This document shows positions 1 through 64,000 of a DNA stretch of 64,000 bases, in pieces. A program made the position numbers and the translations under genes. Each line of letters begins with the position of its first letter. Position 1 is the first letter of the stretch. The notes beneath the pieces were generated by a model, which made no database searches, was not told the DNA's origin, and worked only from the letters and a program-made list of their open reading frames with translations. Source of the DNA: Bacteroidia bacterium (GTDB taxonomy: Bacteria; Bacteroidota; Bacteroidia; Flavobacteriales; Flavobacteriaceae); assembly GCA_030429955.1 (NCBI GenBank), contig JAUIGO010000012.1:1-64000 (forward strand). The letters are read 5' to 3'.

Positions 1-1
1 C

Positions 2-703
2 CAAGAACGTCATGCGGTAAGCAGATTGGTTGGAGCGCCTCCAGGATATGTTGGTTATGATGAAGGTGGACAGCTCACAGAAGCGGTAAGAAGAAAACCT
101 TATTCGGTTGTATTGCTAGATGAAATTGAAAAAGCACATCCTGATACCTTTAATATTTTATTACAAGTATTAGATGAAGGACGATTAACAGATAACAAAG
201 GTCGTGTAGCTGATTTTAAAAACACCATTATTATCATGACCTCAAACATGGGAAGTGATATTATACAAGAGCGTTTTGAAGCTACAAAAGATATTGAATC
301 GGCTATGGAAGCCGCAAAAATTGATGTCCTTGCCCTTTTAAAACAAAGTGTAAGACCTGAATTTTTAAACCGAATTGACGATACCATTATGTTTACACCT
401 TTAACCAAGGAAAACATAAAAGACATTGTAGGTTTACAGTTAAAATCAGTTGCTAAAATGATTGCACAGCAAGGCATTACCTTTGATGCAACACAAGAAG
501 CTATTGAGTATTTAGCTAAAAAAGGTTACAATCCCGAATATGGAGCACGTCCTGTAAAACGTGTGATTCAGAAAGAAGTTCTTAATGAATTGAGTAAAGA
601 AATATTAGCCGGAAAGGTTACAACAGACAGTATTATTCTATTAGATGCCTTTGATGATGAACTCGTTTTTAGAAATCAAGCAGATCTTGTAGAAGAATTG
701 TAA
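2..703 (+). CDS. clpB: ATP-dependent disaggregase ClpB, C-terminal part (5' truncated by window)
   Basis: This is the end of a Hsp100 disaggregase that works with DnaK/DnaJ to pull proteins out of aggregates in the cytoplasm. The reading frame is open from base 2, so the gene begins outside the window; about 233 codons are visible. They cover the second AAA+ module: pore loop GYVGYDEGG, Walker [12 protein letters not shown], sensor 1 IIMTSNMGS, the [10 protein letters not shown] arginine-finger region, and the sensor-2 [10 protein letters not shown] stretch in the small C-terminal domain. ClpB is preferred over ClpC because the tail and pore loop look ClpB-like, although the N-terminal and middle domains that would settle this are not visible. 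A hairpin terminator follows. Confidence 0.93.
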
Positions 704-744
704 CAATTTGTTTTTTTTACAGTCTTATAATTGGTTGGTTAGTT

Positions 745-785
745 GAAGCAACGTGATTCTTTTTTTAAGATGAACGTTGCTTTTT
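745..785 (+). terminator. Probable intrinsic terminator after clpB
   Basis: AAGCAACGT (746-754) can pair with ACGTTGCTT (774-782). The 19-nt loop can fold further (TCTT/AAGA), and a T-run follows. It lies 42 bases after the clpB stop. The rest of 786-915 is A+T-rich and shows nothing I can name. Confidence 0.55.
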
Positions 786-933
786 CATTTTTAAATGTTG
801 CTTTTTTATGTTCTAAATAAAGAATGATCTGTAGTGCAATTAAACCATAAAAAAATATAAAAATTAAATATCAAATCTAAATTTTAAAACTATCCGTATA
901 TTAGTTATAGCCTAAATGTTAAAATTGTTCCCA

Positions 934-1599
934 ATGCAAATCCAAACCTACTTTGAGCACACACTATTAAAGCCAACTGCAACCAGAAAAGATATAAAAC
1001 AGCTTTGCGAAGTCGCAATACAATACAACTTTCATTCTGTTTGTGTTAGTAGCAGTAATATTTTTACTGCAAAAAGCTATTTACTAAAAGGCAATGTAAA
1101 AATATGTTCTACTGTAGGTTTTCCATTTGGTAACTCATCTACTGCATCAAAGGTTGCTGAAGCAAAAAAGGCCATTGAAGATGGCGCGCAAGAAATTAAC
1201 ATGGTCATTAATCTGGGTATGCTAAAGAACCAGAACTATGTTGGCGTTTATAAAGACATTCGTGATGTAAAACTGGCAATAGGCAAAATACCATTACACG
1301 TTACTATTGAAATAAGTGAACTTGCAAAAAATGAAATACTTAGAGTATGTCAAATTTGTATTGATGCCAAAGCAGATTTTATTAAGACCTCTTCAGGATT
1401 TTCAAAAAGTGGAGCAACACTTATAGCTGTAAAAATGATAAAGAAGACCGTTAAAGGTCAACTAAAAATAAACGCATCAATTGGCATAAAGGACTTTGAA
1501 ACCGTTTTAAAGTACATTGATGCTGGAGCAGACAGAATAGGAAGTTCATTTTCAGTAAAGATCATGGAAGAAATGATTCATCAAGAAATCGATATTTAA
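934..1599 (+). CDS. DeoC-like aldolase paralogue with altered active site
   Basis: This protein has the fold signature of deoxyribose-phosphate aldolase ([36 protein letters not shown]) and aligns end to end with the canonical DeoC at 2462-3130. Numbered from ATG 934, the Schiff-base lysine is present (K151 in DFIKTS). The aspartate of EIDMV is Asn (N89, EINMV) and the second catalytic lysine of KASGGIR is Asn (N180, NASIGIK). The phosphate-site segments also differ: SSGIAI has become SFSVKI and GGIR has become IGIK. ATG 934 was chosen because it matches the N-terminal length of the other copy; an in-frame ATG at 916 is possible. The frame is intact, so a changed function is as likely as decay. 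Normal DeoC activity looks unlikely. The terminator at 1623-1661 follows. Confidence 0.85.
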   Translation: MQIQTYFEHTLLKPTATRKDIKQLCEVAIQYNFHSVCVSSSNIFTAKSYLLKGNVKICSTVGFPFGNSSTASKVAEAKKAIEDGAQEINMVINLGMLKNQNYVGVYKDIRDVKLAIGKIPLHVTIEISELAKNEILRVCQICIDAKADFIKTSSGFSKSGATLIAVKMIKKTVKGQLKINASIGIKDFETVLKYIDAGADRIGSSFSVKIMEEMIHQEIDI

Positions 1600-1622
1600 A
1601 AGAGATTATCATGATTAAGCAC

Positions 1623-1661
1623 AAAAAAAACCTGTGAAATCTCACTTCACAGGTTTTTTTT
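1623..1661. terminator. Bidirectional intrinsic terminator
   Basis: CCTGTGAA (1631-1638) and TTCACAGG (1646-1653) form a perfect stem around a 7-nt loop. Eight A's precede the stem and eight T's follow it, so it works on both strands. It lies between the convergent deoC-like and ompW-like genes and probably ends both transcripts. Confidence 0.9.
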
Positions 1662-1679
1662 GTTTAAGTAAAGGTACAA

Positions 1680-2303
1680 CTAAAATTTCATACCAATACC
1701 TAAACCAACAATTAAAGGGTTGATATCAACTTCAACTGGAAGAACACCTTCACCAGTATCAACTTTAACATCTGTACTTAATAACAGTTTTTTAAGATCT
1801 AAATTCAAAAACCATTTATCGTTTAAGTTATAATCCAATCCTGCTTGAAAAGAAAATCCAAAACTATTGTCATACTCCATATCTGCCACATCTCCTTCAT
1901 CTACTCCGTAAAAGAAGGTGTAGTTAATACCAGCTCCAATATAAGGCTTAAAATCACCTGAATAAAAGTGATATTGTAGGTTTAGGGTTGGAGGCAGTAA
2001 CCACACGTGACCTAAATCTACATCTGCATCTTCTACTTCAACATTGTGTTTTGCTGTACCAAGTATTAGCTCAGCAGCAAGATTTTTATTAAAGAAATAA
2101 GTAAAATCCAATTCAGGTACAAATGCTGTTGAAATAGCTACATCAGCATCATCAATATCATCACCTGCTGAAGGGATAACACTGATTATTCTAAATCTCG
2201 CTTGCCATTTTGAGTAGTCCTGATTTTCTGTATTATCATCCTGTGCATTAATAAAAGTAAATGCAAAACAGGCTAAAAGTAACGTAAAAATTGTTTTTTT
2301 CAT
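1680..2303 (-). CDS. OmpW-family outer-membrane beta-barrel protein
   Basis: This is a 207-residue outer-membrane protein. It has a Sec signal peptide (cleavage after about residue 20, ...INAQ), then a mature part of alternating hydrophobic strands. The segments LLPPTLNLQYHF and KPYIGAGINYTFF are typical of the OmpW family, and the protein ends in phenylalanine, as expected of a beta-barrel for BAM-dependent assembly. OmpW-type barrels are small channels for hydrophobic molecules; the substrate here is unknown. The gene faces the deoC-like gene and shares the terminator at 1623-1661. It is divergent from deoC, and its promoter sits inside a long inverted repeat (2305-2355). Confidence 0.82.
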   Translation of the reverse strand: MKKTIFTLLLACFAFTFINAQDDNTENQDYSKWQARFRIISVIPSAGDDIDDADVAISTAFVPELDFTYFFNKNLAAELILGTAKHNVEVEDADVDLGHVWLLPPTLNLQYHFYSGDFKPYIGAGINYTFFYGVDEGDVADMEYDNSFGFSFQAGLDYNLNDKWFLNLDLKKLLLSTDVKVDTGEGVLPVEVDINPLIVGLGIGMKF

Positions 2304-2304
2304 G

Positions 2305-2355
2305 ATTATATGGTTTTAAATTTTAGCAAATTTAAGGCTGATAAAACCATATGAT
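2305..2355 (-). promoter_or_regulatory. ompW promoter box bracketed by an inverted repeat
   Basis: On the minus strand, TAAATTTG (2327-2334) matches the Bacteroidetes -7 box TANNTTTG perfectly and would give a leader of about 17 nt. Arms ATTATATGGTTTTA (2305-2318) and TAAAACCATATGAT (2342-2355) are inverted with one mismatch in 14 and enclose the box. No good -33 TTG lies at the right distance; the outer arm occupies that place. The arms could be operator half-sites or could fold in the mRNA leader. Confidence 0.5.
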
Positions 2356-2416
2356 TATGACAAAAGTCATTGTTTGAAAGTTATTTTTATTCGCATCTTG
2401 TAACAAATAAAAATCC

Positions 2417-2445
2417 TTGCTTATATTCAAAAAAATGTAACTTTA
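2417..2445 (+). promoter_or_regulatory. Candidate deoC-deoD promoter
   Basis: TTG (2417-2419) and TAACTTTA (2438-2445, one mismatch to TANNTTTG) are 18 nt apart, within the usual range for the Bacteroidetes primary sigma factor. The start codon follows at 2462. The last base of the -7 box is off consensus. Confidence 0.35.
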
Positions 2446-2461
2446 CACTTTATTTGTTTTC

Positions 2462-3130
2462 ATGAAATCACTTAATTTATACATAGATCATACATTACTT
2501 AAGCCCACTGCTATTAAAGAGGATATTATACAGTTATGCAATGAAGCTAAACAGCATAATTTTTATTCGGTTTGCATAAACAGTTGCTACGTTACATTGG
2601 CAAAAAAGCATTTACAAGGCTCTGATGTAAAAGTGTGCAGTGTCATAGGTTTTCCTTTAGGAGCGATGAGTACAGAAGCCAAAGTATTTGAGACAAACCA
2701 AGCCTTAAAAGATGGTGCAGATGAAATAGATATGGTCATGAATATTGGCTTTTTAAAAAGCAAGGATTTTGATGCTGTATGGAAAGATATTGAAGCTGTA
2801 AAAAACGAGATGCCCAACAATGTTTTAAAGGTAATACTTGAAACCTGTTATTTAGAAGAACTGGAAATAATTAAAGCCAGCGAACTTGCCATACAAAGCG
2901 GAGCCGATTTTATTAAAACCTCAACAGGTTTTGGTTCTGGAGGAGCTACCAAACACGATGTAAAACTCATGAAAAAAGTCGCTGAATCTTACAACACTAA
3001 AATAAAAGCTTCAGGAGGCATAAGAGATTACAAAACAGCTTTGGAATTTATTAATCTTGGTGTGGAACGCTTAGGTGTTTCCTCAGGAATTGCTATTATG
3101 AATGGCGAAAAATCTGAATCAGATTATTAA
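2462..3130 (+). CDS. deoC: Deoxyribose-phosphate aldolase
   Basis: This enzyme splits 2-deoxyribose 5-phosphate into glyceraldehyde 3-phosphate and acetaldehyde in the cytoplasm, the last step of deoxynucleoside breakdown. All catalytic residues are present: D90 in EIDMV, Schiff-base K152 in DFIKTSTGF, and K182 in IKASGGIR, together with the GSGGAT and GVSSGIAI phosphate-site loops. The length of 222 residues is normal. It sits 11 nt upstream of deoD, so the pair is very likely one nucleoside-salvage operon. It is the intact counterpart of the altered copy at 934-1599. Confidence 0.95.
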
Positions 3131-3141
3131 AACAAAAAAAT

Positions 3142-3840
3142 ATGAGTGTACATATAGAAGCCAAAAAAGGCGACATTGCCGAAACTATTTTATTACCTGG
3201 AGACCCTTTAAGGGCTAAGTGGATTGCCGAAACATTTTTAGAAAACCCTGTTTGTTTTAACAGGGTACGCAATATGTTTGGATACACAGGAACTTATAAT
3301 GGCAAAAAAGTATCTGTAATGGGAACAGGAATGGGAGTTCCGAGCATTTCAATTTATGCACATGAGCTTATAAATGAGTTTGGTGTGAAAAATTTAATAC
3401 GCGTTGGCAGCGCAGGTTCTTATCAAAAAGAAGTGAAAATTCGTGATGTAGTTCTTGCTATGGCAGCATCTTCAAATTCTGGTGTAAACGAATTGCGCTT
3501 TGGAGGTGCAGATTATGCTCCTACTGCTAGTTTTGAGTTATTTATTAAAGCTGTTGAAATTGCAAAAAGAAAGCAGATAGACATAAAAGCTGGCAATGTA
3601 TTTACTAGCGATGAGTTTTATGCTGATGATTTTGAAAGCTACAAAAAGTGGTCGAAATTTGGAGTGCTTTGCGTAGAAATGGAAGCGGCAGGTTTGTACA
3701 CAGTAGCTGCAAAACACAACGTCAACGCACTTGCTATTTTAACCATTTCAGATTCATTGGTTTCTGGCGAACGCACTACAAGCAAAGAACGAGAAACCAC
3801 TTTTAAAGGCATGGTTGAAATTGCTTTGGAGTTGGCTTAG
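3142..3840 (+). CDS. deoD: Purine-nucleoside phosphorylase, DeoD type
   Basis: This enzyme cleaves purine (deoxy)ribonucleosides with phosphate to give the base and (deoxy)ribose 1-phosphate. The 232-residue protein is colinear with the hexameric E. coli enzyme: H4 in VHIEA, phosphate-binding arginines in GDPLRAK and FNRVRNM and IRVGS, nucleoside-binding VEMEAAG, and the catalytic pair D204 (TISDS) and R217 (KERETTF) at the same numbers as in E. coli. Its sugar product would need a phosphopentomutase, not seen here, to reach DeoC. It is cotranscribed with deoC by position. Confidence 0.95.
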
Positions 3841-3931
3841 TTCATTTTTTGAATTAAAAACATAATTTATCATTTCAATTCCTTAATTGACAAAAAATAG
3901 ATTAATTTTAATCTCCAAAAAATAACAAAAC

Positions 3932-4453
3932 ATGAAACAGCTTCTTTCTTTACTCCTAGTCATCACCTTAACATTTACATCTTGTGCTCAAGAAAAAGAA
4001 ACAGAAGCACCAGCAGAAACCTCTACCTTTTATTTTATTCGTCATGCTGAAAAAGATAGAACCAATATGGATGATAGAGATCCAAAACTAAAAGAAGAAG
4101 GTCTTTTACGAGCTGCTAAATGGAGTTTGGTGTTGCAAAATGTACTCTTTGACGCTGTGTATTCAACCGATTATAATCGTACCAAACAAACAGCACAACC
4201 AACAGCAGAAAAAAACGGATTGGGATTAACCTTATATGATCCTAGTAATATAGATGGCAAAGCGTTTTTAGAATCCAATAAAGGGAAAACTGTTCTTGTA
4301 GTTGGCCATAGCAATACAACACCTGCTTTTGTAAATGCGGTACTGGGTGAGCAAAAGCATCAAGATATGGCTGATGACAATAATGCCAACTTATACATTG
4401 TCACTATATCACCTTCTGGTGTAATGAGTGATATTGTTTTAGTTGTTGACTAA
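3932..4453 (+). CDS. Histidine-phosphatase-family lipoprotein (SixA/phosphoglycerate-mutase fold)
   Basis: An N-terminal signal ending in the lipobox TFTSC (C18) predicts a membrane-anchored lipoprotein. The rest is a small histidine-phosphatase domain. RHAEK carries the phospho-accepting histidine, YSTDYNRTKQTA the conserved arginine region, and VVGHSNT the second histidine. At 173 residues it has the short SixA-like size without a cap domain, so its substrate (phosphoprotein or small phosphomonoester) cannot be read from the sequence. It converges with the next gene, with 2 nt between the stop codons. Confidence 0.82.
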   Translation: MKQLLSLLLVITLTFTSCAQEKETEAPAETSTFYFIRHAEKDRTNMDDRDPKLKEEGLLRAAKWSLVLQNVLFDAVYSTDYNRTKQTAQPTAEKNGLGLTLYDPSNIDGKAFLESNKGKTVLVVGHSNTTPAFVNAVLGEQKHQDMADDNNANLYIVTISPSGVMSDIVLVVD

Positions 4454-4455
4454 AA

Positions 4456-5193
4456 TTATTTAACAACAATATTTTCAAGCTCAATCTTAGAAAGTAATTT
4501 TAAGCTGCTAGATTCAAAGGCTTTATCCAAGCCTAACAAATCCATGTTAGCATCTTCCGATTTGTAATTGTTATAATCTACAAATCGCAAACCATTAACT
4601 ATGCGTTCATTGTAAGCCTCTCTAAATCGGATGCCAACACCATCATCTTCAATGTATGAATAGGCTATATAATCGGCTTTAAAGGTTTCGGCATCTATCC
4701 AATAAACAAATACATCTTCATAATCTTCGCCTCCACCTTCTTGACTAAACGTCACTTTGATTTTATGGTATACCTTATTTTTAATAGACACTTCTCCCAA
4801 GCTACTTTTATTTACAGCAGCATCATTCAGTCCATAAGGCAACAAAGCAAAATAATGTACGGAATTTACTGAAGCAGTGTATTTTACAGCCATGCTGTCC
4901 GGAATTTCAGCCAATTCATCATTTACATATCGTTGAAAACCATCGTTATTCAATACATCTTTTATGGTACCAATGGAATCTTGAAATTGACGTTCGTATT
5001 GAAATTTACCACCTTCTCTTACGGAACGATAATGCATATCTCTAAAATCAAAATCTATTTCTGCATTTAAGTATTTATCTCCTCCTGAAACTTCAATAGT
5101 TTTATCTACAACGTCTTGAGCTGTTAATGGCGTTTCTGTTTTACAAGCCACGATCAATAGGCAAATGGCTACAATATATATTAATTTCTGCAT
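4456..5193 (-). CDS. Hypothetical lipoprotein, DUF6503-like
   Basis: This is a 245-residue lipoprotein with the lipobox LLIVAC (C17). The mature part begins TAQDVVDKTIEVSGGDKY, followed by alternating strands with many aromatic residues (DFDFRDMHYRS, VYWIDAETFKADY, GLRFVDYNNYK). This resembles the LolA-like, lipid-carrier type architecture of flavobacterial proteins I recall as DUF6503, but that assignment is from memory. There is no catalytic motif. The function is unknown; it is probably on the periplasmic side of the envelope. The gene is divergent from smpB. Confidence 0.7.
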   Translation of the reverse strand: MQKLIYIVAICLLIVACKTETPLTAQDVVDKTIEVSGGDKYLNAEIDFDFRDMHYRSVREGGKFQYERQFQDSIGTIKDVLNNDGFQRYVNDELAEIPDSMAVKYTASVNSVHYFALLPYGLNDAAVNKSSLGEVSIKNKVYHKIKVTFSQEGGGEDYEDVFVYWIDAETFKADYIAYSYIEDDGVGIRFREAYNERIVNGLRFVDYNNYKSEDANMDLLGLDKAFESSSLKLLSKIELENIVVK

Positions 5194-5263
5194 GAATACT
5201 GAGTTTATAATCTTGTCGTAAAATTAATCAATTCATAACATTTTATGGCTTAATAAAATTATG

Positions 5264-5271
5264 TAGTTTTG
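5264..5271 (+). promoter_or_regulatory. -7 promoter box of smpB, next to the start codon
   Basis: TAGTTTTG is a perfect TANNTTTG match and ends only 6 nt before ATG 5278. The predicted transcript would begin at or within a few bases of the start codon. No clear -33 TTG was found. Confidence 0.45.
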
Positions 5272-5277
5272 AATGCG

Positions 5278-5736
5278 ATGAAAAACACAGTTAACATAAA
5301 GAACAAAAAAGCCAAATTTGAGTATGAAATACTTGATAAATATACTGCTGGCATTGTGTTAACTGGAACTGAAATCAAATCCATAAGAGACAGTAAAGCA
5401 TCAATAGCAGAGAGTTTTTGCGAGTTTAATGAGCAAGGCGAACTTTTTGTAATCAATATGACGATTCAAGAATATGTTTATGGCAATTATTACAATCATG
5501 CACCTAAAGCTGAGCGTAAGTTGTTGCTGAACAAACGTGAACTCAAAAAGCTTGAAAAAGAAGTCAGAAATGTAGGGTTAACTATTGTTCCGTTGCGTTT
5601 ATTTATTAATGAAAAAGGCTACGCAAAGCTTGAAATAGCTTTAGCTAAAGGAAAAAAGCTATACGATAAACGTGATACTATTAAAGATCGCGACAACAAA
5701 CGTAACTTAGACAGGATTAAGAAAAATTTCAAATAA
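5278..5736 (+). CDS. smpB: SsrA-binding protein SmpB
   Basis: SmpB binds tmRNA and delivers it to stalled ribosomes for trans-translation. The protein shows the family order: [22 protein letters not shown], then GTEIKSIR, the tmRNA-binding beta-barrel with [15 protein letters not shown], and the basic tail with [16 protein letters not shown] that folds in the ribosomal A site. ATG 5278 is preferred; three extra in-frame codons upstream would need TTG at 5269, which lies inside the promoter box. The length of about 152 residues is normal. The tmRNA gene itself is not in the window. Confidence 0.95.
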
Positions 5737-5851
5737 CTTTAAGATACTTCTAACAGGCTTTCGAACGTTTAATACTTATGTTTGAACAATTGCAGGCAAC
5801 TTTTAAATTAAAAAAAGCGTCTGTTACAAGATAACCATCAATCAACCATAG

Positions 5852-8329
5852 ATGATAAAAAAAGTACTTCTCCTACTCGCAATTTGTATTAATACAGTCG
5901 CCTTTTCGCAAATTATGGGAAGTGTAAAAGACGCTAAAAACGAAACCTTAGCCTTTGTTAATATTTATGTTGAAGGCACGTATAAAGGGACCACAAGTAA
6001 TGATGATGGTAACTACGAACTTAATGTTACAGAGAAAGGCACTTACACCATTGTTTTTAAGTTTTTAGGCTTTAAAACCGAAAAGAAAACCATTGACATT
6101 AGTTCATTCCCTTATGAGCTGAACGTCACGCTTCAAGAAGAAAACCTATCTCTTGATGAAGTGGTCATAAACTCTAACGAAAATCCTGCAAATCGCATTA
6201 TTAGAGCTGCTATTGATAATAGAAAGCTCATGCTTGAGAAAATTGCAGAGTTTAAAGCCGATTTCTATTCTCGTGGTCTCATCAAAATAGAGGACGTTCC
6301 TGAGAAAATATTAGGTCAAGAAGTTGGCGATCTTGAAGGCAGTCTAGATTCTACCAGAAGTGGTATCATTTATCTTTCAGAAACCATATCGAAAATAGAT
6401 TTTAAACGTCCTGATAATTTAAAAGAAAAAATCACAGCTTCAAAAGTAAGTGGTAACGATAATGGCTTCAGTTTTAATACAGCAATGGATGTTGACTTCA
6501 ATTTTTACAACAACACCATTGAACTTGGCAACCAGATTGTCTCGCCAATTGCAGATTATGCCTTTAACTATTATCGTTACAAATTGGATGGTGTGTTTTA
6601 TGACGATAAAGGCAATCTCATCAATAAAATAAAAGTGATTCCAAAGCGTGAAAACGATCGTATTTTTTCTGGGACTATTTACATTGTTGAAGACCAATGG
6701 TCTATTTATGCTTTAGAATTGGATATTACAGGACAGCAAGCACAAATTCCAGTAGCAGATGTCATTTCATTGACACAAACCTTTAGCTACTCTGAAGCAG
6801 AACAATTTTGGGTACTTATGTCTCAGCAAATTGATTTTACGTATGGCATGTTTGGTATTACAGGAGAAGGACGTTTTTCGGCAGTGTATAGCAATTATGA
6901 TTTCAACCCAAATTTTGATAAAAAGACCTTTGGCAAGGAAATATTATCCTTTGAAAACGAAGCCAATAAAAAAGATTCAACCTTTTGGAACACCATTAGA
7001 CCAATTCCTCTAACCAAAGAAGAAACTAATGATTATGTGGTAAAAGACAGCATTCAGATTGTTAGAAAATCTAAAACCTATTTAGATTCTATTGATGCCA
7101 AAAGCAACCGCTTTAAAATCACTGATATCATTTCTGGTTACGACCATCAAAACACTTATAAAGACAAATACTTCAGCATTAGTGGTCCGCTTGCTGGCAC
7201 AAGTTTTAATACAGTGCAAGGGTTTAACAATAACATGAGAGTGTTTTTCAGGAAAAACTATGACGAGTTTAGAAACTATCTAGCTCTTTACGGAACTGTA
7301 GGTTATGGTTTAAGCGATAAACGACTTAGGGGAACTGTAACAGTGACATACAAATTCAATGATATTAACGACCAAATTGTTGGTATTTCTGGAGGTGTCA
7401 TTGCGCAACAGTTTAATAATAATGCCATTTCGCCACTAATAAATTCGGTTAGCACTTTATTTTTTGAAGACAATTACATGAAACTTCATGAAACATCGTA
7501 CGTGCAATTAAACTTTTCGAGGGAAATTTTTAATGGCTTAAACCTGTATTCCAATTTAAGTTTCCAACGCAGGAAACCATTGTACAATACGACTGATTAT
7601 GTCACCATTAATGAAGAAGATGATGCTTACACAAGTAACAATCCTTTAGATGAAACGGCCTTTGGTAGCGCTCCTTTTGAAACGCATAACATAGCCAAGT
7701 TAAATCTCACGGCAAGAATACGTTTTGGACAGAAATACTTTAGTTATCCAGACAGTAAGTTTACAGTACCTAATGACAACTATCCAACGGTGTTTTTAAG
7801 TTACGAAAAAGGCTTTGCATCTAGCGTTGATGATTATAATTACGACCAATTACAACTGCGTTTAGCACAAGGCTTTAACATAGCTAACAAAGGTAATTTT
7901 CAATACAATATTAAAGCAGGAAAGCTATTTAATGCCGAAGATATTGCCTTTACAGACTACCAACATTTTAATGGTAACCAAACACGTATTGGCACTTCAA
8001 GCAACTACCTAAATGTATTTAACAACTTGCCTTATTACGAGTTGAGTACCAACAACCAATACTTGGAGTTTCATGCAGAGCATGATTTTAAAGGCTATAT
8101 TTTGGGTAAAATCCCTTTACTAAATAAGCTCAATTACAATTTGGTAATAGGCACACATACGTTGGCTACACCAAACCACAAACCATATCAAGAATATAGT
8201 ATTGGTATTGATAATATTGGTTTTAAAAAGTTTCGATTTTTACGATTGGATTATGTGCGTTCTTACCAAAACGGATTTAAAAACGATGCGGTTGTTTTTG
8301 GCTTAAAGTTTTTGAATTTTATTGATTAA
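5852..8329 (+). CDS. DUF5686 outer-membrane protein with carboxypeptidase-regulatory-like domain
   Basis: This 825-residue protein has a signal peptide (about 1-19, ...VAFSQ). A CarboxypepD_reg-like beta-sandwich spans about 22-100 (MGSVKDAKNETLAFVNIYVEGTYKGT split by the usual NVTL and LDEVVI boundary). A long DUF5686 region of beta strands reaches the C-terminus (RFLRLDYV ... KFLNFID), typical of a large outer-membrane barrel. The N-terminus is like that of SusC/TonB-dependent receptors, but I see no TonB box or plug motif. The family is common in Bacteroidetes and has no established transport substrate. It precedes the polysaccharide locus and is probably transcribed separately. Confidence 0.82.
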   Translation: MIKKVLLLLAICINTVAFSQIMGSVKDAKNETLAFVNIYVEGTYKGTTSNDDGNYELNVTEKGTYTIVFKFLGFKTEKKTIDISSFPYELNVTLQEENLSLDEVVINSNENPANRIIRAAIDNRKLMLEKIAEFKADFYSRGLIKIEDVPEKILGQEVGDLEGSLDSTRSGIIYLSETISKIDFKRPDNLKEKITASKVSGNDNGFSFNTAMDVDFNFYNNTIELGNQIVSPIADYAFNYYRYKLDGVFYDDKGNLINKIKVIPKRENDRIFSGTIYIVEDQWSIYALELDITGQQAQIPVADVISLTQTFSYSEAEQFWVLMSQQIDFTYGMFGITGEGRFSAVYSNYDFNPNFDKKTFGKEILSFENEANKKDSTFWNTIRPIPLTKEETNDYVVKDSIQIVRKSKTYLDSIDAKSNRFKITDIISGYDHQNTYKDKYFSISGPLAGTSFNTVQGFNNNMRVFFRKNYDEFRNYLALYGTVGYGLSDKRLRGTVTVTYKFNDINDQIVGISGGVIAQQFNNNAISPLINSVSTLFFEDNYMKLHETSYVQLNFSREIFNGLNLYSNLSFQRRKPLYNTTDYVTINEEDDAYTSNNPLDETAFGSAPFETHNIAKLNLTARIRFGQKYFSYPDSKFTVPNDNYPTVFLSYEKGFASSVDDYNYDQLQLRLAQGFNIANKGNFQYNIKAGKLFNAEDIAFTDYQHFNGNQTRIGTSSNYLNVFNNLPYYELSTNNQYLEFHAEHDFKGYILGKIPLLNKLNYNLVIGTHTLATPNHKPYQEYSIGIDNIGFKKFRFLRLDYVRSYQNGFKNDAVVFGLKFLNFID

Positions 8330-8682
8330 TTGTGGGAAAAATCGCTTTTCCATATACTATCCATGGAGTAGCTATGACCTTAATTTATTTAAGGCACATC
8401 CTTGACCCGTCCTATGACCCGTCCTAAAATAACTATACAGGTTATTAAATAAATACAGACCATATTCAAACCTTTTTTAGGGAATAAGGGAAGCTGAATT
8501 AGGTTTAATTTTTAAACAAATGGATTTTGGGTTGTAAGTAATGTGCCTAATTATGTATTTTAGGGGCAGTGTAATAGGTTGTGCTATAAATGAAAGATTT
8601 GTTATTAAGTTTAAGCGCAATCTTAAGCATTGATTATTTGCCTTTTATTTATTTGAGTGAACAGAAAATTAAAACTAAATTA
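8330..8682 (+). other. Gap between the DUF5686 gene and the first glycosyltransferase
   Basis: About 350 nt lie here if the first glycosyltransferase starts at ATG 8683. The stretch holds a 12-mer tandem duplication (8403-8426) and otherwise A+T-rich sequence. I could not find a good TTG/TANNTTTG promoter pair. An in-frame ATG at 8590 exists but would add 31 residues that do not belong to the family. Confidence 0.5.
8403..8426 (+). repeat. Two tandem copies of a 12-mer
   Basis: TGACCCGTCCTA occurs twice back to back (8403-8414 and 8415-8426). It is much more G+C-rich than its surroundings. No function is evident. Confidence 0.8.
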
Positions 8683-9609
8683 ATGTATAAAGTTAGTGTT
8701 GTTATAGTTACTTATAACGCTATGCCATGGATACAGGAGTGTCTAAGTAGTCTGTTGCAAAGTACTTTGGAAGTTTCTGTTGTTATTGTGGATAATTTTA
8801 GTGCTGATGCTACGGTTTCTTATATTAAAGAACACTTTAAAGATCAGGTTACGCTTATTGAGCTTAAAACGAATGTGGGCTTTGGCAAAGGCAATAATAT
8901 TGGTATAAAGGAAGCCTTAAAAACTAACGCAGACTACGTTTTTTTGCTTAATCAAGATGCTTTTGTAGAGCCTAGTACGATTGAGTGTCTTGTAGCACTT
9001 GCCAAGGACAACCCAAACTATGGTATTATAAGCCCAATACATACCAATGGCGATGGTACAGCATTGGAACAAAGTTTTCTTTATTATATTACAAATGGGT
9101 TTGGGTCAACGTTTATTTCGGATTTTGTGTTAAACAAATTAAAGCAAGCTATTTATGATGTGCCGATGGTAAATGCTGCAGCATGGTTATTGCCAAGGGC
9201 TACCATAGAGACTATAGGAGGTTTTGATCCTATGTTTTTTTTATACGGCGAAGACGACAATTATTGCCAGCGAGTACTTTATCATCAATTCAAAATAGGG
9301 ATAGCCTCTAAAATTTTTATTAGACATGATAGCCAAAATAATAACAGTAAAGCAGTACTGAAAGGGAGTGAAAAGTATTATACTGTATTTTTAAACCAAA
9401 TAAAAGTTGTTTATGGGAATGTGAACAACGATAAATACAAAGACATTGAAAACCTTGAGTTTTCTTTTTTAAGGAAAGGTTTGAAAAGCTTACTAACGTT
9501 AAATTTTAAAGCGTTTAAAATATATGTGAAGAAGTGGAGGCTATTAAGGCAACTGGATTTAAAGTCTAGTGTTATGTTAAATCGACAAAAAGGGATACAC
9601 TATTTATAA
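8683..9609 (+). CDS. Glycosyltransferase family 2 (rhamnosyltransferase-like)
   Basis: This is the first gene of the polysaccharide locus. It is a GT-A fold enzyme acting at the cytoplasmic membrane face: SVVIVTYNAMPW nucleotide-binding start, VVIVDNFS, NVGFGKGNN, the metal-site region LLNQDAFVEP, and GGFDPMFFLYGEDDNYCQR acceptor/base region. This set is typical of dTDP-rhamnosyl-like GT2 members, but the donor cannot be fixed. ATG 8683 gives the expected start MYKVSVVIVTYN; upstream in-frame codons add a non-homologous leader. The next gene follows after 10 nt. Confidence 0.88.
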   Translation: MYKVSVVIVTYNAMPWIQECLSSLLQSTLEVSVVIVDNFSADATVSYIKEHFKDQVTLIELKTNVGFGKGNNIGIKEALKTNADYVFLLNQDAFVEPSTIECLVALAKDNPNYGIISPIHTNGDGTALEQSFLYYITNGFGSTFISDFVLNKLKQAIYDVPMVNAAAWLLPRATIETIGGFDPMFFLYGEDDNYCQRVLYHQFKIGIASKIFIRHDSQNNNSKAVLKGSEKYYTVFLNQIKVVYGNVNNDKYKDIENLEFSFLRKGLKSLLTLNFKAFKIYVKKWRLLRQLDLKSSVMLNRQKGIHYL

Positions 9610-9619
9610 TAAATATGAC

Positions 9620-10480
9620 ATGATTAAGGATTTGATTTCTATTATAATACCCTGTTACAACGATTCAGATTTTATTGAAAAAGCTGTGCGGTCAGCGCTC
9701 AATCAGACTTATCCCAATATTGAAATTATTGTGGTTGATGATGGTTCTGATGCTAAAACCAAAACTGTGCTTAAAGCCATAGAGCCAAGCATAACCAAGT
9801 TAATTACCCAAGATAATCAAGGGCAGAGTGTTGCCAGAAACAATGCTATAAAGCAAGCAAAAGGTGAATTTATATTAAACTTAGATTCTGATGATTTTTT
9901 TGAACCAACTTTTTGTGAAAAAGCAGTACAAAAGTTTCAGGATGACAGCGCCATTAAAATAGTAACTTGTTTAGCAAATCGGTTTAATACTAAAGGATCT
10001 ATAGATATTGTTACACCACGAGGTGGCGATATACAGAATTTTTTGTTTGCCAATTCAGCTTTGGGCAGTTCCATGTTTAGAAGACATGATTGGGAGGTGG
10101 TAGGTGGTTATGAAGAGCAGTTGCCCATTTTAGGATTTGAAGATTGGGAGTTTTATATACAATTATTGAAACATGGCGGCTATGCTTATGTGCTTAACGA
10201 GTTGCTGTTTCATTACCAAGTTAGGGAAAACTCAACAACGGATAGGATACGTGATTTGAAGTTGGATAAGTTTAAGCATATTATTTTTAAACACAAGGAG
10301 CTATATAAGGACAATTTTGAAGGTTTGGTTGCAAATCTTATTGAGCGTATTAGACAGGAAAGTATTGAAAAGATTAAAAACACTGAACGCTTGGATTTTG
10401 TCATTGGCAACCACGTATTAAAACCTTTGCGATGGATTAAAGCTGTGATTAAAAAAGTGGGCTGTAAATGCATGTTGTAA
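9620..10480 (+). CDS. Glycosyltransferase family 2
   Basis: A 286-residue GT-A enzyme. Motifs in order: ISIIIPCYNDSDFI, IIVVDDGSD, NQGQSVARNNAI, LNLDSDDFFEP (the DxD-type metal site), SSMFRRHDWEVVGGYEE and GFEDWEFYIQL (catalytic-base region). The C-terminal 80 residues are basic (WIKAVIKKVGCKC) and may touch the membrane. The sugar donor and acceptor are unknown. Confidence 0.88.
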   Translation: MIKDLISIIIPCYNDSDFIEKAVRSALNQTYPNIEIIVVDDGSDAKTKTVLKAIEPSITKLITQDNQGQSVARNNAIKQAKGEFILNLDSDDFFEPTFCEKAVQKFQDDSAIKIVTCLANRFNTKGSIDIVTPRGGDIQNFLFANSALGSSMFRRHDWEVVGGYEEQLPILGFEDWEFYIQLLKHGGYAYVLNELLFHYQVRENSTTDRIRDLKLDKFKHIIFKHKELYKDNFEGLVANLIERIRQESIEKIKNTERLDFVIGNHVLKPLRWIKAVIKKVGCKCML

Positions 10481-10529
10481 CAATTAAAAACTAACTTATT
10501 GTTGAAGTAAAATCATTAAAAAACAACTG

Positions 10530-11276
10530 ATGAATGAAAACCTATTGAAAGGTTCTGATAAGCAATTTTGGCATAGATATATACCATTATATGAAGAAGA
10601 ACTAGGCAAATTGGTACGTTGTAATAACGTACTTGAATTTGGTGTTTTTAAAGGCGAATCTATTAGGTGGCTAAACAATAAGTTTCCTCATGCTGAAATT
10701 TTTGCGGCAGATATTCTGCCAATTCAACCAGAATGGCCAGTTGCTTCAAATATAAAATATTATTATGTAGATCAAGGCTCTCTAGAAACTATTGAAACAT
10801 TATTTAACACTATTGATAAAGAGCTTGACTTAGTTATTGAAGATGGAAGCCATCTTCCTGATCATCAGAGAAATTGTTTGATGGAAAGTGTAAAACATAT
10901 AACCTCAGGAGGTGTTTATATTTTAGAAGATTTACATACCTCACATCCTGAGCATCAATTCTATAAAAAAAACGGTTCAAATTATATTGGATCATTTCAT
11001 TTATTGTTATGCTTTGAGCATTTAATTTCTACAGGAAAGAATTTAGACAGTAGCACCTTGAAAGACATATCTAAAAAATCATTGTTTACCGCGAATGAAA
11101 TAGAATATCTTTTCCGAAAAATTTCAAACATTAAAATTTATAAGCGTGCGACTTTACCCCATAGATGTTATAGATGTGGTTCAACCGATTTTAATTATCA
11201 TGAAATAAAATGCAAATGTGGAATTGGTATTTATTCACCTTCGGATTCTATAACTGCAGTCATTACAATAAGATAG
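10530..11276 (+). CDS. TylF-like SAM methyltransferase with C-terminal Cys-rich ribbon
   Basis: The core is a class I methyltransferase: LEFGVFKGESIRW is motif I in the form used by macrocin O-methyltransferase (TylF-like) and cephalosporin-hydroxylase-like proteins; LVIEDGSHLPDHQRN and GGVYILEDLHTSHPE follow. It probably methylates a sugar hydroxyl in the polysaccharide or its precursor. The last 40 residues add CYRCG ... CKCG, a pattern that could hold one zinc ion and is not part of the usual family. The same EFGxFKGxSxRW signature occurs in the gene at 20588. This gene begins a run that looks more A-rich than its neighbours. Confidence 0.75.
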   Translation: MNENLLKGSDKQFWHRYIPLYEEELGKLVRCNNVLEFGVFKGESIRWLNNKFPHAEIFAADILPIQPEWPVASNIKYYYVDQGSLETIETLFNTIDKELDLVIEDGSHLPDHQRNCLMESVKHITSGGVYILEDLHTSHPEHQFYKKNGSNYIGSFHLLLCFEHLISTGKNLDSSTLKDISKKSLFTANEIEYLFRKISNIKIYKRATLPHRCYRCGSTDFNYHEIKCKCGIGIYSPSDSITAVITIR

Positions 11277-11288
11277 AAATCAATAAAA

Positions 11289-12128
11289 ATGCCAATACAA
11301 CAAGATAAAATTTCATTTTTAACAACAGTTTCTAATTTTAAGCTGTACAAAAAAACGTCTATATTTTACCCACAAAATGCAGATAGATATGTTATAGACG
11401 GAAGGGAAGGTAAGTATGGTATTCAGAGCATCATATATATGATGGATGTATTAAAAGACAAAGATATAGATTGGCTTATAATGATTGATGAAGATGGTAT
11501 TTTAATAGATTATAAGAATATATTGGATTTAATAGAATACATGGACGAACATGAGTATATGGTTTGTGGTATGCAAGATGGAGGTGTAAACCCAATTAGA
11601 CACCATAGTCCAATAGCAATAAACACTTATTTTTCGATACTAAATTTTAAAAAACTAAAGGAGATTTGGAATGGAGAGGATGTTTTGAAAAACCAATATG
11701 TTAATAAAGATGAGTTTAAAATTAATAATACTTTTATAAAATATAAATATGATCTTGAAAGTACTTTTGAGGGTTATTATTGTTTCTATTTTTGGCTATT
11801 GCGAAATGGCCATAGAATATTGTATTTGAACGCTGAAAATTCTATTGAAGGCGATATATACTCGAACGTATTATTTAATCATTTAGACAAGCCCATTTTA
11901 TATCACACGTGGTATGCAAGAGTTTACGGAAAGTCTAAAATGCATACCAAAAGAATTAATAATGTGTTAGCAATAAGAAAAAGAATTAATAATGATAAAG
12001 GTAAATACAAAGCGCCAATAATTTACAAAGACACCTCTATAAAACGCATTCAGGACAAAGAACATAGCATCAAAACGATTAAGAAAAAGATTAAAAAAGT
12101 ATTAAAAACAGTCTTTTTTAATGAGTAA
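11289..12128 (+). CDS. Uncharacterised protein, possible GT-A-like glycosyltransferase
   Basis: A 279-residue protein I cannot assign. Points in favour of a glycosyltransferase are its place between glycosyltransferases, the acidic motif IDWLIMIDEDGILID near residue 66 that resembles a GT-A DxD metal site at the end of a strand, and a basic C-terminus (IKTIKKKIKKVLK) like those of membrane-associated GTs. The classical GT2 N-terminal motif is missing (FLTTVSNFKLYKKTS instead). CGMQDGGVNPIRHH is distinctive. It overlaps the next gene by 8 nt, so the two are translationally linked. Codons are unusually A-rich. Confidence 0.6.
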   Translation: MPIQQDKISFLTTVSNFKLYKKTSIFYPQNADRYVIDGREGKYGIQSIIYMMDVLKDKDIDWLIMIDEDGILIDYKNILDLIEYMDEHEYMVCGMQDGGVNPIRHHSPIAINTYFSILNFKKLKEIWNGEDVLKNQYVNKDEFKINNTFIKYKYDLESTFEGYYCFYFWLLRNGHRILYLNAENSIEGDIYSNVLFNHLDKPILYHTWYARVYGKSKMHTKRINNVLAIRKRINNDKGKYKAPIIYKDTSIKRIQDKEHSIKTIKKKIKKVLKTVFFNE

Positions 12129-13062
12129 AGATAAACCAAAAGTCAGTATTATTATGGCAACCTACAATAGGGCAGATCTTATTGTGGAGGCTTTGCAGTC
12201 TGTTAAAAATCAAACACATAAAGATTGGGAATGCCTTGTTATTGATGATGGCGGTATAGATGAAACGGAATCCATTATTGCACCTATTTTAGAAAATGAC
12301 AAAAGATTTCAATTTTTAAAACGACCGGAGAGCTATCATAAAGGATTGCCTGGTTGCCGCAATTATGGACTGGATATAGCAACGGGAGCTTATGTTATTT
12401 TTTTTGATGATGATGATATTGTACACCCTCAGAATTTAGAATTGTGTTTAATGGCTTTTGAGAATAAGCCGATTGATTTTTGTGTTTATAAAAAAAAAGC
12501 ATTTTCTAACATTACAAATTCAATTGTATTTCAAAAAGAAACCTTACATATAGATTACCCTATTACTAAAAATGATATAGGCGAAATAATTAACAATACA
12601 ATTCCGATAGCCTCTTGTACAGTTATGTGGAAAAAGGACTGTTTTATAAATGAAAAATTTAACGAAAATTTGATGTATGCTGAAGAATGGGAATGTTATC
12701 CAAGGCTTATAAGTAATGATAAAATTGGGTTATACATAAAAAACACGCTGTATTTTAACCGAAAGCATCCCGTTTCAAATACAGGCGAGTATTATACAAA
12801 AAGCCCGACCCGAGTCCATTCAAAAAAACAAGCTATTAAATTGTTAGTGACTAATTTATTCAATAAAGATCTTTTGACTCCAATGTTACTTAAGTATTTT
12901 GCCGGATTAGCAATTGCTTTTAGAGATAAGACCTTATTAGATAGTATTCTGACTATTTCAGAAACATCAACAAAAAACAAGCTATATTTAACGTTTAAGT
13001 TTTATATGTTTCCTTTATGGAAAACTTACAAAAGCCTTTTAAAAACTGCTAATTTGCTATGA
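12121..13062 (+). CDS. Glycosyltransferase family 2
   Basis: A 313-residue GT-A enzyme. Motifs: VSIIMATYNRADLI, CLVIDDGGIDET, GLPGCRNYGLDIA, VIFFDDDDIVHPQ (metal site) and MYAEEWECYPRLI. The ending FPLWKTYKSLLK is basic. It overlaps both neighbours (8 nt upstream, 4 nt downstream), so it belongs to a tight operon. The donor sugar is unknown. Confidence 0.87.
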   Translation: MSKDKPKVSIIMATYNRADLIVEALQSVKNQTHKDWECLVIDDGGIDETESIIAPILENDKRFQFLKRPESYHKGLPGCRNYGLDIATGAYVIFFDDDDIVHPQNLELCLMAFENKPIDFCVYKKKAFSNITNSIVFQKETLHIDYPITKNDIGEIINNTIPIASCTVMWKKDCFINEKFNENLMYAEEWECYPRLISNDKIGLYIKNTLYFNRKHPVSNTGEYYTKSPTRVHSKKQAIKLLVTNLFNKDLLTPMLLKYFAGLAIAFRDKTLLDSILTISETSTKNKLYLTFKFYMFPLWKTYKSLLKTANLL

Positions 13063-14318
13063 GTACTGATAGTATTAAAATACTAATTGTAATTGAATCT
13101 ATCAATGTTGATGACAGTAGTGGTACTAAAGGGCGTGTGGCTTTAATACAAAGCTTAGCCAAAGCAGGTTATGCAGTAACAGTATTGCACTTTACACAAA
13201 AAAATATACAACTTGAAGGTATAACTTGTGTTCCCATAAAAGAACGAAAAAACAATATGATTTATCTATTAAGTAGGCTTCATAGAATATTGATACGCTG
13301 GTTTAAAGCTGATATTACTAATATGGTCGATAAGCTTTTTGGATTTTCCTTTGGTTTTTTTAACGATGCCAAAAGCTTACAAAGAGCAGTAAAAAAATAC
13401 AATCCTGAAGCTTATGATATGGTTTGGACCTTGAGTAAAGGAAACAGCTATAGGTCTCATAAAGCCGTACTTGGCCTCCCTGAGTGGCATGATAAATGGT
13501 ATGCTTATGTGCATGATCCGTTTCCGCAACAATTGTATCCAAGGCCTTATAATTATGTTCCACATGGTTATAGACAGCAACGTCTTTTTTTTAGGGACAT
13601 TACTTTAAATGCAAAACGGATGGTGTTTCCTAGTTTGTTTTTAAAAGAATGGATGGAGAGTTATTATAGTGCTATTGAAGGTAAAAGCTTGATTATACCA
13701 CATCAACTAAGTAGTATTCCGGTTGCTAAGATGCCATTACCAGATTATTTTAATCCTGATAAATTTAATATCCTTCATGCTGGTAACTTATTAGATTTAA
13801 GAGATCCGAAACTCATTGTTGAAGCCTATGCATTATTTTTAGAGCAATGTCCAGAAGCTAAGGACACATCATCACTTATTTTTTTAGGAAAGCCATCAAT
13901 GTATGACGCTTATTTTTCAGAACAAAAAAGTGATATGCCGTCTCTATATACCAGTGAAGATTATGTGCCTTTTAATGACGTCTATACCATGCAGCAAAAG
14001 ACTTGCATTAATGTTATATTAGAAGCTAAGTCCGAAATCAGTCCTTTTTTACCAGGTAAGTTTGCCCATTGTGTGTCCGCTAATAAACCTATAGTTGTTA
14101 TTGGGCCTCATTATAGTGAATGTAAACGATTGCTTGGTAAAGAATATCTTTATTGTTTTGAGTTTAATGCGATAGAACGTTTGGCTAAGGCTTTTGGTTT
14201 TTTGTACAAGACTTGGCAAAAAGACCCAAAACAGTTAGTATTGGACAGACCAGATTTAAAAATGTATCTTTCGGTTGATTATTTGAAAAAAACTATAGAA
14301 CAGGATGCCATAATTTAA
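13059..14318 (+). CDS. Glycosyltransferase, GT-B fold (GT4-like)
   Basis: A 419-residue protein with two Rossmann-like halves. The N-terminal half begins IKILIVIESINVDDSSGTKGRVALIQSLAKAG, a loop typical of GT4 enzymes, and contains AYVHDPFPQQLYP. The C-terminal half has FNILHAGNLLDLRDP, LIFLGKP and FLPGKFAHCVSANKPIVV in place of the usual EGFGxxxLE motif. The divergent C-half means that the family is likely but the sugar is unknown. It overlaps the preceding gene by 4 nt. Confidence 0.78.
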   Translation: MSTDSIKILIVIESINVDDSSGTKGRVALIQSLAKAGYAVTVLHFTQKNIQLEGITCVPIKERKNNMIYLLSRLHRILIRWFKADITNMVDKLFGFSFGFFNDAKSLQRAVKKYNPEAYDMVWTLSKGNSYRSHKAVLGLPEWHDKWYAYVHDPFPQQLYPRPYNYVPHGYRQQRLFFRDITLNAKRMVFPSLFLKEWMESYYSAIEGKSLIIPHQLSSIPVAKMPLPDYFNPDKFNILHAGNLLDLRDPKLIVEAYALFLEQCPEAKDTSSLIFLGKPSMYDAYFSEQKSDMPSLYTSEDYVPFNDVYTMQQKTCINVILEAKSEISPFLPGKFAHCVSANKPIVVIGPHYSECKRLLGKEYLYCFEFNAIERLAKAFGFLYKTWQKDPKQLVLDRPDLKMYLSVDYLKKTIEQDAII

Positions 14319-14361
14319 AAATGGTTTATAACCTTTGTATAAAACAAATGAACATATAGAC

Positions 14362-15027
14362 ATGCTAAAATACGAACTCTATAAACGCAAACAGCAGTTA
14401 AAAAGATTCATTAAAAAGAGCCTAAGCTTTAAGCCTCACTACGAAACCGTAAGGCAATATTGGGTTCAAAAATTGAATTATAAAAAGATTGATAATAGAC
14501 TAAATTTTTTTATTGAACGATGTGAAAACAAGAACATTATCCACTTTGGATGTACCGATTGGCCTATTTTTAATCCTAAAAATAATCTCCATATTCAATT
14601 GTCTGAATATACCAAAACCATTGATGGATTTGATATTGATGTGGAAGGGATAGAGAACTTAAGGCAGTATGTAGATCAAGATTATTATTCAGAATACAGT
14701 AAGATTCCAAAGAAAGCATACGATGTGTGTTTGGTTCCTGAAACTATAGAGCATGTTGATAATGTAAGGGAATTTTTGGAACATGTATCGCGTATTGACG
14801 CAACAACATTTTTAATAACAGCTCCTAATTGTTTTTCCAGAAAGCGAAGCAAGAATTTTTTTATGAAGAAAGACCAATTTATAGAGCTTGTGCATCCCGA
14901 TCATAATTATTGGTTTAGTCCTTATACTTTAAAGAATACCATTGAAAAATACACACCATTGAAAGTGAGTATGATATATTTATTAGAAAATAATAGTATG
15001 GTTTGCTGTGAAGCAGTAAAGGCTTAA
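14362..15027 (+). CDS. SAM-dependent methyltransferase
   Basis: A class I methyltransferase-like protein: IIHFGCTDWP replaces the usual glycine-rich motif I, IDGFDIDVEGI is the motif II acid, and YDVCLVPETIEHVDN is the post-I/motif IV region. The glycine-poor motif I makes SAM binding less sure. It begins with a basic helix (YKRKQQLKRFIKKS). ATG 14362 is preferred; an upstream TTG at 14335 would add nine residues. Its likely substrate is a sugar of the surface polysaccharide, inferred only from position. Confidence 0.7.
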   Translation: MLKYELYKRKQQLKRFIKKSLSFKPHYETVRQYWVQKLNYKKIDNRLNFFIERCENKNIIHFGCTDWPIFNPKNNLHIQLSEYTKTIDGFDIDVEGIENLRQYVDQDYYSEYSKIPKKAYDVCLVPETIEHVDNVREFLEHVSRIDATTFLITAPNCFSRKRSKNFFMKKDQFIELVHPDHNYWFSPYTLKNTIEKYTPLKVSMIYLLENNSMVCCEAVKA

Positions 15028-15040
15028 TACAATACTGTAT

Positions 15041-16150
15041 ATGCAAGTTGAATTTACAATAATCTACGCCTTTAGAAACCGTGAAGCCGATCGTGTGCAA
15101 CTATCGTTAATGTCTTTGGAGCAACAACAACTTCAAAATTTTAAAGTATTGTTTATAGATTATGGCAGCGAGCCAACATATTCTGAAGCTGTAAAAGATA
15201 TTGTGGAACAGTTTTCATTTGCAACTTATCATTATGTTGCCCATGAAGGGTTGTTATGGAACAAAAGCAAGGCAATAAATTATGGTATTAAATTAACCAA
15301 AACGCCATACATTATTACTGCTGATGTTGATGTACTATTTGTGCCGCATTTTGCAGAAACTGTTGTAAAACATATAGAGCCTCATGGTTTTTTATTGTTT
15401 AAAATAGGTTATTTGTCTAAATTGGAAACCAAGCGACAGTTAAGTGCCTTAAATTTTACATCAATAACCACCACACATGTTGGTGACACTTTTGGTATTG
15501 GTTTGTTTTCAAAACTGGCTTTGGAAACAGTTGGAGGTCTAGATGAATTTTTTCATTTTTACGGTTCAGAAGATGAAGATCTTAATGTAAGGTTGCAAGC
15601 GGCAGGTTTTAAACTTAACCGCTGTCATGAGGTTATGCTATACCACCAATGGCACAGGCGTTATCCTCAAAAAAAAGAGGTATTGTTACAGGTACAACCA
15701 CGATTAACCAATGTGTTGCGCATAAACCAACGTCAGTTTTTATGGCATACATACCATAAGATTACGCATCCTAATCCGAAATCTTGGGGACATTGTTATG
15801 ACAAGGTCGATATAAAAACCTTAGAACGACCAGAAGTTGTCATTCAGTTAGATAATATTATGGCTCATGTAGACCATTGTTTTGGCGAAGTGCTAAAACG
15901 GTATTCAAAAACCATTGTACAGGTCATTGTTAATGAAGCACCTTATTTTAAATCTTTAAAATATAGAATTAAAAAATTCTTAGGCAAAGAGACACAGCCT
16001 TATATGACTATGAAAGCGGTTAATGATTTAATTTTAAAAGCCATTGTATTTCATTATCGTGATATGAATTATAGTTACACTATTTCAACCGATTTAAAGC
16101 AGATTTGCTTTACCATCGATTTTAATACAGATACTTATGAAAAGTCATAA
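15041..16150 (+). CDS. Glycosyltransferase family 2 with galactosyltransferase-like C-lobe
   Basis: A 369-residue protein. The N-terminal half is GT2-like (FTIIYAFRNREADR, VLFIDYGSEPTY, NKSKAINYGIKL, IITADVDVLFVP with the DxD). The following GGLDEFFHFYGSEDEDLNVRL matches the Glyco_transf_7C type acceptor region. A further 130 residues (about 240-369) have no match I recognise. It overlaps the pyruvyl-transferase-like gene by 14 nt, which suggests coupled translation. Confidence 0.82.
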   Translation: MQVEFTIIYAFRNREADRVQLSLMSLEQQQLQNFKVLFIDYGSEPTYSEAVKDIVEQFSFATYHYVAHEGLLWNKSKAINYGIKLTKTPYIITADVDVLFVPHFAETVVKHIEPHGFLLFKIGYLSKLETKRQLSALNFTSITTTHVGDTFGIGLFSKLALETVGGLDEFFHFYGSEDEDLNVRLQAAGFKLNRCHEVMLYHQWHRRYPQKKEVLLQVQPRLTNVLRINQRQFLWHTYHKITHPNPKSWGHCYDKVDIKTLERPEVVIQLDNIMAHVDHCFGEVLKRYSKTIVQVIVNEAPYFKSLKYRIKKFLGKETQPYMTMKAVNDLILKAIVFHYRDMNYSYTISTDLKQICFTIDFNTDTYEKS

Positions 16151-16970
16151 AACTATTCGTCTGTTTTGGTGGAGCGAACCCTATTTGATGGGAAAAACCA
16201 AAGAAAATTATGGTGATTTAATCGGAGCTTATTTGGTGAAAAAAATATCAAATAGAAAGGTGGTTTGGTCGCATCCTAATAGATGGTCTTTTAAGGATTA
16301 TTTCCAACCTATTTATGTTGCTGCTGGTAGTATTTTAACACATGTAAATAGGAAATGCATTGTTTGGGGCAGTGGTGTTATTCAGCAAAATCAGGTTGTA
16401 AAATCGGCTATTTTTTTAGCGGTAAGAGGGCCACAAACCAGAAAAAATTTATTAGCACAAGGTTATGAAGTTCCTGAGATTTATGGAGATCCAGCTTTAT
16501 TATTGCCATTGTATTATAAGCCACAAATTGAAAAAAAATATCGTCTAGGAATTGTGCCACATTATACAGATTTTGATGTGGCACACACAATGTATAGAGA
16601 TGATGATACAATTTTAGTTATAGATTTAATGACCACTACTATAGAAACCACCACCAATTTGTTTTTACAGTGTGAGCGCATCATATCGTCTTCATTGCAT
16701 GGTTTAATTGTTTCCCATGCCTACCAAATCCCTGCAATTTGGGTTGAGTTTTCAGATAAGTTGTTTGGTGATGGGATAAAATTTCAAGATTATTTTGAAT
16801 CGGTTGCTATTACAACCTATAAACCCATCTACATAGAGAGCGCCATGCCATTGGACATGTTGTTGTTGCTTTTTGATGCGACAGCTAGTTTACCAGAAGC
16901 TTCAAAAATTGAAAAACTACAACAGGATTTAATGCGAGTTTGCCCATTTAAAAGCGAAAGTAATGTTTAA
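16137..16970 (+). CDS. Polysaccharide pyruvyl transferase family protein
   Basis: Members of this family add pyruvate ketals from phosphoenolpyruvate to sugars, giving a negative charge. The 277 residues show the family pattern: NYGDLIGAYLVKKIS near the N-terminus, CIVWGSGVIQQ, FLAVRGPQTRKNLLAQG, VPEIYGDPALLLP, and the C-terminal SSLHGLIVSHAYQIPAIWVE. Some family members are glycosyltransferase-like with no pyruvyl activity, so the reaction is inferred. It is followed by a methyltransferase gene. Confidence 0.85.
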   Translation: MKSHKTIRLFWWSEPYLMGKTKENYGDLIGAYLVKKISNRKVVWSHPNRWSFKDYFQPIYVAAGSILTHVNRKCIVWGSGVIQQNQVVKSAIFLAVRGPQTRKNLLAQGYEVPEIYGDPALLLPLYYKPQIEKKYRLGIVPHYTDFDVAHTMYRDDDTILVIDLMTTTIETTTNLFLQCERIISSSLHGLIVSHAYQIPAIWVEFSDKLFGDGIKFQDYFESVAITTYKPIYIESAMPLDMLLLLFDATASLPEASKIEKLQQDLMRVCPFKSESNV

Positions 16971-16981
16971 ATTTGTTTACA

Positions 16982-17602
16982 ATGAAACAAGTGATACATA
17001 GATTAAAGAAACTTTTAAGACTAGACAAACAATCAAGACTTACTAAACAGCGCGAACTAAAAACCAAAGCGTTAATAAAGGAAAAGCGAAGTGATTTTGA
17101 TAGGTGGAAAAGCGATGCGGAATTATTGCCTAATTGGAACGAACGAACGGCCATATTGGCGTCCTATATTCAACCTGATGCCCATATTATTGAGTTTGGC
17201 GCAGGCGCTATGTATATGAAAACTCTTTTAAGACATGTAAAATCTTACACACCTTCAGATATTGTAAAAAGGGATGAAACCACCATTATATGTGACTTAA
17301 ACAAACCCATAAATTTTGATTTAACGGTATATGACGTGGCTGTTTTTAGCGGTGTGTTAGAGTATGTTTATGATATAGATACTGTTGTGAAAACCATGAG
17401 CAAAGCCAACATACAACAACTTATTTTGTCCTATTGTTGTTCTGATATTGTTACATTAACACGTACTAAAAATGGATGGCTAAGTGATTATACTAGACCT
17501 GAACTTGAAGCTATTTTTTTATCAAATGGATATGACATTGCAGATTATAGAGAATGGCATAAGCAATCGATATTTAATTTAATTAAACGTGTTGATTCCT
17601 AA
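16982..17602 (+). CDS. SAM-dependent methyltransferase
   Basis: A class I methyltransferase of about 206 residues. HIIEFGAGAMYMKTLL is a good motif I, TTIICDLNKPI the motif II region, and YDVAVFSGVLEYVYDI motif IV. The N-terminal 45 residues are very basic (HRLKKLLRLDKQSRLTKQ) and may associate with membrane or nucleotide-linked sugar. ATG 16982 is preferred over the TTG three codons earlier. The substrate is unknown. Confidence 0.78.
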   Translation: MKQVIHRLKKLLRLDKQSRLTKQRELKTKALIKEKRSDFDRWKSDAELLPNWNERTAILASYIQPDAHIIEFGAGAMYMKTLLRHVKSYTPSDIVKRDETTIICDLNKPINFDLTVYDVAVFSGVLEYVYDIDTVVKTMSKANIQQLILSYCCSDIVTLTRTKNGWLSDYTRPELEAIFLSNGYDIADYREWHKQSIFNLIKRVDS

Positions 17603-17611
17603 AAACACTAC

Positions 17612-18766
17612 ATGAGAATTCTATTAGTATCTATAAAATCCATTCATTTTAGACGCTGGGCTGAACAACTAGAGCATTCTGGGCATGAGGTGTATTATTT
17701 TGATATTAGTGGTAAAAAGGGCATTTTAAGTGGTATGTCCTGGCTTCATCAAAAACAAAGCTGGAAATACCGTTGGGATTTTCCTGGACGTTATGCTTTG
17801 AAAAATCATTTCCCAAGAATTTATAAATGGATTCAAAGCTTCAACGACAGACCAGTAGATGCTGTTTTTGAAGCTTATTTAAAAGCTGTAAATCCAGATG
17901 TAGTTCATAGTTTTACACTTCATTTATCTTGTACACCCATTTTAAATGTGATGAATACTTACCCTCATATAAAATGGGTATTATCAACTTGGGGAAGTGA
18001 TTTGTATTATCATCAAAATATACCACTATATAAGAAAGGGATTATTAAAGTGCTGCCAAGAGTTGATTGTTTGTTTACAGATTGTAAGCGCGATATTGAG
18101 CTTGCGAAACAATTGGGTTTTAAAGGGCAGATTTTGGGTTCTTTTCCAGGAGGCGGAGGTTATGATTTAAAACAGTATGATTCTTTCATAATACAACCGA
18201 TATCTAGCAGAAACTTAATATTGATAAAAGGATATCAAGGGGAATTGGGCAGGTGCATAACAGTTATGAAAGCATTAATGCTTTTAAACGAAGAGCTAAA
18301 ACATTATCGTGTAGTTGTTTTTGGTGCAGATATGGAAGTAGTGGAATTTGTGCAATCAAATGGATTTACATCTATGTTTGATTTTGAGATATATGATATT
18401 TCTAAGTCACTTTCTCATAAAACCGTTTTAAAATTAATGGGACAATCCATAATATATATTGGAAATAGCATTTCTGATGGTATGCCCAACACACTATTGG
18501 AGGCTATTGTAATGGGCGCTTTTCCAATCCAATCCAATCCGGGAGGTGCCACAGCAGAAATTATTAGGGATGGTGAAAATGGATTTCTCATTGAAGATTG
18601 TGAAAATGTTGAAGCTATTAAATTACTTCTGTTAAAAGCCCTTTCAGATGTTCAGCTTATGGAAGCTGCTTTTCAGATCAATCAACAGCAAATCAAACCT
18701 CAATTGGAACGAAGTTTAGTGACAAGTCGAGTTCTTAAGGCTTATGGCAGTATCGATTATAATTAA
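17612..18766 (+). CDS. Glycosyltransferase family 4
   Basis: A 384-residue GT-B enzyme. The N-domain begins MRILLVSIKSIHFRRWAEQLEHSGHEV and contains LSTWGSDLYYH. The C-domain has YIGNSISDGMPNTLLEAIVMGAFPIQSNPGG, the donor-binding signature, then GENGFLIED. The central stretch LILIKGYQGELGR replaces the usual FVGRL. It catalyses sugar transfer in the cytoplasm; donor unknown. A gap of 108 nt to neuA follows, in which I found no clear promoter. Confidence 0.87.
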   Translation: MRILLVSIKSIHFRRWAEQLEHSGHEVYYFDISGKKGILSGMSWLHQKQSWKYRWDFPGRYALKNHFPRIYKWIQSFNDRPVDAVFEAYLKAVNPDVVHSFTLHLSCTPILNVMNTYPHIKWVLSTWGSDLYYHQNIPLYKKGIIKVLPRVDCLFTDCKRDIELAKQLGFKGQILGSFPGGGGYDLKQYDSFIIQPISSRNLILIKGYQGELGRCITVMKALMLLNEELKHYRVVVFGADMEVVEFVQSNGFTSMFDFEIYDISKSLSHKTVLKLMGQSIIYIGNSISDGMPNTLLEAIVMGAFPIQSNPGGATAEIIRDGENGFLIEDCENVEAIKLLLLKALSDVQLMEAAFQINQQQIKPQLERSLVTSRVLKAYGSIDYN

Positions 18767-18874
18767 ATATTATCTCATAGCACTTATTATGATAATTATT
18801 TAATTTTACACCAAGGTTTTTGATTCTATTGATTATGAATTGTATTTTGTGCCTATTAACATGAAGCGTCATTT

Positions 18875-19552
18875 ATGTCTGAAACCAAAACCATACTTAT
18901 CATTCCAGCCCGAGGAGGCTCAAAACGATTTGCCAATAAAAACACAGAACTTTTAGGTGACTTTCCATTACTGGTGCACAGTATTTTGTATGCCAAGCAA
19001 AACGAGTCTCTAATAGATGCTATTTATGTTACCACAGATGATGTAGCTATTAAAACTATTGCTTTGCAAAATGGAGTTCAGGTTATTGATAGGCCAGAAC
19101 ATTTATCTGGTGACACGGCAACCACTGTTTCTGCTATGAAACATGTTTTAGAGTCTGTTGGCCAAGCGTATGATGTCGTTATGTTGCTGCAACCCACCAA
19201 TCCATTACGACCAGTTTCCTTATTAAGTGATGCTTTTGATACATTTGTAGCGCATGGCTGTGATAGTTTAATGACCGTAAGCAGGAACCATCAAAAACTG
19301 GGTAAGATTATTGATGGTCATTTTGTTCCGTTTAATTATGTAATGGGACAACGCAGTCAGGATTTAGAACCGTTGTATGCTGAGAATGGATTGTTGTATA
19401 TTACAAAATCCTCCCTGATTATGAACGATTGTATATTGGGTGATAACAATTTTCCATATATTGTTGACCATCCTTATGCTCTCGTGGATATTGATACGGA
19501 AGTAGACCTAAAATACGCAGAATTTATATTAAAACAATACCCAAATGCCTAA
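18875..19552 (+). CDS. neuA: CMP-sialic acid (acylneuraminate) cytidylyltransferase
   Basis: This enzyme activates a nonulosonic acid with CTP to give the CMP-sugar donor. [17 protein letters not shown] is the diagnostic nucleotide-binding motif, followed by [32 protein letters not shown] and the metal aspartates of [15 protein letters not shown]. The length of 225 residues is normal for the catalytic domain alone. It overlaps neuB by 8 nt and shares the block with neuC, so the product is most simply CMP-Neu5Ac; CMP-legionaminate or -pseudaminate is less likely because their dehydratase and aminotransferase genes are absent here. Confidence 0.9.
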
Positions 19553-20588
19553 CCCATTTATAACTGTAGCAAATAGAAAAATAGGATTGGATTTTCCTCC
19601 ACTTGTCATTGCTGAAATTGGCATTAACCATGAAGGCTCCTTGAGTGTTGCTAAACAAATGGTTGATGCAGCTTTTAGAGCAGGTGTTGAGGTTGTGAAG
19701 CATCAGACCCATATTGTGGACGATGAAATGAGCAGTGCGGCAAAAAAGGTAATTCCTGGAAATGCTGATGTGTCTATTTACGATATTATGGAACGCTGTG
19801 CCTTGAATGAAGCTGATGAAATGGCTTTAAAAGCTTATGTAGAAAACAAGGGCATGATTTTTATCTCTACTCCCTTTTCAAGAGCTGCCGCTGAGCGATT
19901 GGAGCGTATGAATGTTCAGGCTTATAAAATAGGTTCGGGTGAGTGTAATAACTATCCTTTATTGGAACATATTGCCCAATTTGGCAAGCCTGTGATTTTG
20001 AGTACTGGTATGAATACCATTGCCAGTGTTAAAAAAGCGGTTGCCATTTTTGATGACCATAAAGTTCCAGTAGCCTTATTACATACTACCAATTTATATC
20101 CAACTCCCGCGCATTTGGTTCGTTTTGGAGCCATGATGGCATTACATGAAGCCTTTCCGGATAAAGTATTTGGGTTAAGCGACCATACGTTAAATAACAA
20201 TGCTTGTTTAGGAGCTGTTGCTCTAGGAGCTAGTATATTAGAACGGCATTTTACGGATCATAAAGAACGTACAGGTCCAGATATTGTGTGTAGTATGGAT
20301 GAACAAGCTTGTAAATCATTAATAACAAATAGTAAAGAGATAGCTTTGATGCGAGGTGGTGCCAAAGTAGCAGCCGAGGAAGAACAAGTCACTATGGATT
20401 TTGCTTTTGCTACTGTTTGCAGTATAGCTCCTATTAAAAAAGGAGAGGTGCTTACTAAAGTCAATATTTGGGTAAAACGCCCTGGAACTGGTGAGATTTT
20501 AGCGGAGCATTTTAAAGACATCCTTGGAAAAGTGGCCACTAGAGATATTAAAGCTGATGAACAATTAACTTATAACGACGTTTATTGA
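19545..20588 (+). CDS. neuB: N-acetylneuraminate synthase
   Basis: NeuB condenses phosphoenolpyruvate with N-acetylmannosamine to give sialic acid. The TIM-barrel part contains [83 protein letters not shown] and [10 protein letters not shown]. The C-terminal 60 residues ([24 protein letters not shown]) form the antifreeze-like SAF domain. The KHQTH and SGECNNYPL segments are, as I remember them, those of the Campylobacter NeuB1 type that makes Neu5Ac. The length of 347 is typical. It lies between neuA (8-nt overlap) and a methyltransferase gene. Confidence 0.93.
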
Positions 20589-21247
20589 TGGGAAACTTAT
20601 ATGATTTAAACAGGAAATTTGAATATGAAAATGGATTTTATGCCACTGCAGATCCTTCAAGGTTTAGTAAGTTTGTTTCCCATCTAGAGTTTTTTAAGAT
20701 GACTTCGTCAGTTAGAGGTGAAATTGTTGAGTTTGGTATTTTCAAAGGAAATTCTTTTTTTAGATGGATAAAGTTTAGAGATTTATTGGAACAAACTCAT
20801 AGTAGAAAGATTATTGGATTTGATATTTTTGGTGATTTCCCAGAGGCCCATTTTGAAGCAGATAAGCAAAAAAGAGATGCTTTTGTGAGTGAGACCAAAG
20901 GCGGAAAGAGTATTTCTTTTGAAGAAATTAATGGCTTATTAGAAGCTCAAGGTCTGCATAGAAATGTTGATATTATAAAAGGAGATATTTTAACAACCCT
21001 TGATGAGTATTTGATTGAAAATCCACACTTAAAAATTTCCTTATTACATATTGATGTTGATTTGTATGAACCATCAAAAATTATTCTTGAAAGATTATAT
21101 AATAGAGTTACAAATGGAGGAATTATAGTATTAGATGATTATGGTGCTTTTGCAGGTACAAATAAAGCAGTTGATGATTTTTTTGAAAATAAAAGAGAGA
21201 TTAAAAAACTACCTTATTCTCATGCCATATCTTACATTGTTAAATAG
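20588..21247 (+). CDS. TylF/MycF-type O-methyltransferase inside the sialic-acid block
   Basis: A 219-residue class I methyltransferase. IVEFGIFKGNSFFRW is motif I. LLHIDVDLYEPSKIILE and GGIIVLDDYGAFAG carry the acidic residues that bind magnesium in sugar O-methyltransferases of the macrocin type. The gene sits between neuB and neuC, and its ATG 20588 shares its first base with the neuB stop codon. It could methylate sialic acid or a neighbouring sugar; this is inferred from position. It is related in motif to the methyltransferase at 10530. Confidence 0.8.
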   Translation: MGNLYDLNRKFEYENGFYATADPSRFSKFVSHLEFFKMTSSVRGEIVEFGIFKGNSFFRWIKFRDLLEQTHSRKIIGFDIFGDFPEAHFEADKQKRDAFVSETKGGKSISFEEINGLLEAQGLHRNVDIIKGDILTTLDEYLIENPHLKISLLHIDVDLYEPSKIILERLYNRVTNGGIIVLDDYGAFAGTNKAVDDFFENKREIKKLPYSHAISYIVK

Positions 21248-21265
21248 CTAGAAATATTAATTGAT

Positions 21266-22387
21266 TTGAGAAACATAGTATTTTTAACAGGCACACGAGC
21301 TGATTTTGGAAAACTCAAGCCACTGATGGCCATTTTGCAAGACCAGGATGCTTTTGAGCCCCATATTTTTGTGACAGGGATGCATCTTCAAGAATTGTAT
21401 GGCTACACGCTTATTGAAGTTCAAAAATCTGGTTTTAAAAATATACATACGTTTAAGAATCATACTCACGAGACTACTATGGATTTGACCTTGGCCAAAA
21501 CCATTGAGGGTTTTTCGGCTTATGTTAATGGTTTAAAGCCAGATCTTATTGTTGTTCATGGTGATCGAGTAGAGGCTTTAGCAGGTGCTATTGTTGGCAG
21601 TTTGAACAATATCTTAGTAGCACATATTGAGGGTGGAGAATTGTCAGGTACCATTGATGAACTGATACGCCATTCGGTTAGTAAGTTGAGCCATATACAT
21701 TTTGTTGCTAACGATGCTGCTAAAAAAAGGCTGTTGCAAATGGGTGAGCTTCCAGACTCTATTTTCACTATAGGCTCACCAGATGTTGACATTATGTTTT
21801 CTAACAATTTACCAGATTTAAAAGTTGTTAAAAGCTATTACAATATTCCGTTCGACGACTATGCGCTAGCCATGTATCACCCGGTAACTACAGAAATTGA
21901 ACACATTAAGGATTATGCTGCTCATTTTGTAGATGCACTAATTGAAAGTGGTAAAAATTATGTGGTGATTTATCCAAATAACGACTTAGGAAGCCATCAT
22001 ATTTTAGATGCTTACAAGTCATTACAAAATAAGACTAAGTTTCGTGTTTTTCCATCGTTACGGTTTGAATATTTTTTAAGACTCTTAAAACACGCCGAGT
22101 TTATTATTGGAAATAGTAGTGCTGGAATAAGAGAGGCTCCTTATTATGGCATACCAACGATAAATATTGGCACACGACAACAAAATAGAGTCTCGAGTAT
22201 AGATTTGATAAATACTAATTATAATATAGATTCAATAATAGAAGCTATTAAAAAAGTAAAAGCTGTACAAACGATAAATGAACAACAATTTGGGGAAGGA
22301 AATAGTGCTCAAGCTTTTTTAGAAAGTTTAAATTTACCGGAATTATGGGCAATTAATCATCAAAAGCAGTTTCGTGACCTCAGTTAA
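21266..22387 (+). CDS. neuC: UDP-GlcNAc 2-epimerase (hydrolysing), TTG start
   Basis: NeuC turns UDP-GlcNAc into ManNAc plus UDP, feeding NeuB. The 373 residues show NIVFLTGTRADFGKLKPLM, DLIVVHGDRVEALAGAIVG, VAHIEGGELSGTIDELIRH, MYHPVTTEIEHI, VIYPNNDLGSHH and FIIGNSSAGIREAPYYGIP. These are the epimerase signatures and resemble my memory of the Campylobacter NeuC1. The only plausible start is TTG 21266: an in-frame stop lies at 21245-21247 with no ATG or GTG between, and the N-terminus matches the family exactly. The end overlaps the next gene by 14 nt. Confidence 0.9.
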   Translation: MRNIVFLTGTRADFGKLKPLMAILQDQDAFEPHIFVTGMHLQELYGYTLIEVQKSGFKNIHTFKNHTHETTMDLTLAKTIEGFSAYVNGLKPDLIVVHGDRVEALAGAIVGSLNNILVAHIEGGELSGTIDELIRHSVSKLSHIHFVANDAAKKRLLQMGELPDSIFTIGSPDVDIMFSNNLPDLKVVKSYYNIPFDDYALAMYHPVTTEIEHIKDYAAHFVDALIESGKNYVVIYPNNDLGSHHILDAYKSLQNKTKFRVFPSLRFEYFLRLLKHAEFIIGNSSAGIREAPYYGIPTINIGTRQQNRVSSIDLINTNYNIDSIIEAIKKVKAVQTINEQQFGEGNSAQAFLESLNLPELWAINHQKQFRDLS

Positions 22388-23786
22388 ATCTAAAATTTTT
22401 GTATTGATTCCAGATGGTGTTAGTCTGCGTAATTTTGCCTATACCAATTTTTGTAAACTTGCAGAACACAAAGGATTTGATGTTGTATTTTGGCATCATA
22501 CACCATTTGATTTAGAACGCTTGGATTTACAGCAATTACAATTGAGGCATCCTAAATTACATTGGATGACCACTATTTTTAAAAATGCACGTAAACGCAT
22601 TGAAATTACAAGATTTGCAAAGCGTGAAAACGATTCTATTTATTACGAGTATCTATTCCCTCAGTCCTATAAGGGTTTAAAAAACTTGCTAAGGAGTGTG
22701 TTGACCAATATGGTTACGTTTTTTTTTAACTCAGAGAGTGGTTTGCGTTTTGTAAGAAAGGCCATAACCACTATAGAAAGACAAACTACCTACTACAAAA
22801 GTTGTAAAGAAGCACTTAAACAACATCAGCCAGATATTGTATATTGTACCAGTCAGCGTACTGTATTGGCCATAGCGCCTATGGAAGCTGCAAAAAGCCT
22901 TGGCATACCTACCGTGTGTTTTGTGTTTTCATGGGACAACTTGCCAAAAGCTACTTTGGACGTTACTGCCAGTTTTTATAATGTATGGAGCCAACACATG
23001 AAAGATGAACTTTTGTATTATCATCCATTTATTACTGAAAATCAGGTGCACATTACAGGAACACCTCAATTTGAACCACATTTTGATCACAAAAACAGTT
23101 TAAGCAAATTAGAATTTTACGCTTTGTACCACCTTGATCCTGTAAAAACATATCTATGTTTTAGTGGTGATGACATTACCACTTCACCGAAAGACGAGTT
23201 GTATTTAAGAGATGTGGCAGAGGCCATTAGGCAACTTAATAAAAAGGGTTATCATTTAGGACTGATATTTAGACGTTGTCCTGTAGATTTTTCAAATAGA
23301 TATGACGAGGTTATTAATGCCTATTCAGATGTTATTATACCTATATCACCTAGATGGGAAAAACAAGGGATTGCTTGGGATACTATTTTACCACTTCCGG
23401 AGGATTCAACCCTGTTAACTCGTTTAGCCATGCATTGCGATGCTGTTATTAATTTAGGGTCGTCCATGGTTTTTGATTTTGCAATACATGATACCCCTTG
23501 TTTATTTATGAATTACAATTACTTGAGTTCTGATAATGAAATTGAATCAGGTGTTTATGTTTATAACTATGTGCATTTTAAAAGTAAGCCATCAGTAGAT
23601 GTGGTTTATTGGTTAGATCATCCTGATGACATAGCCCAAGCCATAATACAAGCTATTACAAACAAAGAGTTGGTAGTAAAGAATGCTAAAGCATGGTTCT
23701 TAAAGATAAATCAAGAACCTTACCAACTTGCCTCAGAACGTATAATGAATACAATTAATCAAATTATACTAACTAATAATAATTAG
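22374..23786 (+). CDS. Uncharacterised GT-B-like glycosyltransferase (candidate sialic-acid transferase by position)
   Basis: A 470-residue protein starting at GTG 22374, inside the end of neuC. It has the outline of a two-domain GT-B enzyme: IFVLIPDGVSLRNFA, CFVFSWDNLPKATLD, YNVWSQHMKDELLYYHP, ITGTPQFEPHF, and a C-terminal INLGSSMVFDFAIHDTPCLF that resembles the nucleotide-binding end of CDP-glycerol-transferase and polysialyl-type enzymes. None of the sialyltransferase families I know (GT29, 38, 42, 52, 80) is recognisable. Since it directly follows neuA-B-C, it is the best local candidate for transferring the CMP-sugar, but this is inference only. Confidence 0.6.
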   Translation: MTSVKSKIFVLIPDGVSLRNFAYTNFCKLAEHKGFDVVFWHHTPFDLERLDLQQLQLRHPKLHWMTTIFKNARKRIEITRFAKRENDSIYYEYLFPQSYKGLKNLLRSVLTNMVTFFFNSESGLRFVRKAITTIERQTTYYKSCKEALKQHQPDIVYCTSQRTVLAIAPMEAAKSLGIPTVCFVFSWDNLPKATLDVTASFYNVWSQHMKDELLYYHPFITENQVHITGTPQFEPHFDHKNSLSKLEFYALYHLDPVKTYLCFSGDDITTSPKDELYLRDVAEAIRQLNKKGYHLGLIFRRCPVDFSNRYDEVINAYSDVIIPISPRWEKQGIAWDTILPLPEDSTLLTRLAMHCDAVINLGSSMVFDFAIHDTPCLFMNYNYLSSDNEIESGVYVYNYVHFKSKPSVDVVYWLDHPDDIAQAIIQAITNKELVVKNAKAWFLKINQEPYQLASERIMNTINQIILTNNN

Positions 23787-23814
23787 ATTTGTGAGATTAG
23801 GATATCAACATTAA

Positions 23815-24618
23815 ATGAAAACACGTCAAACCATTATTTTCACAAATTCGTATTCGCCAAGAACAGGGCATAATTTTGTGTCTGAGGTACTAAAAGTAAT
23901 CACTGACCATGAAGTACTTGCCCATAGTAGAAGTGAAACAAAGTTATCGACCATGTTAAATGCCTATTACGAGATATACAACACCATGGTTTATTTTAAA
24001 ACTGATAAAAATTTTATGGATACGTTGTTTATTGAAAATCTTAGAGAGCGGATTCTTTCAGAATCAGAAAAAACATACATAAACATAAAGGATACTACGT
24101 TTGTTGGAGCTAGAGCATTGATTGATGTATTTCCAAACGATCATCATATTTTGGTTTTTAGACATCCAAACGATGTGTTTTCATCCATCTTTAAGGCTAT
24201 GGGATTAAAAAGAAAAGGAGTAAAAAATTTCTTAAAACGCTTATTACTGCCAACAGGGATTTATCCTTTTATATATTGCCGAAAAATAAGTAATCGTGTG
24301 ATCAAATTAATTCCAGATTTTAACGGATTTTATATCCTGAAATACGAAGATCTGGTGTTAAAAAATGAAGAGGTATTGCTAGATCTGAAACATAAATTTA
24401 ATTCCCCTAAATCATTAGAACAGATTAAAAGCGAGATAGAAGATATTAATGTTATAAACACCTCATTTTATAAAGAAAACCAAGCTACTTCTATTTGGGA
24501 TGCCAAAGAAAAATCGCCTACTTTTAATCCTGTGAATAGGAAAGAACACTCTTTCTTTATAAGAAAAGGTATAGCTTTAGGTGCAAAAAAACTAACAAAG
24601 CATTTAAATTATAATTAG
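23815..24618 (+). CDS. Sulfotransferase-family protein
   Basis: A 267-residue P-loop protein. IIFTNSYSPRTGHNF holds a variant of the 5'-phosphosulfate loop (usual SxRSGTT), and ILVFRHPNDVFSSIF the 3'-phosphate binding motif of PAPS-dependent sulfotransferases; FYILKYEDLV and IDVFPNDHH support the fold. It would place sulfate on a sugar of the polysaccharide, adding charge. The loop lacks the common lysine or second glycine-threonine order, so donor binding is likely but unproven. The gene is between glycosyltransferases in the same strand. Confidence 0.75.
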   Translation: MKTRQTIIFTNSYSPRTGHNFVSEVLKVITDHEVLAHSRSETKLSTMLNAYYEIYNTMVYFKTDKNFMDTLFIENLRERILSESEKTYINIKDTTFVGARALIDVFPNDHHILVFRHPNDVFSSIFKAMGLKRKGVKNFLKRLLLPTGIYPFIYCRKISNRVIKLIPDFNGFYILKYEDLVLKNEEVLLDLKHKFNSPKSLEQIKSEIEDINVINTSFYKENQATSIWDAKEKSPTFNPVNRKEHSFFIRKGIALGAKKLTKHLNYN

Positions 24619-24626
24619 AAGACGTT

Positions 24627-25766
24627 ATGCACATAGCTTTTTTAACTCCTGAGTATCCACATCCAGATTTATCACGATCTGCTGGTTTAGGTACTAGTAT
24701 TAAGAATCTAGCAGAAGGTCTTATTGTAAAGGGAAGCAAAGTAACGGTTTTTGTGATTGGTCAGCATCAAGAATGTGAGTTAAATGATGAAGGCATTCAT
24801 GTAATTGCTCTAGCAAAACAGTCTCATATTGCCTTTAATTGGTATTTAGAACGCAAACGCATACAACGCGTAGTGCAAGGTTATGTTTATCGTGAATCCA
24901 TTCAGCTTATTGAAGCTCCCGATTGGACTGGTATAACAGCATTTATGAGATTTACTGTGCCTTTGGTTATCCGATTGCATGGTAGTGATGCTTATTTTTG
25001 TTATTTGGATGGACGACAGCAAAAGTGGAAAAACTATTTCATAGAAAAAAAGGCGCTTCGAAAAGCAGATGCTATTGTGAGCGTTAGTAGCTTTACAGGT
25101 CAATTAACGAAGCAACTGTTTCGTTTAAGAAAGGACATCACAACCATTCACAACAGTATTGATGTGGAGGTGTTTCAACCTATGGATCTTGCTGTTAATA
25201 CAAATCAATTATTATATTTTGGAACGATAATCAGGAAAAAAGGGGTTTTAGAACTGGCACATGCCTTTAATTTGATTATTGAACAACAACCTGAAGCCAA
25301 TTTGTTGTTAATTGGTAAGGATAGTAGGGATGTGTTTGAAAATACCTCCACCTTAGAATTATTTTCTCAGTTACTTTCTGTTGAAGCTAAAAATAAAGTG
25401 AAACATTTACCAGAAGTTCCTTATACAGAGATAAAACGCTATATTTCTCAGGCTCATGTTGTGGTGTTGCCCAGTTTTGCTGAAGCCTTTCCCATGACTT
25501 GGCTGGAGACCTTGGCTTTAGAGAAGCCTTTAGTAAGCTCCAATATTGGTTGGGCCAACGAACTCATGGTAGATGGTGTTACAGGGTATACTGTAAACCC
25601 TAAAAATCATAAAGCATTTGCTTCAAAAGTATTGGGTTTACTAGAAGATACAGAAAAAAGAATGGCTTTTGGAAAAGCAGGACGCCAACACGTTTCTGAA
25701 AAATTTTCGGCTGAGGTGATTACCAAACAAAATATGGAGTTCTATAAAAAATTGATTAACTCATGA
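24627..25766 (+). CDS. Glycosyltransferase family 4
   Basis: A 379-residue GT-B enzyme. The start HIAFLTPEYPHPDLSRSAGLGTSIKNLAEGL is the glycine loop of the family. VIRLHGSDAYF, IVSVSSFTGQL, YFGTIIRKKGVLELAHAF, LLLIGKDS and VVLPSFAEAFPMTWLETLALEKPLV (EX7E donor motif) follow in the usual order. It overlaps the next gene by 4 nt. Donor unknown. Confidence 0.9.
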   Translation: MHIAFLTPEYPHPDLSRSAGLGTSIKNLAEGLIVKGSKVTVFVIGQHQECELNDEGIHVIALAKQSHIAFNWYLERKRIQRVVQGYVYRESIQLIEAPDWTGITAFMRFTVPLVIRLHGSDAYFCYLDGRQQKWKNYFIEKKALRKADAIVSVSSFTGQLTKQLFRLRKDITTIHNSIDVEVFQPMDLAVNTNQLLYFGTIIRKKGVLELAHAFNLIIEQQPEANLLLIGKDSRDVFENTSTLELFSQLLSVEAKNKVKHLPEVPYTEIKRYISQAHVVVLPSFAEAFPMTWLETLALEKPLVSSNIGWANELMVDGVTGYTVNPKNHKAFASKVLGLLEDTEKRMAFGKAGRQHVSEKFSAEVITKQNMEFYKKLINS

Positions 25767-27289
25767 TTATTGTTTATCATAAAAATAATCAGGTTGATTC
25801 TGTTTTTGATTCTGTAACGCAAAGTAATTTGAATTGTCAAGAGTTAAATGTTGTCAGGGCATTAATGCTATTAGCATCAGCTTATAAAGAGCGCATTTTA
25901 GTGTGGTGTCAATCTGATCAGAAGGATTACTTAGATCCTGAAGCTGTTAAACAATCCCTCTATCTAAAAAACGCTATGGTGTCCTTTAATTCAACAGCCT
26001 ATTTGCCACCTCAAATCGGTTATGTTGAGGATTCACCCTTTATCAAGGTCAATAGGAAGGTAAGCTATCCAACTTGGCAAATGAGCGGTTTGGCTGGTGC
26101 GATGTATGGGTTCCAATTATTAAAATTTAAAGCGGTGCTTGATAAAGATTGTTTGGATTATACGTTAAACTCCATAGCAAAACTAGGCATGCCTAATGGA
26201 TTGTTTTGCTATGCTGTTCCACAGTTATTGTCAGAATCTCATCCTATAGTAAATACAGCCAACACAATGAGCTTGTTTAAGTTTGTAAAACAACATTACA
26301 AAACAAGATGGGTGTTTTTATTGGCACTAAACTATATGTGGCACGAAAAAAAAATTATGTTATGGCCATTGTTAAGAAGCCTCTTCTATCGTCAAAAAAC
26401 GTTTAACACGAGCATTGGCATGGAATCGTCAAAACCAAAAAATGATGAGCCTTTACCAACAATAGATGTCATCATTCCGACTATTGGGAGGAGTCACTAT
26501 GTTTACGATGTTTTAAAGGATTTGGCAGGTCAAACCCATTTGCCAAGGCAAGTGATTGTGGTAGAGCAAAATCCTAATATTCAAAGTGCAACCAATCTGG
26601 AGTTTATTAAATCGGACTCTTGGCCATTTAAGATAGTACATCATTTTATTCATCAAACAGGTGCTTGTAATGCGAGAAATTTAGCTTTGAACGAAGTGAA
26701 TTCAGAATATGTTTACTTAGCGGATGACGATAACAAATTTGATAAAGATTTAATTGAAAACGCATTAGAACAAATGATGCATTTTAACTTGGAGGTTATC
26801 TCTATGTCATATTTGCAACAAGGAGAAGTTGAACGCAAGGAACAGGCTATTCAGTGGCCTACGTTTGGTGCAGGTTGCAGTATTATGAAATCTAAATACT
26901 TAGAGATGGTGTCCTTCAATAAGGCTTTGGAGTTTGGCTATGGAGAAGATGTGGATTTTGGGATGCAGTTGCGTAACTTGGGTGCAGATATTGTATATAT
27001 GCCAGACCTTAAAATCTTACATTTAAAGGCGCCTATTGGTGGCTTTAGGAGCACCTTTAAACAGGCATGGTTAAACGATGAAATTCAACCTAAGCCTTCG
27101 CCTACTATTATGTTTTATAAATTAAATAACAGTACAAAATATCAATTACTGGGCTATAAGGCAGCTTTGTTAATAAATTATTATTTTAGGCAAAAGGTTA
27201 AAAACCCATTTAGATATTATAAATTGTTTAATAAACAATGGCAGCAAAGTGTGTTTTGGGCAAACCAATTAAAAAAGAGACATACATGA
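25763..27289 (+). CDS. Bipartite GT2 glycosyltransferase with extra N-terminal domain
   Basis: A 508-residue protein. The C-terminal half (from about residue 235) is a clear GT2 domain: IDVIIPTIGRSHYVYD, QVIVVEQNP, GACNARNLAL, YLADDDNKFD, GAGCSIMK and FGYGEDVDFGMQL. The N-terminal 230 residues have no recognised catalytic motif, but AYKERILVWCQSD and KLGMPNGLFCYAVP recall a degenerate GT-A or binding domain. This may be a second, inactive GT domain or an acceptor-binding module. It overlaps both neighbours by 4 nt. Confidence 0.82.
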   Translation: MIIVYHKNNQVDSVFDSVTQSNLNCQELNVVRALMLLASAYKERILVWCQSDQKDYLDPEAVKQSLYLKNAMVSFNSTAYLPPQIGYVEDSPFIKVNRKVSYPTWQMSGLAGAMYGFQLLKFKAVLDKDCLDYTLNSIAKLGMPNGLFCYAVPQLLSESHPIVNTANTMSLFKFVKQHYKTRWVFLLALNYMWHEKKIMLWPLLRSLFYRQKTFNTSIGMESSKPKNDEPLPTIDVIIPTIGRSHYVYDVLKDLAGQTHLPRQVIVVEQNPNIQSATNLEFIKSDSWPFKIVHHFIHQTGACNARNLALNEVNSEYVYLADDDNKFDKDLIENALEQMMHFNLEVISMSYLQQGEVERKEQAIQWPTFGAGCSIMKSKYLEMVSFNKALEFGYGEDVDFGMQLRNLGADIVYMPDLKILHLKAPIGGFRSTFKQAWLNDEIQPKPSPTIMFYKLNNSTKYQLLGYKAALLINYYFRQKVKNPFRYYKLFNKQWQQSVFWANQLKKRHT

Positions 27290-28281
27290 GATTTACATTG
27301 ATTGTTTGTACTTATAAGCGTCCAAAAGCTTTGTTGACTTTGTTAGCTTCAGTCAAAGCCCAATCGTTATATCCTGATGAAATCATTATTGTTGATGGCT
27401 CTATAGATGACAGTACTGAAACGTTATTACAAGAAAATAGTTTTTTAAACCTAGTCTATTATCGGGTAGAAGAGATACACAGAGGGTTGACCAAACAACG
27501 TAATTATGGGATATTAAAGGCTTCTAAAGATTCAGATGTGATCTGTTTTTTGGATGATGATACCATTCTTGAAGGCGACTATTTTAAACACTTAATAGGT
27601 ACTTATAGTAAATATACAGAAGTCCTAGGGGTTGGTGGCTATATTACCAATGAGGTGGTTTGGGAATTAGCAGGTGGTTTGCATAGTAAGAAAAAATTTT
27701 ATTATGATGGCTGGATGCGTGATGAGCCACTTCGGTTTAGAGTAAGACGGTTTTTTGGTTTAGCACCAGATACACCGCCTTGTTACTTACCTACCTTTTC
27801 TCATGGACGTTCGGTAAGTTTTTTACCGCCTTCAGGTAGAATATACCAAGTAGAACAATTTATGGGTGGTGTGTCTTCATATAAACGAAGTGTTTTTGAT
27901 ATTATTAAGTTTTCAGACTATTTTGAAGGTTATGGTTTGTATGAAGATGCTGATTTTTGTTTACGCTTAGCAAAGCAAGGAAAACTATATGTTAATACGA
28001 ATGCACGTTTAGAGCATCATCATGAAGCCTTGGGTAGACCCAACAGTTATCGTTATGGGAAAATGGTTGTGAGGAATGGATGGTATATTTGGAAAGTAAA
28101 ATATCCACAACCTAATATTAAAGCAAGATTTAAATGGCATTTGACAGCTATATTACTTATGAAACTGACTTTTCTAGGAGTGTTTTTTTCTAAGCAAAAA
28201 AAGACGACTATAGCTGAGGGTTTAGGACGTTTTGTAGGTTGGTGGTCTGTACTGTTTAATCCTCCAAAAGTTGAATTATGA
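27286..28281 (+). CDS. Glycosyltransferase family 2
   Basis: ATG 27286 overlaps the preceding stop codon as ATGA, which decides the start; an ATG at 27238 would add 16 unrelated residues. The 331-residue GT-A protein shows FTLIVCTYKRPKALL, EIIIVDGSIDDST, LTKQRNYGI, ICFLDDDTILE (metal site), GVSSYKRSVF and YFEGYGLYEDADFCLRL. The C-terminus has one hydrophobic stretch (LTAILLMKLTFLGVFF), perhaps membrane-associated. Confidence 0.88.
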   Translation: MRFTLIVCTYKRPKALLTLLASVKAQSLYPDEIIIVDGSIDDSTETLLQENSFLNLVYYRVEEIHRGLTKQRNYGILKASKDSDVICFLDDDTILEGDYFKHLIGTYSKYTEVLGVGGYITNEVVWELAGGLHSKKKFYYDGWMRDEPLRFRVRRFFGLAPDTPPCYLPTFSHGRSVSFLPPSGRIYQVEQFMGGVSSYKRSVFDIIKFSDYFEGYGLYEDADFCLRLAKQGKLYVNTNARLEHHHEALGRPNSYRYGKMVVRNGWYIWKVKYPQPNIKARFKWHLTAILLMKLTFLGVFFSKQKKTTIAEGLGRFVGWWSVLFNPPKVEL

Positions 28282-28368
28282 AATATCCACTAACATTTTA
28301 TTGCAAATTTATCGATATGATGATTAGGGTATTACATATGTCCTTTTTAAAACAATGAACATTAACAG

Positions 28369-29493
28369 ATGAAATTAGCCATCATTACGATTGTAAAGCA
28401 TACCTATCAAGAAAAAAAGTATTATGGCTACGCGCCGTATGTACGCGAAATGAATTTATGGGGACGTTATGTAGCCAAACTCATTGTGGTTGGTCCAAAA
28501 AATGAAACGAATGTTGTGGATGCCATAGACACCTATTACGACCATGAACAGGTTCAATTCATTAGCGTTCCCAACTTTAATATTTTAGACTTTTGGCAAT
28601 CACTGAGGGCTGTTTTTGTAGTTCCGATTATCTTTTTAAGGTGTTGTTATGCCATGTTTCAAGCCGACCATATCCATTTACGCTGTCCAGGTAATATCAG
28701 TTTGATGGCTTGTGTGGCGCAGATCTTTTTCCCATGGAAAAAGAAATCTACTAAATATGCAGGTAATTGGGATCCTGACAGCAAGCAACCATGGAGTTAC
28801 CGTTTGCAACAAGCTATTTTGAGGAATACTTTTTTAACCCGGAACATGAAGGTATTGGTCTATGGGGAATGGCCAAATGAAACCAGTAACATTAACCCCT
28901 TTATTTCGGCTACATACTATGAGCGAGAAAAAGTACCCTTTAAAAAACGTGATTATAATAAGTCCTTACAGTTTGTGTTTGCAGGAGCCTTAGTGGTTGG
29001 TAAGCGGCCGTTGCTTACCATACAAATTATTGAGGCTTTGAATAAAAAAGGCTTTCCTTCAAGATTACACCTATTTGGCGATGGGCCCTTGATGCCAGAA
29101 TTAAAGGCTTATATCACTGAGCACAAGCTTGAACAACAAGTTGTGATATATGGCAATCGTGATAAAGAGGAGATCAAAAACCAATTGATAAAGGCTCATT
29201 TTAATATTTTACCTTCCAAAAGTGAAGGTTGGCCTAAAGCTGTAGCCGAAGGTATGTTTTTTGGGTGTATTCCAGTCGCCACTCCGGTATCCTGCGTGGC
29301 TTGGATGTTGGGTGAAGGCACACGAGGCATCTTAATTGAACCAGATTTGGAACAAGCGGTTTCAAAGATTATAGAGACATTAACCCATCAGGATTTAGAT
29401 GCTATGGCTAAAGCGGCGTTGGACTGGTCACAACAATATACCTTTGATCGTTTGGAAGCAGATATTAAGGCAGTGTTAGAGGGGACGTTTTAG
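28369..29493 (+). CDS. Glycosyltransferase family 4
   Basis: A 374-residue GT-B enzyme. The N-domain is divergent (LAIITIVKHTYQEKKYYGYAPYVREM). The C-domain is standard: QFVFAGALVVGKRPLL, LHLFGDGPLM, VVIYGNRD, FNILPSKSEGWPKAVAEGMFFGCIPVAT with the EX7E motif. A hydrophobic stretch around residues 75-100 (VVPIIFLRCCYAMF) may bind the membrane. The first of the REP-like repeats begins directly after its stop codon. Confidence 0.86.
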   Translation: MKLAIITIVKHTYQEKKYYGYAPYVREMNLWGRYVAKLIVVGPKNETNVVDAIDTYYDHEQVQFISVPNFNILDFWQSLRAVFVVPIIFLRCCYAMFQADHIHLRCPGNISLMACVAQIFFPWKKKSTKYAGNWDPDSKQPWSYRLQQAILRNTFLTRNMKVLVYGEWPNETSNINPFISATYYEREKVPFKKRDYNKSLQFVFAGALVVGKRPLLTIQIIEALNKKGFPSRLHLFGDGPLMPELKAYITEHKLEQQVVIYGNRDKEEIKNQLIKAHFNILPSKSEGWPKAVAEGMFFGCIPVATPVSCVAWMLGEGTRGILIEPDLEQAVSKIIETLTHQDLDAMAKAALDWSQQYTFDRLEADIKAVLEGTF

Positions 29494-29495
29494 TT

Positions 29496-29561
29496 TTCAA
29501 ACTCTCCTTTCTTTGCCAAGGCAAATTCATTCCCCTCTTTAGCTAAAGAGGGGAGCAAGTA
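29496..29561 (-). repeat. REP-like mosaic repeat, copy A1
   Basis: It begins TTCAAACTCTCC, the reverse complement of the conserved end GGAGRGTTTGAA. It holds two hairpins: TTTGCC-AA-GGCAAA (29512-29525) and a 22-nt near-perfect palindrome, CCCCTCTTTA with TAAAGAGGGG (29532-29553). It ends GGGAGCAAGTA, as does copy A2 at 30266. Confidence 0.85.
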
Positions 29562-29618
29562 ATAAGAACAGTTTAATACTAATCATTTGTTTGTTACACT
29601 AAATAAACTAATCAAAAA

Positions 29619-29729
29619 GGCTCCTCCCTTGAGATTAAGGGCGACCAAGCGTAAAAAAATAGTCCAGTGGACTATTTTAGCGAAGGGGCGAGCTGGCGCA
29701 TAGGTTTTAGAATAGACGGAGGGTTTGAT
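29619..29729 (+). repeat. REP-like mosaic repeat, copy B1
   Basis: It starts GGCTCCTCCC and ends GACGGAGGGTTTGAT, so CCTCC and GGAGG can pair as an outer stem. An inner 11-bp hairpin, AAAATAGTCCA with TGGACTATTTT, lies at 29656-29678. The end touches the DUF559 stop codon at 29732. Confidence 0.82.
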
Positions 29730-29731
29730 TA

Positions 29732-30097
29732 TTAATATGTAAACTGATTTTTTATTTCATTAAGCACAGAGGCTAAATTTTCAAATACCATTTTGTTTTC
29801 AAACCTCAGAACTTTATACCCTAATCTTTTTAACTTTATTGTTCTTTTTAGATCATAGTGTTCAGCAGTTGCGTTATTATGCACGTCTCCATCTAACTCT
29901 ATGATGAGTTTTTCTGAGGCACAATAAAAATCTACAATATAGTTTTTAATGCTATGTTGTTTGGTGAAGCGTTTGCCTTCAAACTGCCTTGCTTTTAAGT
30001 GTTTCCATAAATAAGCTTCAGCAGGTGTAAGGTGCTTTCTGAGGTTTTTTCTCAGATCTTTTAGTTCTGGTTTTGAATGTATTTTTTGTTTGGACAT
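29732..30097 (-). CDS. DUF559 (Vsr/PD-(D/E)XK-like) endonuclease-domain protein
   Basis: A 121-residue protein, the only minus-strand gene in the polysaccharide locus. The sequence LTPAEAYLWKHLKARQ, FTKQHSIKNYIVDFYC and LIIELDGDVHNN is the DUF559 signature: the aspartate of VDF and the glutamate of ELDG are the predicted metal ligands of a Vsr-like nuclease fold, and LGYKVLRFENKMV closes the domain. It is full length and intact. No methyltransferase partner is present, so a restriction-modification role is unlikely. Mosaic REP-like repeats lie on both sides (29496-29729 and 30177-30324), which suggests a link between the protein and the repeats. Confidence 0.85.
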   Translation of the reverse strand: MSKQKIHSKPELKDLRKNLRKHLTPAEAYLWKHLKARQFEGKRFTKQHSIKNYIVDFYCASEKLIIELDGDVHNNATAEHYDLKRTIKLKRLGYKVLRFENKMVFENLASVLNEIKNQFTY

Positions 30098-30176
30098 AAC
30101 TAAAAATAAATAATTTTTTCAAATACCACTTTCTTAGCTGACGTAAATTCAATCAATTACTATAAACCAATAAACA

Positions 30177-30237
30177 GGTTCCTCCTTTTTGATAAAGGTA
30201 GGTGTCCAGGCCAAAGTGTCTGGACGGAGGGTTTGAT
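30177..30237 (+). repeat. REP-like mosaic repeat, copy B2
   Basis: It starts GGTTCCTCC and ends GACGGAGGGTTTGAT, the same ends and orientation as copy B1. The inside differs: hairpin GTCCAG with CTGGAC around a 10-nt loop. Confidence 0.82.
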
Positions 30238-30265
30238 GCCTATTTTGTTGTTATAATATTTATTA

Positions 30266-30324
30266 TTCAAACTCCCCGTCTTCTGACGAAGCCACCCCTC
30301 TTTAACTAAAGAGGGGAGCAAGTA
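30266..30324 (-). repeat. REP-like mosaic repeat, copy A2
   Basis: It starts TTCAAACTCCCC, has a small hairpin CTTC-TGAC-GAAG, then the palindrome CCCCTCTTTA with TAAAGAGGGG (30295-30316), and ends GGGAGCAAGTA. Ends and palindrome match copy A1 while the spacer differs. Confidence 0.85.
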
Positions 30325-30367
30325 GATAAAATTATTAAGTTTTAATTACTTTAGCTAAAAAATAAAT

Positions 30368-31447
30368 ATGAAGGTTTTGCAGTTAATAGATAGTTTGGAT
30401 GCTGGAGGTGCCGAACGCATGGCTGTTAACCTTGCCAATGCCTTAGCTGATCATGTGGAAGTCTCGTATGTATGCAGCACGAGAACAGAAGGACTGTTAA
30501 AAAACGCTATAGATCCTGCCATTTCTTATTATTTTTTAAACAAGCGTTCCAGATTTGATATGGTGGTCTTGTACAAACTGTATCAATGGGTAAGAAAAGA
30601 AAATATTAACATTATTCATGCACATTCCTCTTCCTTTTTTTTTGGCACTTTAATCAAAATGATATATCCTAAATTAAAACTAATTTGGCATGACCACTAT
30701 GGGCAAAGTGAACAACTGTCTCAACGGCCATATAGAGCATTACAGCTTTGTTCACGGTGGTTCGATTTGGCGTTCTGTGTGAATACCAAGCTAGTGGCTT
30801 GGAATACCCAGTATTTAAGGACAGTTCCTATTCAGTTGTTATCTAACTTTGTTTTACCCTCCAAAGAAAAAGTTCAGGAAACCCATTTACAAGGCACAGC
30901 TGGGAAACGCATCATCTGTTTGGCCAATTTACGACCCCAAAAAGATCATTTGACCTTATTAGAGGCTTTTAAAGAAGGCCATACATTACATCCAGAGTGG
31001 ACGCTGCACTTGGTGGGTAAGGATTTTGAAGATGCCTATGCTGATCAAATAAAAACATTCATTAAAGATGAAAAATTAGAAGAATCGGTATTTTTGTATG
31101 GCAGTAAATCGGATACTGAGTATATGTTGTCGCAATGTGAAATGGGTGTGTTGTCTTCAATGTCTGAAGGCTTGCCTTTGGTGCTGATGGAATATGGGCT
31201 TAATGGGTTGGCAGTTATTGCTACTGATGTAGGAGATTGTAATCGTATTATTAAAAACAATCATACAGGGCAATTGATTGAAGCTTCAAACGTTAAAGCA
31301 ATGTCTCAAGCCATGCAACACTATATGGAAGATGTGAATGATAGACAGAGAGCTGCCAGTCAATTAAAAAAACATGTGCAACAACAGTTTTCAAAAGAAG
31401 TAAACATAACAATTGTATTGGAAAATTATAAGCATTTATTAAGTTAG
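30368..31447 (+). CDS. Glycosyltransferase family 4
   Basis: A 359-residue GT-B enzyme. KVLQLIDSLDAGGAERMAVNLANAL is the classical glycine-rich start, IIHAHSSSFFF the N-domain strand, RIICLANLRPQKDHLTLLEAF the linker into the C-domain, and MGVLSSMSEGLPLVLMEYGLNGLAVIAT the EX7E donor motif. It resumes the plus-strand run after the DUF559 island. The next gene starts 1 nt after its stop codon. Donor unknown. Confidence 0.92.
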   Translation: MKVLQLIDSLDAGGAERMAVNLANALADHVEVSYVCSTRTEGLLKNAIDPAISYYFLNKRSRFDMVVLYKLYQWVRKENINIIHAHSSSFFFGTLIKMIYPKLKLIWHDHYGQSEQLSQRPYRALQLCSRWFDLAFCVNTKLVAWNTQYLRTVPIQLLSNFVLPSKEKVQETHLQGTAGKRIICLANLRPQKDHLTLLEAFKEGHTLHPEWTLHLVGKDFEDAYADQIKTFIKDEKLEESVFLYGSKSDTEYMLSQCEMGVLSSMSEGLPLVLMEYGLNGLAVIATDVGDCNRIIKNNHTGQLIEASNVKAMSQAMQHYMEDVNDRQRAASQLKKHVQQQFSKEVNITIVLENYKHLLS

Positions 31448-31448
31448 A

Positions 31449-32849
31449 GTGGGAAGATACAAGCAAAAAACATACCGTTATCACTTTACAAACGATCTCT
31501 ATGTCGCATTGATTGTTTTGCACATCATTTTGGGCGTGTTCATCAACCAAATCCCAAGTTTTTCAAAGTTGTACTTTACAATAGTTTGTGGTTTTTTTAT
31601 CTTTAATTTGATTGTGTCCCCAAAACACGGAAAGACCATGTGGGTGTTGTTTGGCTGCGCCTATATTGCGGCAGCTGAATCCTTATTCCGGATGACAGGT
31701 GGCGGCTTGTTTTATGAGTTTTCCAAATACTTTATTATTTTACTGATGCTTATTGGTATGTTTTTTAATGGGGTCTCTGGGAAGGCTTACCCGTATTTTA
31801 TGTATTTGATTTTGATGGTACCAGCGGTTTTGGTAGCCTCAGTCAACTTAGGCTATGACTTAAATTTTAGAACCTCCGTAGCCTTTGTATTGAGTGGTCC
31901 TGTCTGTTTGGGCATTTCTGCCTTGTATTGTTATGATAAGCGACTTAACCAAGAACAATTAATTCAGATTGTAGCTTGTATGAGTTTTCCATTAATCACT
32001 ATGACGACACATTTGTTTTTGTTCAATCCTAGTGTTAAAGAAGTAATTTCTGGGACCACCTCTAATTTTGCCACTTCAGGTGGTTTTGGGCCTAATCAAG
32101 TTTCTGCACTTTTGGGGTTGGGGATGATCGCTTTTGTTGTACGTTTTTTTTTAAAATCACCAACACTTTTTTTAAAGGTGTTTAATTTATTGTTACTAGC
32201 AGCTGTGTCATTTAGGGCTTTAGTTACTTTTAGTCGGGGTGGTGTATTTACTGCTATTATTGTGATTTTTGCTTTTTTATGGATTTTGTATTTGCAGTCT
32301 AATTATAAACAAAAACAACAGATTACAGCCATGTTCATGCTTCTTATAGCGGTTGGTGTATTAACCTGGTGGGTAAGTTTTAATCAAACGAGTGGCTTAA
32401 TAGAGAACCGTTATTCTAATACAGATGAGATAGGTAGGGAGAAAGAGGACGTATCTACAGGGCGAGTAGATTTGTTTGTTCATGAATTTCAAGGTTTTTT
32501 GGAGCATCCTTTTTTGGGTGTAGGCGCAAGCGTAATGAAGCAAGATCGTTTAGAAGAAGGGGGACGAATTGTAGCTTCTCATAACGAAGTGAGTCGTTTA
32601 CTTTCTGAACATGGAATGCTTGGTATTATCATATTATTATTATTATTATTACGCCCCTTAGCCTATAGAACCCATCGTAAAGGGAATATTTTATTTTATG
32701 CCTTTTTAGCTTTTTGGTTTGCCACTATCAACCACTCTGCTATGCGGATTGCTGCTCCAGGATTTATATATGCTCTAGCATTATTACATATTGTTCATGA
32801 AAAAAAACGTCCTATACATAGGCAATTACCTCAAAGACAAGAAGCGTAA
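31449..32849 (+). CDS. O-antigen ligase / Wzy-type polysaccharide polymerase
   Basis: A polytopic inner-membrane protein of 466 residues with about eleven hydrophobic segments. The large periplasmic loop near residues 315-395 contains RVDLFVHEFQGFLEHPFLGVGAS and ASHNEVSRLLSEHGMLG, the Wzy_C signature; the histidine of SHNE and the preceding arginines are the usual functional residues. It would polymerise repeat units on the periplasmic side or ligate them to a carrier. The start is GTG 31449. A six-unit TTA microsatellite encodes LLLLLL near residue 400; it is a triplet repeat, so length changes would not shift the frame. Confidence 0.85.
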   Translation: MGRYKQKTYRYHFTNDLYVALIVLHIILGVFINQIPSFSKLYFTIVCGFFIFNLIVSPKHGKTMWVLFGCAYIAAAESLFRMTGGGLFYEFSKYFIILLMLIGMFFNGVSGKAYPYFMYLILMVPAVLVASVNLGYDLNFRTSVAFVLSGPVCLGISALYCYDKRLNQEQLIQIVACMSFPLITMTTHLFLFNPSVKEVISGTTSNFATSGGFGPNQVSALLGLGMIAFVVRFFLKSPTLFLKVFNLLLLAAVSFRALVTFSRGGVFTAIIVIFAFLWILYLQSNYKQKQQITAMFMLLIAVGVLTWWVSFNQTSGLIENRYSNTDEIGREKEDVSTGRVDLFVHEFQGFLEHPFLGVGASVMKQDRLEEGGRIVASHNEVSRLLSEHGMLGIIILLLLLLRPLAYRTHRKGNILFYAFLAFWFATINHSAMRIAAPGFIYALALLHIVHEKKRPIHRQLPQRQEA

Positions 32850-33810
32850 CGCCTCTTATATGTTTAGTTTAGGACGTTTATTGTCCCAAGAAGGCTATAG
32901 CATGCGCTATGCATCAGGCTATGCATGGAAACCCTTGCGTTTGGGACACATGCTATTCAAAGTATTTTTAGAACGGAAACGTACCGATTACATATTGATA
33001 GACACCTATAGCACCCAAAATTTTTATTATGCGGTGCTGGTTGCTAAGTTTTGCTCTTGGTTGAAGCTGCCCTATATTCCCATTTTACATGGAGGAAATT
33101 TACCTGAACGGTTAAAGCAATCACCAAAACAATGCAAAACGCTATTTAAGAAGGCATTGGTTAATGTGTCGCCATCCTATTATTTAAAGCAGGCGTTTAA
33201 AACCGAAGGGTATGAAAAGGTATTGTATATACCTAATACCTTAACGATTGAAGATTATCCTTACAGGCAAAGACCCATTGAAACCATAAAACTGATTTGG
33301 GTACGCTCGTTTTCTGAAATTTATAATCCTTTACTTGCGGTCAAGGCATTAAAATTATTAACTGATAAAGGATTTAAAGCTGAGTTGTGTATGGTTGGGC
33401 CTGATAGTGACGGTAGTTTGATAAAAGTAAAGGAGTATTGTGATTTACACAATCTGGACGCTATCTTTACTGGAAAACTATTAAAAAAGGAGTGGATTGC
33501 CAAAGCAGAAGATTACAATATCTTTTTGAATACCACCAATTTTGACAATACGCCCGTGAGTGTGATAGAAGCTATGGCTTTAGGTCTGCCAGTCGTCTCC
33601 ACAAATGTGGGCGGAATGCCTTATTTGATAGAAGATGGAAAAGAAGGCTTTTTGGTCAACCCAGATGATGTTGAGGCCATGACCAGAGCTATTTTAGAGC
33701 TTTACCATAACCAGAACCTAGTCGTTACCCTAACAGCCAATGCACGGCAAAAGGTGGAGCAGTTTGATTGGGAGGTGGTAAAACAAAAGTGGTTTGAGGT
33801 TTTAAGGTAG
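32797..33810 (+). CDS. Glycosyltransferase family 4
   Basis: A 337-residue GT-B enzyme starting at ATG 32797, inside the last 53 nt of the polymerase gene, so the two are coupled. NVLYIGNYLKDKKRNASYM is a short N-terminal loop, YIPILHGGNLPERL the N-domain, LIWVRSFSEIYNPLLAVKAL the C-domain start, and IFLNTTNFDNTPVSVIEAMALGLPVVSTNVGG the donor-binding motif, then YLIEDGKEGFLV. Two heptamer arrays follow its stop codon. Confidence 0.9.
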   Translation: MKKNVLYIGNYLKDKKRNASYMFSLGRLLSQEGYSMRYASGYAWKPLRLGHMLFKVFLERKRTDYILIDTYSTQNFYYAVLVAKFCSWLKLPYIPILHGGNLPERLKQSPKQCKTLFKKALVNVSPSYYLKQAFKTEGYEKVLYIPNTLTIEDYPYRQRPIETIKLIWVRSFSEIYNPLLAVKALKLLTDKGFKAELCMVGPDSDGSLIKVKEYCDLHNLDAIFTGKLLKKEWIAKAEDYNIFLNTTNFDNTPVSVIEAMALGLPVVSTNVGGMPYLIEDGKEGFLVNPDDVEAMTRAILELYHNQNLVVTLTANARQKVEQFDWEVVKQKWFEVLR

Positions 33811-33816
33811 AAGCTG

Positions 33817-33844
33817 GATGACCGATGACGGATGACCGATGACG
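33817..33844 (+). repeat. Heptamer array GATGACN x4
   Basis: GATGACC, GATGACG, GATGACC, GATGACG follow each other without a gap at a strict 7-nt period, beginning 6 nt after a stop codon. Confidence 0.88.
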
Positions 33845-33863
33845 GAAGTGTTCAAGATTTACA

Positions 33864-33898
33864 GGTTGTCTGTTGTAAGTTGTTGGTTGTAATTTGTT
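33864..33898 (+). repeat. Heptamer array NGTTGTN x5
   Basis: GTTGT recurs at 33865, 33872, 33879 and 33886, with a degenerate fifth copy (TTTGT) at 33893, always 7 nt apart. It lies 19 nt after the GATGACN array. Confidence 0.82.
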
Positions 33899-33935
33899 AA
33901 GTTTTTAAATTCACAATAATTAAATGCTATTGTTT

Positions 33936-33967
33936 TTGTATTTAATTGATTGGACTTCTTATATTTA
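33936..33967 (+). promoter_or_regulatory. Candidate promoter for the polyprenyl sugar transferase gene
   Basis: TTG (33936-33938) and TATATTTA (33960-33967, one mismatch to TANNTTTG) are 21 nt apart. A transcript from here would have a leader of roughly 15-20 nt before ATG 33988. Confidence 0.38.
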
Positions 33968-33987
33968 CACAATCAACCATCTGCGCT

Positions 33988-35382
33988 ATGCCCAAGAAAA
34001 AAGGAATTCACTTTGAAATTTCCGAACGTAAGATATTGTTACGCATTATGGATGTCCTGTCTGTATTGGGTATTCTTTATCTAATAGGGTCAGGTTTTCA
34101 TTTTGAATATTTTACAGTAACCAAAGCACAGTGGTTTTGGTCTGTGGTGTTGGCTTTGTACATTACTATTTTTGGAACTGTTTTTGAACTGTATGACTTA
34201 CAGGCTTCAAGCAAGTTGGACACGACCTTTAGAAATATTGTATTAACAGCATCTCTTACGGTTTTGGTGTATTTGTTTACACCAGTGATTACACCTTTTC
34301 TGCCTGAAAAAAGAGTGCAAATACTCTATTTTTACTTAGCTATTATTAGTGCTATGTTTTTATGGCGTATTGCTTATGTAACCTTTATAGCCTCACCAAG
34401 ATTTTATAAGAAAGTTATTATTATTGGTGAAATTTCCAACTTGGAAACCATTTTAAAAACCATTGGGAAATCGGATCCTAATTACAAAATAGTAGGCTTT
34501 ATTAATAGTGAAGGGAAAGCCAAAGACCGTGTGAGTTTTAAGGGTTTAAAAGAGTACTTGCCTTATCAGTTACCAGATGTTATTGTTGAAGAACATATTT
34601 CAGAAATCGTTGTAGCTATTTATGATTCTGCAAACATTACTTCCGACATATATAGCCAGCTTACCATGTTGTTGGAAAAAGGATTTACCATACGTGAATA
34701 CACACAGGTGTATGAAGAAATCACAAAACGTGTTCCCGTACAGTATGTAGGCAAGGATTTCTATAAGTACTTTCCGTTTAGTCGCAGTAACCAGAACCGA
34801 TTGTATATGTTTTACCATCGGTTTATGGATATAACTTTTGCTATTATTGGCTTGGCTATTGGTGTTGTTTTATTGCCACTGGTACTCATCGGTAACCTTA
34901 TAGCGAACAGAGGCCCTTTATTTTACAAACAAGAGCGTGTTGGGAAGCATGGTGAGGTGTTTAATATTATTAAGTTTAGAACCATGGTTACTAACGCAGA
35001 AGCCAATGGTGCTAAATGGGCAGAAAAAAATGATGTTCGGGTAACGCCTTTTGGACGTGTACTACGCAATAGCAGAATAGATGAAATCCCTCAGTTTTAT
35101 AACATACTGAAAGGCGATATGAGCGTGATTGGACCACGACCAGAACGTCCCTATTTTGTGAAGGAACTATCACAGATTATCCCTTTTTATGAAACCAGAC
35201 ATAGCATAAAACCAGGTTTATCAGGTTGGGCTCAGGTGAATTCACGTTATGGCGCTTCAGTTGATGATAGCCTTGAAAAACTACAGTATGATTTGTTTTA
35301 TATCAAACACAGAAGCTTTTTCTTGGATGTTAATATTCTGGTGAAGACCTTTGGAACGGTGTTGTATTATAGAGGGCAGTAG
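33988..35382 (+). CDS. Polyprenyl-phosphate glycosyl-1-phosphate transferase (initiating sugar transferase)
   Basis: This enzyme would load the first sugar phosphate onto undecaprenyl phosphate and so start the repeat unit. It has about four N-terminal membrane helices (residues 20-140), a Rossmann-like CoA-binding region (KKVIIIGEISNLETIL), a further membrane segment (FAIIGLAIGVVLLPLVLIG), and the C-terminal catalytic domain: NIIKFRTMVTNAE, RNSRIDEIPQFYNILKGDM, SVIGPRPERPYF and KPGLSGWAQVN. This is the PssY/WcaJ-type exopolysaccharide transferase architecture. ATG 33988 (MPKKKGIHFEISERK) is preferred over TTG/ATG-like codons at 33946, which would lie in the promoter. It is the last gene of the locus. 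Confidence 0.92.
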   Translation: MPKKKGIHFEISERKILLRIMDVLSVLGILYLIGSGFHFEYFTVTKAQWFWSVVLALYITIFGTVFELYDLQASSKLDTTFRNIVLTASLTVLVYLFTPVITPFLPEKRVQILYFYLAIISAMFLWRIAYVTFIASPRFYKKVIIIGEISNLETILKTIGKSDPNYKIVGFINSEGKAKDRVSFKGLKEYLPYQLPDVIVEEHISEIVVAIYDSANITSDIYSQLTMLLEKGFTIREYTQVYEEITKRVPVQYVGKDFYKYFPFSRSNQNRLYMFYHRFMDITFAIIGLAIGVVLLPLVLIGNLIANRGPLFYKQERVGKHGEVFNIIKFRTMVTNAEANGAKWAEKNDVRVTPFGRVLRNSRIDEIPQFYNILKGDMSVIGPRPERPYFVKELSQIIPFYETRHSIKPGLSGWAQVNSRYGASVDDSLEKLQYDLFYIKHRSFFLDVNILVKTFGTVLYYRGQ

Positions 35383-35385
35383 ATT

Positions 35386-35468
35386 CAGTCTACAGTGTTC
35401 AGTAGGCAGTTCTCAGTGTTCAGTAGGCAGTAGGCAGTTAGCAGTAGGCAGTCGCAGTTCAGTCTCAG
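35386..35468 (+). repeat. Heptamer array CAGTNNN, about 10 units
   Basis: CAGT recurs at 35386, 35393, 35400, 35407, 35414, 35421, 35428, 35435, 35442 and 35449, always 7 nt apart; the spacing then becomes 5-6 nt (35455, 35460). An 18-nt stretch (35393-35410) is repeated exactly at 35414-35431. The array starts 4 nt after a stop codon, between convergent genes. Confidence 0.9.
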
Positions 35469-35488
35469 GACATATTGTGTTGAGGTGT

Positions 35489-36655
35489 TTAGCTGTTGAC
35501 TTTGAAGTGGCGAACTAAAAACACATAACGAATGGCTAAAGCAAGAAGTAACGGAATTAAAGTCACTGCAAAGACTTGTACGCCAACGATCCAATGAAAT
35601 ACCATGAGACAGAGCATGATGATTATAAACTTTAGGTATCTAGAAAACCAAAGTTTGGGTTGTGCTTTGCATAATTGACCAATCATAAACACATTGAGCG
35701 CAAAGGCCCAAAGTAGATTGTAATTGTGTGCTGTAGCACTATGATCTGTAGCAAACCACAATAACAATAAGAACACACCAATTAAGCCTGTGATTATAAA
35801 TAATGTGATGTCTAACCACTTTGAACGTTTCCTGTTCTTATAGTCGGAATAGGTGATCCAGAGAATGCCTAAAGCTATTAGGCTTAAAATCACTAATGGA
35901 CTTGACCAAAGATTAGAGGCTGTATTTTTTTCTTTTTCGGCATAGAGTGTTTCGCTTTTACTCACCAAAGGCTCGCCATTTTGAAGGGTAGCTTTACTAA
36001 AAAATCTATGGATGTTTTCTGGGAGAAACATCTGCTCTTCAGGCGAAGCCTCTCTGTCTATAACTGAACCTAAAGCGATGTCAATGCCCAAACTTCCCCA
36101 AGAATTTTTGTTGAGGTTGTTTTGAATAAGTGTCCTAAAGGTTTGTGCTTGGTAATCGTCAGGCTTGTGAAAGCTAATGCCATTGTTTAAGGCTGTATTG
36201 GCTACATCCTTAATTTTAGTGGCACAATTATCATAGAAGAAGTCATATAAATACGCTCTATTTTCTGGCTTGTAATTGTTTAGTAAGAACGTGTAAAGTT
36301 TTTGTTTTTCGACAGCATTAAGATTTAGTACTTGTTCTCTTATAGTTCTATTTTGCCAAGTATAGAAGTTTAGAACATCATTAAATGCGTCTTTCCCAAT
36401 GGAATAGCTGAGTTTGCCACGTGCAAAATTTAAATAAAATCCTGGCTCATTAAAAGGAAATCGACCATAATCAAACACTTCATCAATCCCTTGAACCTTG
36501 TCCTTTATTCTGAATCCATTATGTCCAAAGGCATCGTTTAAAGAAGCTCCTGGACCTATGGTTAAGACACTTATTTCAGCGGTTGGTGACAGAGTTTGTG
36601 ATACTGAAATTTGAAAGCTGAAAAGACTTAAAAGGAGTAAGAAACGCATTTTCAT
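35489..36655 (-). CDS. DUF4105/Lnb-like envelope protein (probable lipoprotein N-acyltransferase)
   Basis: A 388-residue membrane protein. After a signal sequence (1-19), the periplasmic domain (about 20-240) carries AFGHNGFRI with H45 and FFYDNCATKIKD with C144, the His/Cys pair expected of the DUF4105 family. The C-terminal 130 residues hold five or six membrane helices. I recall this family being identified as Lnb, the enzyme that N-acylates lipoproteins in Bacteroides, a role that Lnt has in Proteobacteria. The reaction is therefore known for relatives and inferred here. It converges with the initiating transferase gene across the CAGTNNN array. Confidence 0.78.
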   Translation of the reverse strand: MKMRFLLLLSLFSFQISVSQTLSPTAEISVLTIGPGASLNDAFGHNGFRIKDKVQGIDEVFDYGRFPFNEPGFYLNFARGKLSYSIGKDAFNDVLNFYTWQNRTIREQVLNLNAVEKQKLYTFLLNNYKPENRAYLYDFFYDNCATKIKDVANTALNNGISFHKPDDYQAQTFRTLIQNNLNKNSWGSLGIDIALGSVIDREASPEEQMFLPENIHRFFSKATLQNGEPLVSKSETLYAEKEKNTASNLWSSPLVILSLIALGILWITYSDYKNRKRSKWLDITLFIITGLIGVFLLLLWFATDHSATAHNYNLLWAFALNVFMIGQLCKAQPKLWFSRYLKFIIIMLCLMVFHWIVGVQVFAVTLIPLLLALAIRYVFLVRHFKVNS

Positions 36656-36752
36656 CTGTTATTATTTATTGTTTTAGAGGTCAGATGTAATGCCTTTATT
36701 ATTATTGGGATAGTTATCAAACTTATTAATATGGCATTTCATAAGAAAAATA

Positions 36753-37829
36753 TTATCTAAAGATACTAAAATCGAGTTTTAACGAAAACACATTGGAATA
36801 CAGTGCCACACTTTGGTCGCCAATGTCTGTAAAGGCATAATCCAATTGAATGCCACGATATTTAAAACCAACGCCAAAGCTAGGTTGGAAGGATAACTGC
36901 TCGGAATTGTCTATTTGCAGTTCGTTTTGAAAGTTGCCCATTCCTGCTCGTAAAAACACCAAGTCTGTATAGCCAAATTCAAAACCGAGTGCTGGATTGA
37001 TACTTGCAAAGGAGCTTGAAATGATATCGTTATTCTGCTCAAAGCGGACATTCAAATCCAATTCGGTTCTTAGCGTATAATCGTAATTGAAGGTGAACAG
37101 TTTGGAAATGCCCAATTGCAATTTTGGAATGGTAATCTCAGTGGCTTCAGGAACTTCTTGGTTTTGCCCTTCTACGGCATCTTGTATTTGTGCTAATTTA
37201 TCATCGTCAAAAGACCAAGCATTAAAGGTGGTTGTAATGTCGCGAACCATCAATCCGATTTGCCAATCGTTGCCACTTTCAAACTGAATCCCTAAATCGA
37301 GACCAAATCCCCAAGATGAGGCAAAATCACCAATAACACGACGAATCACTTTGGCGTTTACACCATAGTTTAAGCCATCAATAGGTAATTTTCTGGCATA
37401 GGAAAAAGTAAGACCATAGTCGGCAGCCGAAAACAAATTGATGCGATCGTAATTTACGTTGCCTTGTTCGTCAATGAGTTGTGTGGTATCGAGAATATCA
37501 TCAACACCAAAACGGATAAACGAGATGGCAATAGAGCTTCTATTGTCTAAGGGTTTTGCAAAAGCGATGTAGTTGTAGTTGGCAATATTAGCAAAGTAAC
37601 TGGAATGCATCAAGGCAATTTCATTGTCCTCCAGATGGACTAGACCAGCCGGATTCCAATAGCCTGAATTAACATCAGCAGTATGTGCCACCACAGCATT
37701 GCTCATGCCTAAAGCCGCAGCGTCAACACCAATATTCATAAATTCATTGGAGTATTTTCTGGCAGTTTGCGCAAACAGCATCGACGTACTTAAAAGCAGT
37801 AAAACGAGTAATCGATTTTTCAACAACAA
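36753..37829 (-). CDS. PorV/PorQ-family outer-membrane beta-barrel (type IX secretion-related)
   Basis: A 358-residue outer-membrane protein with signal peptide (...MLFAQ), followed by SNEFMNIGVDAAALGMSNAVVAHTADVNSGYWNPAGL, where the DVNSGYWNPAGL pattern is typical of PorV/PorQ (and FadL-like) barrels. The protein ends KLDFSIFR. PorV carries cargo with C-terminal sorting signals from the type IX translocon to the attachment complex; this copy may be such a shuttle or a paralogue with another role. No C-terminal sorting-signal protein lies next to it. It is 97 nt upstream of the Lnb-like gene on the same strand. Confidence 0.82.
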   Translation of the reverse strand: MLLKNRLLVLLLLSTSMLFAQTARKYSNEFMNIGVDAAALGMSNAVVAHTADVNSGYWNPAGLVHLEDNEIALMHSSYFANIANYNYIAFAKPLDNRSSIAISFIRFGVDDILDTTQLIDEQGNVNYDRINLFSAADYGLTFSYARKLPIDGLNYGVNAKVIRRVIGDFASSWGFGLDLGIQFESGNDWQIGLMVRDITTTFNAWSFDDDKLAQIQDAVEGQNQEVPEATEITIPKLQLGISKLFTFNYDYTLRTELDLNVRFEQNNDIISSSFASINPALGFEFGYTDLVFLRAGMGNFQNELQIDNSEQLSFQPSFGVGFKYRGIQLDYAFTDIGDQSVALYSNVFSLKLDFSIFR

Positions 37830-37947
37830 AATTTTTTACAAAGATGCATAATTCACATAATAAACTCTAATTTTTGGTACTTATTGTTAAGTTGCAGACT
37901 TAATCTGAAATAGTTTATTATTTTTACTTAACCTAAAAGTTTGAGCC

Positions 37948-38688
37948 TTGAAAAAACACATTCCTAATTTTGTTACCCTTTTAAATGTTTTATGTGGAAG
38001 TATTGCTGTGTTGTTTGCCGTAAATGGCCACATGACTGCAACAGCCTTCTTTGTGTTTTTAGGGATCTTTTTTGACTTTTTTGATGGTCTATTGGCTAGA
38101 AAACTCAAGGTGCAAAGCGAATTGGGATTGCAGTTGGACTCCTTAGCTGATGTGATTACCAGTGGCTTGGTGCCTGGTTTGGTGATGTTTCATTTGTTGG
38201 GTTTAACAGTTGATGATTTTAGTTTAGTTGGAAATGCGATAGAACGTACTGAAACTATGATTTGGGTTGGAGGGAAGATTCAGCTATTACCATTTTTTGG
38301 TTTGCTCATCACTTTAGCCTCAGCTTATCGCTTGGCCACCTTTAATATTTCAACCAATCAATCCGATAGTTTTATAGGTCTGCCAACACCAGCCAATGCT
38401 TTATTGATTTTGTCGTTTCCACTAATCATGGAATATCAGAATAACGATATGATGAATACAATCATTTTAAACAAGTGGTTTTTAGTTGCTGTAACTTTGC
38501 TAAGTTGCTATTTGTTGAACGCCAAAATAAAACTCATTGCCTTAAAGTTTAAGAATTGGAGTTTTAAGGACAATGCTGTACGCTATTTGTTAATAATAAT
38601 GGCCATAGTGCTCCTAATTATATTTAAATTTGCTGGTATTCCTTTAATCATTATCCTTTATATTTCGATGTCAATATTTAATAAATAA
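37948..38688 (+). CDS. pssA: CDP-diacylglycerol-serine O-phosphatidyltransferase, TTG start
   Basis: This inner-membrane enzyme makes phosphatidylserine, the precursor of phosphatidylethanolamine. The CDP-alcohol phosphotransferase motif D-x2-DG-x2-AR-x8-G-x3-D-x3-D is complete: FFDFFDGLLARKLK followed by LGLQLDSLAD. There are about seven membrane segments, and the length is 246. The start is TTG 37948: an in-frame TGA at 37942-37944 leaves no other option, and MKKHIPNFVTLLNVLCG is the normal N-terminus. Preceding sequence is A+T-rich with no clear promoter match. Confidence 0.93.
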   Translation: MKKHIPNFVTLLNVLCGSIAVLFAVNGHMTATAFFVFLGIFFDFFDGLLARKLKVQSELGLQLDSLADVITSGLVPGLVMFHLLGLTVDDFSLVGNAIERTETMIWVGGKIQLLPFFGLLITLASAYRLATFNISTNQSDSFIGLPTPANALLILSFPLIMEYQNNDMMNTIILNKWFLVAVTLLSCYLLNAKIKLIALKFKNWSFKDNAVRYLLIIMAIVLLIIFKFAGIPLIIILYISMSIFNK

Positions 38689-38751
38689 ATGTGATTTTAA
38701 AGCAACCTTTTTAGTAAATACTCATCTATCAAGTAAGGAATTATTCTAATT

Positions 38752-39210
38752 ATGAAAAAATGTTTTTTAATTATAGTTATTGGCCTAGCAATAATAAGTT
38801 GTTCACATGACCATACTAAAAATGAAGAAGTAATTTTAGATGATGAAATTAGTACAGAAGAAGAAATAACTATAAATATTGATTCTGTTAGACAAAAATT
38901 AATTGGTACTTGGATTTGGCTATATTCATCTGGTGGTATTGCAGGTGTTATCAATACACCTGAATCAACTGGATATACAGCAAAGTTAGAAATCTCAGAT
39001 GGTATTGTTAAAGGATTTAAAAATGATAGTTTAATTTACACAAAAAATTACTCTATTGAAATTCACGATTCTGCAACTTCATCTGCAGCACATCTTGACA
39101 TGGTGTATGAAGGTGGAGCATTTCCTCAATATTTTATTGTAAATGAAGATGAATTAGAACTTGTAGATGAATGCTCTGATTGTTTTCAAAGTTTGTACAA
39201 AAGAGAATAA
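38752..39210 (+). CDS. Hypothetical lipoprotein
   Basis: A 152-residue lipoprotein with the lipobox LAIISC (C17), an acidic spacer (KNEEVILDDEISTEEE), then a small domain starting QKLIGTWIWLYSSGG. The GTW start and short strands recall lipocalin-like domains of Bacteroidetes, but this is not a firm match. DECSDCFQS near the end has two cysteines. Function unknown. Confidence 0.7.
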   Translation: MKKCFLIIVIGLAIISCSHDHTKNEEVILDDEISTEEEITINIDSVRQKLIGTWIWLYSSGGIAGVINTPESTGYTAKLEISDGIVKGFKNDSLIYTKNYSIEIHDSATSSAAHLDMVYEGGAFPQYFIVNEDELELVDECSDCFQSLYKRE

Positions 39211-39256
39211 AAACTATCTTGCCTCAATATTTTTTATCTTAAAAGAAACTTATTAA

Positions 39257-40135
39257 ATGGCTTCAGGATTTTTTGCACTACTTGACGATATTTCTGTATT
39301 GATGGATGATGTGGTGACCATGAGTAAGATTACCACCAAAAAAACAGCTGGTATTCTTGGTGATGATTTGGCTGTAAATGCCGAGAAAGCCTCAGGATTT
39401 GTTTCCTCCAGAGAGTTGCCTGTGCTCTGGGCTATTACCAAAGGGTCTTTCTTAAACAAGTTGATTATTTTACCAGTTGCTTTTTTGCTCAGTGCGTTTT
39501 TGCCTTGGGCTGTTACTGTGATTTTGGTTTTGGGTGGTGTGTATTTGGCGTTTGAAGGTGCTGAAAAAATATATGAATATTTTGTACCTCATGAGCATGA
39601 GTCGCCAATAGTTAAGTCGCAGAACTTATCGAAAGCTGCTATTTTAGAAGTAGAGAAAAAGAAGATTAAGTCGGCAATTATTACCGATTTTATTCTCTCG
39701 GTTGAAATTGTCATCATTGCGCTTGGTACTGTGGTTGGCGAAGACCTTCTGTTTCAAATCTTAGTCGTTAGTATTGTGGCAATTATTGCCACTGTTGGTG
39801 TTTATGGTATTGTTGCCTTAATTGTGAGAATGGATGATTTGGGCTTGCGATTGGTGCAAATTAGCAATGGCAATAAGGGGTTTTTAAGATTTGTTGGAAA
39901 TGTATTGGTTCAGGCTTTACCAAAGGTTATTAAATCACTTTCTGTAATTGGTACTATTGCGCTTTTGTTGGTTTCTGGAGGTATTTTTGTACATAATATT
40001 GATTTTTTGCATCACTTCTTAGAAACTTGGCCAGGATTTATAAGAGATTTTATAGTTGGCTTAGCTGTTGGTGTGTTGGCGCTTTTGCTGTTTAAAGCTG
40101 TGAAAGGGCTTATTCAGATGGTGAATAAGAAGTGA
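39257..40135 (+). CDS. DUF808 family membrane protein (YedI-like)
   Basis: A 292-residue polytopic inner-membrane protein. The start MASGFFALLDDISVLMDDV, then KTAGILGDDLAVNAEKASGF, and about six to seven hydrophobic helices follow the DUF808/YedI pattern. The biochemical role of the family is not established. A block of REP-like repeats lies between this gene and the convergent lptB. Confidence 0.85.
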   Translation: MASGFFALLDDISVLMDDVVTMSKITTKKTAGILGDDLAVNAEKASGFVSSRELPVLWAITKGSFLNKLIILPVAFLLSAFLPWAVTVILVLGGVYLAFEGAEKIYEYFVPHEHESPIVKSQNLSKAAILEVEKKKIKSAIITDFILSVEIVIIALGTVVGEDLLFQILVVSIVAIIATVGVYGIVALIVRMDDLGLRLVQISNGNKGFLRFVGNVLVQALPKVIKSLSVIGTIALLLVSGGIFVHNIDFLHHFLETWPGFIRDFIVGLAVGVLALLLFKAVKGLIQMVNKK

Positions 40136-40141
40136 AAATGA

Positions 40142-40205
40142 AACCACCTCGTCTTTAGTTTCTTTAAGTGAAACTAAATCCACTCCTCCTTGGGAAGGAG
40201 GAGAG
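40142..40205 (+). repeat. REP-like repeat, copy D1 (identical to D2)
   Basis: A 64-nt unit beginning AACCACCTCGTC, repeated without a difference at 40345-40408. It contains hairpins TTTAGTTTC/GAAACTAAA (9 bp) and CTCCTCCTT/AAGGAGGAG (9 bp, 3-nt loop). It ends in GGAGAG followed by TTGAA, close to the GGAGRGTTTGAA end of the repeats beside DUF559. Confidence 0.95.
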
Positions 40206-40228
40206 TTGAATATAATTATTTTTATAAA

Positions 40229-40321
40229 TTCCTTCCCTAGTTTAGGGAAGAGCTTGTGCCGAACTTGCTTCGGTATGGCTTTAATTCTGATAAAGGGAAT
40301 TAAAGGCGGAAGGGTCAAGAT
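40229..40321 (+). repeat. REP-like mosaic repeat, copy C
   Basis: It starts TTCCTTCCC and ends GGCGGAAGGGTCAAGA, so CCTTCC and GGAAGG can close an outer stem. Inner hairpins are CTTCCCTA/TAGGGAAG (40232-40250), TGCCGAA/TTCGGTA and CTTTAATTC/GAATTAAAG (40279-40305). Confidence 0.75.
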
Positions 40322-40344
40322 TTGTATGCGGATTTAGTATGTGC

Positions 40345-40408
40345 AACCACCTCGTCTTTAGTTTCTTTAAGTGAAACTAAATCCACTCCTCCTTGGGAAG
40401 GAGGAGAG
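40345..40408 (+). repeat. REP-like repeat, copy D2 (identical to D1)
   Basis: An exact second copy of 40142-40205, offset 203 nt, in the same orientation. It lies 13 nt from the lptB stop, so its hairpins may serve as a terminator for that gene. Confidence 0.95.
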
Positions 40409-40420
40409 ATGTTTTGATAT

Positions 40421-41161
40421 CTAAAACTCTAATTTCTTTTTACGGAGTTCAAAGTTTTGACCTAAGTAGACTTTACGCACCATTTCATCGGCTGCGAGTT
40501 CTTCAGGTTTTCCAGCTTTAAGGATGCTACCTTCAAACATTAAATAGGTTCTATCAGTAATAGCTAAGGTTTCTTGTACGTTATGGTCTGTAATTAAAAT
40601 GCCAATGTTCTTTTTGGTGAGTTTGGCCACAATACGCTGAATGTCTTCAACAGCAACAGGGTCTACTCCAGCAAAAGGTTCATCTAATAAAATAAAACTT
40701 GGGTCTGTGGCTAAGGCACGAGCAATTTCGGTACGACGACGTTCACCACCTGATAATAAATCACCTCTATTTTTGCGAATATGACCTAAGCCAAATTCTT
40801 CAATTAAGGACTCCATTTTATCATGTTGCTCTTTTTTAGAAAGCTTCGTCATTTGAAGCACGCTTAAGATGTTGTCCTCAATACTCAACTTTCTGAACAC
40901 AGATGCTTCCTGAGCTAAGTAACCAATGCCACTTTGAGCACGTTTGTACATAGGGTAAGACGTAATTTCTTTATCGTCTAAATAGATTTTGCCACCATTA
41001 GGTTTAATGAGTCCAACAATCATGTAGAATGACGTGGTTTTTCCTGCTCCATTAGGACCAAGGAGTCCAACGATTTCGCCTTGGTTTACTTCAAGGGATA
41101 CATCTTTTACCACTTTTCGTCCACTATAGGACTTCATTAAATTATCAGCTCTTAATACCAT
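40421..41161 (-). CDS. lptB: LPS export ABC transporter ATP-binding protein LptB
   Basis: LptB powers extraction of lipopolysaccharide from the inner membrane together with LptFG and C. The 246-residue ATPase has Walker [13 protein letters not shown]-loop [14 protein letters not shown] (specific to LptB), signature [16 protein letters not shown], Walker [14 protein letters not shown] and switch ITDHNVQ. It is the last gene of the minus-strand run kdsD-tatC-CMD-lptB; KdsD makes a Kdo precursor, so two genes of the run serve LPS. Confidence 0.95.
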
Positions 41162-41234
41162 ATCTGTGTAATGAACGCTAAAAATAGTAAAATCATATTA
41201 TCTACTCGATTAGCATTGGCAATTTATAAATTAT

Positions 41235-41582
41235 TTAACCTTGTTGTTCTAAGGCGTCCCAAAATTCGTAGGCGCGACGCAAATGCGGAATCACAATAGT
41301 GCCACCAACTAAAGTTGCTATACCAAGTGCCTCTACAACTTCTTCTTTTTTAAGTCCTGTTTTATAGCTGGTTTCTAAATGATATTTAATACAATCATCA
41401 CATCGTAAAACCGTTGATGCTACCAAACCGAGTAATTCTTTGGTTTTAACATCCAAAGAACCAGCTTGATACGCATTGGTATCTAAATTAAAAATTCGCT
41501 TTATGATTTTGTTGTTATCGGCAAGAATCTTATCATTCATTTTTGCGCGATAGTCGTTGAATTCTTCTACAATATTAGGCAT
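41235..41582 (-). CDS. Carboxymuconolactone decarboxylase/AhpD-like protein
   Basis: A 115-residue small helical protein with the CMD signature LRCDDCIKYHLETSYKTGLKKEE. The CxxC plus downstream histidine pattern is that of AhpD-like thiol reductases rather than of true decarboxylases. A role in redox protection is likely but the partner is unknown. It overlaps tatC by 8 nt. Confidence 0.82.
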   Translation of the reverse strand: MPNIVEEFNDYRAKMNDKILADNNKIIKRIFNLDTNAYQAGSLDVKTKELLGLVASTVLRCDDCIKYHLETSYKTGLKKEEVVEALGIATLVGGTIVIPHLRRAYEFWDALEQQG

Positions 41583-42405
41583 GTTTTCTTTCTTTTTTCT
41601 TTTGATTTTTTACCACAACTTTTGAAATGTAAATACTTACTTGATATAAAATGAGTATTGGGATTGCCACAATAATTTGGCTTGCAACGTCTGGAGGTGT
41701 AATAATTGCAGATAAAACTAATACAATTACTAAAGCATATTTTCTGTATTTCTTTAAAAATTCAGGTGTGACCAAACCAATTTTTGTTAAGAAATAAATG
41801 ATGATAGGCAGTTCAAACACCAACCCTGAAGCAATGGCGGCAGACCTTACCAGACCAATATAGGAACCAATATCTATTTGGTTGTCTACAAGTTCTGAGA
41901 TACTATAATTTGCTAAAAAATTAATCGATAAAGGCGTAACAATGTAATAACCAAATAAAACGCCTAGGAAGAATAACAAGGAGCAAACTATGATAAAACC
42001 ACGTGAATGGCTGCGTTCATTTTCATGCATTCCTGGACTGATGAATTTCCATAACTGATAAATTACGTAAGGAAAAGCAATGATAAAACCTGCATAAATG
42101 GAGGTCCAAACATCAGCTGAAAATTGCCCAGCCATGGTTCTACTTTGTATGATCATTGGCAATTCTTCGGCACAAAAGGTAGTTTCCACATTAATAAATT
42201 GTGAGGCTTTGCATAACATGCTATAGGTTGGGAAATCCATTTTTAATGGTGCGAATATAATAAGCTCAAAAATAGACCTACTAAAAATGAAAGCCAATGT
42301 TCCCACAATCATAATTGCCGACACAGATCTTATTAAGTGCCATCTTAAATCTTCAAGATGGTCTAAAAAAGACATTTCGTTGATATTCTTTTTCTTCTTT
42401 GCCAT
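41575..42405 (-). CDS. tatC: Sec-independent protein translocase TatC
   Basis: TatC is the receptor of the twin-arginine pathway for folded proteins. The 276 residues contain MSFLDHLEDLRWHLIRS at the N-terminus, six membrane helices, YVIYQLWKFISPGMHENERSHS between helices 2 and 3, FELPIIIYFLTKIG and SAIITPPDVASQIIVAIPILILY. The first periplasmic loop is longer than in E. coli and has two cysteines (SMLCKASQF, TTFCAEE). The ATG shares one base with the kdsD stop. TatA/B is not in the window. Confidence 0.94.
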   Translation of the reverse strand: MAKKKKNINEMSFLDHLEDLRWHLIRSVSAIMIVGTLAFIFSRSIFELIIFAPLKMDFPTYSMLCKASQFINVETTFCAEELPMIIQSRTMAGQFSADVWTSIYAGFIIAFPYVIYQLWKFISPGMHENERSHSRGFIIVCSLLFFLGVLFGYYIVTPLSINFLANYSISELVDNQIDIGSYIGLVRSAAIASGLVFELPIIIYFLTKIGLVTPEFLKKYRKYALVIVLVLSAIITPPDVASQIIVAIPILILYQVSIYISKVVVKNQKKKERKHA

Positions 42406-43370
42406 TATATAATGCCTTCTTTAATTAAGTCATGTAAATGAACAACACCTGCGTAGTTGCCGTTTTCTTCAACCAATAACTGCGAAATACCATGCGTTTC
42501 CATGAGTTCCATAGCATCAACAGCCATGGCATCATTGTCAATGCACTTAGGGTTTGCACTCATAATATCCTTAGCAGTGTAAGCACTAAAATTATCAGTC
42601 TTACTAAGCATACGTCTTAAATCACCATCAGTAATGATACCTATAACTTTATTGTTCTCAACCACAGCAGTAACACCGAGCATTTTTTCAGAGATTTCTA
42701 TAATGATATCCTTAACACTTGTGCTTTTACTGACTTTAGGTTTTTCGTTAACAGAAGATAAATCACTCACTCTTAAGTACAATTTTTTACCTAAAGCACC
42801 ACCAGGATGGTATTTGGCAAAATCTTTACTTGAAAACCCTCTCAAATCCAATAGGCAAATAGCAAGTGCATCGCCAATAACCAATTGAGCAGTGGTACTT
42901 GTTGTTGGAGCCAGATTATTTGGGCAGGCTTCTTTTTCAACATAAGCGTTTAAAATATAGTCTGCACGTTGCGCCAAAAAGGAATCCTTATTTCCTGTAA
43001 TGGCAATCATTTTGTTTGGGCCATTATTAATAAGTTGCACTAGCACTTTAATTTCAGGTGTGTTTCCGCTTTTGGAAATACAAACAACAACATCATCTTT
43101 TAATATGAGTCCTAAGTCACCATGAATGGCATCTGCAGCATGCATAAAAATTGCTGGTGTTCCGGTTGAATTTAAAGTTGCTACAATTTTGTTAGCAATA
43201 ATGGCACTTTTACCAATTCCTGTAATAATAACACGTCCTTTAGAGTTATAAATGAGTTGTACAGCATCGGCAAAATCATCATCCAATAAATGTGCTAAAT
43301 TTGCAATAGCCTCACTTTCTTTAATGATCGTTGTTTTAGCAAGATTTAAGATAGATTGTTTTGTACTCAA
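42405..43370 (-). CDS. kdsD: Arabinose-5-phosphate isomerase (KpsF/GutQ/KdsD family)
   Basis: This enzyme interconverts ribulose 5-phosphate and arabinose 5-phosphate, the first step to Kdo for lipopolysaccharide. The SIS domain shows VIITGIGKSAIIANKIV, HAADAIHGDLGLI, VVCISKSGNTPEI, ACPNNLAPTTSTTAQLVIGDALA and FAKYHPGGALGKKL. Two CBS repeats follow (IGIITDGDLRRML; LLVEENGNYAGVVHLHDL). The length of 321 is normal. It heads the operon with tatC, CMD and lptB and is divergent from recQ. Confidence 0.93.
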   Translation of the reverse strand: MSTKQSILNLAKTTIIKESEAIANLAHLLDDDFADAVQLIYNSKGRVIITGIGKSAIIANKIVATLNSTGTPAIFMHAADAIHGDLGLILKDDVVVCISKSGNTPEIKVLVQLINNGPNKMIAITGNKDSFLAQRADYILNAYVEKEACPNNLAPTTSTTAQLVIGDALAICLLDLRGFSSKDFAKYHPGGALGKKLYLRVSDLSSVNEKPKVSKSTSVKDIIIEISEKMLGVTAVVENNKVIGIITDGDLRRMLSKTDNFSAYTAKDIMSANPKCIDNDAMAVDAMELMETHGISQLLVEENGNYAGVVHLHDLIKEGII

Positions 43371-43535
43371 AATTTACAATTTTTGGTTTGATGCATATAA
43401 AGATTTTACTATCTTTAAATGTTACTACAAAAAAACGAAAAAAAATTATGAGAGGTCTCTTATAAATTGGAAAAAGAATAATTAATTAAATTTTTATTCA
43501 ATTTATAACGAGTAATTTTATCAATTGAGGGATTA

Positions 43536-45737
43536 ATGAATATTGAAGTGAATGATTTAAGAGCAGCACTAAAGCACTATTTTGGGTTTTCAACCTTTAA
43601 GGGGCTGCAAGAACAAGTAATACAAAGTATAGTTTCTGGAAATAACACCTTTGTTATAATGCCAACAGGAGGAGGTAAATCACTATGTTACCAACTTCCT
43701 GCCTTGATGCAAGAAGGCACAGCCATTGTGGTTTCGCCATTAATTGCATTGATGAAAAATCAAGTAGATGCCATAAGAGGTATATCTCAAGAGGAAGGTG
43801 TAGCGCATGTTTTAAACTCATCGTTGAATAAAACAGAAGTAAAGCAAGTAAAGTCAGATATTATTAATGGTATTACCAAGCTACTTTATGTGGCACCAGA
43901 ATCGCTAACCAAAGAAGAAAATGTTGAATTTTTACGTGATGTAAAGATTTCGTTCATGGCTATTGATGAAGCACATTGCATCAGTGAATGGGGACACGAT
44001 TTTAGACCAGAATACAGAAACCTTAGACATATTATTAAACGCATTGGAGATGATATCCCAATGATAGGACTAACTGCTACTGCGACACCCAAGGTACAGG
44101 AAGATATTTTAAAAAACTTGGGAATGAGTGATGCCAACACCTTCAAGGCATCCTTTAACAGGCCTAATTTGTTTTATGAAGTAAGACCTAAAACCAAAAA
44201 TGTAGATGCAGATATTATTCGTTTTGTAAAACAGAACGAAGGAAAATCGGGTATTATATATTGCCTTAGCAGAAAACGTGTAGAAGAATTGGCTCAAGTG
44301 TTGCAAGTTAATGGTATCAAAGCAGTGCCTTATCACGCAGGTTTAGACGCCAAAACCCGAGTGAAGCATCAAGATATGTTTTTAATGGAAGATTGTGATG
44401 TGGTTGTAGCTACTATTGCTTTTGGTATGGGAATAGATAAACCAGACGTTCGTTTTGTAATTCATCATGATATTCCTAAAAGTATTGAAAGTTATTATCA
44501 AGAAACAGGTAGAGCTGGACGAGATGGAGGCGAAGGCCATTGTTTGGCTTATTATTCCTATAAAGATATTGAGAAACTTGAAAAGTTCATGTCTGGAAAA
44601 CCAGTTGCTGAACAAGAAATAGGACATGCTTTATTACAAGAAGTCGTTGCCTTTGCAGAAACTTCCATATCTAGACGAAAATTTATATTGCACTACTTTG
44701 GTGAAGAGTTTGATAATGAAACTGGCGAAGGAGGTGATTTAGATGATAATGTACGCAATCCTAAAAAACAAATTGAAGCCCAAGATCAAGTGGTCACATT
44801 GATTGATGTTGTTGATAAAACCAATGAAAAGTATAAAAGCAAGGATTTGGTTAATGTTATTATTGGCAAGGAAAATGCGTTGATAAACTCACATAGAACC
44901 AATGAACAACCCTATTTTGGAATTGGTAAAGACCATGAAGATAAATACTGGATGGCATTGATTCGTCAAGTTTTAGTTGCTGGATTTTTGAGAAAAGACA
45001 TAGAAACCTATGGTGTTTTAAAAACCACTGAAGCAGGAATGAACTTTGTAAAGCACCCAGAATCGTTTATGATGACTGAAGACCATGTGTTTGATGAGAC
45101 TAATGATGACGGTGTTATAACAGCATCAAAAGGTGGAGGCGCAGTGGCCGACGAAGTCTTAATGAAGATGTTAAAAGATTTACGAAAGCAAAACGCCAAA
45201 AAGCTTGGAGTGCCGCCATTTGTTATTTTTCAGGATCCATCGCTTGAAGATATGTCGCTTAAATACCCAATAACTTTAGATGAATTAAGCAACGTACACG
45301 GTGTAGGAGAAGGCAAAGCCAAAAAGTATGGCAAAGACTTTGTGGCATTAATAGCCAAATATGTTGAAGAAAATGACATAGAACGATTGGATGATTTGAT
45401 TGTGAAATCTACTGGTTCTAATTCTTCACTGAAATTGTATATCATACAAAACATAGACAGAAAGCTGCCTCTAGATGATATTGCTTCTGCCAAAGGCATG
45501 AATATGTCAGACTTTATCAAAGAATTGGAAGCGATAGTTTATTCAGGTACAAAACTGAATATTAATTATTGGATTGATGAAGTATTAGATGAAGACCAGC
45601 AAGAAGAAATCCATGAATATTTTATGGAATCTGAAACCGATAAAATTGAAACTGCCTTAGAAGAATTTGATGGCGATTATGACGATGAAGAACTCCGCTT
45701 GTATCGTATTAAGTTTATCAGTGAAGTGGCTAATTAA
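43536..45737 (+). CDS. recQ: RecQ-family DNA helicase lacking the zinc-binding cysteines
   Basis: A 3'-5' DNA helicase of 733 residues for recombination and repair. Helicase motifs are complete: MPTGGGKSLCYQLPAL, VVSPLIALMKNQV, IDEAHCISEWGHDFR, LTATATP, ATIAFGMGIDKPDVR and SYYQETGRAGRDG. The RQC region follows, but the four zinc cysteines of E. coli RecQ are absent (SISRRKFILHYFGEE, then GEGGDLDDN). An HRDC domain (FVIFQDPSLEDMS, VHGVGEGKAKKYG) and a C-terminal helix-turn-helix region (LPLDDIASAKGMNMSDF) end the protein. An apparent -7 box TAATTTTA lies at 43513-43520. Confidence 0.92.
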   Translation: MNIEVNDLRAALKHYFGFSTFKGLQEQVIQSIVSGNNTFVIMPTGGGKSLCYQLPALMQEGTAIVVSPLIALMKNQVDAIRGISQEEGVAHVLNSSLNKTEVKQVKSDIINGITKLLYVAPESLTKEENVEFLRDVKISFMAIDEAHCISEWGHDFRPEYRNLRHIIKRIGDDIPMIGLTATATPKVQEDILKNLGMSDANTFKASFNRPNLFYEVRPKTKNVDADIIRFVKQNEGKSGIIYCLSRKRVEELAQVLQVNGIKAVPYHAGLDAKTRVKHQDMFLMEDCDVVVATIAFGMGIDKPDVRFVIHHDIPKSIESYYQETGRAGRDGGEGHCLAYYSYKDIEKLEKFMSGKPVAEQEIGHALLQEVVAFAETSISRRKFILHYFGEEFDNETGEGGDLDDNVRNPKKQIEAQDQVVTLIDVVDKTNEKYKSKDLVNVIIGKENALINSHRTNEQPYFGIGKDHEDKYWMALIRQVLVAGFLRKDIETYGVLKTTEAGMNFVKHPESFMMTEDHVFDETNDDGVITASKGGGAVADEVLMKMLKDLRKQNAKKLGVPPFVIFQDPSLEDMSLKYPITLDELSNVHGVGEGKAKKYGKDFVALIAKYVEENDIERLDDLIVKSTGSNSSLKLYIIQNIDRKLPLDDIASAKGMNMSDFIKELEAIVYSGTKLNINYWIDEVLDEDQQEEIHEYFMESETDKIETALEEFDGDYDDEELRLYRIKFISEVAN

Positions 45738-45749
45738 TTTTGCCTAAAA

Positions 45750-45784
45750 CTTCTGACTTCAAGCTTCGGTCTTCAGTCTTCATT
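45750..45784 (+). repeat. Heptamer array CTTCNNN x5
   Basis: CTTC occurs at 45750, 45757, 45764, 45771 and 45778, exactly 7 nt apart. The array starts 12 nt after the recQ stop and ends just before the -7 box of the next gene. Confidence 0.85.
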
Positions 45785-45787
45785 TCT

Positions 45788-45795
45788 TATCTTTG
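45788..45795 (+). promoter_or_regulatory. -7 promoter box of the cyclophilin-FKBP gene
   Basis: TATCTTTG matches TANNTTTG perfectly, 23 nt before ATG 45819. The heptamer array occupies the place of the -33 element; no TTG is visible there. Confidence 0.5.
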
Positions 45796-45818
45796 CACCT
45801 CATAAAAAAAACAATGTA

Positions 45819-46751
45819 ATGCAAGACGGTTTATACGCAAAATTTAACACCTCAAAAGGAGAGATATTAGTTGCTTTAGAGTATATAAAAACACCTGGTA
45901 CAGTAGGTAATTTTGTTGCTTTAGCAGAAGGTAATTTAGAAAATTCAGCAAAACCACAAGGAACACCATATTATGATGGTTTAAAATTTCATAGAGTGAT
46001 TCCGGATTTTATGATTCAAGGTGGTTGCCCTCAAGGAACAGGAACGGGAAATCCTGGATACCAATTTGATGATGAATTTCATACAGATTTAAAACATGAT
46101 GGACCTGGAGTATTATCTATGGCCAATGCTGGACCTGGAACTAATGGTAGCCAGTTTTTCATCACACATATTGAAACCCCTTGGTTAGATAACAATCATA
46201 CAGTATTTGGGAAAGTTCAAGAAGGACAAGATGTGGTTGATGCCATTGCACAAGGTGATACTATTGAGTCATTAGAAATTGTTAGAGTAGGAGCAGAAGC
46301 TGAAAACTTTAATGCTGTTGAAGCCTTTAGAACTTTTGAAGGTTCAAGAGAGAAACGATTAGCTGAGGAAAAGGCTGCTAAAAAAGCCGCATTAGATAAA
46401 ATTGCAGCTGGATTTGAATCGACTGCAAGTGGATTGCGTTACCAAATCATTCAAAAAGGTAATGGTACAAAAGCTGAAAAAGGAAAAACGGTTTCTGTAC
46501 ATTACAAAGGTCAGTTAGCAGATGGAACTGTTTTTGATTCTTCATACAAGCGTAATCAACCTATTGATTTTGGATTAGGTCAAGGACAAGTTATTGCAGG
46601 TTGGGACGAAGGCATCAGTTTATTGAACGTTGGTGATAAAGCGCGTTTTGTCATTCCTAGTGATTTAGGATATGGTTCAAGAGGAGCAGGAGGCGTCATT
46701 CCGCCAGATGCAGCCCTTATATTTGATGTTGAATTGATGGATGTTAAGTAA
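45819..46751 (+). CDS. Dual peptidyl-prolyl isomerase, cyclophilin-FKBP fusion
   Basis: A 310-residue cytoplasmic folding catalyst with two unrelated isomerase domains. Residues 1-150 are cyclophilin: LKFHRVIPDFMIQGG carries the catalytic arginine, followed by GPGVLSMANAGPGTNGSQFFIT and LDNNHTVFGKV. A charged linker follows (EGSREKRLAEEKAAKKAALDK). Residues 205-310 are FKBP: VSVHYKGQLADGTVFDSS, VIAGWDEGISLLNVGDKARF, GYGSRGAGGVIPPDAALIFDVEL. No signal peptide is present. Such fusions are known from Flavobacterium and apicomplexan parasites. Confidence 0.94.
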   Translation: MQDGLYAKFNTSKGEILVALEYIKTPGTVGNFVALAEGNLENSAKPQGTPYYDGLKFHRVIPDFMIQGGCPQGTGTGNPGYQFDDEFHTDLKHDGPGVLSMANAGPGTNGSQFFITHIETPWLDNNHTVFGKVQEGQDVVDAIAQGDTIESLEIVRVGAEAENFNAVEAFRTFEGSREKRLAEEKAAKKAALDKIAAGFESTASGLRYQIIQKGNGTKAEKGKTVSVHYKGQLADGTVFDSSYKRNQPIDFGLGQGQVIAGWDEGISLLNVGDKARFVIPSDLGYGSRGAGGVIPPDAALIFDVELMDVK

Positions 46752-46754
46752 GCA

Positions 46755-46779
46755 GAGAACCAATTTTTGATTTCAAAAA
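46755..46779 (+). repeat. 25-nt direct repeat, copy 1 (hairpin-forming)
   Basis: GAGAACCAATTTTTGATTTC plus five A's, repeated exactly at 46840-46864. CAATTTTTGA pairs with TCAAAAATTG in this copy, so it may act as a terminator for the preceding gene. Confidence 0.88.
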
Positions 46780-46839
46780 TTGTGTGAATCGCTTATCCTG
46801 AGACAGGTCGAAGGATCTTAAGAGCTTTAAATCATTCAT
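46780..46839 (+). repeat. Spacer with a short imperfect palindrome
   Basis: ATCCTGAGACAGGTCGAAGGAT contains ATCCT/AGGAT ends. It resembles a short dispersed sequence (CCTGAGCGAAGTCGAAGGAT) that I remember from Bacteroidetes intergenic regions. Confidence 0.45.
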
Positions 46840-46864
46840 GAGAACCAATTTTTGATTTCAAAAA
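46840..46864 (+). repeat. 25-nt direct repeat, copy 2
   Basis: Identical to 46755-46779. Here the sequence runs on into A's, so the stem is only 7 bp (TTTTTGA/TCAAAAA). Confidence 0.88.
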
Positions 46865-46885
46865 AAAAATGTAACAAATAGTTTT

Positions 46886-46917
46886 AAAAAAGTCTCATTG
46901 ATAGTGAGACTTTTTTT
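46886..46917 (+). terminator. Intrinsic terminator
   Basis: AGTCTCA (46891-46897) pairs with TGAGACT (46905-46911) around a 7-nt loop. A's precede and T's follow, which extends the stem and gives a T-run. It lies downstream of the isomerase gene and before the TPR lipoprotein gene. Confidence 0.82.
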
Positions 46918-46950
46918 GTTTATATTATTGTTCAAAATCAAATCTATTAT

Positions 46951-47652
46951 ATGATTATGAAAACTGTAGTTCTATTATTGTCTGTTTTTTTAGTTTTTAG
47001 CTGTTCTAATTCTGTCACTTATTCAGATGAGCATATCCAACAAACCTCAGGACGTTATTTGTATGGAGCTGATGAAGTATTTGAGGTTTATTATGAAAAT
47101 AATGATTTGTTTCTTTCATGGAGAAATGTAAAAAAGATCAAGCCTGTCATCATTGATGAAAATACTTTCTTTGTGGCAGACATGTATAAAAAACTTCGCT
47201 TTGTAGAAAAACCAGGAACCAATCAACTTTATTTATCTGTGGTAGATCCTGAGAACGAAAACAAAATTACTTATGATTATTTAAAATTATCAGATTCGGT
47301 TTATATTCCAAGTGAGCATTTGGCCAAAGGGAATTTTAACAAAGCCTTAGAAGGTTATTTGTCTATAAAAGAACAAGAGGATACTGATTATTTGATTGAT
47401 GAAGGCGACCTAAACAGACTTGGCTATAATTATTTAAGAGAGAAAGATTATCCAAATGCTATTGAGGTTTTTAAAATGAATGTGGCTCTTTATCCTGAAA
47501 GCGATAATGTGTATGACAGCCTAGCTGATGGCTATTTGAGAAGTGGTGATAGTGCGCAAGCTTTCACCAATTATAAAAAAGCTTTAGAACTTAATAAGGA
47601 TAATAAAAGGGCAAAAAAGTATACTGAAGACTATAATAAACAAATAGATTAA
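46951..47652 (+). CDS. TPR-containing lipoprotein
   Basis: A 233-residue lipoprotein with the lipobox LVFSC (about C18). Residues 20-115 are a beta-rich, unassigned region (RYLYGADEVFEVYYENN, LFLSWRN). Residues 118-230 hold about three tetratricopeptide repeats (AKGNFNKALEGYLSIK; LREKDYPNAIEVFKMNVALYPES; LRSGDSAQAFTNYKKALELNKDN). The arrangement resembles the C-terminus of flavobacterial serine-hydrolase-like proteins; here it stands alone. Role unknown, probably protein-protein contacts in the envelope. Confidence 0.75.
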   Translation: MIMKTVVLLLSVFLVFSCSNSVTYSDEHIQQTSGRYLYGADEVFEVYYENNDLFLSWRNVKKIKPVIIDENTFFVADMYKKLRFVEKPGTNQLYLSVVDPENENKITYDYLKLSDSVYIPSEHLAKGNFNKALEGYLSIKEQEDTDYLIDEGDLNRLGYNYLREKDYPNAIEVFKMNVALYPESDNVYDSLADGYLRSGDSAQAFTNYKKALELNKDNKRAKKYTEDYNKQID

Positions 47653-47715
47653 TGTTTTAAGGTTTTTGCTAATTATCTTTTGATGTATTTGTAAATAATA
47701 AAGTTAACTACTCGT

Positions 47716-47723
47716 TATATTTG
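47716..47723 (+). promoter_or_regulatory. -7 promoter box next to the yfiT-like start codon
   Basis: TATATTTG matches TANNTTTG perfectly and ends 4 nt before ATG 47728. A TTG lies at 47689-47691, spacing 24. The transcript would start at or very near the A of ATG. Confidence 0.5.
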
Positions 47724-47727
47724 TGAT

Positions 47728-48273
47728 ATGACAACTCAAGAATTAGAGCAACTTAAATATCCAATAGGAAAGTTTGACTGTCCTCAAGATATTTCAAAAG
47801 GACATATTGAAAATTGGATTTCAGTTTTAGAGCGTTTCCCAGATCGATTAGAAAAGTTAGTAAGCAACTTGTCAGGCACTCAATTGGACACACCATATCG
47901 GCCAGAGGGTTGGACAGTGAGGCAAGTGGTGCATCATGTTTCCGACAGTCATCATCATAGTTATATCCGATTTAAATGGGCTTTGACTGAAGATAAACCA
48001 GTTATTAAATACTATTACGAACAGCTTTGGGCAGAATTAGCAGATGCAAAAACGGCTCCAATACAAATGTCATTAAATCATTTAAAAGCTGTGCATTATA
48101 AATTGGTGTATTTATTGAAATCGTTAAATGATGAACAACTTAACCGAAGCTTTATTCATCCTGAACATAATAACGAAGTATTGTTAAAACAAAATATTGG
48201 TATTTACGCTTGGCACAGTAACCATCATTATGCGCATATTGAAAATTTATTGAAGCGTAAAGGCTGGTTATAA
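47728..48273 (+). CDS. DinB-fold protein, bacillithiol-transferase (YfiT) type
   Basis: A 181-residue four-helix metal protein. The N-terminus YPIGKFDCPQDIS and the histidines of RQVVHHVSDSHHHSYIRFK and GIYAWHSNHHYAHI fit the YfiT/BstA branch of the DinB superfamily, where three histidines bind the metal. Relatives in Firmicutes conjugate bacillithiol to electrophiles; some flavobacteria also make bacillithiol, but this gene alone does not show it. It converges with the GNAT gene, the two ends overlapping by 6 nt. Confidence 0.85.
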   Translation: MTTQELEQLKYPIGKFDCPQDISKGHIENWISVLERFPDRLEKLVSNLSGTQLDTPYRPEGWTVRQVVHHVSDSHHHSYIRFKWALTEDKPVIKYYYEQLWAELADAKTAPIQMSLNHLKAVHYKLVYLLKSLNDEQLNRSFIHPEHNNEVLLKQNIGIYAWHSNHHYAHIENLLKRKGWL

Positions 48274-48717
48274 TTGCTTTTCAAAGCAAATACTATTTTC
48301 CACACCTTGATATTGCCCATAGTTTGGAATGATTTGATACTTGCATTTTTTGTATAGTGCAATCGCTTCAACTTGTTTTTTGCCAGTTTCCAAAACACAA
48401 TTTTTATAACCTAAATCAGCAGCCCAAGTTTCTAATTCCTTTAGAATTTTTGTAGCAATTCCTAATCCTCGAGCACTTTCAGGTACGAACATGCGTTTGA
48501 CTTCCATAGCTGATTTATCAAAAGGTTTTATGGCACCACAACCAATGGCTTGTTCATTTTTATAGGCAACAATAACATAGTTGAGGTTGGTGATGCTATT
48601 GAATTGATGGTAGAAGGCATGATCTTCGCCATCTTTAATGGCGAGTTCAGCATCCAATAAACGCACAAGTTGTATGAAATCTTCGTTTGTGGAGTTTGTT
48701 CTAATCAGTTGTACCAT
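48268..48717 (-). CDS. GNAT-family N-acetyltransferase
   Basis: A protein of about 149 residues. MEVKRMFVPESARGLGIATKILKELETWA holds the acetyl-CoA pyrophosphate loop (RGLGIA), preceded by the strand NYVIVAYKNEQAIGCGAI and followed by CVLETGKKQVEAIALYKKCKY. ATG 48717 is preferred because longer forms overlap the MFS gene more and add no family residues. The substrate is unknown; relatives acetylate amino acids or small amines. Confidence 0.85.
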   Translation of the reverse strand: MVQLIRTNSTNEDFIQLVRLLDAELAIKDGEDHAFYHQFNSITNLNYVIVAYKNEQAIGCGAIKPFDKSAMEVKRMFVPESARGLGIATKILKELETWAADLGYKNCVLETGKKQVEAIALYKKCKYQIIPNYGQYQGVENSICFEKQL

Positions 48718-48730
48718 AGACTGAATACAT

Positions 48731-49954
48731 TTAATTTGATTTTTGTTTTTTTCTAAGTGCAACATAAGCCAAAATGGTACTTATTACCATTAAAATAGAG
48801 GCTAAAATGAAGGGAGCTCCTGCAAACTCAATGGTTGCATCTTTATTGGTGAAATAAAAGAAAACACCTGTCATTAAAGGAGGTCCAACTATAGCGGAAG
48901 CACTCATAACACTGGTTAATGTTCCTTGAATTTCACCTTGTTCGTTAGCTGGTACTTGATTGGAAATAATAGCTTGAAAGGCTGGTCCAGCAATTCCACC
49001 TAAACAATATGGAATTAAAAAGACGAACATCATCCAGCTTTCAGTGGCAATCCCAAATAAAAGCATACCAGCACTATATAAAGCCATACCAACATAGATA
49101 CTTTTTTCATTGCCTAAAATAGGATTAACCCATCGTATCAGTACGCCTTGTACCAAACCAACCAATAAACCAACTGCTCCTAAGGAGAGTCCAACCATTT
49201 TTTCATCCCAATTGAATTGGTACATGGTAAAATAACTCCAGTTGCTTTGAATGGCATGAGAAGCGGTGTACAAAATAAAAACAGCCAACACCAAACCAAT
49301 TAATGCAGGATATTTTTTTAGATGTGTAAAACTACCTATAGGATTGGCTCTTTTAATATCAAAGTCTCTTCGGTTTTCTTTCGGAAGTGATTCAGGTAAA
49401 ATAAAATAACCATATAAAAAGTTAAGCATGCATAAAATAGCTGTGGCATAAAACGGAACTCTTGAACCATATTGACCTAATAAGCCACCAATGACTGGAC
49501 CAATGATGAACCCTAAACCAAATGCAGCACCAATAAGACCAAAATTCTTGGCTCTGTTTTCAGGTGTGCTAATATCTGCAATGTAAGCACTTGCTGTAGT
49601 AATACTAGCTCCAGTGATCCCTGCAATAATTCTACCAATAAACAACCAAGTTATGGTTGGTGAAAATGCGAGTAGGAGATAATCTAATGAAAACCCGAAA
49701 AGGGATACTAAAATGATAGGTCGACGACCAAATTTATCACTCAGATTTCCAATTATTGGAGCAAAAATAAATTGCACAATGGCATAAGCAAAGGTGAGCC
49801 ATCCACCAACTTTTGCGGCTTCACTTAAATCACCTTGAATGAGTTCTTCAATGAGTGCTGGAATGACAGGAATGATGATTCCCCAACCAATAACATCAAC
49901 AAGCATGGTGATGAATATAAACCCAAGGGCTGCTTGCTTTTTGTCTCGTTTCAT
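48731..49954 (-). CDS. MFS transporter, TCR/Tet-like
   Basis: A 407-residue major-facilitator protein with 12 membrane helices. [19 protein letters not shown] is MFS motif A between helices 2 and 3. [49 protein letters not shown] is motif C and its surroundings as in TetA-like drug:H+ antiporters. Sugar or drug efflux is the likely role; tetracycline resistance cannot be claimed from this. Confidence 0.88.
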
Positions 49955-50000
49955 TTTGGTATTGTAAGCTACAAATTAAGTGAAAAGTTGTGTATGATTC

Positions 50001-50558
50001 TTATTCTTTCCACTTAATATTACAACCAATGCTTGGTTTTTGTGGTTTAGTATTTTCGGTGTTGTTCAATAGGCACTCCAAGGCATGTCTTAAATCATTT
50101 CCAGTTACAGGAATGCTGTTTCCTGGTCGAGAATCGTCTAACTGACCACGATAAACCAATTTTAAATGGGCATTAAATACATATAAATCTGGAGTGCAAG
50201 CTGCATCATAAGCCTTAGCGATGTCTTGAGATTCGTCATATAAATAAGGGAAAGGATAGTTGTTACTCAAAGCATGAGTCTTCATCTTATCTGGAGCATC
50301 TTGTGGATACTTAATAGCATCATTACTGGAAATAGCAATAAAATTGATACCTTCTTTTTGATAATGAGTAGCTATGGCTACCAGAGCTTCGTTAACATGA
50401 ATCACAAAAGGACAGTGGTTGCAGATGAACATAATCACAGTTCCATTGTCACCTTTGCTTTTTTGTAAGTTAACAAGTTGGTTGTCAATAGTGTTTGTTA
50501 ATTCGAAGTTTGGTGCAACAGTACCAAGAGGTAACATATTGGAAGGTGTTTGTGCCAA
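50001..50558 (-). CDS. Thioredoxin-fold redoxin (AhpC/TSA-like), no signal peptide
   Basis: A 185-residue protein: LGTVAPNFELTNTIDNQ, VIMFICNHCPFVIHVNEALV, GINFIAISSNDAIKYPQDAPDKM, and CTPDLYVFNAHLKLVYRGQLDD. The CNHC motif and following cis-proline region (ACTPDL) define a redox-active thioredoxin fold of the thiol-disulfide type. It lacks a signal peptide, so it works in the cytoplasm, perhaps as a peroxiredoxin-like reductase. A perfect -7 box lies 23 nt upstream. Confidence 0.87.
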   Translation of the reverse strand: MAQTPSNMLPLGTVAPNFELTNTIDNQLVNLQKSKGDNGTVIMFICNHCPFVIHVNEALVAIATHYQKEGINFIAISSNDAIKYPQDAPDKMKTHALSNNYPFPYLYDESQDIAKAYDAACTPDLYVFNAHLKLVYRGQLDDSRPGNSIPVTGNDLRHALECLLNNTENTKPQKPSIGCNIKWKE

Positions 50559-50581
50559 AATGAGAAATTTTTAAATTCAAT

Positions 50582-50589
50582 CAAAAATA
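50582..50589 (-). promoter_or_regulatory. -7 promoter box of the redoxin gene
   Basis: The minus-strand sequence TATTTTTG is a perfect TANNTTTG match 23 nt before the start codon at 50558. No clear -33 TTG was found. Confidence 0.45.
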
Positions 50590-50662
50590 AAGAATCGAAA
50601 GCAGAACCTTTTATTATTAATTAAAATTTATATATTCAACTTCAAACTAACTAATATTATAA

Positions 50663-50998
50663 ATGAGTACAACTATAAACTTTGAAGATTTTACAAAGGT
50701 AGATTTACGTATTGGAACCATTATTGAGGTTGATGATTTTCCGAAGGCTAGACATCCAGCCTATCAACTAACCATTGACTTTGGAGATTTAGGCATCAAA
50801 AAATCTTCGGCACAAATCACAACCATTTACACTAAAGAAGAACTTTTAGGTAGGCAAATTATTGCTACCATTAATTTTCCTAAGAAACAAATAGCCAATT
50901 TTATGAGCGAGTGTTTGGTAATGGGAGCTGTTGATGGGAAAGACGTTATTTTACTCAAACCTGAACATAAGGTGAAAAACGGTTCAACAGTATCTTAG
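50663..50998 (+). CDS. csaA: CsaA-type tRNA-binding protein
   Basis: A 111-residue OB-fold protein: FTKVDLRIGTIIEVDDFPKARHPAYQLTIDFG, KKSSAQITTIYTKEELLGRQI and FMSECLVMGAV closely follow the CsaA pattern (secretion chaperone and tRNA-binding domain, homodimer). The family is related to the C-terminus of methionyl-tRNA synthetase. It stands 4 nt ahead of the BASS transporter gene, so the two are probably cotranscribed. Confidence 0.93.
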   Translation: MSTTINFEDFTKVDLRIGTIIEVDDFPKARHPAYQLTIDFGDLGIKKSSAQITTIYTKEELLGRQIIATINFPKKQIANFMSECLVMGAVDGKDVILLKPEHKVKNGSTVS

Positions 50999-51002
50999 GT
51001 TT

Positions 51003-51926
51003 ATGGAAGAACTTGATAATGTTCAAATAAATTTTGATAGTAGCGGACTTTGGGTACTGAACATTGCACTTGCAGTTGTTATGTTTGGCGTTGCTTTAGG
51101 GATTAAAATGGACGATTTTAAAAGACTATTTAAACAACCCAAATTGGTTTTAATAGGCGTTTTATCTCAATTTATTTTGTTGCCTTTACTCACCTTTGGT
51201 TTGGTTATTCTCATCAAACCACAACCAAGCATTGCTTTAGGTATGATGATGGTTGCGGCTTGTCCTGGAGGCAATATCTCTAACTTTATGACGCATTTGG
51301 CAAAAGGGAATACGGCTTTGTCTGTAAGCTTAACCGCATTTGCTACCTTTTTGGCTATGTTTATGACACCTTTTAATTTTCAGTTTTATGGAAATTTGTA
51401 TGAACCAACTTCTGAGATTTTAAAAACCGTTGCCATTGCACCTTTAGAGCTAGTGAAAGTTGTGCTAATGATTTTAGGAATACCATTAGTATTAGGTATG
51501 CTTTTGCGACATAAAAATGAAGTATTAGCCATAAAACTTTCTAAGTTATTAAAACCACTATCTATTATTGTATTTGTCGCTATTGTGATTATCGCATTTT
51601 CTAATAATCTGGATATATTTAATGACTACATTCATCATGTCTTGTATATTGGCATTGGGCATAATCTATTGGCTATATTATTAGGCTTCTTTGTAGCTAA
51701 AGGCTTTGGCTTGTCCTTAAAAAATCAGAAAACCTTAGCAATTGAAACTGGAATTCAGAATTCAGGTTTAGGATTGCTGCTTATTTTTACGTTCTTTAAT
51801 GGATTAGGAGGTATGGCTATATTAGCTGCATTTTGGGGAATTTGGCATATTATTTCAGGATTGCTGTTAGCAACCTATTGGTCTAAACAAAAAAGCACAT
51901 CTATTGAAGAAACTTTGGCTGCATAG
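51003..51926 (+). CDS. Bile acid:sodium symporter (BASS) family transporter
   Basis: A 307-residue inner-membrane protein with about nine to ten helices. GIKMDDFKRLFKQPK, MMMVAACPGGNISNFMTHLAKGNTALSVSLTAF and ETGIQNSGLGLLLIFTFF are the two crossover motifs of the family. Bacterial members take up organic anions such as 2-keto acids or pantoate; this one has no assigned substrate. It overlaps the acyltransferase gene by 23 nt. Confidence 0.88.
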   Translation: MEELDNVQINFDSSGLWVLNIALAVVMFGVALGIKMDDFKRLFKQPKLVLIGVLSQFILLPLLTFGLVILIKPQPSIALGMMMVAACPGGNISNFMTHLAKGNTALSVSLTAFATFLAMFMTPFNFQFYGNLYEPTSEILKTVAIAPLELVKVVLMILGIPLVLGMLLRHKNEVLAIKLSKLLKPLSIIVFVAIVIIAFSNNLDIFNDYIHHVLYIGIGHNLLAILLGFFVAKGFGLSLKNQKTLAIETGIQNSGLGLLLIFTFFNGLGGMAILAAFWGIWHIISGLLLATYWSKQKSTSIEETLAA

Positions 51927-52935
51927 TGTACGAACCTATTTACGCATAGGTATGTTCTTTTATTTTAAAAAAGTAGATGTTATAGGTGTAGAGAATGTAC
52001 CAAAAAACAAAGCGGTTTTACTCCTAGGAAATCATCAGAATGCGTTGTTGGATGCTTTACTAATTGCTACCAAATGTGGAAGGTTTTCCTATTTTCTGAC
52101 TCGTGCAGCAGTGTTTAAAAACCCAATGGTGAGTAAATTGCTGAAGAGTTTACAAATGCTTCCTGTCTATCGTATACGTGATGGTTGGAGTAACTTAACA
52201 AACAACAATGCCATTTTTGAAACTTGTACCAAAGTGCTCCACGATAAAGAAGCTGTTGTGATTTTTCCTGAAGGCAGTCACAATTTAGCAAGACGTGTGC
52301 GACCCTTAAGTAAAGGCTTTACACGAATCGTTTTTGATACGCTTGACACCTATCCAGATTTAGATATTCAGTTGGTTCCTGTAGGACTCAATTTTGTAAA
52401 TGCAGCTGGATTTCCTGATAGTGCTGCCATGTATTTTGGAGCACCTATTTCTGCTAAAGATTTTGTTTCTGACAACAGAAATGATGCTGTAGTTCATTTG
52501 AAAGAACGTATTAAAACAGAGTTGTCTGAATTGACTACTCATATTCCTGAAGATAATTATGAAAGTACATTAGAGAGGTTAGATGCTTTAAATGTCAACT
52601 ATTTAGATCCCAAAGCAGTGAATGCTTGCATACAATCCAATTTTAAAAACTGTACAGAACGACCAAAAAGGAATACTCAGTTTGTAAAGTCAGTGTTCAA
52701 AACACTTTTGATTGTTTCAATTTTTATTCCTTTTCTTATTTGGAAATTTTTAGTCAAGCCTAAAATAGACGAACCAGAGTTTATAGCGACATTTCGTTTT
52801 GCAATAGCTTTAACTCTGGTTCCTCTTTATTTAATTTTTTCAATGTTAATTATAACATGGCTTTCATCTTTAACTTTTGGATTAATTTATTTAGCAGCTG
52901 TTTTACTGATAGCCTTATTCGCTGTTAAATTATAA
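51904..52935 (+). CDS. Lysophospholipid acyltransferase family protein (PlsC-like), probable TTG start
   Basis: A 343-residue membrane-associated acyltransferase. NHQNALLDALL contains the catalytic histidine-aspartate pair, TRAAVFKNPMVSKLLKSLQMLPVYRIRDG the second block, and VIFPEGSHNLARRVRPLSKG the substrate-binding FPEGS block. The C-terminus has two or three hydrophobic helices. TTG 51904 is likely because it encodes MKKLWLHSVRTYLRIG, a plausible family N-terminus; the first ATG, 51952, would remove it. The start overlaps the BASS gene. Confidence 0.85.
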   Translation: MKKLWLHSVRTYLRIGMFFYFKKVDVIGVENVPKNKAVLLLGNHQNALLDALLIATKCGRFSYFLTRAAVFKNPMVSKLLKSLQMLPVYRIRDGWSNLTNNNAIFETCTKVLHDKEAVVIFPEGSHNLARRVRPLSKGFTRIVFDTLDTYPDLDIQLVPVGLNFVNAAGFPDSAAMYFGAPISAKDFVSDNRNDAVVHLKERIKTELSELTTHIPEDNYESTLERLDALNVNYLDPKAVNACIQSNFKNCTERPKRNTQFVKSVFKTLLIVSIFIPFLIWKFLVKPKIDEPEFIATFRFAIALTLVPLYLIFSMLIITWLSSLTFGLIYLAAVLLIALFAVKL

Positions 52936-55431
52936 TTCGTCTCTAAAGAAAATAGCATTCATTAACAACTTATTTGTTCCATACCAAAACGCTCTAAAGT
53001 TGGTGTTATCTGTAAATGCAACAACATTTCCACGACCCAAACCTTTAATTTGTAATGGCACAGTGTTGCCAATACTGTCTAAATTTTGCTTAGAGATATA
53101 ACCACTTACAATTGGTCGTTTTGTGTATTGAATTGGGTTGTTATAACTATTCTTATCTGGTTTCATAAAAAGGGTTGTGTTTCTGAACAACGAAATTTTG
53201 TCATTTTTATAACCAAAGTTTATAGGATGTGATCTGTCAGTCTCTGCTTCAAAAATGGCACCACCAATTACTTGGGCACCTCTAAAATCACCTCGCTGTT
53301 CAAAAGAAATATTTTTACCAACCAGTTCCATTTTCTTAAAATCAAGCTTTGCTAATTCTTTGGAGTTTAACCAGTTCAAGGCGCTTTTATAAGCAATCAG
53401 AGTTCCACCATTCTGAACCCATTCTTTCATTTTCTTTGAAGCGCTATCGTCTAATCTTCCACTAGGTACAATAATGGTATTGTATCTGCTTAAATCTGCC
53501 CAACCTATATTTTTGGTGTCAAGTTTGGTTACAGTTATGTCATAGCGTGTATCAAATAAGTGCCAGATTTCTCCTGCATCATAACTAGATATACCATCAC
53601 CAACCAATAAAGCAATTTTTGGAGCTGTTAAAGCTCTAAATTGGTTACTGCCAAGATCAATTCCTTGAGTTAAACCAGTGTTAACCGCATTAAGGGTTAC
53701 ATGGCTTTCTTTAGCTAATTTTATTAAATAGGTATGCAGTTCAGAAGCATTCATTTTTTGATTTTGAACTGGAATCATAATAGTTCCGTAATCATAGCTT
53801 ATACCATTTAAGCTAAAAGGTTGCATGCCAACTTTAGCTCTTAAGTCATCATTAAGTAATTGATTAAGCAGTTTTGGGGTGTAGTATTCGTGCCATTCCA
53901 TGAGGTAAGCATAATTACTCATACCAGAAACACCTCCAGCTTTATGTTGTAAATCGGTCACTTCTGCTCCAGCATTACTAGTTGAAACACCTTCGGCATA
54001 GTCAACATTAAATGCTAATGGAAAGGTCCAAGCAGAAATATCATAAAACAAACTGTCTTGGAAGGTAGTACGCTTTTCAAACATAGCATTAATTAAACGT
54101 GTGTGTTTTTGGTTTTTTGGAACTATGTAACTGTATCCTTTTTTGAAACGTTTTCCATTAGCTGTAAAATCTTCTTTTACTTCATGGAATTTTATTTTAT
54201 GCCGTTTTAATATTTCGGCTAAATGATAGGTTTTAGCAGCATCTTTTTCGTCACCGAACACAATAGCTTTATTAGCTTCTTTAGCTGCTTCATTTCTAGC
54301 ATTTTTAAAGAAGTTGTTTTGATAAGTTAACAATTCTTCTCTCATATTTTGAGCAGCTTCCAATGTTGATAAGGCAGCAGTAAACTGGTTGCGAATAGTA
54401 AATGGGAAGGTCAAGATTCCATTGTCGCTTTCCTGAAGGTGACCTCGAGAGCTGCCTTGTTCAAATAAAATTCCAATACTTCCATTAATATCTGGAAAGG
54501 TTGAACCTTTTCCGTAATAGAAATCATCATAATTCTCTTCGGTGTAGTAAAATGAACCTATTTTATCTAAGGCCTTAGCATGATAGTTTCCAATTTTCGC
54601 TGTTAATTCTTGATTTAATTTTGGGGTAAGGGGATGGGTTCTAGATGGAATTCCAGGTTGGAAAAAGAATGTAGAGTTGGTTCCCATTTCGTGATGGTCT
54701 GTTAATATATTTGGATACCAGTTATGAAAGGTTTCCAATCTTGCACGAGATTCTGGAAGCTGAACTGGCAACCAATCTCTGTTCATATCAAACCAATAGT
54801 GGTTGGTTCGTCCTCCTGGCCATACTTCATCATATTCTCTATCGTTTGGATCTGGATTTAAGTTGATACTCTTATTTGTGTTTGCCCAATAAGCAAAACG
54901 TTGCAAACCATCAGGATTAAAAGAAGGGTCAAACAAGACCACTGTATTGTCAAGCATTTTGTCTATTTCACTTCCTTGAGCAGCCGCTAAATAATAAGCA
55001 GCTAGAAGTCCTGCATTGGCTCCACTTGGTTCATTACCATGAATAGAGAACCCTTGGTAAACCACAATAGGTCTATTGGTAGCATTGGCATCATTATTTT
55101 CTGTGCCTTCCATGTGTGCTTTTTGAATAGTACTTATGTTTTGATGATTTTTTGGTGAGGTTATCGTAAGCAATAAAAGTGGTCTTCCTTCAAACGTAGT
55201 TCCTCTGTTTTCAATGGTAATTCTATCTGAAGCATCAGCTAGAGCGTACATGTATTGTGCAAGCTTATCATGTGTAATGTGCCATTCGCCAACTTGGTGA
55301 CCAACAATACTTTCAGGTGTTGGGATATTTTGGTTGTAGGTGACATTTTGAGGCAAATAATACGATAAATCAATTTTCTCTTGGGCTTGTGCAAAGGTGC
55401 TTATGATTAAGCAGAATAATAGTTTTTTCAT
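52930..55431 (-). CDS. M14-family zinc carboxypeptidase, secreted
   Basis: An 833-residue protein with signal peptide (1-16, ...AQAQ). The peptidase domain (about 45-380) has FSIHGNEPSGANAG, where H131 and E134 bind zinc, and ILTDHHEMGTNSTFFF with the third ligand; FEQGSSRG holds the catalytic glutamate region. The second half (about 430-833) contains an amidotransferase-like domain (IALLVGDGISSYDAGEIWHLFD) as in large Bacteroidetes M14 proteins. It has no obvious C-terminal sorting signal. The gene end overlaps plsC-like by 6 nt. Confidence 0.88.
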   Translation of the reverse strand: MKKLLFCLIISTFAQAQEKIDLSYYLPQNVTYNQNIPTPESIVGHQVGEWHITHDKLAQYMYALADASDRITIENRGTTFEGRPLLLLTITSPKNHQNISTIQKAHMEGTENNDANATNRPIVVYQGFSIHGNEPSGANAGLLAAYYLAAAQGSEIDKMLDNTVVLFDPSFNPDGLQRFAYWANTNKSINLNPDPNDREYDEVWPGGRTNHYWFDMNRDWLPVQLPESRARLETFHNWYPNILTDHHEMGTNSTFFFQPGIPSRTHPLTPKLNQELTAKIGNYHAKALDKIGSFYYTEENYDDFYYGKGSTFPDINGSIGILFEQGSSRGHLQESDNGILTFPFTIRNQFTAALSTLEAAQNMREELLTYQNNFFKNARNEAAKEANKAIVFGDEKDAAKTYHLAEILKRHKIKFHEVKEDFTANGKRFKKGYSYIVPKNQKHTRLINAMFEKRTTFQDSLFYDISAWTFPLAFNVDYAEGVSTSNAGAEVTDLQHKAGGVSGMSNYAYLMEWHEYYTPKLLNQLLNDDLRAKVGMQPFSLNGISYDYGTIMIPVQNQKMNASELHTYLIKLAKESHVTLNAVNTGLTQGIDLGSNQFRALTAPKIALLVGDGISSYDAGEIWHLFDTRYDITVTKLDTKNIGWADLSRYNTIIVPSGRLDDSASKKMKEWVQNGGTLIAYKSALNWLNSKELAKLDFKKMELVGKNISFEQRGDFRGAQVIGGAIFEAETDRSHPINFGYKNDKISLFRNTTLFMKPDKNSYNNPIQYTKRPIVSGYISKQNLDSIGNTVPLQIKGLGRGNVVAFTDNTNFRAFWYGTNKLLMNAIFFRDEL

Positions 55432-55458
55432 GTGTTCGGTTAGTTAAAGTATAAATAT

Positions 55459-55489
55459 AAAAAAACCGATACGTATTTGTATCGGTTTT
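55459..55489 (-). terminator. Intrinsic terminator of the DUF3276 gene
   Basis: CCGATAC (55466-55472) and GTATCGG (55479-55485) pair around a 6-nt loop, extended by A/T pairs. Read on the minus strand the stem is followed by seven T's. It lies between the DUF3276 stop and the M14 gene start. Confidence 0.85.
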
Positions 55490-55514
55490 GTGTTTTTTAA
55501 GACTTTATTAAGAT

Positions 55515-55898
55515 TTATATGTCTTCAAAATTAACATCTGTAAAACTTTCAGGTGAAGTTGTGGCGTTATCTGAAGATTCTGAGTCGTTAAAATCTTCTT
55601 TTTTGAAATCTTTCTGGTGACGTTCGCTAATGACTTCTTCTCCTTTTTCGTCAAAGATATAATCTGTCATTTCAGCTAAAATACTGTTGAACTCAGAGAA
55701 ATCCTCTTTATATAGATAGATTTTGTGTTTTTTGTAATGAAATGAACCATCGTCATTTGTAAATTTTTTACTTTCTGTAACTGTAAGGTAATAATCACCA
55801 GCTTTAGTTGCTCTTACATCAAAAAAATAGGTGCGTCTTCCTGCTCTTAATACCTTCGAAAAAATTTCTTCTTTCTCCATCATATCATTATTGTTCAT
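55515..55898 (-). CDS. DUF3276 family protein (PUR-like nucleic-acid binding)
   Basis: A 127-residue protein. KVLRAGRRTYFFDVRATKAGDYYLTVTESKKF and HKIYLYKEDFSEFNSILAEMTDYI match DUF3276, which has the PUR-alpha fold and, in relatives, binds single-stranded nucleic acid. The C-terminus is acidic and disordered (DFNDSESSDNATTSPES). It is a common single gene in Bacteroidetes; its physiological role is not known. Confidence 0.88.
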   Translation of the reverse strand: MNNNDMMEKEEIFSKVLRAGRRTYFFDVRATKAGDYYLTVTESKKFTNDDGSFHYKKHKIYLYKEDFSEFNSILAEMTDYIFDEKGEEVISERHQKDFKKEDFNDSESSDNATTSPESFTDVNFEDI

Positions 55899-56033
55899 AG
55901 TCGTATTGTTAATGTGTTTTTAAATTTTGAAACTCAAAAATCTAAAAAAAATATATAGCAACCAACTAAATCTATCATTTCTTTTCGCTCTTGGCAATTT
56001 TATGGTTTTAATGCAAAGCGATAATTTCTTGAA

Positions 56034-57794
56034 TTAATTTAGATTTGAACTTTCACTAATTTGATTAAGATAAAGCTCTTTGTAATAACCATCAATATTT
56101 ACAAGTGTGTCATGTGTGCCTTGTTGAATCACTTTTCCATCTTCAAGAACAATAACTTTGTCAGCATTTTTGGCAGAAGAAATCCTGTGACTTACTATGA
56201 TGGTGGTTTTGTCTTTTGATACTTTGGCGAGGTTTTTTAGTATTTTTTCTTCGGTTTCTGTGTCAACTGCAGATAAGCAGTCGTCTAATAAAAGTAATTT
56301 CGGGTTTTTTATTATGGCTCTAGCAATAGAGACACGTTGTTTTTGCCCACCAGAAAGTGTGATGCCTCTTTCTCCAAGAACCGTTTCGTAACCTTTGCCA
56401 AATTTCATTATGTTTTTATGTACAACAGCATTTTTGGCAGCCATTATAACATCGTCGTCTGTAGCGTCAATAAGTCCGAATTTGATGTTGTTTTTAATTG
56501 AATCCGAAAATAAGAAAGCATCTTGAGGTACGTAGCCAATACTTTCTCTCAAACTGTTAAGGTTTATATCAGTTATTTGTTTTTCATCAATGGTAATAGA
56601 GCCTTTGTCTATGTCATAGAGCCTACCAATTAAATCCAAAACCGTAGATTTTCCAGAGCCTGTTTTTCCAAGAATAGCCAATGTTTCACCATGATTTACA
56701 GTAAAACTAACATCTTTAAGTGCTTGTATGTTGGTGTCCTCATAAGTAAAGGATACATTTTTAAATTCAATATCTCCATGAATTTCAGTAGGTAGCTCAA
56801 CCGTATTTTTTATTTGAGGCTCTTCTTTTAAAAACTCATTAATTCTTTTCTGAGAAGCCTCTGCTTGTTGCACAATAGATGTAACCCAACCTAAAATAGC
56901 AACAGGCCAAGTAAGCATATTTACATAGATAATAAATTCTGCAATGGTACCAAAATCTGTAATTTCACCATTAATATATTGCAATCCTCCAATGTAAATT
57001 ACCAGTAGGTTACTCACACCAATAAGTAATATCATCATTGGAAAAAACAATGCTTGCACTTGGGTTAAGTTAATTTGTTTTTGCCTACTCTGATTAGATA
57101 ATTCATGAAAGGCAATGTTGGTTTGCGCTTCAACACCATAAGCCTTTATAACAGAAATACCACTAAATGATTCTTGAGCAAACGTTGAAAGCTTTGATAG
57201 ATATTGTTGTACAATAGTGCTTCGTTTGTGTATTTGCTTGCTTAAGAGGTATATTGTTATTGAGAGTATTGGCAATGGCATGATTGTGTACCAAGCCAAT
57301 GTTGGAGCTTTGTTAAACATATAAAATATAGCCACAATAAATAACGTAATCATGTTCAAGGTGTACATGATTGCTGGCCCAACATACATACGTACTTTAC
57401 CAACATCTTCGCTTATTCTGTTCATTAAATCACCTGTTCTATTTTTCTTATAGAAATTAAGCGAAAGCCTTTGGTATTGTTGATAGACTTCATTTTTCAG
57501 ATCAAATTCAACCAAACGAGATACCTTAATAATGGTTTGTCTCATTAAAAAGGTTAGGATTCCAGCTATTACTGCTGCGCCAATTAAGTAAAGGATATTT
57601 TTTAGCAACTCTGACTTAAACAACGCATCTGAAAGCTCGCCTTGTACATTCTGTGAAATCACTGTAATGGACTTACCAACTAGTCTAGGAGTAAATAGTG
57701 CAAATATTTTTGCTGCTATGGTAATTAACACTCCAAATAAAAGGCTGTATCTATACTTGTAAAAGTACTTGTTAATATGCTGTAATTCTTTCAT
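56034..57794 (-). CDS. ABC exporter, MsbA/MdlB-like (fused permease and ATPase)
   Basis: A 586-residue half-transporter that would act as a dimer. Six membrane helices span residues 15-300 with the coupling region FYKKNRTGDLMNRISEDVGKVR. The ATPase has Walker A AILGKTGSGKSTVLD, Q-loop VPQDAFLFSDSI, signature LSGGQKQRVSIARA, Walker B LLLLDDCLSAVD and switch VSHRISS. The exported substrate (lipid, drug or peptide) cannot be inferred from the sequence. Confidence 0.92.
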   Translation of the reverse strand: MKELQHINKYFYKYRYSLLFGVLITIAAKIFALFTPRLVGKSITVISQNVQGELSDALFKSELLKNILYLIGAAVIAGILTFLMRQTIIKVSRLVEFDLKNEVYQQYQRLSLNFYKKNRTGDLMNRISEDVGKVRMYVGPAIMYTLNMITLFIVAIFYMFNKAPTLAWYTIMPLPILSITIYLLSKQIHKRSTIVQQYLSKLSTFAQESFSGISVIKAYGVEAQTNIAFHELSNQSRQKQINLTQVQALFFPMMILLIGVSNLLVIYIGGLQYINGEITDFGTIAEFIIYVNMLTWPVAILGWVTSIVQQAEASQKRINEFLKEEPQIKNTVELPTEIHGDIEFKNVSFTYEDTNIQALKDVSFTVNHGETLAILGKTGSGKSTVLDLIGRLYDIDKGSITIDEKQITDINLNSLRESIGYVPQDAFLFSDSIKNNIKFGLIDATDDDVIMAAKNAVVHKNIMKFGKGYETVLGERGITLSGGQKQRVSIARAIIKNPKLLLLDDCLSAVDTETEEKILKNLAKVSKDKTTIIVSHRISSAKNADKVIVLEDGKVIQQGTHDTLVNIDGYYKELYLNQISESSNLN

Positions 57795-57853
57795 TTATAA
57801 AATTTAGTCAATATATAACTTGTTAACAGTATCGCAATTTATAATCTATTTTG

Positions 57854-57884
57854 TTGTAAATACTCTAATAATCTGTTAATTTTG
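57854..57884 (+). promoter_or_regulatory. Promoter of leucine dehydrogenase gene
   Basis: TTG (57854-57856) and TAATTTTG (57877-57884, perfect TANNTTTG) are 20 nt apart, the best match to the Bacteroidetes consensus in this window. The leader before ATG 57941 would be about 50 nt. Confidence 0.7.
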
Positions 57885-57940
57885 CACGCTGTTATTGGAC
57901 GATTCCTAATAAACAAAACTATTCAAATACCATATTTTAA

Positions 57941-59041
57941 ATGACATTAGACGTTATTAAAGCCGCTGAAATAAAAAAAGCTGATCCAGTTTTTGGACAA
58001 CTTTCTTTTGATAATCACGAACAGGTTGTTTTTTGCAACGACAAAGATACAGGTTTAAAGGCAATAATTGGAATACATAATACGGTTTTAGGACCAGCTT
58101 TAGGTGGTACCAGAATGTGGAATTATGCCAATGAATGGGAGGCTTTAAATGATGTATTAAGACTGTCTAGAGGAATGACCTTCAAAGCAGCCATTACTGG
58201 ACTAAATTTAGGTGGAGGAAAGGCCGTTATTATAGGTGATGCCAAAACTCAAAAAACACCAGAGTTAATGAAAAAATTTGGTGAATTTGTGCACTCCCTA
58301 AGTGGGAAGTATATAACTGCTGAAGATGTAGGTATGGAAACTGCCGACATGGATTTGGTACGTGAAGTGACACCTTATGTTACAGGAATATCTGAAGACA
58401 AAGGAGGTGCAGGAAACCCTTCGCCAATAACTGCTTATGGTGTTTATATGGGAATGAAAGCCGCAGCAAAATTTAAATTTGGAAGTGATATTTTAGAAGA
58501 TAAAGTAGTTTATGTTCAAGGTATTGGCCATGTTGGCGAATCATTGGTTGAACACTTAACCAACGAAGGTGCAAAGGTTGTAATTGCTGATATTAATCCA
58601 GAAAGGTTAAGTGAAGTAAGCCAGAAATATGGTGCTACCATTTATACAGGAAATGATATCTATTCAGAGAAAATGGATATTTATTCGCCTTGTGCATTGG
58701 GAGCTACCATAAACGACGAAACCATTTATAAGATAAAAGCTCAGATAATTGCTGGCGCAGCAAACAACCAATTGGCTACCGAAGATAAACATGGAGCAAT
58801 TTTACAAGAAAGAGGCGTTGTATACGCACCAGATTTCTTAATTAATGCAGGAGGTATTATTAACGTTTATGCAGAGCTTGAAGGATATGATAAGCAAGAA
58901 ATAATGCGTAAAACAGAAAATATATACAATACTACCATTGAAATATTAGAAAGTGCTGCTAAAAATGGCATCACCACTAATCATGCAGCGGTTAATATTG
59001 CTAAGAATAGAATAGAAGAGCGAAAAAAAGCCAATTCTTAA
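57941..59041 (+). CDS. Leucine/branched-chain amino-acid dehydrogenase
   Basis: A 366-residue NAD-dependent enzyme that deaminates leucine, valine and isoleucine to the 2-keto acids. GPALGGTRMW and GMTFKAAITGLNLGGGKAVI carry the substrate lysine of the Glu/Leu/Phe dehydrogenase family; TAEDVGMETADMD the catalytic aspartate; VYVQGIGHVGESLVEHL the NAD-binding glycine motif (GxGxxG), ending in VIADINPERL; and AGAANNQL near the end. Leucine dehydrogenase is favoured over glutamate dehydrogenase by the length. Confidence 0.93.
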   Translation: MTLDVIKAAEIKKADPVFGQLSFDNHEQVVFCNDKDTGLKAIIGIHNTVLGPALGGTRMWNYANEWEALNDVLRLSRGMTFKAAITGLNLGGGKAVIIGDAKTQKTPELMKKFGEFVHSLSGKYITAEDVGMETADMDLVREVTPYVTGISEDKGGAGNPSPITAYGVYMGMKAAAKFKFGSDILEDKVVYVQGIGHVGESLVEHLTNEGAKVVIADINPERLSEVSQKYGATIYTGNDIYSEKMDIYSPCALGATINDETIYKIKAQIIAGAANNQLATEDKHGAILQERGVVYAPDFLINAGGIINVYAELEGYDKQEIMRKTENIYNTTIEILESAAKNGITTNHAAVNIAKNRIEERKKANS

Positions 59042-59060
59042 TAAAATATAAAAATAATCT

Positions 59061-59097
59061 TATTTTTGCAAGGCGAAAGACGAACGTTTTTCGCCTT
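59061..59097 (+). promoter_or_regulatory. nusB promoter box followed by a strong leader hairpin
   Basis: TATTTTTG (59061-59068) is a perfect TANNTTTG match. It is followed at once by AAGGCGAAA (59070-59078) and TTTCGCCTT (59089-59097), which form a 9-bp stem; the loop adds ACG/CGT. The hairpin would be at the very 5' end of the nusB transcript. It has no T-run, so it is a poor terminator for the preceding gene. Confidence 0.5.
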
Positions 59098-59125
59098 AAT
59101 AATTGGATTCATAAAGTTCTTTAAT

Positions 59126-60070
59126 ATGCTTAATAGACGACACATTCGTATCAAAGTAATGCAAATTATATATGCCTTTAATGGCAATGAAAGTGATGAC
59201 TTACAAAAAAACGAACGGTTTTTGCTAAAAAGCATTGATAGTATGTTAGATCTGTACTTTATTCTTATCTCTCTTTTGATAGAAGTTCAAAAAAAAGCAG
59301 AATCTCACCTTGATAAATCTCAGAAAAAGCACTTAGCAACTTCAGAAGATAAAAATCCCAATAAAAAATTTATTAATAACGAAGTATTACTTCAGCTCAA
59401 GAACAATGCGCTAATAAAGGAATCGTTAGAAAAACGAAAAATCAATAATTGGGACCTTGATAGTGAATATGTAGACGTTATTTTTAAAGCTTTAATGTCT
59501 AGTGAGTTGTATAAGGACTATATGGCAACCAAGACATCTACATTTAAAGAAGATAAACTCTTTGTTGTTGATTTTTTTAAAGAAATAGTTGCTCCAAATG
59601 AAAAGTTGTATGATTATCTGGAAGATAAAAACATTACTTGGGTTGATGATTTACCAGTTGTAAATACAGCAATAGTAAAGCTTTTGAGAAAGAATAAAGC
59701 GACTTCTAGCGAAAGTCATTTTATACCAAAACTGATAAAAGACGATGATGATAAAGCATTTGCAGTAGAGCTTTTAAAGAAAACCATCCTAAATTTATCT
59801 GCATTTTCTGAAGAAATCCAAGAAAAGACCCAAAACTGGGACAAAGACCGCATAGCCAACATAGATTTTGTGCTATTGCAAATGGCAATTTGTGAGTTTC
59901 AGAAGTTTCCTTCAATTCCTGTAAAGGTTACCATTAATGAGTATATTGAGGTTGCAAAAGAGTATTCAACACCTAAAAGCAGCGTATTTATTAATGGCGT
60001 TTTAGACAAGCTTGTAAAGGAATATAATGATAAAGGAACGTTAAATAAAATAGGAAGAGGATTGATGTAA
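59126..60070 (+). CDS. nusB: Transcription antitermination protein NusB, long form
   Basis: NusB joins NusE (S10) and boxA RNA in rRNA antitermination. MLNRRHIRIKVMQIIYAF is the N-terminal NusB helix, and the C-terminal part has DKDRIANIDFVLLQMAICEF, PSIPVKVTINEYIEVAKEYSTPKSSVFINGVLDKLV, the diagnostic end of the family. At 314 residues it is about twice the E. coli length: a 170-residue insertion of charged helices lies between, as in Bacteroidetes homologues. ATG 59126 was chosen because the upstream extension is non-homologous. Confidence 0.92.
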   Translation: MLNRRHIRIKVMQIIYAFNGNESDDLQKNERFLLKSIDSMLDLYFILISLLIEVQKKAESHLDKSQKKHLATSEDKNPNKKFINNEVLLQLKNNALIKESLEKRKINNWDLDSEYVDVIFKALMSSELYKDYMATKTSTFKEDKLFVVDFFKEIVAPNEKLYDYLEDKNITWVDDLPVVNTAIVKLLRKNKATSSESHFIPKLIKDDDDKAFAVELLKKTILNLSAFSEEIQEKTQNWDKDRIANIDFVLLQMAICEFQKFPSIPVKVTINEYIEVAKEYSTPKSSVFINGVLDKLVKEYNDKGTLNKIGRGLM

Positions 60071-60090
60071 TTTTTTTTTTATTACATTTA
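60062..60090 (+). promoter_or_regulatory. Candidate promoter of DUF1573 gene
   Basis: TTG (60062-60064) and TACATTTA (60083-60090, one mismatch to TANNTTTG) are 18 nt apart, partly inside the end of nusB. Confidence 0.3.
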
Positions 60091-60163
60091 TACCCTGAAA
60101 ATAACCGAAATTTAAATAATAACCCAAATGTTTGTCTTTGATAAACGACTAAAAATGAATGAC

Positions 60164-60700
60164 ATGAAAAAAATAATTTTAGGATTATCTGCATTATGTA
60201 TGGTTGTCTTTACCTCTTGTAAAGAAGATGCAACTACAAAAATTAAGTCTGAAAACATTACGCAGGCAGCTGATAGAGATGCTGTAAATGTTGACTTCCC
60301 TGTTCTTACTTTTGATAAGTCTGAGCACGATTTTGGTGAGATTGAAGATGGTACACCAGTTGAAACAGTGTTTTCTTACACAAATACTGGTAAAGCGCCA
60401 TTGGTAATTACAGATATTAAAAGTACCTGTGGTTGTACTGTACCAGAAGATTGGAGTAAAGAACCTTTAGCTCCAGGAGCTTCTGCGCAATTTACTGTTA
60501 AGTTTAATGGTAAAGGAAATGGTAACACATCAAAAACAGTTACTGTTACTTCAAACACTGAGTCTGGAAAAGAAACTGTTAAAATTAAAGCTTTTGTAAA
60601 AAATGGTGCTACACCATCAATGCAAGCTTTACCAGCAGGATCTACTCAGCCAGTTAAGACTAGTACACAGCCAGGTCACGAAGGTCATAATCACAACTAA
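60164..60700 (+). CDS. DUF1573 lipoprotein
   Basis: A lipoprotein of about 178 residues. The signal MKKIILGLSALCMVVFTSC has the lipobox VFTSC (C19). FDKSEHDFGEIEDGTPVETVFSYTNTGKAPLVI begins the Ig-like DUF1573 domain, which has STCGCTVPEDW as its hallmark cysteines. The tail is histidine-rich (QPGHEGHNHN). ATG 60164 is preferred since it places the signal at the N-terminus; an upstream ATG at 60155 or 60128 is possible. The role of the family is unknown. It is followed 9 nt later by yajC. Confidence 0.87.
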   Translation: MKKIILGLSALCMVVFTSCKEDATTKIKSENITQAADRDAVNVDFPVLTFDKSEHDFGEIEDGTPVETVFSYTNTGKAPLVITDIKSTCGCTVPEDWSKEPLAPGASAQFTVKFNGKGNGNTSKTVTVTSNTESGKETVKIKAFVKNGATPSMQALPAGSTQPVKTSTQPGHEGHNHN

Positions 60701-60709
60701 TACTATTTA

Positions 60710-60994
60710 ATGGAAGGATTAGGACAATTTGCGCCTTTTATTTTAATGTTTGCTGTTGTGTATTTCTTTATGATTGCACCACAAATGAAACGTGCTAAAC
60801 AAGAAAAGAAATTTGCAGCCGAACTAAAAAGAGGTGACAATGTGATTACCAAAAGCGGAATGCATGGCAAAATATTTGAACTTACAGATCAGGCTTGTGT
60901 AATAGAAACTCAAGCTGGAAAAATTAAATTTGAACGTTCAGCCATTTCAATGGAGATGAGCAAAAAGCTAAATGCACCAGCTGTAAAAAAATAA
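60710..60994 (+). CDS. yajC: Preprotein translocase subunit YajC
   Basis: A 94-residue protein with one membrane helix near the N-terminus (FAPFILMFAVVYFFMIAPQMKRAKQEKKF) and a cytoplasmic domain (LKRGDNVITKSGMHGKIFELTDQACVIET) typical of YajC, the small partner of SecDF. It is the second gene of a pair with the DUF1573 lipoprotein, an arrangement frequent in Bacteroidetes. Confidence 0.94.
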   Translation: MEGLGQFAPFILMFAVVYFFMIAPQMKRAKQEKKFAAELKRGDNVITKSGMHGKIFELTDQACVIETQAGKIKFERSAISMEMSKKLNAPAVKK

Positions 60995-61011
60995 TAAACA
61001 CACTTTATTAT

Positions 61012-61050
61012 AAAAAAAGCTTCAAAGGATTATTCTTTTGAAGCTTTTTT
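61012..61050. terminator. Bidirectional intrinsic terminator
   Basis: AAAAAAGCTTCAAA (61013-61026) pairs with TTTGAAGCTTTTTT (61037-61050) around a 10-nt loop, with runs of A and T on either side. It lies between the convergent yajC and YdeI-like genes. Confidence 0.88.
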
Positions 61051-61068
61051 AGTTTTGTCATCAGTCAT

Positions 61069-61665
61069 CTAGCAATTCTTATACTTATCATGTAAGCCAA
61101 CACCTTGCAATATCATTGGTTTTATTTTTTCTAATCGGCTTAGTTTGGTTGGTTCGCGTTTTGCTGTTGCGATATGCTCACAATATTCTCGTTGTTTTGA
61201 AGGTGATAAATCGTTAAAACTTGAATGAAGCGCTTTATCTTTATCTAATTCTGCTTTTAACTCTGGCGGAATAATGGTTTTCTTTTTACTTCGGTCTGGC
61301 GTTATCTCTTTACCAGCTTTTTGGTTGTCTATGGCTTCTTTTACATAAGCCAAAACCATATCTTTATTAATATCATTAATAGATTCAAAACGCATTTGCC
61401 TTAAAGCTTTGGTTTTTTCTTGTGCATTTACCAATAGCTTGTGTTCATCCTTTAAAAAGACACCATTGAAAAACCAGATGCCAAAATGATTTTTAAAAGC
61501 GCCTAAACCAACTACATTTTTACCATCCAGATCATATACAGGAGCACTCCATTTAATGGCTTCATTAAGCTCGGTTTTGTTTATAATATTGCGAAGCAAT
61601 GTTAAGGCTTCACCAAAATGTTCGTTGGTCTCTATATACTCTTCAACTGAAGTTACTTTTTTCAT
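61069..61665 (-). CDS. YdeI-like protein with DUF1801 domain
   Basis: A 198-residue protein. The N-terminal DUF1801 half (MKKVTSVEEYIETNEHF, LNEAIKWSAPVYDLDGKNVVGLGAFKNHFGIWF) is followed by the YdeI C-terminal helical part (IIPPELKAELDKDKALHSSFNDLSPSKQREYCEHIATAKREPTKLSRLEKIKPMI split over two helices). ATG 61665 is preferred over 61680. The family is common, cytoplasmic and of unknown function. It shares the bidirectional terminator with yajC. Confidence 0.85.
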   Translation of the reverse strand: MKKVTSVEEYIETNEHFGEALTLLRNIINKTELNEAIKWSAPVYDLDGKNVVGLGAFKNHFGIWFFNGVFLKDEHKLLVNAQEKTKALRQMRFESINDINKDMVLAYVKEAIDNQKAGKEITPDRSKKKTIIPPELKAELDKDKALHSSFNDLSPSKQREYCEHIATAKREPTKLSRLEKIKPMILQGVGLHDKYKNC

Positions 61666-61708
61666 GATTATCCAATTCAATTTATTTTATTGTTATAAAA
61701 AAAATTCA

Positions 61709-62917
61709 TTATAAACTACAATTGCCGTTGACAAAATCAGTAATATCTATTGGGTTGAAACCATTATTACTAAGTTCTATATATTGATCATTATAATTGG
61801 CATAAATATTTACAACCAACTGATGAATGCCACATAAATCAATTAATGATTCATTTGCTCCAATATTTATAGATGAATTAAGATATGAAATATTAGATAA
61901 AGGATTTAAATTGGTTATTAAATTGTTACCATAGATGTCAATAATTTCGCCTACGAAATTTATATTTTGTAAACCTTCTAAATCAGTTAATTCATAATTT
62001 TGATGAATTTCAAGCTCATTTTCTATTCGTGTAATATTTTCTAAGCCATCTAGATTAATCAAAGAAAAATTGTTTAATATATTGAGTGAATTTATAGTTG
62101 ATTTTACATTTTTTAAACCTTCAATACTTTTTAATTGAAAATTATTGGATATGAAAATTTCTGACGTAGTTTCTAAACTTTCTAGTCCATCAATATTTAT
62201 AAGAGCATTCATATTTGGTCCAGTATTAGTATGAAAAAATAAGGCGCCAGCAGATGAAAGATTTTGAAGACCATCTAAATTTTCTAATAAGGTATTACCT
62301 CCAACACCAAAATAACCTACAATAGATTCAAGACTTTCTAAACCTTCTAAGTTTTTTAAATAACTTCCTGAAAGAATTAAATTTCCACCAATATTTACCA
62401 ACCCATTTAATCCAATTAAATTATTTAGTTGTTCGTTACCAGAGAAACTTAAATCTTCTTCTATTCTAGTAATATTATTAAGCCCTGTTAAGTTTGTTAA
62501 TGAATTATTATTCGAAATATTTATTTCACTAACTGATGTAATATTATTTAATGATGTAATGTCATGTAAGTTATTATTATTATCAAATACTATAGATTCT
62601 ACGAAATTTAAATTTTGTAAACTCACTAAACTTTGTAAATCGGTATTATAAATTGATAGGCTTCCATTTATTATTGTAATATTTTCCAAATTACTAATGT
62701 CATTAATTGCCCCACTAAGAATTAAAGAACCATTTATAGAAGTGTAGCAGTTACTTCCTAATGAATTGACATCTTCTTGACTCTCTAATATTAAATTTCC
62801 TTCAAATATTTCATTAATACAATCTAGATTTTCATTGCTAATATTACTTTCACTAGTACAGTTGTTTAGTGATAAAAATAAATTCAGAGTAAATGCTAAC
62901 AAAATTATTTTTCTCAT
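61709..62917 (-). CDS. Surface lipoprotein with leucine-rich, receptor-L-domain-like repeats
   Basis: A 402-residue protein. MRKIILLAFTLNLFLSLNNC is a lipoprotein signal with C20, and ATG 62917 was chosen because it starts this signal. The rest consists of about 15 repeats with the pattern L-x-G-L-x-x-L/I-x-x-I-x-x-x-L-x-I (LTGLNNITRIEEDLSF, LDGLQNLSSAGALFF, IEGLKNVKSTINSLNI), forming a right-handed beta-solenoid as in receptor L domains and other leucine-rich proteins. It ends DFVNGNCSL. It is probably surface-exposed and binds partners or glycans. The gene is more A+T-rich than its neighbours. Confidence 0.78.
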   Translation of the reverse strand: MRKIILLAFTLNLFLSLNNCTSESNISNENLDCINEIFEGNLILESQEDVNSLGSNCYTSINGSLILSGAINDISNLENITIINGSLSIYNTDLQSLVSLQNLNFVESIVFDNNNNLHDITSLNNITSVSEINISNNNSLTNLTGLNNITRIEEDLSFSGNEQLNNLIGLNGLVNIGGNLILSGSYLKNLEGLESLESIVGYFGVGGNTLLENLDGLQNLSSAGALFFHTNTGPNMNALINIDGLESLETTSEIFISNNFQLKSIEGLKNVKSTINSLNILNNFSLINLDGLENITRIENELEIHQNYELTDLEGLQNINFVGEIIDIYGNNLITNLNPLSNISYLNSSINIGANESLIDLCGIHQLVVNIYANYNDQYIELSNNGFNPIDITDFVNGNCSL

Positions 62918-63061
62918 TCTATTGTTTTTATTTTTAAAAGTTAGGCTATCGGTTGAATCTACATTAGTAGATTTCAATATTTAATTAAAGAGATAACGTG
63001 TTTATTATCATTCATGAACGAATTTCGATATTTTTTTTTGAACATACAAACCATTAAAATA

Positions 63062-63562
63062 TTACCAAATCCCAGCATATTCCAAATTTTCATTGGTTTG
63101 GCTGGTTAAAAAATCAAATTTCTGTTTTATTATTTGCCTTACATGCAAATAGTCGTGCGCTAACCAATTGTCTAAATAGTGTTTTGCTGTTACTTTTCCT
63201 AGCTTTGGATGTATGTAATAGTTGTCCCAGTTTGGATTTTTTAAATCTTGTAACCAGGCTATAGATGCGTCTCTTTCAGATAAAAACGTTTTGACCATGT
63301 CATCATAATTCTGGTCCATATACTTATGATCTGTAACCCAACCTATTGGATTAAAAGGGGGAGGTTGTGTGTTAGGTTGCTCTAAAACCCATTGTGCTCT
63401 AAATCGGAAATCAAATTGCTCTTCATCATACAAATGGCAAACAATTTCCAACAAGCACCATTTGTCTGGTCGTGGTCGCCAAGTAATAAGCTCTGATTGA
63501 ACACCTTCAAGCAACGATTGAAAAACAAATTTATTTTTTTTAAGTTGTTCTGCGACGTTCAT
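63062..63562 (-). CDS. DinB-superfamily protein
   Basis: A 166-residue four-helix protein. The three putative metal histidines lie in LEIVCHLYDEEQFDFRFR and NWLAHDYLHVRQI, the usual DinB placing. RPRPDKWCLLE is a typical DinB start for the second helix. It differs from the YfiT-like copy at 47728. It may be a thiol transferase or metal enzyme; substrate unknown. Confidence 0.82.
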   Translation of the reverse strand: MNVAEQLKKNKFVFQSLLEGVQSELITWRPRPDKWCLLEIVCHLYDEEQFDFRFRAQWVLEQPNTQPPPFNPIGWVTDHKYMDQNYDDMVKTFLSERDASIAWLQDLKNPNWDNYYIHPKLGKVTAKHYLDNWLAHDYLHVRQIIKQKFDFLTSQTNENLEYAGIW

Positions 63563-63645
63563 GCTATTATTTGTAGAGTTTCAATACGTGATAAATTTAA
63601 TATTCGTGTTTTTACCATAGTAACAAAAATATGTAATAATGGATA

Positions 63646-63999
63646 TTAATTTTGAGGTAAATATTGTTTTGGAATGGGATTTTCATCGGATTCTTGCATC
63701 CAATAAATATTAATTATCCACCAACGCTCACCATCATTTAGTAATTGAATACTATTAATGCCTCTCATAAAAGGTTTTGTATCGGCTTCGCTTCTAAAAG
63801 ATTCGTAAGTACTAAAAACTTGAGTTATATTTCCAAAGGTGTTTACAGATCTGTGTATTTCTTTTTCAAAAAAACCATTTTCAATAAGCCATTTTCCTGA
63901 GCTTTTAATATAATCATCAGGTGTCATAAATCTTGCAGTATGAATGCCTTCAGCATTTTTGCCTGAAGGAATTAACTTAGCTTCTGAATGAAACAAATA
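63646..63999 (-). CDS. NTF2-like (SnoaL-type) protein, 5' truncated by window
   Basis: At least 117 residues are visible, and the frame remains open to the window edge, so the start codon lies beyond base 64000. FHSEAKLIPSG, IHTARFMTPDDYIKS, ITQVFSTYESFRSEAD and GINSIQLLNDGERWWIINIYWMQES give the curved-sheet pattern of the NTF2-like superfamily, close to the lumazine-binding-like branch. No catalytic residue can be assigned. Confidence 0.72.
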   Translation of the reverse strand, partial: YLFHSEAKLIPSGKNAEGIHTARFMTPDDYIKSSGKWLIENGFFEKEIHRSVNTFGNITQVFSTYESFRSEADTKPFMRGINSIQLLNDGERWWIINIYWMQESDENPIPKQYLPQN

Positions 64000-64000
64000 T

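Follow-up and report, generated by a model that had tools for sequence, protein, structure and literature searches.

A CAGTNNN heptamer array in a Flavobacteriaceae genome as a probable solo arm of elements with an S23 gene between inverted arrays

The CAGTNNN array at positions 35386..35452 of the window, which is the whole stretch of 64,000 nucleotides that was analysed, is probably (at a likelihood of roughly 70%) a solo arm belonging to a class of small elements whose complete form carries an S23/IVP (PF05635) gene between inverted arrays. The complete element would be laid out as (CAGTNNN)n -> S23 gene <- (CAGTNNN)n. Each S23 subfamily would have its own core of about four nucleotides that recurs every 7 nt, and sometimes every 6 or 8, while the rest of the unit is free, and CAGTNNN would be the repeat of the subfamily termed A1. 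Because arrays are found in inverted pairs around S23 genes, with a core that varies with the subfamily, the window array is best interpreted as one piece of such an element. A first-pass annotation had recognized the core and the spacing, but missed both the inverted pairing around S23 genes and the change of core with the S23 subfamily.

The window array and its neighbours

The array comprises ten CAGT units on the forward strand at exactly 7 nt, where 0 are expected in shuffles. The window contains 8 three-unit CAGT runs; 100 dinucleotide-preserving shuffles gave none (0.00). The triplets between the cores are, in order, CTA, GTT, AGG, TCT, GTT, AGG, AGG, TAG and AGG, in agreement with the earlier view that the core and the 7-nt step are kept and the NNN positions are free. 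A decayed tail follows on the same strand (35453..35469), with CAGT-type units at steps of 6, 5 and 6 nt and a final CAGG; it reads CAGT-CG-CAGT-T-CAGT-CT-CAGG. The 6-nt units CAGTCT and CAGTCG are a frequent variant in relatives, around S23 genes. The ten units at exact spacing with subsequent phase decay are thus as first described, and so is an 18-nt exact direct repeat, CAGTGTTCAGTAGGCAGT, on the forward strand at 35393-35410 and 35414-35431. The offset of this repeat is 21 nt, or three units, which is consistent with the proposal that the array grows by duplication; also consistent are pure runs elsewhere, such as (CAGTAAG)n(CAGTCAT)n in the relative G003.

The array lies between convergent genes. 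Upstream is a sugar transferase gene (PF02397; 33946..35382, forward strand), whose stop codon ends at 35382, placing the first CAGT 4 nt after the stop, as had been reported. The convergent neighbour is an Lnb_N/5TMH_Lnb membrane protein gene (PF13387/PF25221; 35489..36655, reverse strand).

Tandem intergenic 7-nt units in many copies per genome place the array among bacterial heptanucleotide repeats of the STRR, TAACTGA and GGGAATC kind. With the S23 elements described here it shares a fixed core and free remainder at a 7-nt pitch, across ten units, and its core matches the arms around an S23 gene of this genus (the A1 element of G003, locus L009). Neither an S23 gene nor a second inverted arm is present in the window gap, which is why we class the array as a solo arm and not a complete element. 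The 93% complete assembly of this genome (G000) yielded no A1 gene. The array itself lacks a neighbouring A1 gene and is best taken, on sequence grounds, as either an orphan arm or a copy that has dispersed.

The same site in related genomes

The transferase/Lnb-type gene pair is kept in relatives without the array. Between the last codons, the intergenic gap is 112 bp here and 8-64 bp in those relatives, which have no such array. The window array is therefore a lineage-specific addition. In G003, the closest relative with data, the same gap contains part of an S23/IVP gene and decayed heptamers, and this fragment led us to test S23 genes (PF05635) for flanking arrays. The fragment belongs to a subfamily different from A1 and has a GGTTA-like core. 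Because the cores differ, the idea that the window array is the left arm of this S23 piece is not proven. Across G000, G002, G003 and G016, no other copy of this 272-bp piece is present.

In the related genome G016, a TGAANN hexamer array follows the transferase ortholog (L033), in place of the CAGT array. In 800 kb, G016 has eight TGAA arrays spaced at 6 nt, which establishes that fixed-core arrays with this pitch exist.

The A1 subfamily lies between inverted CAGT arrays

S23 genes flanked by CAGT arrays have the upstream array on the plus strand and the downstream array on the minus strand relative to the gene. This layout is found in Bacteroidota, Planctomycetota, Myxococcota and one viral contig. 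A search with a profile of the A1 subfamily yielded 30 loci, nearly all of them new. Upstream arrays are on the plus strand in 21 of the 30 and on the minus strand in 3, whereas downstream arrays are on the minus strand in 25 and on the plus strand in none; run counts in G016 put the chance expectation near 0.01 run for each flank and strand.

One complete A1 element, in G003, spans 469 bp (L009:1498-1966), and its first CAGT is 3 bp inside the left break. Judged by alignment, this element has an empty site in our genome, where 37 unrelated bp face it and the flanks are 86% identical. The A1 protein is under purifying selection according to its coding sequences (median dN/dS 0.18).

The longest stretch common to both arms is 10.2 within a locus versus 8.5 between loci for A1, and 12.2 versus 7.5 for other S23 subfamilies. 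A hairpin formed by full complementarity of the arms was considered and holds only in part, as the NNN positions of paired arrays mostly differ.

The predicted fold of A1 is a four-helix bundle (mean pLDDT 91). Its nearest structures are 2gsc, which is the S23 protein XCC0516 of X. campestris, and 2rld, each with five chains; both of these solved S23 structures are labelled as having unknown function. To our knowledge, no catalytic site is known for S23.

Other S23 subfamilies have other cores in the same geometry

S23 genes outside A1 also are flanked by inverted short-period arrays, with other cores. The arms are GAAGNNN at L322 (G000:C71:39456, in this genome) and L330, CAATNNN at L333, TTAGNNN at L317, TGACNNN at L332 (G000:C9, in this genome), TGTANNN at L310, AGTTANN at L127, and 8-mers with GTGAT at L326. 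GGGA is a further core among the inverted period-7 arrays of S23 subfamilies.

The sharing of a core was scored as a period-7 tetramer common to the upstream plus strand and the downstream minus strand at 112 S23 loci from many phyla. Such a core is present at 66% of the loci (34% if both sides must have two or more repeats), compared with 14% (6%) for direct orientation and, when the partner is swapped from another locus, 19% (5%). Ordinary ORFs of G016 share a core in 4-6% of cases. The lag spectrum over the S23 loci has peaks at 7 and 14 and a small peak at 6. In 26 gammaproteobacterial loci, which had no role in deriving the geometry rule and were scored at period 7 only, inverted sharing occurs in 21, direct sharing in 9, and swapped sharing in 30%. 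Named cyanobacterial plasmids carry similar G-rich arrays, and since several have pitches other than 7, the period-7 score picks up only some of them.

S23 genes with short repeats also occur inside CRISPR operons (L470/L471). One is between cas6 and cas4 on a plasmid of Anabaena sp. 90, and another is between cas10 and cmr3 on a plasmid of Picosynechococcus PCC 7003.

Three further arrays are found in the window. Four GATGACN units (33817..33843, forward strand) begin 7 nt past the stop of the glycosyltransferase gene that precedes them, and their TGAC core is also the arm core of the S23 gene at L332 in this genome. About five GTTGTNN units at period 7 are located at 33865..33897 (forward strand). 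Five GAAGNNN units, with all four NNN different, are located at 45750..45781 on the reverse strand, and share their core with the arms of the S23 gene at L322. In this genome, an S23 gene is flanked by GAAG arms upstream and downstream, and about nine more GAAG arrays are dispersed, including the one in the window. GAAG is unchanged when its letters are reversed, and for this core the backward-pattern control gives no information.

Arrays and S23 genes are associated across genomes

The core changes along with the protein. Pairs of loci have a core in common in 6% of cases when their S23 identity is below 20%, in 67% at 55-75% identity and in 73% above 75%, and core similarity correlates with S23 identity (Mantel r = 0.36; 0 of 2000 permutations as high). 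As far as sequence comparison goes, the high-identity part of this co-variation may reflect plain common descent of the flanks, but common descent leaves the inverted sharing unexplained.

A sample of the family comprised 199 genomes from 198 genera, in which a five-unit CAGT run defined an array genome. Such runs are found in 48 of the 199, so the absence of the core from relatives, named in the first-pass annotation as grounds for rejecting its reading, does not hold. Outside a few genomes, matches to the backward pattern are far less frequent; G110 and G194 are rich in it (135 and 24 TGACNNN matches). S23 proteins are encoded in 47 of the 48 array genomes and in 98 of the 151 others. Members of A1 are found in 21 of the 48 and in 11 of the 151 (p = 4e-8), and 27 array genomes lack A1. 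Corrected for genome size, the odds ratios are 8.1 for A1 and 18.9 for any S23; these tests use one genome per genus but otherwise ignore kinship, and many of the genomes are drafts. The only array genome with no detected S23 gene is G194.

Conceivably, S23 genes are passengers that settle at existing inverted pairs, and something else in the host makes or maintains the arrays. Solo arrays do far exceed S23 genes in number (800 kb of G016 contain 29 arrays but 3 S23 domains), and array pairs lacking S23 are common: those at most 150 bp apart in the named genomes include 18 convergent and 0 divergent pairs. Nevertheless, arrays depend on S23 genes across genomes, with an array in only 1 of 54 S23-less genomes. 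Moreover, the core shifts with the S23 subfamily even within one genome, as for GAAG and TGAC, and the geometry rule is valid in distant phyla. We therefore regard passengers as unlikely, although this is the strongest of the alternatives to the reading of the window array as a solo arm.

Solo arrays

Array statistics free of prior choice were obtained from 800 kb of G016 by scanning all 256 tetramers at periods 5-12. CAGT at 7 nt is the dominant class (29 arrays, 247 units). The next period-7 classes have at most 6 arrays each and are largely shifted readings of CAGT arrays; TGAA at 6 nt is an unrelated class. In G000, four-unit CAGT runs are found at 8 places, the window included. These 7 other places, each with a run of at least four units, dispose of the objection, anticipated at first pass, that no similar array exists at other loci.

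Of 208 CAGT array regions, 197 show no S23 similarity. Simple decay of an S23 element therefore does not account for most solo arrays and is ruled out as their general origin. G016 array pairs at most 150 bp apart are convergent in 3 cases and divergent in 0, and same-strand pairs occur too. Seven IMG/VR contigs (L184, L192, L199, L213, L221, L223 and L242) are 4-14 kb long and hold as many as 12 CAGT matches, and their array pairs at most 150 bp apart are convergent in 87 cases and otherwise in 1; these contigs appear related to one another and may not be viral. Draft contigs often end in arrays or within an S23 gene (G000:C68:32, G022:C8:5, G003:C101:1), which probably makes draft-genome tallies of both arrays and elements too low.

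One solo CAGT array is orthologous between G000 and G003 (L476, G000:C91, 1326-1357; L477, G003:C74, 1995-2026) and is identical at 32 of 32 positions. It lies within at least 73 identical bases, and the surrounding 3.2 kb is 88.8% identical. Constraint on this array is possible, from the alignment.

Solo arrays in this genus start mostly 3-6 nt past a sense stop codon, and most G016 arrays abut a gene end by their 5' end. Both observations would fit a regulatory element at gene ends, in which the array is a sense 3'-UTR signal for mRNA 3' end formation, stability or attenuation that is read by a host protein, S23 or another; for comparison, a translational role has been proposed for TAACTGA repeats. 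However, an antisense gene precedes 7 of 23 intergenic arrays in G016, and the position may also mark where insertions are tolerated. Because the downstream arm is antisense to the S23 gene (25/30 versus 0/30), a pure sense 3'-UTR element is ruled out for complete elements, and we consider a gene-end signal improbable for the arrays in general. Marginally less probable still is a neutral heptanucleotide satellite in which slippage, an explanation proposed for long simple repeats in bacteria (cited in PMC4679880), favours 7-nt units that grow and drift with no protein involved: the internal duplication at a three-unit offset, the pure runs in relatives and the lineage-specific presence at the window site agree with it, but slippage would not hold four of seven positions while three vary, does not pick CAGT out of 256 tetramers, gives no reason to expect inverted pairs around a single gene family or co-variation with that family, and sits poorly with a 32/32 identical orthologous array in surroundings that are 89% identical.

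Relation to known repeats and elements

TAACTGA heptamer repeats are found in Beggiatoaceae, cyanobacteria and five Bacteroidetes (MacGregor 2015, PMC4679880). They also are intergenic 7-nt direct repeats, mixed with related heptamers (PMC4679880), and on the opposite strand TAACTGA corresponds, up to phase, to CAGTTAT, which is CAGTNNN with NNN = TAT. No unit of the window array is CAGTTAT. The TAACTGA repeat is one fixed heptamer that in BOGUAY is mostly upstream of start codons, and no partner gene is named for it (PMC4679880), whereas CAGTNNN arrays have a fixed tetramer with free NNN, lie mostly after stop codons and have a partner gene family. A text search of MacGregor 2015 (PMC4679880) returned no mention of S23.

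The GGGAATC/GGGANTN repeats of Xanthomonas, as described in the portion of PMC4692102 consulted, have a fixed core with free positions, form convergent pairs close together, and are far nearer to the 5' ORF than to the downstream ORF (mean 28 versus 160 nt). In all three features they resemble the arrays described here, and the gammaproteobacterial S23 locus L507 has units of the GGGAATC type. They are discussed there as G-quadruplexes, and CAGT has no G-tract; the same portion of PMC4692102 makes no link to S23. Phages were considered as carriers, and the Xanthomonas S23 has no match in 50,697 phage records.

The presence of one gene and many dispersed repeat copies suggests a comparison with REPIN/RAYT (TnpA-REP) systems, in which one gene likewise lies between inverted copies of its own repeat and solo or inverted copies are dispersed in the same genome (PMC3116915, PMC8266576). 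However, REP repeats are palindromic and the RAYT proteins are tyrosine transposases of the HUH type (PMC3116915, PMC8266576), whereas S23 elements have non-palindromic arrays and a four-helix bundle gene. CAGTNNN units are direct repeats and not palindromic REPs with a stem-loop, and the gene between the inverted repeats encodes PF05635 and not an HUH tyrosine transposase. By this analogy, the S23 system appears to work like REPIN/RAYT but is not a member.

Intervening sequences (IVS) with an S23 ORF in 23S rRNA, such as that of Coxiella (PMC4990558), also are small, selfish-looking elements with a PF05635 gene. They sit in 23S rRNA and are removed by RNase III (PMC4990558), whereas the elements described here bear heptamer arrays and, like the window array, are placed between protein genes in every case examined. 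Finally, bAvd of diversity-generating retroelements (Avd, PDB 4dwl), the next structure after 2gsc and 2rld, has the same fold as A1 (TM 0.80). The comparison covered fold and profile; the A1 protein of G003 also exceeds the threshold of the bAvd Pfam model (43.1 bits, cut-off 40) but scores far higher with PF05635 (114 bits). In the open-access literature searched we found no paper linking S23 to heptamer arrays.

A possible mechanism and its implications

An S23 oligomer would bind the nucleic acid of the array, with each subunit contacting one core and NNN serving as a spacer, and such binding would account for a constant core and pitch with drifting NNN. The ring protein TRAP binds RNA triplets with free bases between them, and a ring that reads a fixed core with a free 3-nt spacer would resemble it. 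Solo arrays might be non-autonomous copies that are spread or kept in trans at gene ends. Spreading would need a strand-transfer activity, for which host enzymes or, as for Avd, a partner reverse transcriptase are guesses.

A broader proposal, which we advance tentatively as somewhat short of an even chance, is that the S23/IVP family binds arrays throughout the bacteria, with a subfamily-specific core of about 4 nt at 7-nt pitch and one unit per ring subunit. S23 and its arrays might then form a two-part selfish system behind most known bacterial heptanucleotide repeats, including cyanobacterial STRRs, TAACTGA, GGGAATC and CAGTNNN.

Tandem heptanucleotides are known from several bacterial groups and have no agreed cause. 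The elements described here are a candidate first lead on two old puzzles, namely the nature of bacterial heptamer arrays and the role of S23. Because a flanking repeat that tracks S23 phylogeny amounts to a set of protein/target pairs, binding, specificity and movement become directly testable. If the proposal is true, it would also supply an annotation rule, in which the heptamer core in an intergenic gap indicates the matching S23 subfamily.
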